This document shows, piece after piece, positions 1-22,157 of a DNA stretch of 22,157 nucleotides (position 1 is the first letter of the stretch; each line of letters begins with the position of its first letter). The notes beneath the pieces are model-generated. The model did not search any database. It was given only the letters and a program-made list of their open reading frames with translations, and was not told the DNA's origin. The position numbers and the translations under genes are program-made. Source of the stretch: a virus; IMG/VR virus record IMGVR_UViG_3300032322_000170, positions 1-22,157 of that record, one strand, 5' to 3'.

Positions 1-49
1 TAAGCCTTTTATCTTGTTATCAACAATACGATTCAATTAAGTAAAAACC

Positions 50-646
50 ATGATAGAAGCTCAATTACTAGCACTTGGTATTGACGGCAAATGGCTTGAG
101 CCACTTAATGAAACCTTTGAAAAGTACCAAATAAACACTCCTACAAGACAAGCGGCTTTTATTGGGCAATGCAGTCATGAGTCCAATAATTTTAAGGTGC
201 TTCAAGAGAACTTAAATTACAGCGCAAAAGGCTTGATGGCTACATGGCCCAGCCGCTTTCCTGATTTAAATACCGCAATGATTTATGAACGACAGCCTGA
301 AAAAATAGCCAACAAAGTTTATGGCGGCAGGGCTGATTTAGGCAATACAGAAGATGGTGATGGGTGGCGTTTTTGCGGAAAAGGGCTTATACAGCTTACA
401 GGGCGATCAAATGTGACTACTTGTGGCAATGCCCTTGGACAACCATTTGCAGAGCATCCTGAGCTTCTTTTAGAGCCTAAATGGGCGGCTATGAGTGCTG
501 GCTGGTTTTGGAACAAAAAAGGTCTAAATGCCCTGGCTGACAATGAAGATTGGACTACATTGACCAAGCGAATCAATGGTGGAACAATCGGTCTTGATGA
601 TCGAATTAACAAAATCCATAAAGCTATGGATATTTTAGGGGCTTAA
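50..646 (+). CDS. GH19 endolysin (chitinase-like lysozyme)
   Basis: 198 aa. A single glycoside hydrolase family 19 domain fills the whole protein, as in phage endolysins of this family that cleave the glycan strands of peptidoglycan at lysis. The conserved SHES segment (residues 42-45) places the likely catalytic acid at Glu44. A second acidic residue, Glu53, precedes the NYSA stretch (56-59). The family core with KGLIQLTGR is at residues 111-119. No signal peptide or membrane segment is visible, so export would need a holin, and none is recognisable nearby. No good Shine-Dalgarno site precedes the ATG, but no better start is in frame. The stop lies two bases before the next gene. Bases 1-49 hold no gene; a short palindrome (TTGTTATCAACAA) sits at 14-26. 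The family call is confident; the exact bond cleaved is inferred. Confidence 0.93.
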   Translation: MIEAQLLALGIDGKWLEPLNETFEKYQINTPTRQAAFIGQCSHESNNFKVLQENLNYSAKGLMATWPSRFPDLNTAMIYERQPEKIANKVYGGRADLGNTEDGDGWRFCGKGLIQLTGRSNVTTCGNALGQPFAEHPELLLEPKWAAMSAGWFWNKKGLNALADNEDWTTLTKRINGGTIGLDDRINKIHKAMDILGA

Positions 647-648
647 AA

Positions 649-798
649 ATGGCAGATAAATTTTACAAAGAAACAAAAGCACAGCAAAAGCGTGAAGATA
701 AAGAAATGATTACTTTGCGTAACGGCATTTATGAAGTTAAAAGAGAGCTACGCAAGCATGAGAAAGAGCCTATGGATAAGGCTCATCCTAAAAAGTAA
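649..798 (+). CDS. Small highly charged protein, 49 aa
   Basis: Starts two bases after the endolysin stop, so it is probably translationally coupled to it. The product is rich in Lys and Glu (KREDKEM, ELRKHEKE, ending HPKK) and is predicted to be mostly helical and soluble. It has no membrane segment, so it is not an obvious holin or spanin despite its place beside the lysin. I do not recognise the family. Its TAA stop falls within the outer arm of the inverted repeat at 795-803. It is kept as a gene because of tight spacing, an ATG start and codon use like its neighbour. Confidence 0.6.
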   Translation: MADKFYKETKAQQKREDKEMITLRNGIYEVKRELRKHEKEPMDKAHPKK

Positions 799-890
799 CG
801 GCATCAATTTGGCAACTGCTGGCTGTAAGGTGGAAAGCCGAAAAAATCCTTACTTGTTGCATCCTTGATTGTCGGCTTAACTGCCGTTAC
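795..890. ncRNA. Candidate structured RNA element with possible pseudoknot between convergent genes
   Basis: Directly visible pairings: a 9-bp perfect outer stem (795-803 with 882-890), TCAA/TTGA (804-807 with 865-868), GCAAC/GTTGC (812-816 with 856-860), GTAAGG/CCTTAC (825-830 with 848-853), and AAGCCGA/TCGGCTT (835-841 with 872-878). The last joins the inner loop to the strand outside that hairpin, giving a pseudoknot. A competing hairpin GGCT/AGCC (821-824 with 836-839) is also possible. Neither strand shows a clear U-tract, so it is not a standard intrinsic terminator. It fills the only gap between the rightward lysis genes and the leftward early operon, and both flanking stop codons lie in the outer stem. 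Function is unknown: candidates are a 3'-end stabiliser, a bidirectional termination or processing site, or a small RNA. Confidence 0.4.
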
Positions 891-1075
891 ATAAGCTGAA
901 TTCTAGGAGTATCTTCCCTAACCCAGTCAAGGGCCGCTTGCCAGGATTGTGTCCAAAGGACTAAAGCAGTAGATCCTTCATAAAAGAAGTCAGGATACAA
1001 GGCAAAGAAAGCCTCCTCACAAGCATCAGAAGGAACTTTCATATTGCCAGCAAAAGGTATATTTTCTTCTGTCAT
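887..1075 (-). CDS. Hypothetical protein, 62 aa
   Basis: Last gene of the leftward operon. The protein is acidic and aromatic, with PDFFYEG and a Trp-rich WTQSWQAALDWV stretch, and has no signal peptide or membrane helix. Its start codon overlaps the stop of the upstream gene by 4 bases (ATGA type), which supports translational coupling. A weak AAGG lies about 13 bases upstream of the ATG. The TAA stop is inside the 3' arm of the inverted repeat at 882-890. I do not recognise the family. Confidence 0.6.
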   Translation of the reverse strand: MTEENIPFAGNMKVPSDACEEAFFALYPDFFYEGSTALVLWTQSWQAALDWVREDTPRIQLM

Positions 1076-1284
1076 TTGATTCTTGCTACCTTTGCTTTTC
1101 TCAAAACTTGTTCGTATTGCTCTTTAGCTAAATCATCAAGTTGTCGCAAAGGTAAATTTTGATAGTATCGCCATTTATCTCTGTAGCCTTGGACTTCCGA
1201 TGGTGGTATCCAACCAGCCATTTTCCAGCGTATTGTAATATCTGTGCCTGAAGCAGTCCAAATATGGTCATTAATTGTAGACAT
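1072..1284 (-). CDS. Hypothetical protein, 70 aa
   Basis: A good AAGGAG Shine-Dalgarno lies about 9 bases before the ATG, and the gene overlaps the end of the preceding gene by 14 bases. The N-terminal part is rich in Trp and Ile (DHIWTASGTDITIRWKMAGW). The C-terminal third looks like a basic amphipathic helix ending in KAKVARIK. No family recognised. Its place in a tight early operon suggests a small host-takeover or accessory protein, but that is only inferred from position. Confidence 0.65.
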   Translation of the reverse strand: MSTINDHIWTASGTDITIRWKMAGWIPPSEVQGYRDKWRYYQNLPLRQLDDLAKEQYEQVLRKAKVARIK

Positions 1285-1438
1285 TAGTAATCTCTCCTTC
1301 TTTTATGAATAGATCAGCTATGCGATAGGCCCTTTGAACTGCCTGGGTGTCCCAATCTTTCTCAGATACATCAAACTTCCAATCATGGGAAATCATGAGC
1401 CTTAATAGCTGGAAAGCTAATTGTTCTCTAGTAAGCAT
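1271..1438 (-). CDS. Hypothetical protein, 55 aa
   Basis: The start at 1438 was chosen because it lies one base past the stop of the Cys-rich peptide gene. A longer version beginning at 1495 would run through that gene in another frame. No Shine-Dalgarno is visible, so translation is probably by coupling. The product (MLTREQLAFQLLRLM... then DWKFDVSEKDW) looks like a small helical soluble protein. No family recognised. Confidence 0.55.
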   Translation of the reverse strand: MLTREQLAFQLLRLMISHDWKFDVSEKDWDTQAVQRAYRIADLFIKEGEITNVYN

Positions 1439-1439
1439 C

Positions 1440-1589
1440 TTAGAAACAAGTCGTGTTGCAGTTGCCGTTATAGCAACAAGTGGTGCAAACCACAAATTTG
1501 CCGCCGTAATTTACTGTGCTGGTAGTGCAATTTGCATATACCAAGCCAGCCGCCATTGAAAAACAAACACCAACAATTAATTTTTTCAT
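1440..1589 (-). CDS. Exported cysteine-rich mini-protein, 49 aa
   Basis: The start at 1589 was chosen over an upstream ATG at 1664 because it has an AAGGAG Shine-Dalgarno and gives a textbook signal peptide: MKK, a hydrophobic core LIVGVCFSMAAGLV, then YA before a likely cleavage site at 19/20. The mature peptide would be 30 residues with six Cys (mature positions 2, 16, 19, 20, 25, 29), many Thr and Asn, and few charges. An even Cys count fits three disulfides formed in the periplasm. Its position in an early recombination operon is odd for an exported protein. Possible roles include altering the envelope, superinfection exclusion or periplasmic inhibition; none can be read from the sequence. 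A diverged lipoprotein is unlikely, since no lipobox Cys sits at the cleavage site. Confidence 0.75.
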   Translation of the reverse strand: MKKLIVGVCFSMAAGLVYANCTTSTVNYGGKFVVCTTCCYNGNCNTTCF

Positions 1590-1599
1590 GCTTTTCTCC

Positions 1600-1845
1600 T
1601 TAGAATGGAACATCATCTTCAAGCTGTTGCAGGGAAGGGCTTTGTGGTTTATCTTCAGGAACATTTAAGTAGGCCCACAAAGTGCCTTCTTTCAAACCTA
1701 GAAACGGAATCATCTCCAGCTTAATCATTAAGTCACCTTTTTTGGTTTCTGTAACAATTCCGATGGTTTGATAGCGTTTTTTGGATGAGCCGTCTTTATC
1801 GGTGTATTCCGATACAGGAGCTTTTACATAGTATTTAATTGCCAT
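1600..1845 (-). CDS. Small protein with SSB-like acidic C-terminal tail (candidate ssDNA-binding protein)
   Basis: 81 aa. The C-terminus, LEDDVPF, closely matches the acidic tip of bacterial single-stranded DNA-binding proteins (DDDIPF type) that recruits replication and recombination partners. It is preceded by a short linker rich in Pro, Ser and Gln. The first 60 residues look like alternating beta strands (MAIKYYVKAPV, RYQTIGIVTET, GDLMIKLEMIPF, GTLWAYLNV), as in a small OB-like barrel, though shorter than typical SSB. It lies 2 bases after the YqaJ exonuclease gene, itself coupled to the annealing protein gene, so it completes a recombination set. AAAGG serves as ribosome site. The SSB role is inferred from tail and context, not from a recognised domain. 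Confidence 0.6.
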   Translation of the reverse strand: MAIKYYVKAPVSEYTDKDGSSKKRYQTIGIVTETKKGDLMIKLEMIPFLGLKEGTLWAYLNVPEDKPQSPSLQQLEDDVPF

Positions 1846-1847
1846 TT

Positions 1848-2498
1848 TTAACTGCCTTTCATTAAATTAACTTCTACTGCCACTTCATCAAGGAACTTCT
1901 TAACTTCTGCTTCCATTTCAGCGATGTAATCATCTTCACGCATTACTCGCTTAATGTATAACTGGCTTTTTTCAGGCATCCTTGGATCGTAAGATACAAA
2001 ATCACACCAGCTTCTGCCTGTGCAAGCCATTTGCGCTTGCATTTGAATGTAATACTTATTGGGCGGCCCATCTTCTTTAATATAAGACCAATGTGTTGCT
2101 GAATTAGGGCATTTAATCTCCACAAGCCCATCATCGTTTACAAGCCCATCAGGACTTGCTCCAAACCATAGAATTGATGGGTGATCCACAAATGCCACTT
2201 GATCTACAAAGTTGCCTGAAGCTACTTCATAGGCCACTCTAGCTTGGGCCTCATGGTCTTTGCCATATTGCATAGCATCGTTGGTAAAGCTTTCCTCAAC
2301 AATGCCAGTTACCCTTTGGATAGCCAGCTTGATTAAGTAATTGCCCCTAGAAGCCGATACGCCAGTTTTTGTCTTAGCCAATACATCAGCTACGCCACTA
2401 GCCGTTACTTTGCCCAAGCGTATCTTTAGCCATTCCTCAGAGCCTTGCTCAATGCCGTTATATGCGGCAACTCTGTCCTCTGTTGTCCAGGTTGTCAT
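1848..2498 (-). CDS. YqaJ-family viral recombinase, lambda-exonuclease-like
   Basis: 216 aa, usual length for the family. A PD-(D/E)xK alkaline exonuclease that resects double-stranded DNA ends 5' to 3' to leave single strands for the annealing partner. The N-terminal GSEEWLKIRLGKVTAS (residues 19-34) is the family signature. The catalytic set is SPD with Asp117, then EIK with Glu127 and Lys129. The YYIQMQAQM helix (149-157) is the conserved Gln-rich motif after the active site. The start has an AAGGAG site and overlaps the stop of the annealing-protein gene by 4 bases (ATGA), a pairing typical of phage Red-like modules. Confident family assignment. Confidence 0.93.
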   Translation of the reverse strand: MTTWTTEDRVAAYNGIEQGSEEWLKIRLGKVTASGVADVLAKTKTGVSASRGNYLIKLAIQRVTGIVEESFTNDAMQYGKDHEAQARVAYEVASGNFVDQVAFVDHPSILWFGASPDGLVNDDGLVEIKCPNSATHWSYIKEDGPPNKYYIQMQAQMACTGRSWCDFVSYDPRMPEKSQLYIKRVMREDDYIAEMEAEVKKFLDEVAVEVNLMKGS

Positions 2499-3031
2499 GC
2501 TAATTGCTCCTTTTTGGCATCTTTAGCGTTAGCGATTAATTGAACTGCGTTTTTGTCTTTACTTAAAGCGGCATACGCTTTGCCATAAACGCCTTTAAGT
2601 TCATCAATGGTTGTGCAGTTATTGATTGAATCTATCCATAAATTAGATTCAGCGGTCAAATCTACTGGTTCTTCTGTTGGCAAATCTTCACCAGCGTAAA
2701 TGTATAGGCCAATACCAAACAGGCTGATACACTTGGTAAGGCAGCGCATCATGGCTGTATTGACATCCATTGCATTTGGATTAGGTATAGCTTTGTTCCG
2801 AGAATCTATAACAGGCATTTGGCAAGTCATGGATTTGCCCATCGCATGAATTGTGCAAAAAACCATTACAGATTCGTTAAAGTAAACAGGATCACCAAAT
2901 GTCCAGGTTGCCGATGGATCGTTTTGTAGAAGCTGGTCTACGGCCCATGTCCAAGAAAGGTAAGTAAATTTACCCTTCTTTTCTGTATGTTCGTTTACAT
3001 TGATTGTGCGTAATTCGTTAAATGTTTTCAT
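2495..3031 (-). CDS. Single-strand annealing protein, Sak3/DUF1071 type
   Basis: 178 aa from the ATG at 3031; an adjacent ATG at 3034 and a GTG at 3037 are also in frame. The AAGGA site suits 3031 or 3034. The N-terminal half carries FTYLSWTWAVDQLL (about residues 22-35), and the middle has the MDVNTAMMRCLTKCISLFGIGLYIYAGEDLP region. Both are characteristic of the DUF1071 family, described as Sak3-type annealing proteins. These coat exonuclease-generated single strands and promote annealing. The C-terminal 55 residues look like a helical extension. Coupled to the YqaJ gene downstream. The family call rests on recognised motifs. Confidence 0.85.
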   Translation of the reverse strand: MKTFNELRTINVNEHTEKKGKFTYLSWTWAVDQLLQNDPSATWTFGDPVYFNESVMVFCTIHAMGKSMTCQMPVIDSRNKAIPNPNAMDVNTAMMRCLTKCISLFGIGLYIYAGEDLPTEEPVDLTAESNLWIDSINNCTTIDELKGVYGKAYAALSKDKNAVQLIANAKDAKKEQLA

Positions 3032-3042
3032 CATCACTTTCC

Positions 3043-3342
3043 TTAGTCGTGTAAATTGCCAGCACTCAAATCTTCTTGAGCATGATTTTCTGCAAACTTT
3101 TCCATATAGTCATAAGCCATGCAGAATAACTTGCGGCCCAAAGCTTCATAATTAATGGTTGGTTGTTTAAGAATGTCCTCAACTGCCTCGCAGTCGGATT
3201 GTTTGGCCTCTGAAATAGCCTCTGCAAAGTGAGCGTATTCTGTAGGATCGTAGTCAGACTTCATAAGCTCTGCTACACGCTCATCAAGAAGATCAGAATC
3301 ATCATCTTCAGGCTCGTAGTATCTATCGTGCATGGTCATCAT
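3043..3342 (-). CDS. Acidic hypothetical protein, 99 aa
   Basis: Preceded by a strong AGGAGG six bases before the ATG, and its first base is shared with the stop of the upstream membrane peptide (TAATG). Strongly acidic, especially at the N-terminus (EPEDDDSDLLDERVAELM), with predicted helices throughout and no Cys cluster or membrane segment. Such acidic early phage proteins are sometimes DNA mimics or inhibitors of host enzymes, but nothing here shows that. No family recognised. Confidence 0.7.
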   Translation of the reverse strand: MMTMHDRYYEPEDDDSDLLDERVAELMKSDYDPTEYAHFAEAISEAKQSDCEAVEDILKQPTINYEALGRKLFCMAYDYMEKFAENHAQEDLSAGNLHD

Positions 3343-3446
3343 TAGAAACCTCCTGTTCTGTAGATATAAACAAGGGCCAAGAGTATGCCGATAACACTAC
3401 CCATAAACCAGGAGGCTATTATTTCCCATAATTTAGGCTGGTTCAT
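3342..3446 (-). CDS. Single-span membrane peptide, 34 aa
   Basis: Very short, but well framed: its ATG overlaps the stop of the gene before it (ATGA), its stop overlaps the start of the gene after it (TAATG), and GAGGTG lies upstream as ribosome site. The sequence starts MNQPKLWEI, then has one hydrophobic span of about 19 residues (IIASWFMGSVIGILLALVY), then a short basic tail IYRTGGF. Predicted inner-membrane peptide with a cytoplasmic N-terminus or the reverse. It is far from the lysin gene, so a holin role is doubtful. An early membrane modulator is possible. No family recognised. Confidence 0.65.
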   Translation of the reverse strand: MNQPKLWEIIASWFMGSVIGILLALVYIYRTGGF

Positions 3447-3661
3447 ACAGTCACCTCATTGCGTGTATCGGTGAATTCAAAGAAGTAATACTTAACTTGG
3501 TTCATAAGTTGATTAGCTTCTTCTGTTTTGCCCATTGCTAACAACTCTTGAGCATCAGATAAAAGACCAGCTACATACATATTGATGTTGTATTGGCTTT
3601 TAAATTGTTTTTCCAACATTTCTGCTGGGCAACCTAACATTTTGATTTCTTGATCTTGCAT
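3443..3661 (-). CDS. First gene of leftward operon, hypothetical protein, 72 aa
   Basis: The start at 3661 was chosen because AAGGGA sits about 7 bases upstream; an upstream GTG at 3679 would add six residues without a better site. The protein is helical with a Met-rich, hydrophobic surface (MLGCPAEMLEKQF, then NMYVAGLLSDAQELLAMG), and the middle resembles a tetratricopeptide-like helix pair (KTEEANQLMNQVKYYFFE). It has no helix-turn-helix, so it is not the CI-type repressor one might expect opposite a Cro-like gene. Transcription probably comes from the leftward promoter near 3697-3723. Confidence 0.7.
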   Translation of the reverse strand: MQDQEIKMLGCPAEMLEKQFKSQYNINMYVAGLLSDAQELLAMGKTEEANQLMNQVKYYFFEFTDTRNEVTV

Positions 3662-3696
3662 TTTATTTCCCTTCATCACTTGTTGAACTAGACTCC

Positions 3697-3723
3697 ACTA
3701 TACACGAAAATTACACTTATCAA
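3697..3723 (-). promoter_or_regulatory. Probable leftward early promoter
   Basis: On the minus strand, TTGATA (3723-3718) and TATAGT (3702-3697) are separated by 15 bases, a bit short for sigma-70 but with good hexamers. The -35 hexamer lies inside an operator-like repeat. It faces the leftward recombination operon, whose first ATG is 36 bases further on. Confidence 0.5.
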
Positions 3724-3775
3724 CACTTTTTAACAAAATAATTATTAGGACATACCCTAGGTTGTTAAGTGTTAT
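3710..3775. promoter_or_regulatory. Three operator-like repeats in the divergent control region
   Basis: A 14-bp inverted repeat flanks the region: ATTACACTTATCAA at 3710-3723 and TTGTTAAGTGTTAT at 3762-3775, matching at 12 of 14 positions when one is reverse-complemented. A third, expanded copy (AACACTTTTTAACAA, 3722-3736) lies between, with three extra bases. Each outer arm coincides with the -35 hexamer of one divergent promoter, the usual arrangement for a repressor that blocks both. The most likely ligand is the Cro-like protein encoded just to the right. Confidence 0.6.
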
Positions 3776-3791
3776 TATGTGGTAGTATAGC
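3762..3791 (+). promoter_or_regulatory. Probable rightward early promoter
   Basis: TTGTTA (3762-3767) is followed by TAGTAT (3783-3788, 15-base spacer) or TATAGC (3786-3791, 18-base spacer). The -35 hexamer is the first half of an operator-like repeat. The Cro-like gene begins at 3810 behind an AAAAGGAGA ribosome site. Confidence 0.5.
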
Positions 3792-3809
3792 CCATCAAAA
3801 GGAGATTTT

Positions 3810-4010
3810 ATGGACATTTTTTATCAATTAAAGGTCGAATTTGGGACTCTTTACAAGCTGGCGATGCTTTTAGGCATTAGGGAAACGGCTATTTACCAAT
3901 GGAAATCCAGGACAAATATACCGATTAAACATATTCGCAAAATTGAAGAACTTTCACAGGGCCGAATTACTAGAGAAATGCTTAGACCTGACATTTTTGC
4001 GAAAGATTGA
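3810..4010 (+). CDS. YdaS/Cro-like helix-turn-helix regulator
   Basis: 66 aa, the usual length for YdaS/Cro-type DNA-binding proteins. The helix-turn-helix covers about residues 13-37: LYKLAMLLGIRETAIYQW, followed by the family signature of IP and HIRKIEELSQGRITREMLRPD. The conserved Trp after the recognition helix and the terminal LRPD are typical of the YdaS/Cro group. It probably binds the repeats at 3710-3775 and represses both divergent promoters, including its own. It is the first gene of the rightward early operon, with a strong AAAAGGAGA ribosome site. The target is inferred from position. Confidence 0.85.
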   Translation: MDIFYQLKVEFGTLYKLAMLLGIRETAIYQWKSRTNIPIKHIRKIEELSQGRITREMLRPDIFAKD

Positions 4011-4011
4011 A

Positions 4012-4695
4012 ATGAACTTTTATCCATTTCACATAGGTGACTATGCGGCCCATACAAGGCATTTAAGCTTTATGGAAGATTTAGCCTATAGGCGGCTTAT
4101 TGACCAGTATTACCTTGATGAAAGCCCATTAAAAGGTGAGCCAGCATTGATAGCCAGGCGCATTGGTATGTCTGATTTCAGTTCTGATGTGCAATACATT
4201 TTGGAAACATTTTTTGACAAAGATGGCGATTTATGGGTTTCAAAGCGGTGCGATGGCGAAATTGCTAAATATCGTCTGAAAGCTGACTCTGCTCGTAACG
4301 CTAACAGAATCAAATCAGAGAAGTTATCAGTTCTGAAATCAGAGCAGAAATCAGAACCGAATCAGATCCTAACCAAGAACCAAGAACCAATAACCAAGAA
4401 CCATATAAAAACAATAGAAGCACCTGAAGGTGTATCACTTGAAGTTTGGAATGATTTTGTTTTGCAAAGAAAGAAATCAAGGGCAGTTGTTTCTGAAAAT
4501 GTAATTAAATCTATTGCCAAAGAAGCTCAAAAAGCTGGCTGGTCTTTGGAGCAAGCATTGGCTGAATGTGCGGCTAGGGGCTGGAGAGGATTTAAGGCTG
4601 AATGGGTTAAAGAACTTAAAAAGCCTGATGTAGTTAATGTTTTGACTAGAGGATTGATTAGCGGAGGATCAAATGTCAGATTACTTGGAGAGTGA
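4012..4695 (+). CDS. DUF1376 replication-initiator-like protein
   Basis: 227 aa. The start at 4012 was chosen because it opens with the family's own N-terminus (MNFYPFHIGDYAAHTRHLSF); an upstream ATG at 3943 would overlap the Cro gene. DUF1376 proteins carry an N-terminal winged-helix-like domain (residues 1 to about 90, with LAYRRLIDQYY) and sit in phage replication modules beside a helicase loader. The middle (about 100-140) is a low-complexity Ser/Gln/Asn/Lys linker encoded by tandem DNA repeats. The C-terminal domain (about 142-215, EVWNDFVLQRKKSRA... ARGWRGFKAEWV) resembles a second helical DNA-binding module found at the end of many phage initiators. Translation is probably coupled to the Cro gene, whose stop is one base upstream. 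Confidence 0.8.
   Translation: MNFYPFHIGDYAAHTRHLSFMEDLAYRRLIDQYYLDESPLKGEPALIARRIGMSDFSSDVQYILETFFDKDGDLWVSKRCDGEIAKYRLKADSARNANRIKSEKLSVLKSEQKSEPNQILTKNQEPITKNHIKTIEAPEGVSLEVWNDFVLQRKKSRAVVSENVIKSIAKEAQKAGWSLEQALAECAARGWRGFKAEWVKELKKPDVVNVLTRGLISGGSNVRLLGE
4312..4405 (+). repeat. Iteron-like repeats inside the initiator gene (candidate replication origin)
   Basis: Two repeat sets lie side by side. AATCAGA occurs four times, at 4313, 4337, 4349 and 4360. A 7-bp unit AACCAAG then runs five times head to tail at 4371-4405 (AACCAAG, AACCAAG, AACCAAT, AACCAAG, AACCATA). An A/T-rich stretch follows. Because the unit is 7 bp, copy-number changes would shift the reading frame. In lambda the origin lies as iterons inside the O initiator gene, so a similar role is a reasonable inference. 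Confidence 0.5.
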
Positions 4696-5062
4696 CTTTA
4701 CAAGCCAGGATCAGGGGCTTGATTATGTGTTTGGCTACATGGGCGCAGTCTATGGGGCATCCTTTAACCGCCATTGGGAAAATTCAGACCTTGGGCTGGT
4801 GCGCCAGGTATGGAAGGATGTGCTTGGGCGTTACCTTACCTACAAGCCAAGCCTTGATTTTGCTTTGAAATCTATGGATAAAAACTTTATTCCATCCGCT
4901 TTAGCAATAAAAGATTTATGCCAGCAAGGGCCAAGGATTCCTGACAAGCCCCATTCAATGATTGAAAAACAGCTTACTACTGAAGAAAAGCTTGAATTAG
5001 CCAAGCAAAAGGCTATTGCCCTGGATGCGATTAAAAAATTTACACAAGGATTTGGCAAATGA
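4673..5062 (+). CDS. Possible phage helicase loader (lambda P-like)
   Basis: 129 aa, overlapping the initiator gene by 23 bases; GGAGG precedes the ATG. The central part (HWENSDLGLVRQVWKDVLG, then KPSLDFALKSM, then PSALAIKDLC) recalls the lambda P-like replication family, where a Trp-containing helix is followed by PS and a Leu-Cys motif near the C-terminus. Placement directly after a DUF1376 initiator is the usual O-P order. The C-terminal 40 residues are charged and helical. The match is weak, so the function is tentative; an unrelated small replication accessory protein is the alternative. Confidence 0.75.
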   Translation: MSDYLESDFTSQDQGLDYVFGYMGAVYGASFNRHWENSDLGLVRQVWKDVLGRYLTYKPSLDFALKSMDKNFIPSALAIKDLCQQGPRIPDKPHSMIEKQLTTEEKLELAKQKAIALDAIKKFTQGFGK

Positions 5063-5391
5063 ACTTAGAGCAATTAACTGAAAACAGGGTTGAGGAAGCC
5101 TTAATTAAGCTTTCGAGTACAGACGAAAGCCATGCGGCATGGGCTGGTCAGGTTAAATACCTTGAGGAAGGCTTAAAACAGGCTAAAAGCCATTCTTTTC
5201 TATTGGCTGAAGGCACAGTAGCAGAAAGGGAAGCAACGGCTCTAGCAAGCGTTAAATACGCTGAAGCGGTAACGGCTTGGACTGAAGCTTTAAAGACTTT
5301 TAAGAAAATTGACAATGAGCGCAACCATGAGATGCGAATTATTGATATTTGGCGTACTTTATCCAGCAATCGTAGACAGGGGAATATGTAA
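5059..5391 (+). CDS. Hypothetical coiled-coil protein, 110 aa
   Basis: Overlaps the previous stop by 4 bases (ATGA). Almost entirely helical and charged, with likely coiled-coil in the middle (VKYLEEGLKQAKSHSF, then AEREATALASVKYAEAV), ending in a conserved-looking IIDIWRTLSSNRRQG. I have seen similar proteins, with a helical body and a terminal WRT...R.G motif, in replication regions of many uncultured phages, but no function is known to me. No catalytic motif is visible. Confidence 0.75.
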   Translation: MNLEQLTENRVEEALIKLSSTDESHAAWAGQVKYLEEGLKQAKSHSFLLAEGTVAEREATALASVKYAEAVTAWTEALKTFKKIDNERNHEMRIIDIWRTLSSNRRQGNM

Positions 5392-5564
5392 TGAAAGATT
5401 TTTCAATGGAATATTTGGCGGCTAAACGACTTTTAGAGGAATATTACAGGGCCATGATTGCCCAGGATGTGCCTTTGGCAACAAAAATTGCGAATGAATT
5501 GGTTGAAATGACTTTAAAACTTGAGGATATTGCCCATGACCATCGTTACCCTAACACCATCTGA
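5391..5564 (+). CDS. Hypothetical protein, 57 aa
   Basis: The ATG shares a base with the preceding stop (TAATG), and the reading frame runs 29 bases into the next gene. The sequence (MKDFSMEYLAAKRLLEEYYRAM ... IANELVEMTLKLEDIAHDH) is predicted to be two or three amphipathic helices, with no membrane segment. No family recognised. Coupling at its start and neighbour-like codon use support it; the overlap at its end leaves some doubt. Confidence 0.6.
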   Translation: MKDFSMEYLAAKRLLEEYYRAMIAQDVPLATKIANELVEMTLKLEDIAHDHRYPNTI

Positions 5565-6021
5565 AATTCAAATGGCTTCTTTTGTAGGCTGTCAAAGGGC
5601 CACAGAAAACATTAAAAATGACGATGTTTGGAGTAGATCAGGAGAACCTCCTGACCAGCTATTTGACCGAATGATTAAGGGCGCATTGGCTGAAGCGGCC
5701 CTGGCTAAATACCTTAATAAGTTTTGGTCTAAAGGTTTAAAAGGGGCGGCTGATGTAGATGATGTGGATGTAAGGTGTACCCATTATGAAGATGGTCACA
5801 TGGAAATGCACCAATGGGACAAAGACGATAGAAAGTATTATTTGCTTACTGGTATGCTTGGAACTTACAAGGTCAAAGGTTGGATTTATGGTAGAGATGC
5901 CAAAAAAGAGCAATATTGGCGTGTCATGCAAGTTGGAAGAAAGCCGCAATATTGGATTCCGCAGTCGGCCCTAAACGATAATATTTACCAAGTTAAAGAA
6001 AAACATTGGCTAGATGACTAA
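5536..6021 (+). CDS. Putative PD-(D/E)xK-fold nuclease-like protein
   Basis: 161 aa from the ATG at 5536; an earlier in-frame start at 5521 looks less likely. The layout resembles a restriction-endonuclease-like fold: a helix with KGALAEAALAKYL (residues 48-60, acidic Glu53), a strand DVDVRCTH (76-83), then DRKYYLLTGM and YKVKGWIYGRDAKK strands, and WIPQSAL near the end. In relatives I recall, the strand after the acidic residue carries the catalytic positions. Here Arg80 stands where Lys is expected, so activity is uncertain. The neighbouring Ref-like and VRR-NUC-like nucleases support a DNA-processing role. The fold assignment is inference. Confidence 0.8.
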   Translation: MTIVTLTPSEIQMASFVGCQRATENIKNDDVWSRSGEPPDQLFDRMIKGALAEAALAKYLNKFWSKGLKGAADVDDVDVRCTHYEDGHMEMHQWDKDDRKYYLLTGMLGTYKVKGWIYGRDAKKEQYWRVMQVGRKPQYWIPQSALNDNIYQVKEKHWLDD

Positions 6022-6301
6022 ATCAAAAAGAGAGCATTATGCAAAGCTGGCAAGACTTGGGTGCATATTATGCTTACAAAAAGGAGTCAAAGATACCGAT
6101 ACAGAAGTGGAAATCCATCACATACGAAGGTTTGGGGGCAAGCGAAGCAACAGTCCTGCTGTCCCCTTGTGCGCTTACCACCATCGTCTTGGAAATTCCA
6201 GTTATCACTCGCTTGGGGCTAAAGGATTTACATCTTATTGGGGAATAAGCCCTGAACAGCTTATAGAAATAACAAATGACTTATTACAAAAAAAAGGTTG
6301 A
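6014..6301 (+). CDS. Ref-like HNH nuclease (RecA-dependent nuclease family)
   Basis: 95 aa, close to the size of the catalytic domain of phage P1 Ref. Zinc-binding residues are visible: Cys17 and Cys20 (CILC), then His35-His36 (EIHHIR), then Cys53 with His56-His57 (PLCAYHHRLG). The stretch NSSYHSLGAKGF (61-72) is characteristic of the Ref/NinX-like group. P1 Ref makes RecA-directed double-strand breaks at displacement loops. In small lambdoid relatives the role is in recombination or concatemer processing. It overlaps the preceding gene by 8 bases and the next by 26. The family call is good; RecA dependence here is untested. Confidence 0.85.
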   Translation: MTKSKREHYAKLARLGCILCLQKGVKDTDTEVEIHHIRRFGGKRSNSPAVPLCAYHHRLGNSSYHSLGAKGFTSYWGISPEQLIEITNDLLQKKG

Positions 6302-6563
6302 TGAAAACCAAAAACAGATAGTTCATGCCTTTACTGCGCTGGGAGCTTCTGTTTTAAACCTTTCAAGAGTTGGTGAGGGTTGCCCTGATATTTTAATAGG
6401 ATATAAGGGCGTTAGTTGCTTGGTAGAAATAAAGCGCAATGAAAAAGCAGCTTTTACTAATCCGCAAATCAAATTTATGCAATCTTGGAAAGGCGGCCCA
6501 GTAAGCAGGGTAGATTCTGTTGATGCCGCGATCAGGCTTATCAAAATGCTTGACATGGCATAG
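6276..6563 (+). CDS. VRR-NUC-like nuclease
   Basis: 95 aa. The PD-(D/E)xK core is plain: GCPDILIGYKG with Asp38, LVEIKRNE with Glu51 and Lys53, then TNPQIKFMQSW with Gln64. These match the VRR-NUC family of small phage nucleases, thought to act on branched DNA as junction-resolving enzymes. The start overlaps the Ref-like gene by 26 bases, across a run of eight A at 6288-6295. No Shine-Dalgarno is clear, so coupling or slippage may matter. It is the last gene of the rightward early operon before a new promoter, whose -35 lies within its last codons. Confidence 0.85.
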   Translation: MTYYKKKVDENQKQIVHAFTALGASVLNLSRVGEGCPDILIGYKGVSCLVEIKRNEKAAFTNPQIKFMQSWKGGPVSRVDSVDAAIRLIKMLDMA

Positions 6564-6577
6564 AATCACCATAAAAT
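6550..6577 (+). promoter_or_regulatory. Sigma-70-like promoter
   Basis: TTGACA (6550-6555), a 16-base spacer, then TAAAAT (6572-6577). This is among the best matches to consensus in the window. It faces the small gene at 6623 and probably the late genes beyond. A short hairpin with a T-run (6585-6604) lies near the expected transcription start. Confidence 0.65.
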
Positions 6578-6584
6578 CAAGGAA

Positions 6585-6604
6585 CTGCATTTTGCAGACT
6601 TTTT
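6585..6604 (+). terminator. Short hairpin followed by T-run
   Basis: CTGCA (6585-6589) pairs with TGCAG (6593-6597) around a TTT loop, with five T at 6600-6604. It could end the early operon weakly. It sits at about +1 of the promoter at 6550, so for that transcript it would form a 5' hairpin instead. Confidence 0.35.
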
Positions 6605-6622
6605 AGCTAAAAGGATTAAATT

Positions 6623-6832
6623 ATGAACTATGGTACACAAGGCGCAAAGATTCCTAACGCAACTTCTTCTGATAAATCAGGTGAGCGTATGGAAAAGATG
6701 AAGGGCGGCGTTGCAATGGGCAAGGAAGATGCTGTAGGTAAAGACTGTGAATTCAACACAGGCAAGACCAGCGGTATTTGCTATGAGCATAAGCGCACTT
6801 CTTACGCCAAAGAAGATGCTGGGCAGAAGTAA
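6623..6832 (+). CDS. Hypothetical protein, 69 aa, in its own small transcription unit
   Basis: AAAAGGA precedes the ATG. The protein is hydrophilic, rich in Gly and Lys (KMKGGVAMGKEDAVGKDCEF), with two Cys (residues 50 and 60 or close by) and no membrane segment or signal peptide. It lies between a strong promoter-like sequence (6550) and a 12-bp hairpin (6840), so it could be expressed separately from its neighbours, as phage moron genes are. No family recognised. Confidence 0.75.
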   Translation: MNYGTQGAKIPNATSSDKSGERMEKMKGGVAMGKEDAVGKDCEFNTGKTSGICYEHKRTSYAKEDAGQK

Positions 6833-6839
6833 ATAAAAC

Positions 6840-6873
6840 GAAATGCCCTAGCGTGAAGGGTCTAGGGCATTTC
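6840..6873 (+). terminator. Strong 12-bp hairpin after the small gene
   Basis: GAAATGCCCTAG (6840-6851) pairs perfectly with CTAGGGCATTTC (6862-6873) around a 10-base loop. On the plus strand the stem is followed by TAACC and not by a T-run. On the minus strand GTTTTATTT follows. It may terminate, pause or protect transcripts; read-through into the late genes is likely. Confidence 0.55.
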
Positions 6874-6899
6874 TAACCAAATAGTAATCGGAGAACTAA

Positions 6900-7133
6900 A
6901 TGGCTGATATAAACGATAAAGAATCTTGTAATTCTTGTCGATTTTTTTCTGAAGGCGATAGGGGCATGGGAATGTGCCAACGATACCCTGCCTCAATAAA
7001 CGCATCTAGCAACGGCTGGTGCGGTGAATTTGCTATTTCAAGCCCAGCATTTAAAGCTATGGTCGAGTCTATTTCTGAGCCATTGGTTACTCCTGAAGTT
7101 AAAAAATCAAGAGGAAGGCCAAAAAAAGCATGA
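6900..7133 (+). CDS. Four-cysteine protein with AT-hook-like tail
   Basis: 77 aa. Cys10, Cys13, Cys26 and Cys41 (CNSC, MCQRYP, WCGEF) form a spacing suited to binding one zinc or an iron-sulfur cluster; similar short proteins ending the cluster with WCGEF occur in many phages. The C-terminus KSRGRPKKA holds RGRP, the core of the AT-hook that binds the minor groove of A/T-rich DNA. Together these suggest a small DNA-binding protein, perhaps a late regulator, given its place at the head of the late genes. CGGAGA is the ribosome site. The metal and target are inferred. Confidence 0.8.
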   Translation: MADINDKESCNSCRFFSEGDRGMGMCQRYPASINASSNGWCGEFAISSPAFKAMVESISEPLVTPEVKKSRGRPKKA

Positions 7134-7441
7134 AATTAAAGCCAATGGGTGACAAAATTGTTGTTAAGCCTGATGTCCGAGAGCTTTCCAGCATCATCAT
7201 TGTTAATAACAAAGAAGTAGAGAACATGGGAACTGTCATAGCTGTAGGCCCTGGCAGAAAGCTTCCCAATGGGCGCAGAGAAGATATGCCTGTAGAAGTT
7301 GGGGCTAGGATTCGGTTTGGCACTATGAATGACGATCCAGGCGAAGAATACCTAAAATACTTTAAATATGAAGAAGATGGCACAAAATACTTAGTGATGT
7401 CGTGGCAGGATGTTTGCTTTGTGGAGGCCGAAAATGCTTAG
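7130..7441 (+). CDS. Phage GroES-like co-chaperonin
   Basis: 103 aa, the size of GroES and T4 gp31. It starts LKPMGDKIVVKPD (residues 3-15, cf. the GroES N-terminal strand). The mobile loop region follows with the hydrophobic IIIV (22-25) that would contact GroEL, then MGTVIAVGPGRKLPNG (33-48), then VEVGARIRFG, and a closing strand QDVCFVE. Such proteins replace or assist host GroES to fold phage coat. No phage GroEL is visible, so it must use the host chaperonin. The start overlaps the previous stop (ATGA). The P22-type coat downstream is a plausible client, since P22 coat folding is known to use GroEL/ES. Confidence 0.93.
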   Translation: MKLKPMGDKIVVKPDVRELSSIIIVNNKEVENMGTVIAVGPGRKLPNGRREDMPVEVGARIRFGTMNDDPGEEYLKYFKYEEDGTKYLVMSWQDVCFVEAENA

Positions 7442-7772
7442 AAAATGGCTTGATGACTTTTTATGCTGGATTGGGTATTACCCTCCAACAGTAGTGCAAG
7501 CTAGAAAAAAAGTATTGGAAGGCCAAAAGATATATAAAGCCGCCATTAAAAAGGCAAAACCAGCAGTTAAACCAGCCGTCAAAGCGGCTACTACAAGGAG
7601 CAAGACTATGGCAACTAAACCTGGACTTTATGCAAATATCCATGCTAAACAGGCTAGGATCGAAAAGCAAAAGGCAGAAGGCAAGCCTGTAGAAACGATG
7701 CGTAAGCCTGGTGCTAAAGGTGCGCCAACAGCCAAAGCTTTTAAACAAGCCGCTAAGACTGCGAAAAAATAA
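7434..7772 (+). CDS. Basic small phage protein with possible internal start
   Basis: 112 aa from the ATG at 7434, which overlaps the GroES stop by 8 bases. Residues 1-15 (MLRKWLDDFLCWIGY) form a short amphipathic or hydrophobic helix, followed by a Lys/Ala/Pro-rich stretch (KAKPAVKPAVKAATTRSK). An in-frame ATG at 7608 has its own AAGGAG eight bases upstream. The 54 residues from there (MATKPGLYANIHAKQ ... KPGAKGAPTAKAF) match a stand-alone small protein common in phages, with GLYANIHAK and KPGAKGAP. So either two products are made or two genes have fused. Function unknown; strongly basic. Confidence 0.8.
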   Translation: MLRKWLDDFLCWIGYYPPTVVQARKKVLEGQKIYKAAIKKAKPAVKPAVKAATTRSKTMATKPGLYANIHAKQARIEKQKAEGKPVETMRKPGAKGAPTAKAFKQAAKTAKK

Positions 7773-7773
7773 C

Positions 7774-8055
7774 ATGGCTACTAAAAAACACGACAAGCCA
7801 ATAGAGCATAAGACTACTGGCAAAGGCAAAACCTACAATCCTACTGACAAAGGCGCAGGAATGACTGCCAAAGGCAGGGCTGAATACAATGCCAAGAACA
7901 ATGCCAATCTTAAGCCGCCAGCACCAAATCCTAAGACCAAGGCAGATGAAGGCCGTAAAAAGTCCTTTTGCGCTAGGATGGAAGGCGTAGTTAAGAACGC
8001 TAAAGGCCCTGCGGAAAGAGCCAAAGCATCATTAAAGAATTGGAACTGTAAATAA
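7774..8055 (+). CDS. DUF6321-like small basic protein
   Basis: 93 aa from the ATG at 7774, one base after the previous stop; an upstream start at 7711 would overlap that gene. The core GMTAKGRAEYNAKNNANLK, then PAPNPKTKADEGRKKSFCAR, then AKGPAERAKASLKNWNC is the pattern I associate with DUF6321, widespread near the structural genes of marine and freshwater phages. Two Cys (SFCAR and NWNC) are conserved in the family. Its basic charge suggests nucleic-acid or virion association, but no function is established. Confidence 0.8.
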   Translation: MATKKHDKPIEHKTTGKGKTYNPTDKGAGMTAKGRAEYNAKNNANLKPPAPNPKTKADEGRKKSFCARMEGVVKNAKGPAERAKASLKNWNCK

Positions 8056-8204
8056 TGCCATTAAAGAAAAGCACCAGCAAAGAAGCATTTAAATCTAATA
8101 TTAAAACTGAAATAGCGGCTGGTAAGCCAGTTAAGCAAGCAGTTGCCATTGCGTATTCACAAAAGCGTGAAGCTGCAAAGAAACCATCAAAGGCTAAGAA
8201 ATGA
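8055..8204 (+). CDS. Small basic phage protein, 49 aa
   Basis: The ATG shares a base with the preceding stop (TAATG). The sequence MPLKKSTSKEAFKSNIKTEI, then AAGKPVKQAVAIAYSQKREA, matches a short protein type often seen next to phage terminase genes, with the KPxKQAVAIA motif. Very basic at both ends, helical in the middle. No known function. Good evidence that it is a gene: coupling at both ends and the recognisable motif. Confidence 0.7.
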   Translation: MPLKKSTSKEAFKSNIKTEIAAGKPVKQAVAIAYSQKREAAKKPSKAKK

Positions 8205-8377
8205 TTAAATTAGAATTGACACTTGAAGAAGTAAACTATGCATTAAAAAGCATAGGTAAAAACCCTTATGAAGAATGTGCGCCATTGGTCAGTAAAATTC
8301 ATGCACAAGCCATGCCACAAGTAGAGGCAATTAAGGCCCAAGCTCCTGAAGAAGCACAACTTGAAAGCACAGAATGA
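8201..8377 (+). CDS. Small phage protein, 58 aa
   Basis: Coupled to the gene before by ATGA at 8201-8204 and to the one after by ATGA at 8374-8377. The N-terminus IKLELTLEEVNYALKSIGKNPYEECAPLVSKI resembles a short helical phage protein type (MIKLELT.EEVNY.L) seen next to terminase genes. The rest is an acidic Ala/Gln/Glu tail. No Cys cluster, membrane segment or catalytic motif. Function unknown. Confidence 0.7.
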   Translation: MIKLELTLEEVNYALKSIGKNPYEECAPLVSKIHAQAMPQVEAIKAQAPEEAQLESTE

Positions 8378-8574
8378 CAAGTCCAAATATCTATGTTCCT
8401 TATCCAACTCCACAGGATGAACAGCAACTGCAAGCTGATGTCAGCGCAATCGTCTATCAGCCAGGCGTTCCACAGGAACTGCAAGACCAATACACCAATA
8501 TGATTAATAGCCCAACTTTTGTCGATGGCGTGAATGAAGCAGAAGCCAATAGTGACAGTATGGCAAATGAGTAA
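8374..8574 (+). CDS. Acidic hypothetical protein, 66 aa
   Basis: Overlaps the preceding stop (ATGA). Gln- and Asn-rich, with TSPNIYVPYPTPQDEQQLQ at the N-terminus and an acidic C-terminus (EAEANSDSMANE). Little predicted structure apart from one or two helices in the middle. It closes the run of very small genes before the terminase and is followed by the tandem repeat at 8582. No family recognised. Confidence 0.65.
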   Translation: MTSPNIYVPYPTPQDEQQLQADVSAIVYQPGVPQELQDQYTNMINSPTFVDGVNEAEANSDSMANE

Positions 8575-8581
8575 TAAAATG

Positions 8582-8621
8582 TGCTTAAATATTAGGCAAA
8601 TTGCTTAAAAAATAGGCAGAT
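8582..8621 (+). repeat. Two adjacent 20-bp direct repeats upstream of the small terminase
   Basis: TGCTTAAATATTAGGCAAAT (8582-8601) is followed directly by TGCTTAAAAAATAGGCAGAT (8602-8621); 17 of 20 positions agree. They fill most of the gap before the small terminase gene (8633). A terminase recognition (pac/cos) site or a regulatory site would fit. The spacer is otherwise non-coding. Confidence 0.6.
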
Positions 8622-8632
8622 TAATCAAATAC

Positions 8633-8926
8633 ATGACAACTGAATCAGACATTTCTCGCTCACAGAAGATGATGGGCAATGACAACGCTAGGAAGGGCAA
8701 GCTCTTTTATGGAGAATTGCGTAAGACTCTTGTGCAGAATGATGCCCTTAAACTGCGGCAGATTGCCGAGAAGCTGGTGGAGTCTGCCATCGAAGGTGAG
8801 CCTTGGGCCGTCAAGGAAGTAATGGATCGCATGGATGGAAAGCCATTACAAGCTACTTCCATTGAAAATCCTGATGGCACAGCCATTACTGGTATCCAAG
8901 TGACCTTTGTAAAACCAAGTGAGTGA
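8633..8926 (+). CDS. Small terminase subunit-like protein
   Basis: 97 aa, directly upstream of the large terminase and overlapping it by 8 bases. The pattern NDNARKGKLFYGELRKTL, then RQIAEKLVESAIEGEPWAVKEVMDRMDGKP, is typical of short phage small-terminase proteins, in which a helical domain with a conserved DR.DGKP motif precedes a short tail. It would bind the packaging start site and hand DNA to the large subunit. No clear Shine-Dalgarno precedes the ATG; the tandem repeats at 8582-8621 lie there instead. Function inferred from motif and position. Confidence 0.8.
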   Translation: MTTESDISRSQKMMGNDNARKGKLFYGELRKTLVQNDALKLRQIAEKLVESAIEGEPWAVKEVMDRMDGKPLQATSIENPDGTAITGIQVTFVKPSE

Positions 8927-10196
8927 AGCCCTTAACTCGATCATTTCCAAAGTTGAGTTTCCTGAGAAGCTCTCCATCCTTTTTGACTCTGCTCGTTACA
9001 AGGTTCTTTATGGTGGGCGTGGTGGTGCTAAGTCTTGGGGCATTGCTAGGGCTTTGCTTATTATTGGGGCTAGGAAAACTACTCGCATCCTTTGTGCCAG
9101 GGAATTCCAAACATCCATAAGAGATTCTGTTCACAAGCTGCTTAGTGACCAAATCGTTTCTATGGGGCTAACAGAGTTCTATGAGATTACCCAAAACTCC
9201 ATTAGAGGCATAAACGGCACAGAATTTAGCTTTGTTGGCCTTAAAAACAATGTGGCAAACATCAAATCCTATGAGGGTTGCGATATATGCTGGGTTGAGG
9301 AAGCGCAGACAACCAGCAAATTAAGCTGGAATGTGCTGATTCCTACGATCCGTAAAGAAGGTTCTGAGATATGGATTAGCTTTAATCCTGAGTTAGAAAC
9401 CGATGAAACCTTTCAGCGTTTTATTGTAAATACGCCTGAAAACTCTATTGTCCAGCGTATAAACTGGTCAGACAATCCTTGGTTTCCTGAAACTTTGCGG
9501 CTGGAAAAGGATGCTTTATTTGTCCGAGATCGTGAATCCTACAATACTGTATGGGAAGGCGTATGCCGTCAGACTGTAGATGGGGCTATATTTGCCAAGG
9601 AAATGCAACAAGCTGAGTTTGAGCAACGGATTACTAGAGTGCCTTATGAAGCAACTAAGCCAGTTCACATTATTTTTGACCTTGGCTGGAGCGATCAAAC
9701 GGCTTGGTGGGTACTGCAATGGGTAGGAATGGAAACCAGGCTTATCCGCTATGAAGAAACCAATCAAACAACCATGAGCCAAATCTTAGCCAAAATACAA
9801 AATTACGGCTATATGATTGATACTTTATGGCTTCCGCACGATGCCCAAAACAAGACTTTAGCGGCCCAGGGCAAAAGCATTGAGGATATTGTTAGGGCGG
9901 CTGGATACAATGTCCGCATATTAGACCGAGTGCCGATTGTTGATTCCATTAATGCGGCTAGAACAATGTTTAATAAGTGCTACTTTGACAGAGAAAACTG
10001 CCATCAGGGACTTCAATGTTTACGGCATTATCGGTATGATGTTGATCCTGATACTGGCAATTTTAGTCAAAAGCCTTTGCATGACAATTATTCGCATGGA
10101 GCAGATGCTTTCAGGTATATCGGATTAATGCTAAATGAGCCAAAAAAGCGCACAGTTAAGAAAATTAATTACCAAGTTTCAGGCTGGATGTCTTAA
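8919..10196 (+). CDS. Large terminase subunit (packaging ATPase-nuclease)
   Basis: 425 aa, normal for the Terminase_3 type. GTG start, overlapping the small subunit gene. ATPase half: Walker A-like YGGRGGAKSWG (residues 31-41), Walker B CDICWVEEA (121-129) with the catalytic Glu pair, and coupling motif ISFNP (153-157). RNase H-like nuclease half: FDLGW with Asp254, PHDAQ with Asp308, and HGADAFRY (393-400) with Asp396. It drives ATP-dependent packaging of DNA into the prohead through the portal and cuts the concatemer. All key residues are present. Confidence 0.97.
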   Translation: MSEALNSIISKVEFPEKLSILFDSARYKVLYGGRGGAKSWGIARALLIIGARKTTRILCAREFQTSIRDSVHKLLSDQIVSMGLTEFYEITQNSIRGINGTEFSFVGLKNNVANIKSYEGCDICWVEEAQTTSKLSWNVLIPTIRKEGSEIWISFNPELETDETFQRFIVNTPENSIVQRINWSDNPWFPETLRLEKDALFVRDRESYNTVWEGVCRQTVDGAIFAKEMQQAEFEQRITRVPYEATKPVHIIFDLGWSDQTAWWVLQWVGMETRLIRYEETNQTTMSQILAKIQNYGYMIDTLWLPHDAQNKTLAAQGKSIEDIVRAAGYNVRILDRVPIVDSINAARTMFNKCYFDRENCHQGLQCLRHYRYDVDPDTGNFSQKPLHDNYSHGADAFRYIGLMLNEPKKRTVKKINYQVSGWMS

Positions 10197-10227
10197 ACTA
10201 TTGACAAATATGAAATAAGGACTCTCT

Positions 10228-12309
10228 ATGGGTATCTACGATTCAGACTACGCAGACGATAGCGAAGAAGGCATTATTAATGAAGCCAAGGAATTCCTGC
10301 GCTTTTGCTCTGATAATGACTCAAATAATCGAGTTGAGGCGTTAGAGGATTTAAAGTTTGCTGGTGGAGATCAATGGCCTGTTGAGATACAAAACAGCCG
10401 TTTACTTGAATCTAGGCCCTATTTGACCATCAACAAGATTGATGCGTATTGCCGTCAGATCGCCAATAGCCAAAGACAGCAAAGACCTAGGATTAAATGC
10501 TTTGGCGTAAATAACCAAACTGATTCAAAAATGGCGCAAATCATTACTGGTATTTGCCGCCATGTAGAGGAACAATCCGATGCTGATGCTGCTTATGACA
10601 ATGCTTTTGATTTTGCTGTTCGCATGGGTTGGGGCTACTGGCGCATTACTACTGATTATGTCCGACCTGACTCATTCGACCAGGAGATATATATCAAGAG
10701 GATTGAAAATCCTTTTATGGTTTATTTTGATCCTAATAGCAATGAGCCTGATGGCTCAGATGCAGAAAAGTGCTTGATTACTGAGGTAATAAGCAAAGAT
10801 GCTTTCCGTAAAATGTACCCTGATGCAGAAACAGATGCAGGGTTTACACCTAGAGGAACAGGCGATAGCCAGTCTGAATGGATCACCAAGGAAGATATTC
10901 GCATCGCTGAATACTTTTATACCGAATATACGCACACAAAACTGGTGCTTTTAAGCGATGGCACAACAGTTTTTGAAGATGAAATGCCAAAGCAGGATGT
11001 CATGCTTGCTGCTGGTATTTACGAAGTTAGCCGTAGGATTACTGTTAAAAAGCAGATCAAATGGGTAAAGCTAACTGGTATGCAGATCTTAGAAAAGCGT
11101 GATTGGGCTGGCAAATACATTCCAGTCGTGCCTGTTTATGGTCAGCAACTCATTGTGGATAGCAAAAAGAAGAAATTTGGCCTTACTCGTATGGCTAAAG
11201 ATCCACAGCGGATGTACAACTTTTGGTCTACTGCACTAACCGAATCTGTAGCCCTGGCACCTAAAGCCAAGTGGTTGTTGGCAGAAGGCCAGGATGAAGG
11301 GCATGAGGAAGAATGGGCGCAAGCCAATATTAAATCCATGCCTGTATTGCGTTACAAGCAGACAGACAGCGAAGGCAGAGATGCTCCTGCTCCACAACGA
11401 CTACAGCCTGAAGCTCCTCCAATGGGCATCGTTACGGCTTTAGAAGGGCTAAACCAAGATTTGATGGCTGTAGTTGGTATTTACGATCCATCTATGCTTC
11501 CGCAGGGAAACCAGTCAGGCAAAGCAATCCAAGGCCAGCAACAGCAAGCCGACATGACTAATTATCATTATTACGATAATTTGACTCGTTCTATCAAGCA
11601 AACTGGGCGCATTATCCTTGACCTAATACCCAGCGTTTATGACAGCCAAAGGGTTCTCCGCATTATTGGCGATGATGGCAAAGGCGAAATTATTAATGTC
11701 AATGAGCGTGTCCAAAACGAAATGGGCATTGAAACCATCCTTAATGATGTGACTGTTGGCGAATACGATGTGGTTATGGAAACAGGCCCTGGTTACAACT
11801 CTAAACGCCAAGAAGCCGTAGATTCTATGATTAGCATGATGGGCGTAGATCCTGATTTGATGAAGCAAGCTGGCGATTTAGTCTTTAGAAACATGGACTT
11901 CCCAGGCGCAGACATCATTGCAGACCGATTGGCTGCCGCTAATCCATTGGCTCAAATTGATGATAAATCCGATGTGCCGCCACAAGTTCAAATGCAACTG
12001 GCCCAAAGCCAGCAAGTTATTCAGGATCTGCAACAACAGATTCAGGCTATGCAGATGGATATGAAGTATCGTGCCTCTATTGAGGAGCAGAAACAGGCTT
12101 CTGAAACCCAGCGTAAACAGATGGATATTGAGGCTAGAATGGCTGATAGCCAATTACGCACAGAAGTACAGGCTAATGACACGATTATTGACAATGAAAC
12201 AAGGATTGAAATCGAGCGCATGAAAGCTCAATTAGCCCTTATTTTGTCTACAATAAACACCAGCTCCGAAAGAGCAACCGATACAGAAGCTATTGAAAGG
12301 GCAATTTAA
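10228..12309 (+). CDS. P22-type portal protein
   Basis: 693 aa, near the 725 of P22 gp1. The N-terminal part (NDSNNRVEALEDLKFAGGDQWP, then RPYLTINKIDAYCRQIANSQRQQRP, residues about 28-92) is the family signature. The middle contains the wing and stem region. From about residue 600 a long Gln-rich helix (QMQLAQSQQVIQDLQQQIQ and on) should form the coiled barrel that extends into the head in P22 portals. It forms the dodecameric ring at the packaging vertex. AAGGA precedes the ATG. Confident assignment by sequence and position after the terminase. Confidence 0.95.
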   Translation: MGIYDSDYADDSEEGIINEAKEFLRFCSDNDSNNRVEALEDLKFAGGDQWPVEIQNSRLLESRPYLTINKIDAYCRQIANSQRQQRPRIKCFGVNNQTDSKMAQIITGICRHVEEQSDADAAYDNAFDFAVRMGWGYWRITTDYVRPDSFDQEIYIKRIENPFMVYFDPNSNEPDGSDAEKCLITEVISKDAFRKMYPDAETDAGFTPRGTGDSQSEWITKEDIRIAEYFYTEYTHTKLVLLSDGTTVFEDEMPKQDVMLAAGIYEVSRRITVKKQIKWVKLTGMQILEKRDWAGKYIPVVPVYGQQLIVDSKKKKFGLTRMAKDPQRMYNFWSTALTESVALAPKAKWLLAEGQDEGHEEEWAQANIKSMPVLRYKQTDSEGRDAPAPQRLQPEAPPMGIVTALEGLNQDLMAVVGIYDPSMLPQGNQSGKAIQGQQQQADMTNYHYYDNLTRSIKQTGRIILDLIPSVYDSQRVLRIIGDDGKGEIINVNERVQNEMGIETILNDVTVGEYDVVMETGPGYNSKRQEAVDSMISMMGVDPDLMKQAGDLVFRNMDFPGADIIADRLAAANPLAQIDDKSDVPPQVQMQLAQSQQVIQDLQQQIQAMQMDMKYRASIEEQKQASETQRKQMDIEARMADSQLRTEVQANDTIIDNETRIEIERMKAQLALILSTINTSSERATDTEAIERAI

Positions 12310-12310
12310 C

Positions 12311-12535
12311 ATGGCAAGAGAAATCGTTACTTCCGAAAATCGTGAAGAATTCATGGAAAAAAAGCTCATGAAAGATAGAGCTAAGAAAATGGATACTGAA
12401 CAGTTTGAAAGAGCTAAAAAGCATCCTAAATTTGAAATGCTTAGAAGCAAATTAGGCCGAAAAGGTGCTATGGATGCCGTTCTTAAAGAGATGAATGATG
12501 CCCAAAAGCGTATGCCAACTACTAAGGAGCAATAA
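12311..12535 (+). CDS. Small charged protein between portal and scaffold, 74 aa
   Basis: Begins one base after the portal stop. Very rich in Lys, Glu and Met, helical throughout (MEKKLMKDRAKKMDTEQFERAKK), with no Cys and no hydrophobic span. Residues 5-19 (IVTSENREEFMEKKL) share a pattern with the next gene and with the scaffold-like protein. Its place in the head module suggests an assembly accessory, possibly a minor scaffold or portal-binding protein; this is inferred. Confidence 0.75.
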   Translation: MAREIVTSENREEFMEKKLMKDRAKKMDTEQFERAKKHPKFEMLRSKLGRKGAMDAVLKEMNDAQKRMPTTKEQ

Positions 12536-12705
12536 TGGCTACAGTAATCGGAGCGAATAGAGAAGAATTTATCCTGCGTGAAATGGCACGAAGGGCTGGC
12601 AAGAAATATGAGCCTGATGCGCCTAAAAGTATTTATGACGGAATGTCAGCAGAGGAGCTAAAAAAGCACCAAGATGAGATTAAGTCATTATTAGAAGATA
12701 ATTGA
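12535..12705 (+). CDS. Small protein sharing a motif with its neighbours, 56 aa
   Basis: The ATG shares a base with the preceding stop (TAATG), and AAGGAG lies seven or eight bases upstream. Residues 3-17 (TVIGANREEFILREM) line up with residues 5-19 of the gene before and 13-27 of the scaffold-like protein without gaps. The rest (ARRAGKKYEPDAPKS, then SAEELKKHQDEIKSLLEDN) ends in an amphipathic helix. Its stop overlaps the -35 of the promoter at 12702. No family recognised. Confidence 0.7.
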   Translation: MATVIGANREEFILREMARRAGKKYEPDAPKSIYDGMSAEELKKHQDEIKSLLEDN

Positions 12706-12730
12706 CAAATAAATAATTTAGTATTTTAAT
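12702..12730 (+). promoter_or_regulatory. Probable promoter for scaffold and coat genes
   Basis: TTGACA (12702-12707), a 17-base A/T-rich spacer, then TTTAAT (12725-12730). The -35 is part of ATTGACAAATA, which also occurs just upstream of the portal gene at 10200-10210. It would boost expression of the scaffold and coat genes over the packaging genes. Confidence 0.6.
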
Positions 12731-12760
12731 CGGTAGTAATAACTAGGAGCTTGAGAAATC

Positions 12761-13687
12761 ATGGCCGAAGTCAATGAAGTAAGAGAAGCAAGTAATGTAG
12801 TAACAAGCGGTAATGCGGCAGAATTTTATGCAGAAAGATTAGGTTTAGCGGATTCTCCTGAAGAAACTGCGGCTGAAACAGTAGATGTTCCTGTAGAGGA
12901 AAACGCTGAATCAGAGCCAGGGACTGAGGAATCTTCGAGTGAACCGAAGGCAGAGGATGCAGCAGAGGAAGCAGAAAAGCCGAAAGACAAGTTAGAAAAG
13001 CGGTTCTCTAAAGTAACCAAAAGGGCGCAGGAAGCTGAAGCCAAAGCGGAACAACTAGAGGCTCGTTTAAGGGAATTAGAAGCAAAGGCAAATCCTCAAC
13101 CTATAGCCCAAACAGCTAATGTTGATGACAAGCCCCAGGCAAGCCAGTTTAATGATGCTTTTGAATATGCAGAAGCATTAGCGGAATGGAGTGCTGAAAA
13201 GGCATTAAGAGATAGAGATATTGTCGAAGCACAGCGTAAAGCTGATGAAGAACGCAATAAAGTTATTGAGAATTGGAATAAAAAAGTTGAAAAGGCAAAG
13301 AGTTCTATGCCTGATTTTGATGAAATTGTAGCTAGTAGCACTACTGTAGTTTCAGATGCTGTTAGAGATGCAATTATTGAGTCAGATGTTGGAGCGCAAA
13401 TCCTTTACCACTTAGCTTCCGATGATGAATATGCTGAATCTTTGTCAAAAATGCCAGCTATTAAGGCTCTTAAAGAAATTGGTCGTTTGGAAGCTCGATT
13501 TGAGGCTGATAAAGAAAAGCCTGAAGTTAAAGCGAAAACTGTTACTCAAAGTAAAGCACCAGCACCTATTAGCCCATTAAAAGGCGGTAAATCTGCTGGA
13601 GCAGATGTTCTTGTAGACACTAATGGTGAATTCTACGGATCGTATGCCCAATGGAAAGCCGCACGATTGGCTAATCGGATACGCTGA
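12761..13687 (+). CDS. Scaffold-like protein of the P22-type head module
   Basis: 308 aa, close to the 303 of P22 gp8. The order is as expected for an internal scaffold: an acidic, disordered N-terminal third rich in Glu, Ala and Pro (about 30-80), a long coiled coil (85-115, KRAQEAEAKAEQLEARLREL), more helices, and a basic C-terminal tip (YAQWKAARLANRIR) like the coat-binding end of P22 scaffold. It sits between portal and coat, in the P22 order. Residues 13-27 (VVTSGNAAEFYAERL) share the motif of the two small upstream proteins. Assignment by layout and position; sequence identity to gp8 is not claimed. Confidence 0.85.
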   Translation: MAEVNEVREASNVVTSGNAAEFYAERLGLADSPEETAAETVDVPVEENAESEPGTEESSSEPKAEDAAEEAEKPKDKLEKRFSKVTKRAQEAEAKAEQLEARLRELEAKANPQPIAQTANVDDKPQASQFNDAFEYAEALAEWSAEKALRDRDIVEAQRKADEERNKVIENWNKKVEKAKSSMPDFDEIVASSTTVVSDAVRDAIIESDVGAQILYHLASDDEYAESLSKMPAIKALKEIGRLEARFEADKEKPEVKAKTVTQSKAPAPISPLKGGKSAGADVLVDTNGEFYGSYAQWKAARLANRIR

Positions 13688-13716
13688 TAAACCTAATTTT
13701 TTTGGAGATTTAAATC

Positions 13717-14991
13717 ATGGCAAATACGCTATTAACTATCTCGAAAATCACCAACGAAGCGTTGATGGTTCTCGAAAACGAATTAACCTTTTCTTCCGAA
13801 GTAGATCGTAATTATGATGACCAATTTGCCGTAGTTGGCGCAAAAATTGGCGCAACAGTCAATGTCCGTAGACCTGGTCGTTTCATTGGTACTACTGGCC
13901 CAGCATTGAATGTTGAGGACCTGAACGAAACTTCAGTACCTGTAACTCTTTCTACACAGTTCCATGTGGATACACAATTCACCACTCAAGACCTAGCTCG
14001 GTCTTTGGATATGTTCTCTGATCGTATTCTGAAGCCAGCCGTAGCCGCTATTGCCAACAAAATTGACTTTGATGGTACGACTACAGCCGCTTTGAACACA
14101 GCTAACATTGTTGGTACTGCTGGTACGCCTCCAACTGGCCTCCTAACATACCTCAATGCCCAAGCTTTCTTGGACTCTGAAGGTGCGCCTAGAGATGGCC
14201 GCCGTAGCTGTATCGTTGAGCCATTCACATCAGCAACCATCGTAGACAGCTTGAAAGGTTTGTTTGTTCCAACAAGTCAAATCTCTAGCCAGTACACCAA
14301 AGGTTTGATGGGTCGTGACTCAGGCGGTATGAACTGGAAGCTTGACCAAAACATCGTGTCACAGACTTTTGGTAACTTCACAACTGCTACAGTAACTGCT
14401 TCTGTAAATACCACAACTGCAACTGGTTTCCTAACTTCAGGCTGGGCTTCTAGCTCTACCATCACTTTGACAGCCGCCAATACTGGTACTATCAACCTGA
14501 ACGCTGGTGACACATTTACCATTGCTGGTGTGTTTGCAGTAAACCCACAAAATCGTCAAGCTTACGGCACAAACAAACTGCGTTCATTCGTAGTTAAGTC
14601 TGCTGTTTCTGTCGCTTCAGGATCAAGCGTTTCTGTAACTGTATCTCCTGCCATTATTTCAGGCGGTCAGTTCCAAAATGTGTCGATTCCTACTACTAGC
14701 TCGACTGCTGCTGTTGCCTTCTTTGGTAGCCAGTACAACGCAAGCGGCAATGGTATTGTTAGCCCACAGAACATCGTTATGCACAAAAATGCATACACCT
14801 TGGCTATGGCTGACCTTGAGTTGCCTGAAGGTGTTCATTTTGCTGGTCGTGCAAGCGATAAGGAAATTGGTCTTTCGATGCGTGTTGTTCGCCAATACAC
14901 CATTAACAACGACAGTATTCCTACTCGAGTTGATGTGCTGTACGGCTGGGCCCCACTCTATCAAGAACTTGCTTGCCGAGTTGCGGCTTAA
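13717..14991 (+). CDS. Major capsid protein, P22 coat-like
   Basis: 424 aa, close to the 430 of P22 gp5. The N-terminal arm ALMVLENELTFSSEVDRNYDD (residues about 14-34) and the VNVRRPGRF strand (49-57) with HVDTQFTTQDLARSLD are typical of the P22 coat family with its HK97-type core. Residues about 215-345 (Thr/Ser-rich strands, then LNAGDTFTIAGVFAVNP) match the inserted I-domain that stabilises P22 coat monomers. A GGAG site lies upstream, and a strong terminator follows the stop. Likely the most abundant virion protein, and a plausible client for the phage GroES. Confidence 0.95.
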   Translation: MANTLLTISKITNEALMVLENELTFSSEVDRNYDDQFAVVGAKIGATVNVRRPGRFIGTTGPALNVEDLNETSVPVTLSTQFHVDTQFTTQDLARSLDMFSDRILKPAVAAIANKIDFDGTTTAALNTANIVGTAGTPPTGLLTYLNAQAFLDSEGAPRDGRRSCIVEPFTSATIVDSLKGLFVPTSQISSQYTKGLMGRDSGGMNWKLDQNIVSQTFGNFTTATVTASVNTTTATGFLTSGWASSSTITLTAANTGTINLNAGDTFTIAGVFAVNPQNRQAYGTNKLRSFVVKSAVSVASGSSVSVTVSPAIISGGQFQNVSIPTTSSTAAVAFFGSQYNASGNGIVSPQNIVMHKNAYTLAMADLELPEGVHFAGRASDKEIGLSMRVVRQYTINNDSIPTRVDVLYGWAPLYQELACRVAA

Positions 14992-14995
14992 TAAC

Positions 14996-15020
14996 GGAGG
15001 GGCGAAAGCCCTTCCTTTTT
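14996..15020 (+). terminator. Intrinsic terminator after the coat gene
   Basis: GGAGGGGC (14996-15003) pairs with GCCCTTCC (15008-15015), one G-T wobble, closed by a GAAA tetraloop and followed by five T. A strong, compact intrinsic terminator only 5 bases after the coat stop. Confidence 0.9.
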
Positions 15021-15043
15021 AACTTATTTAAAGGAATCTAATT

Positions 15044-15487
15044 ATGTCTAATCCAGGCCCAGCAGTAACCTCGTCAGCACATCCGTCAAATGTAACGACA
15101 AGCCAAACACTACGCTTGATCGCTACTATCAAAGATGTAAATGCTAACGCTATTGCAAGCTATAAAATGCCAGTAGTAAATAGCTCTGTATTTTTGCCAC
15201 AAAGCTTAATTGTTACTAACCTAAACAACGCTGGTGCGGCTGTAACGCCTACTGGTTTGGCTCTAGGCGTAGCAACCACTTCAGGCGGTTCAAGCCTATA
15301 TGGTGCTATTACTGCGGCTAACCTAGCTTCTGTTGTAGGCGTTTCTTTGGTTGCTCCTACTGCACAAACTACAGCAACTACTGTTGATAACCTATTCTTA
15401 AATGTAACTGCTCCACTAACTACTGCGGTAGCTGGTGCAACATTTGATGTTTATGTATATGGTTACGACTTTAGCGTATCAAACTAA
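15044..15487 (+). CDS. Putative virion protein, 147 aa
   Basis: AAAGGAA ribosome site. Thr-, Ala-, Val- and Ser-rich with alternating strands throughout, lacking Lys/Arg clusters, as is usual for beta-rich decoration or head-surface proteins. The position directly after the coat, between two terminators, suggests a capsid decoration protein expressed at its own level. There is no recognised domain; a host-interaction surface protein is another possibility. Function is inferred only. Confidence 0.8.
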   Translation: MSNPGPAVTSSAHPSNVTTSQTLRLIATIKDVNANAIASYKMPVVNSSVFLPQSLIVTNLNNAGAAVTPTGLALGVATTSGGSSLYGAITAANLASVVGVSLVAPTAQTTATTVDNLFLNVTAPLTTAVAGATFDVYVYGYDFSVSN

Positions 15488-15508
15488 TACCCTGATGTAA
15501 AAAGAAAG

Positions 15509-15538
15509 AAGCCATGCCCAAAAAGCGTGGCTTTTTTT
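15509..15538 (+). terminator. Intrinsic terminator
   Basis: AAGCCATGC (15509-15517) pairs with GCGTGGCTT (15525-15533) around a 7-base loop (one G-T wobble), followed by a run of seven T at 15532-15538. It ends the putative decoration gene transcript. Confidence 0.9.
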
Positions 15539-15549
15539 CTTAAACAACC

Positions 15550-15555
15550 TATAAT
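15550..15555 (+). promoter_or_regulatory. Perfect -10 hexamer before a virion gene
   Basis: TATAAT at 15550-15555, 12 bases beyond the terminator T-run and 28 before the next ATG. No good -35 lies at the proper distance (GTGGCT, inside the terminator stem), so a promoter here would be weak or need an activator. Confidence 0.35.
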
Positions 15556-15582
15556 GATTTAACCTTATTCAAAGGAAAAAAT

Positions 15583-16164
15583 ATGAGCAATTCAATCGCA
15601 ACTGGTGTAGCTTATGCCGATCCAGCCATTGTTGGTTATAGCATTGGAACTTCAGGCAATTATCAGCAAGTTACCACTTCAAGCAATGTTAATTCTGAAT
15701 ATGTAGCTACTTCTGCCACTAATGGTGATACTCGCTTAACTTACAGCCGTCTTAAATTTACAGGCGCAGGATCAGGCGAAACTATTCGTGCTTACGCTTC
15801 TATTACTGTAGCTTCTTCTGCTGTTGCTGGAACAATCAATGGAGCGCATATTAGCGTTGGTGTTGATGGTGGTTCAGTATCAGGTGCGGCTAATGCTATT
15901 CGTGCAACTTTAGGCGCAACTACAGCGGCTCCTGGTGGTACTTTAGCGGCCATTCAAGTTGATACAGACTTTGCTTCAGGTGTTACATTGCCAGGTTCAG
16001 CTTCTTGGATTCGATTTACTGAAAGCGGAACTGCAAAAATGACCAATTTGTTCAATATTCCTGCCGCAATGTTTGTTACAAGCACAGCTACTATTGCTAA
16101 AACAATTAAAGTTGTAGCTAGTGATGGCACTCCTTATTACATCATGTGCGCTTCTGCGGCATGA
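15583..16164 (+). CDS. Putative virion surface protein, 193 aa
   Basis: AAAGGA ribosome site. Beta-rich, low in charged residues, with repeated short strands (GETIRAYASITVASSAV, then GAHISVGVDGGSVSGAANAIRATLG). It looks like a jelly-roll or Ig-like phage structural protein. I have a sense of similar proteins in uncultured phages after coat genes, without known function. It starts a new transcription unit behind a terminator, and its last bases overlap the next gene (ATGA). Confidence 0.8.
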   Translation: MSNSIATGVAYADPAIVGYSIGTSGNYQQVTTSSNVNSEYVATSATNGDTRLTYSRLKFTGAGSGETIRAYASITVASSAVAGTINGAHISVGVDGGSVSGAANAIRATLGATTAAPGGTLAAIQVDTDFASGVTLPGSASWIRFTESGTAKMTNLFNIPAAMFVTSTATIAKTIKVVASDGTPYYIMCASAA

Positions 16165-16310
16165 TAACTAAAGAGTTTTTAGAGGCTGAAATTACTGCCA
16201 TGCAGACTGAATTGAATAAGGCGCAAGTCTTTTTGGTTCAGACTGAGGCGGTAATTTCCGCTTATAAAATGCTATTAACAAAGTTTGACGAAGAAATAAC
16301 GAAGGAATAA
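16161..16310 (+). CDS. Short coiled-coil protein, 49 aa
   Basis: Starts by ATGA overlap with the preceding gene and ends two bases before the next ATG. All helical: ITKEFLEAEITAMQTELNK, then AQVFLVQTEAVISAYKMLL, with a heptad-like pattern of Leu, Ile, Met and Val, so probably a small coiled coil. Small proteins of this kind often sit between tail or surface genes in phages. Function unknown. No signal peptide or membrane segment is convincing. Confidence 0.7.
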   Translation: MITKEFLEAEITAMQTELNKAQVFLVQTEAVISAYKMLLTKFDEEITKE

Positions 16311-16312
16311 TT

Positions 16313-16642
16313 ATGTATAACTCAGCATTTGCACCATTTGGAGCAACTTATTTGGTTGGAACTTCACCAGTTCAAGTCATTACAAATAACAATATGTATC
16401 CTACTGGTTATCGTATTGTTAATTTGACAGCCAATCTTGTCCGTATTTCTTGGCAACCACAAGAGCCAAACAATGCAACAGTTACTCCTGTAGTGACTGC
16501 TCCCACGGCTGGTGTTCCATCTGCCAATACATTGGCTATTCCAGCTAACGGAGTTGGTGTATTTAGCAGTATTCCTCCTAATGCTTGGTTTATTGCTAGT
16601 GCGGCATCTGTTGAAATTACGCCAGGCGAAGGCATCAACTAA
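16313..16642 (+). CDS. Putative virion protein, 109 aa
   Basis: GAAGGA site. Beta-rich with YRIVNLTANLVRISWQPQ near the middle and a Pro/Ala/Thr-rich loop before NTLAIPANGVGVFSSIPP. The layout (strand, loop, IPANGVGVF, then NAWFIASAASVEITPGEG at the end) looks like a small all-beta domain of the kind used in phage heads and tails. No firm family. It is coupled to the genes around it in a run of structural-like genes. Confidence 0.8.
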   Translation: MYNSAFAPFGATYLVGTSPVQVITNNNMYPTGYRIVNLTANLVRISWQPQEPNNATVTPVVTAPTAGVPSANTLAIPANGVGVFSSIPPNAWFIASAASVEITPGEGIN

Positions 16643-16654
16643 TTAAGGTTTAAT

Positions 16655-18922
16655 ATGGCTAATCCAGCTAATTCTACTGTTCAGAATTTACTGCCTGTTC
16701 AGGCTTATTTTAGCGTTGATGGTGCTTTTCAGACTTTTATTGGTCAAGGAAAGCCATTCATTGCTACTATAAGTCCTGACCAATCAGGGCTTAATATTAC
16801 AAACAGCACCATAAATAGCACTACTATTGGTGCTATTACGCCTTCTACTGCGGTTTTTAGTAGCGGTCAAGTATTGGCTAATCCTGTAGGAAATACCGAT
16901 ATTGCTAATAAGCTGTATGTAGATTCTGTGGCATCAGGTCTTAGCTGGAAACAACCATTTCAAGTTGCAACAACAGTAAACCTTGCAAGTCGTTCAGGTT
17001 TTCCAATTATTGATGGTTATCAGACTGTTGCTGGCGATAGAATTCTTGTTAAAAACCAAGCCAATTCCGCACAAAATGGTATTTACATTGCTTCTAGCGG
17101 TACATGGGCCTATGCGCCTGATGGTGATAATTGGAATGAATACATTTCAGCCATTGGTTTTGTAGAATATGGTGGACAACTAGGATCTGCTTGGTATTGC
17201 TCTGCACAAAGTGGCGGCACTTTGGGTGTTACAGCAATGAATTGGTCTAATTTTAGTGTTGCTGGTACTTACTTTGCTGGCACAGGATTAACTTTATCTG
17301 CTTTTACATTTAGTATTACCAATACTGGTGTTGCGGCAAATACTTATGGTTCAGCAAGCTCTGTCCCTGTAATTGCTGTAAACGCACAAGGTCAAATTAC
17401 AAGCGCAACCAATACGACTATTGCCATTGCCAATACGCAAGTTTCAGGTCTTGGCACAATGTCTACGCAAGCGGCTAACAGCGTGGCAATTACTGGTGGC
17501 ACTATTAATGGCACAGCCATTGGTGGAACTACTGCTGCGGCTGTAACTGGTACTACTATTACTGCTGGCACTCAATTTACTGGCCCAGGCACAGGATTAA
17601 CAGGAACAGCTACAAGTTTAAATATTGGCGGTACTGCTGCAAATATTGCTGGTGGTGCTGCTGGTTCTTTGCCATACCAATCTGCTGCTAATACGACAAC
17701 ATTTTTAGCGGCTGGCACTAATGGTCAAGTATTAACTTTAGCTTCAGGAGTTCCTTCCTGGGCAACTCCAACAACAGGAACAGTTACTTCTGTTAGCGGT
17801 TCAGGCACAGTTTCAGGCATATCTTTAAGCGGCACAGTTACTTCTACAGGAAGCCTTACATTAGGCGGTACTTTAGATCTATCTAGTCCTCCTGCTATTG
17901 GTGGCACAACTGCTAATACCATTCGTGGAACTACGATTACAGCCACAACTGGTTTTGTAGGCACAAACTTTGATGCGGCAGGTTCAGGCGGTGGCTCATT
18001 AAGAACTAGCGGTGGATCTGCTTGCTTGCAATGGGGCGGTGGCGGTGGCGTAAATGTCACAATAGATGGCCCAATTAATATGAATGGTGCTAATTCAGCC
18101 ATTCAAATAAATCCAACAGGCACAGGCACAGTATCCATTGCTCCTGCTGGTGCATTAACTGTTAATCCAACAACAGCTTCCACAATGAATAATGTGGCTA
18201 TTGGTGGAACAACACCTTTGGCTGGAACATTTACTGATTTGCGTGTAAACAACACTATTTCATTAGCTGGGGCTACTGGTTCGGCAGGGCAAGTTTTAAC
18301 AAGTAATGGTGCTTCTGCTCCTACTTGGACAACAATTTCTGCTGGTTTAACAGTAACGGATGACACCACAACCAATGCAACTCGCTATTTAACCTTCACA
18401 AGCGCAACTAGTGGCACTATTTCTACAATCAATACTGGCTCTACAAAGCTTAGTATTAATCCTTCTACTGGTCTTTTAAGCCTTATTTCAGCTACTATGG
18501 CTGGAACTTCAAGTGCTTATGGCTTTAAAACACCAAACATTGCAGAGCCTTCAACTGTTTCTGCTACTGCTGCAACAGGCACAATTAACTATGATGTAAC
18601 AACTCAGTCAGTTTTGTATTACACAAGTAATGCTTCTGCTAACTGGACTGTTAATTTTAGAGGCTCAAGTGGTACTTCTTTAAATACTGTGATGGCTACA
18701 AACGACACTCTTTGTTTGTCTTTTGCAGTTACCCAGGGTGCTACTGCTTACTATAACTCTGTCATTCAAGTAGATGGCACTACATCAGGTGTTACTACCA
18801 AATGGCAAGGATCTGCTCCTACAAGCGGAAATGCTAGTTCTATTGATGTTTATAACTATGTAATCATAAAAACAGGGTCAGCTACTTTTACAGTATTGGC
18901 CTCACAAACTAAATTCGCTTAA
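16655..18922 (+). CDS. Long tail-fibre-like protein, 755 aa
   Basis: The N-terminal part (about residues 1-60) may be the virion-attachment end. Residues about 85-200 hold KLYVDSVASGLSWKQPFQVAT, DRILVKNQANSAQNGIYIA and a Trp-containing end, a domain I know from many phage tail fibres. The rest is Thr-, Gly- and Ser-rich with short repeating strands (GTINGTAIGGTTAAAVTGTTI and relatives), as in a trimeric beta-helix or shaft. The C-terminal 100 residues, with TNATRYLTFTSATSGT before them, look like a separate head domain. It probably binds the host surface or carries the next protein. The following gene starts directly at its stop. Confidence 0.88.
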   Translation: MANPANSTVQNLLPVQAYFSVDGAFQTFIGQGKPFIATISPDQSGLNITNSTINSTTIGAITPSTAVFSSGQVLANPVGNTDIANKLYVDSVASGLSWKQPFQVATTVNLASRSGFPIIDGYQTVAGDRILVKNQANSAQNGIYIASSGTWAYAPDGDNWNEYISAIGFVEYGGQLGSAWYCSAQSGGTLGVTAMNWSNFSVAGTYFAGTGLTLSAFTFSITNTGVAANTYGSASSVPVIAVNAQGQITSATNTTIAIANTQVSGLGTMSTQAANSVAITGGTINGTAIGGTTAAAVTGTTITAGTQFTGPGTGLTGTATSLNIGGTAANIAGGAAGSLPYQSAANTTTFLAAGTNGQVLTLASGVPSWATPTTGTVTSVSGSGTVSGISLSGTVTSTGSLTLGGTLDLSSPPAIGGTTANTIRGTTITATTGFVGTNFDAAGSGGGSLRTSGGSACLQWGGGGGVNVTIDGPINMNGANSAIQINPTGTGTVSIAPAGALTVNPTTASTMNNVAIGGTTPLAGTFTDLRVNNTISLAGATGSAGQVLTSNGASAPTWTTISAGLTVTDDTTTNATRYLTFTSATSGTISTINTGSTKLSINPSTGLLSLISATMAGTSSAYGFKTPNIAEPSTVSATAATGTINYDVTTQSVLYYTSNASANWTVNFRGSSGTSLNTVMATNDTLCLSFAVTQGATAYYNSVIQVDGTTSGVTTKWQGSAPTSGNASSIDVYNYVIIKTGSATFTVLASQTKFA

Positions 18923-21400
18923 ATGCCTCGTTTATCTAAAATTGGAACGGCTTGTTTATCTGCCTTTGGCTTTAGTGCTGGTGGTGGAATTACTTCTAAT
19001 TATTTAGTTGTCGCTGGCGGAGGTGGCGGAGGCGGTGCTTATGTTGGTGGCGGAGGCGGTGCTGGTGGATTGCTTACAGGAACAATAACATTAGCACCTG
19101 ACACAAGTTATACAGTTACAGTTGGAGCAGGAGGTATTGGAGGTGGTACTCCAAGACCAGGAATAGCTACAAACGGAAGTAACTCATCATTTTCCACAAT
19201 AACATCTACAGGCGGTGGTTTTGGTGGATCTAGTGGTGTTAGCACAACTTATGCACAAGCTGGAAATGGCGGATCAGGTGGCGGTTCAGGTGCGGCTGGA
19301 AGCCCTACAAATCTATACGGAACTGGCATAAGCGGTCAAGGAAATGCTGGTGGTTCAGGCTATGATGGTTTATTTGTTTTTACAGCTTGTGGCGGTGGCG
19401 GTGGTGCTGGCGCAGTAGGCGGAAATTCAGGTACATCATCTTTAGATACTAGCGGTGGTAATGGTGGAATTGGTATAGCTTCTTCTATTACAGGATCAAG
19501 TGTTTACTATGCTGGCGGAGGTGGTGCTGGAACGGATAAAGGCGCAGGGGCTCTTGCTGGCTCTGCTGGAACAGGCGGTAATGGTGGCGGAGGAAATGGT
19601 CAAGCCTTTAATGGAACTGCGGCAACTGCTGGAACTGCCAATTTAGGTGGTGGTGGTGGCGGTAGTGGCGGAGATAGCGTAGGAGCAAATGGCGGTTCAG
19701 GCGTAGTAATTATTTCCTATCTTGGCGCACAGCAATTTGGTGGCGGAACAGTCACAACTGATGGCACAAATACAATCCATACCTTCACAACTTCAGGAAC
19801 TTTAAGCCCTTTAAGCTCTTTAACTGCAAGCTATTTAGTTGTGGCTGGAGGCGGATCAGGTGGAGGCGCAGGAGGCGGAGGCGGAGCAGGTGGCTTGTTA
19901 TCAGGATCAGGTTTATTGCTTGATACAAACTCCATATATACAGTAACAGTCGGTGCTGGCGGTGCTGCTACAGGTGCTGCAAGCAATGGAAATCAAGGTT
20001 CTAGTTCTTCAATATTATCTATTTCAGCAACTGGCGGTGGATTTGGAGCTAGGTTTTATAACAATGGTGGTAATGGCGGATCAGGCGGTGGTGCTGGTTT
20101 AAGTGATACTGGCGCAACATTAACTGGCGGTACAGGAGTTTCAGGGCAGGGTAATAATGGTGGCAGTAATGGTGGATTTGGTTCAACACCTTTCCCTATG
20201 GGCGGTGGCGGTGGTGCTGGCGCAGCAGGACAAGCAGCACCTTCTAGTTCACAATCGGGTGCTGGCGGTGCTGGGTCTGCAAACTCAATAAGTGGCTCTA
20301 GCGTTACCTATGCTGGAGGCGGAGGTGGTGGTAGCACATTGCAAGGAGCTTCTCCTGGTGCTGGTGGTACTGGCGGAGGCGGTGCTGGAGGCTCAAGCGG
20401 TAATAGTGGAAGTGCTGGTTCTGCTAATACTGGCGGTGGCGGTGGCGGCGGTGGAAATAATAATGGAGTAGGCGGTGCTGGAGGATCAGGCATCGTAATT
20501 ATTAGCTATGCTGGTAGCCAACAAATGGGTGGCGGAACAGTTACTTCTAGCGGTGGAAATACAATCCATTCCTTCACAAGTAGTGGAAGTTTATTACCAG
20601 TAATTCAATATTTAATAGTTGCTGGCGGAGGCGGTGCAACATTCGCTGGTGGCGGTGCTGGTGGCTTATTAACTGGCACAACATCCTTAATTTCAGGAAC
20701 AAATTACACTATAGTAATTGGGGCAGGAGGCGTTGGAAAAACTTATTCTTCAAGAGAAAAAGGCGGAAACGGCTCAAATTCAACTGGTTTTTCATTAACC
20801 GCTACTGGCGGTGGTGGCGGTGGAATAACTGATGGAGGCTCACCTGCCGTAAACGGAGCAAACGGAGGTTCAGGTGGGGCAGGTGCGGCTGATGGTGCAA
20901 CAACATCTTCTGGCGGTACTGGAACTTCAGGACAAGGTAATAATGGTGGTGGCAATGGCGGTTTTTTAGGGCCTCCTTATGCATCAGGCGGTGGCGGAGG
21001 TGCTGGCGCAGTCGGAGCTTCAGCAAGTGGTGCAAATTCTGCTGGAAATGGTGGTGTTGGTTTAGCTTCATCAATTACTGGATCTAGCGTTTTTTATGCT
21101 GGCGGTGGCGGTGGAGGTTATGCAGCAGCGACAAGTTCTCCTGCTGGAACTGGCGGTAACGGAGGTGGAGGTGCAGGAAATAATTCAGGAAATGGAACTG
21201 CTGGAACGAATAACACAGGTGGCGGTGGCGGTGGATCAACTGCTGGTACAACTGTTGGCGGTAATGGAGGTTCAGGTATAGTAATCTTATCAATTCCAAC
21301 AGTAAGATATTCAGGTACAACTACAGGATCACCAACAGTAACAACTAGCGGAACAAATACAATCTTAACTTACACAAGTAGCGGTTCATATACAGCTTAA
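18923..21400 (+). CDS. Polyglycine-rich receptor-binding protein with three long repeats, 825 aa
   Basis: Begins at the base after the fibre stop. After a short N-terminus (1-26), three homologous units of about 260-280 residues start at residues 27, 304 and 563, each opening YLVVAGGG or YLIVAGGG. Each unit runs through GGAGGLL, a YTVTVGAGG strand, long Gly runs, SGQGN, GSSVxYAGGGG and GGSGIVIISY, and the first two end GGGTVT...NTIHTFT. Gly stretches like these form polyglycine-II helix sandwiches in the gp38 adhesins of T2- and S16-type phages, whose loops decide host range. The role as adhesin is inferred from composition and place after a fibre gene. The DNA repeats make unit gain or loss by recombination likely. 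Confidence 0.88.
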   Translation: MPRLSKIGTACLSAFGFSAGGGITSNYLVVAGGGGGGGAYVGGGGGAGGLLTGTITLAPDTSYTVTVGAGGIGGGTPRPGIATNGSNSSFSTITSTGGGFGGSSGVSTTYAQAGNGGSGGGSGAAGSPTNLYGTGISGQGNAGGSGYDGLFVFTACGGGGGAGAVGGNSGTSSLDTSGGNGGIGIASSITGSSVYYAGGGGAGTDKGAGALAGSAGTGGNGGGGNGQAFNGTAATAGTANLGGGGGGSGGDSVGANGGSGVVIISYLGAQQFGGGTVTTDGTNTIHTFTTSGTLSPLSSLTASYLVVAGGGSGGGAGGGGGAGGLLSGSGLLLDTNSIYTVTVGAGGAATGAASNGNQGSSSSILSISATGGGFGARFYNNGGNGGSGGGAGLSDTGATLTGGTGVSGQGNNGGSNGGFGSTPFPMGGGGGAGAAGQAAPSSSQSGAGGAGSANSISGSSVTYAGGGGGGSTLQGASPGAGGTGGGGAGGSSGNSGSAGSANTGGGGGGGGNNNGVGGAGGSGIVIISYAGSQQMGGGTVTSSGGNTIHSFTSSGSLLPVIQYLIVAGGGGATFAGGGAGGLLTGTTSLISGTNYTIVIGAGGVGKTYSSREKGGNGSNSTGFSLTATGGGGGGITDGGSPAVNGANGGSGGAGAADGATTSSGGTGTSGQGNNGGGNGGFLGPPYASGGGGGAGAVGASASGANSAGNGGVGLASSITGSSVFYAGGGGGGYAAATSSPAGTGGNGGGGAGNNSGNGTAGTNNTGGGGGGSTAGTTVGGNGGSGIVILSIPTVRYSGTTTGSPTVTTSGTNTILTYTSSGSYTA
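19001..21300 (+). repeat. Three tandem long repeats coding for glycine-rich units
   Basis: Unit starts at 19001, 19832 and 20609. Conservation is clear at the protein level and in short DNA blocks such as GGTGGCGG. The units differ in the variable stretches between Gly runs. A further glycine-rich segment begins near 22120 in the next fibre gene. Confidence 0.75.
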
Positions 21401-21410
21401 AGGAGCAATC

Positions 21411-21761
21411 ATGGCGCATTATGCAAAAGTAGAAAACGGAGTAGTAACTCAAGTCATTGTTGCAGAACAAGACTTTATTGATAGTGGAGTTGTAGGTCAT
21501 GGCTGGGTACAAACTAGCTATAACACTCGTGGCGGCGTTCATTATGGACAAGACGGACAGCCTGATGGCGGAGTTGCCCTAAACAAGAATTATGCTGGAA
21601 TTGGATATACCTACGATGGCACAGGATTTGCTTCACCAAAACCATACCCTAGTTGGACATTAAACCAAGATAGTTACCTTTGGGAAGCTCCAGTAGCCAT
21701 GCCTACAGACGGAAAACAGTACAACTGGAATGAAGATACACAATCTTGGGTTGCTATTTAA
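21411..21761 (+). CDS. Tail-fibre accessory protein, 116 aa
   Basis: AAAGGAGCA site. Starts AHYAKVENGVVTQVIVAEQDF, then WVQTSYNTRGGVHY and AGIGYTYD, and ends PYPSWTLNQDSYLWEAPVAMP, then WNEDTQSWV. This pattern is common in cyanophages and other aquatic phages next to tail-fibre genes, where it is taken as a fibre-associated or fibre-assembly protein. All-beta, with many Trp and Tyr. Its place between two fibre genes supports that. Exact function unknown. Confidence 0.85.
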   Translation: MAHYAKVENGVVTQVIVAEQDFIDSGVVGHGWVQTSYNTRGGVHYGQDGQPDGGVALNKNYAGIGYTYDGTGFASPKPYPSWTLNQDSYLWEAPVAMPTDGKQYNWNEDTQSWVAI

Positions 21762-21771
21762 GGAATAAATC

Positions 21772-22157
21772 ATGTCCGACTTAATATTTTTAGCTCCTTC
21801 AGGCGGTTCAGTAACATTAACTAATGCTGATACAGCAAGTGATGTAACTTTAACCCTTCCTGCACAAAATGGAACTGTATTAATAACAGATAGCAGCAAT
21901 AACCTTACTGTTAATAATTTGACTGTTACTGGTCAAGGCTCATTTACATCTACTGGTGCTGTTTTACTACCAGTAGGCAATACTGTACAAAGGCCATCTT
22001 CTCCTGTAAACGGCATGATTCGCTATAACACAGATTCTAGCGGTTATTTTGAAGGATACGCAGGAAATCAATGGGTAAAACTATCTTCCACTACTCCTCC
22101 AAACTACAATATTTCTGCTTTAGCTGTTGCTGGTGGCGGTTCAGGTGGTAGCTGGAA
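21772..22157 (+). CDS. Tail-fibre-like protein, cut by the window end
   Basis: At least 128 residues; the gene runs past the window edge. AAGGAA site. The N-terminal SGGSVTLTNADTASDVTLTLP and GTVLITDSSNNLTVNNLTVTG is a fibre shaft start. Then LLPVGNTVQRPSSPVNGMIRYNTDSSGYFEGYAGNQWVKL follows, a well-known phage fibre motif (PVG.T.QRP..P..GM.RYNT...FEGY...W). Near the edge LAVAGGGSGGSW begins a glycine-rich unit like those of the 825-residue adhesin. So a second receptor-binding protein of mixed make-up is likely. Confidence 0.85.
   Translation, partial: MSDLIFLAPSGGSVTLTNADTASDVTLTLPAQNGTVLITDSSNNLTVNNLTVTGQGSFTSTGAVLLPVGNTVQRPSSPVNGMIRYNTDSSGYFEGYAGNQWVKLSSTTPPNYNISALAVAGGGSGGSW

Follow-up and report, generated by a model that had tools for sequence, protein, structure and literature searches.

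A conserved pseudoknotted fold at the end of a phage recombination operon, apparently a divergent relative of the Rhizobiales small RNA Atu_At1

Positions 795–890 of the viral DNA analyzed here (the window, a virus record of 22,157 bases that encodes a P22-like portal and coat protein) form a real, tightly conserved pseudoknotted fold. Comparison of models and structures points to this element as a divergent phage-borne relative of Atu_At1 (RF02496) and hence to a new, phage-wide branch of an uncharacterized small RNA (sRNA) family. As to what the element does, the best explanation, advanced here tentatively, is that it could be a trans-acting small RNA released from the tail of the mRNA of a minus-strand operon.

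Relatives of both flanking genes were gathered from viral contigs, many of which carry the element while some close relatives lack it. Pattern scans yielded 63 distinct elements with the window type of pseudoknot and 40 with other pseudoknot sequences. Two alignments were used, A3 (40 related elements aligned on the minus strand) and A6 (a diverse set of 37 sequences), along with two models, R1, derived from window-type phage copies alone, and R2, derived from a more diverse phage set; the pseudoknot was used in neither model. The features of the window that are relevant to the element are as follows (P1, P2, P2b and P3 are the helices).

50–646, plus strand: glycoside hydrolase 19 (lysozyme-like) gene, convergent (PF00182, 2.8e-6)
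649–798, plus strand: 49-aa ORF, convergent, with its stop within P1 (sequence reading)
766–784, minus strand: weak terminator-like hairpin (GAGCCUUAUCCAUAGGCUC and UUUCUCAU) just downstream on the RNA strand, inside the 49-aa ORF
795–890, minus strand (read from 890 to 795): complete pseudoknotted RNA domain of about 96 nt (pairing in 40 homologs; R1 score of 106.7 bits, the window sequence itself being among those from which R1 was built)
882–890, minus strand: P1 5′ arm, GUAACGGCA, pairs with 795–803 and contains the stop UAA (889–887) of the 62-aa gene
872–878, minus strand: pseudoknot 5′ strand, AAGCCGA, pairs with 835–841 (100% paired in A3 and A6)
865–868, minus strand: P2 5′ strand, UCAA (partner UUGA, 804–807)
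861–864, minus strand: conserved internal loop, GGAU, opposite CAAA 808–811; invariant in A3 and A6, partly by imposition since AAGGATG belonged to the search patterns
856–860, minus strand: P2b 5′ strand, GCAAC, pairs with 812–816; covaries
848–853, minus strand: P3 5′ strand, GUAAGG, pairs with 825–830; 6 of 6 pairs covary
842–846, minus strand: conserved U-run in the P3 loop ahead of the pseudoknot strand; UUUU does not vary in A3 or A6 and also occurs in Atu_At1
835–841, minus strand: pseudoknot 3′ strand, UCGGCUU, inside the P3 hairpin loop, pairs with 872–878
825–830, minus strand: P3 3′ strand, CCUUAC, pairs with GUAAGG (848–853)
817–824, minus strand: variable, one-sided linker of 8 nt, with a hairpin instead in L016, L057, L199, L244 and in Atu_At1
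812–816, minus strand: P2b 3′ strand, GUUGC, pairs with GCAAC (856–860)
808–811, minus strand: conserved internal loop, CAAA, with little or no variation in A3 and A6; CAAATT was demanded by the relaxed search
804–807, minus strand: P2 3′ strand, UUGA (partner UCAA, 865–868)
795–803, minus strand: P1 3′ arm, UGCCGUUAC, pairs with 882–890; covaries
887–1075, minus strand: 62-aa gene immediately preceding the RNA on its strand, at the end of a minus-strand run (ORF)
1848–3037, minus strand: genes for a YqaJ-type exonuclease and a Sak single-strand annealing protein (PF09588, 1.4e-28; PF06378, 1.2e-39)

All the pairings described in the initial annotation, including the 7-bp pseudoknot between 835–841 and 872–878, are found by direct reading of the sequence; on the plus strand, the 9-bp outer stem P1 reads GUAACGGCA (795–803) paired with UGCCGUUAC (882–890). 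The architecture comprises this closing stem and a rod of P2, P2b and P3 that is bendable at the linker, with the hairpin loop of P3 folding back to the strand between P1 and P2. The extra hairpin found at the linker in L016, L057, L199 and L244 is AT-rich and produces a three-way junction like that in Atu_At1.

The folding energy of the window sequence alone is weak to unremarkable (z = −1.66 on the plus strand and −2.34 on the minus strand), and it is the homologs that take the fold far beyond chance. In the 40 homologs, 99.0% of the pair cells of the five helices form, compared with 78.8% in shuffled alignments; covariation reaches 0.560 versus 0.168 (0 of 500 shuffles), and double changes occur at 18 of the 28 pairs. 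The corresponding values for the diverse A6 set are 94.9% versus 61.3% of the pair cells and 0.843 versus 0.188 for covariation. The pseudoknot is fully Watson–Crick paired in each of the 37 sequences of A6 although its sequence turns over almost completely, with 3–4 Watson–Crick types at five of the seven pairs. The outer two pairs of the short helix P2 also covary, the relatives showing AGAA/UUCU, ACAA/UUGU, CAAA/UUUG and UGAA/UUCA. A structured RNA with a genuine pseudoknot, which the initial annotation had proposed subject to covariation in homologous loci, is thus strongly supported by exactly this evidence.

The pseudoknot was also recovered by a relaxed search that demanded GTTAA, a C, AAGGATG and CAAATT and left the pseudoknot free. 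A perfect 7-bp pseudoknot partner in the correct place was present in 59 of the 80 matches, compared with 2.9% for shuffled 7-mers; the 21 matches without a 6–7-bp partner were set aside. The relatives with variant pseudoknots in this set carry 15 different pseudoknot sequences, and even within the window's own lineage, AAGCCGA/UCGGCUU is replaced by AACGGGG/CCCCGUU (L055). Loop bases demanded by the search pattern do not count as independent evidence of conservation; the segments UUUU and UUUC lie outside the pattern and are invariant in this set.

The stop codons of both flanking genes lie within the outer stem, as had been noticed from the window alone: TAA at 796–798 for the plus-strand ORF 649–798 and TAA at 889–887 for the minus-strand ORF 887–1075. 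The arms of P1 are complementary, and UAA occurs at both ends; P1 in the window lineage starts with UAAC and ends with GUUA, providing a stop codon for each strand, which explains why both stops fall in the stem. The accompanying claim that both 3′ ends run into the fold holds for the window but not as a general rule, given that other lineages have the element inside or ahead of an operon.

The initial annotation left the strand open; wobble pairs and same-strand stop codons located just before or inside the fold make the minus strand the probable one. Outside P3, the minus-strand reading gives 13 G·U versus 4 A·C pairs, 8 of the G·U pairs falling at a single position at the top of P1; an earlier count over 40 sequences (13 G·U versus 6 A·C) was not decisive alone, and all such counts come from few sequences that are partly related. 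Of 102 distinct phage elements, 80 have a same-strand ORF (40 aa or longer) whose stop lies between −19 and +2 of the GUUAA start, compared with 7% for random placement, and the genes so placed upstream are unrelated to one another across lineages. A plus-strand RNA is less likely, judging from the same wobble pairs and gene context.

In the window, the genes for the YqaJ exonuclease, Sak and the 62-aa protein (the latter without a Pfam or PHROG match) belong to the same minus-strand run. Intrinsic terminators resemble the element at the end of this run in having a GC-rich closing stem past the stop codon, but the immediately following U-tract that defines them is absent after P1 on both strands of the window, the only U-run on the minus strand being U846–U841 within the hairpin loop, and the conserved pseudoknot is a further difference. 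The view that this is not a plain terminator therefore stands. The weak terminator-like hairpin at 766–784 lies within conserved coding sequence (EPMDKAHP) of the 49-aa ORF and is present in 10 window-type relatives.

The element occurs once in each of 12 large phage contigs, in gene neighborhoods that fall into several groups. In group A, to which the window belongs, it is the last element of the recombination operon, and lysis genes converge on it; in group B, it ends a minus-strand run that includes a weakly glycosyltransferase-like gene and also converges with lysis genes. The order in group C is exonuclease (phrog_69), a further gene, the element and DNA polymerase A; the further gene has a weak nucleotidyltransferase match in PHROGs, and its labeling as DUF2815 was rejected as unsupported by Pfam. 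In group D, the element follows an ORF of 43–60 aa and precedes a terS-like gene, which has no Pfam or PHROG match and is itself followed by a gene similar to large terminases. Several of the ORFs preceding the element in this group (L199, L210, L215, L244, L245, L247 and L248) end in ..FFKxAKxK or similar. Single cases include an element after a phrog_298-type exonuclease (L341), one with an HNH gene on one side and, on the other, a small gene followed by a 444-aa gene (L198), and one ahead of a phrog_69 exonuclease (L336). The neighbor genes thus differ; exonuclease, DNA polymerase and other DNA-metabolism genes recur without being universal. In several lineages, a same-strand gene starts 7–63 nt past the element. 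Empty sites, where the 49-aa ORF abuts the 62-aa gene, were found in the close relatives L084, L024, L028, L012 and L007, which implies that the element is dispensable in at least some phages.

DNA BLAST of the element sequences against named phages and plasmids gave chance matches only, and the element is absent from the stretches searched in the nearest annotated phages of each lineage (MW202674, MW202520, MW202483, DSL-LC04, HTVC027P and HTVC023P). The nearest named relatives are of freshwater character, and it is on these, not on the window's own sample records, that the description of the element as coming from a lake is based. A scan of 658 genomes with R2 (321 of the Rhodoferax MAG class and 337 of the Beijerinckiaceae MAG class), under strict filters able to lose weak matches, returned only two already known contigs, which are phage-like contigs within metagenome bins; four additional matches with E-values of about 0.003–0.009 were discarded, their number being equal to the chance expectation and those displayed lacking the pseudoknot.

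The initial annotation did not match the element to a known class. This holds for the window copy, which matches no family in Rfam 15 and does not match Atu_At1 even at an E-value of 10, but not for other branches, which match Atu_At1 over its full length, nor for the models, since those built from phage copies find Atu_At1 loci. Atu_At1 is classed by Rfam as an sRNA gene of Rhizobiales, with the reference copy on plasmid At of A. fabrum C58; literature searches produced no description of its function or of the phage element. Full-length matches on the operon strand were obtained for L204 of group C (24.1 bits), L253 of group D (22.0 bits) and L336 (29.8 bits), all below the gathering threshold of 60 bits, by which the window copy also falls outside the family; L304, at 83.5 bits the only phage contig to pass the threshold, is a true Atu_At1 member. 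In the opposite direction, R1 matches the plasmid At locus of A. fabrum C58 (L274; 26.8 bits, E = 2.7e-5), although it finds only some Atu_At1 members: genome-wide it misses most chromosomal copies, and it fails to find them in most genomes with one. R2 matches the Atu_At1 loci L275 of Sinorhizobium (38.3 bits, E = 1.9e-6), L274 (37.7 bits), L279 (32.7 bits) and L304 (30.6 bits). The shared architecture is therefore detectable in both model directions.

The likeness extends to structural detail. The helices of Atu_At1 follow the same order as in the phage elements (P1, pseudoknot strand, P2, P2b, P3), and the two have in common GU(U/C)AA followed by five variable bases and C, UUUU and UUUC separated by variable bases and flanking the pseudoknot strand, GGAUG in some Atu_At1 members, and an optional extra hairpin at the P2b/P3 junction. 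A 7-bp pseudoknot is present at the same place in 21 Rhizobiales Atu_At1 members (among L274–L295), with 97.2% of the cells paired and compensatory changes; the Rfam structure line lacks this pseudoknot and draws a local hairpin where the pseudoknot strand sits. Four phage contigs carry the element in its Atu_At1 type. In one of these (L305), it lies downstream of a phrog_69 exonuclease and ahead of a DNA polymerase, the same order as in group C, and in two others (L306 and L307), it follows a gene and precedes an exonuclease and a polymerase processivity factor. Graded intermediates, together with a gene order common to both types in one phage lineage, link the phage elements to Atu_At1; given also the matches in both model directions and the common pseudoknot, we treat the two as one superfamily.

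Apart from score (no match for the window copy and 22–30 bits for other phage branches, against a gathering threshold of 60), the two differ in setting. Rhizobiales copies are intergenic and free-standing, with varied neighbors and without the placement at an ORF stop seen in phages, whose copies follow an operon stop codon. Upstream of the Rhizobiales copies lies a stress-type −35 sequence: GGAAC occurs 30–40 nt upstream in 16 of the 22 copies (L274–L295) compared with 8% of background windows, and GGAAC-N14–18-CGTT in 6 of 22 compared with 0.4%. We take this spaced motif to be the EcfG/RpoE2 general stress promoter. Three copies (L274, L276 and L279) lie near annotated DNA-repair genes (ligD, Ku and UdgX), and near another (L294) there is an ORF that resembles, by eye only, a 3-methyladenine glycosylase.

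The analysis establishes the structure with its pseudoknot, the occurrence of one copy per contig tested, a location immediately behind a stop codon and the relationship to Atu_At1, and it supports the minus strand. A domain that is found free-standing, at operon ends, between cistrons and before unrelated genes, once per contig, is best explained as a trans-acting RNA, tentative as this assignment is; that downstream genes are unrelated or absent also favors action in trans over action in cis. The RNA would be made as the tail of the mRNA transcribed from the recombination operon on the minus strand (Sak, YqaJ exonuclease, small genes and the 62-aa gene) and would fold as soon as the final ribosome has cleared the stop codon within P1. 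It might then be released from the mRNA, persist as a stable small RNA and act in trans through its invariant unpaired bases (GGAU/CAAA and UUUU), displayed to a conserved partner.

The main rival, rather unlikely in our estimate, is a cis-acting mRNA element that would block 3′-to-5′ exonucleases or set a processing boundary, so that the genes before and after it are expressed differently. The location of most phage copies directly after a stop codon would suit such a role, as would their placement where operon ends converge (groups A and B) or in the space separating cistrons (groups C and D) and the weak terminator-like hairpin that follows in 10 window-type relatives. Boundaries of this kind are many, however, yet each of the 12 contigs has a single copy; the upstream genes are unrelated, and the Rhizobiales copies stand alone instead of following an ORF in this way. 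The conserved unpaired bases, partly imposed by the search patterns as they are, also suggest more than bulk stability.

The same-strand genes that start 7–63 nt past the element in several lineages leave room for a different cis role, namely, a ligand-sensing, riboswitch-like leader of the following gene, which we consider improbable. Conserved loops within freely covarying helices resemble an aptamer, and the genes in question encode DNA polymerase, a terS-like protein, a clamp or an exonuclease; but these belong to no common family, and no same-strand gene follows in the window or elsewhere in groups A and B.

Still less probable is a new self-cleaving ribozyme. Several known ribozyme classes are found in phage intergenic regions, and the small self-cleaving ribozymes (twister, pistol, hatchet and hammerhead) are of similar size and contain pseudoknots. 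The phage element has the corresponding attributes (a compact core that contains a pseudoknot, loop bases that are conserved, helices that vary freely and an intergenic location) but shares no evident core with these four classes, and no known self-cleaving ribozyme or riboswitch among the Rfam 15 covariance models matches it; moreover, no cleavage site could be inferred, and in Rfam, Atu_At1 stands as an intact sRNA gene. The RNAs of type III toxin-antitoxin systems (ToxI and kin) are likewise short and pseudoknotted and are sometimes found in phages; these are tandem repeats beside a toxin gene, in contrast to the window element, which is a single unit without an Rfam match, flanked by the lysozyme gene, the 49-aa and 62-aa ORFs, Sak and YqaJ, with no recognized toxin gene adjacent.

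An element acting only as DNA (a folded single strand, or a packaging or recombination site) is very unlikely. It would account for the single copy per contig tested, the presence or absence among close relatives and the scarcity of wobble pairs, of which the pseudoknot has none; but the few wobbles lean to one strand, the orientation follows transcription and stop codons, the genome position varies between lineages, and the relatives in Rhizobiales form a family annotated as sRNA and preceded by promoter-like sequence. Folding by chance in an AT-rich gap, for which only the modest single-sequence z values (−1.7 and −2.3) speak, can be dismissed in view of the pairing and covariation in homologs, the pseudoknot partners in the relaxed search and the stop-codon placement.

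The element may tentatively be seen as a representative of a large, previously undescribed class of phage RNAs, with fixed loops and freely varying helices around a 7-bp pseudoknot. Such a module would move to sites just after stop codons, often in DNA recombination and replication operons, would carry out a single conserved biochemical function, be it catalysis, the binding of a ligand or host-factor capture, and would have been taken into the stress response of Rhizobiales as Atu_At1. The link to the phage elements widens an isolated, uncharacterized sRNA family of soil bacteria to a far larger class whose structural core is defined and whose members are mostly in phages, and it shows that the curated structure of Atu_At1 lacks the central pseudoknot of the family. 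The defined structure offers precise mutants and a model RNA for functional questions; should the RNA act in trans, phages would have in it an effector directed at a conserved proteobacterial target.
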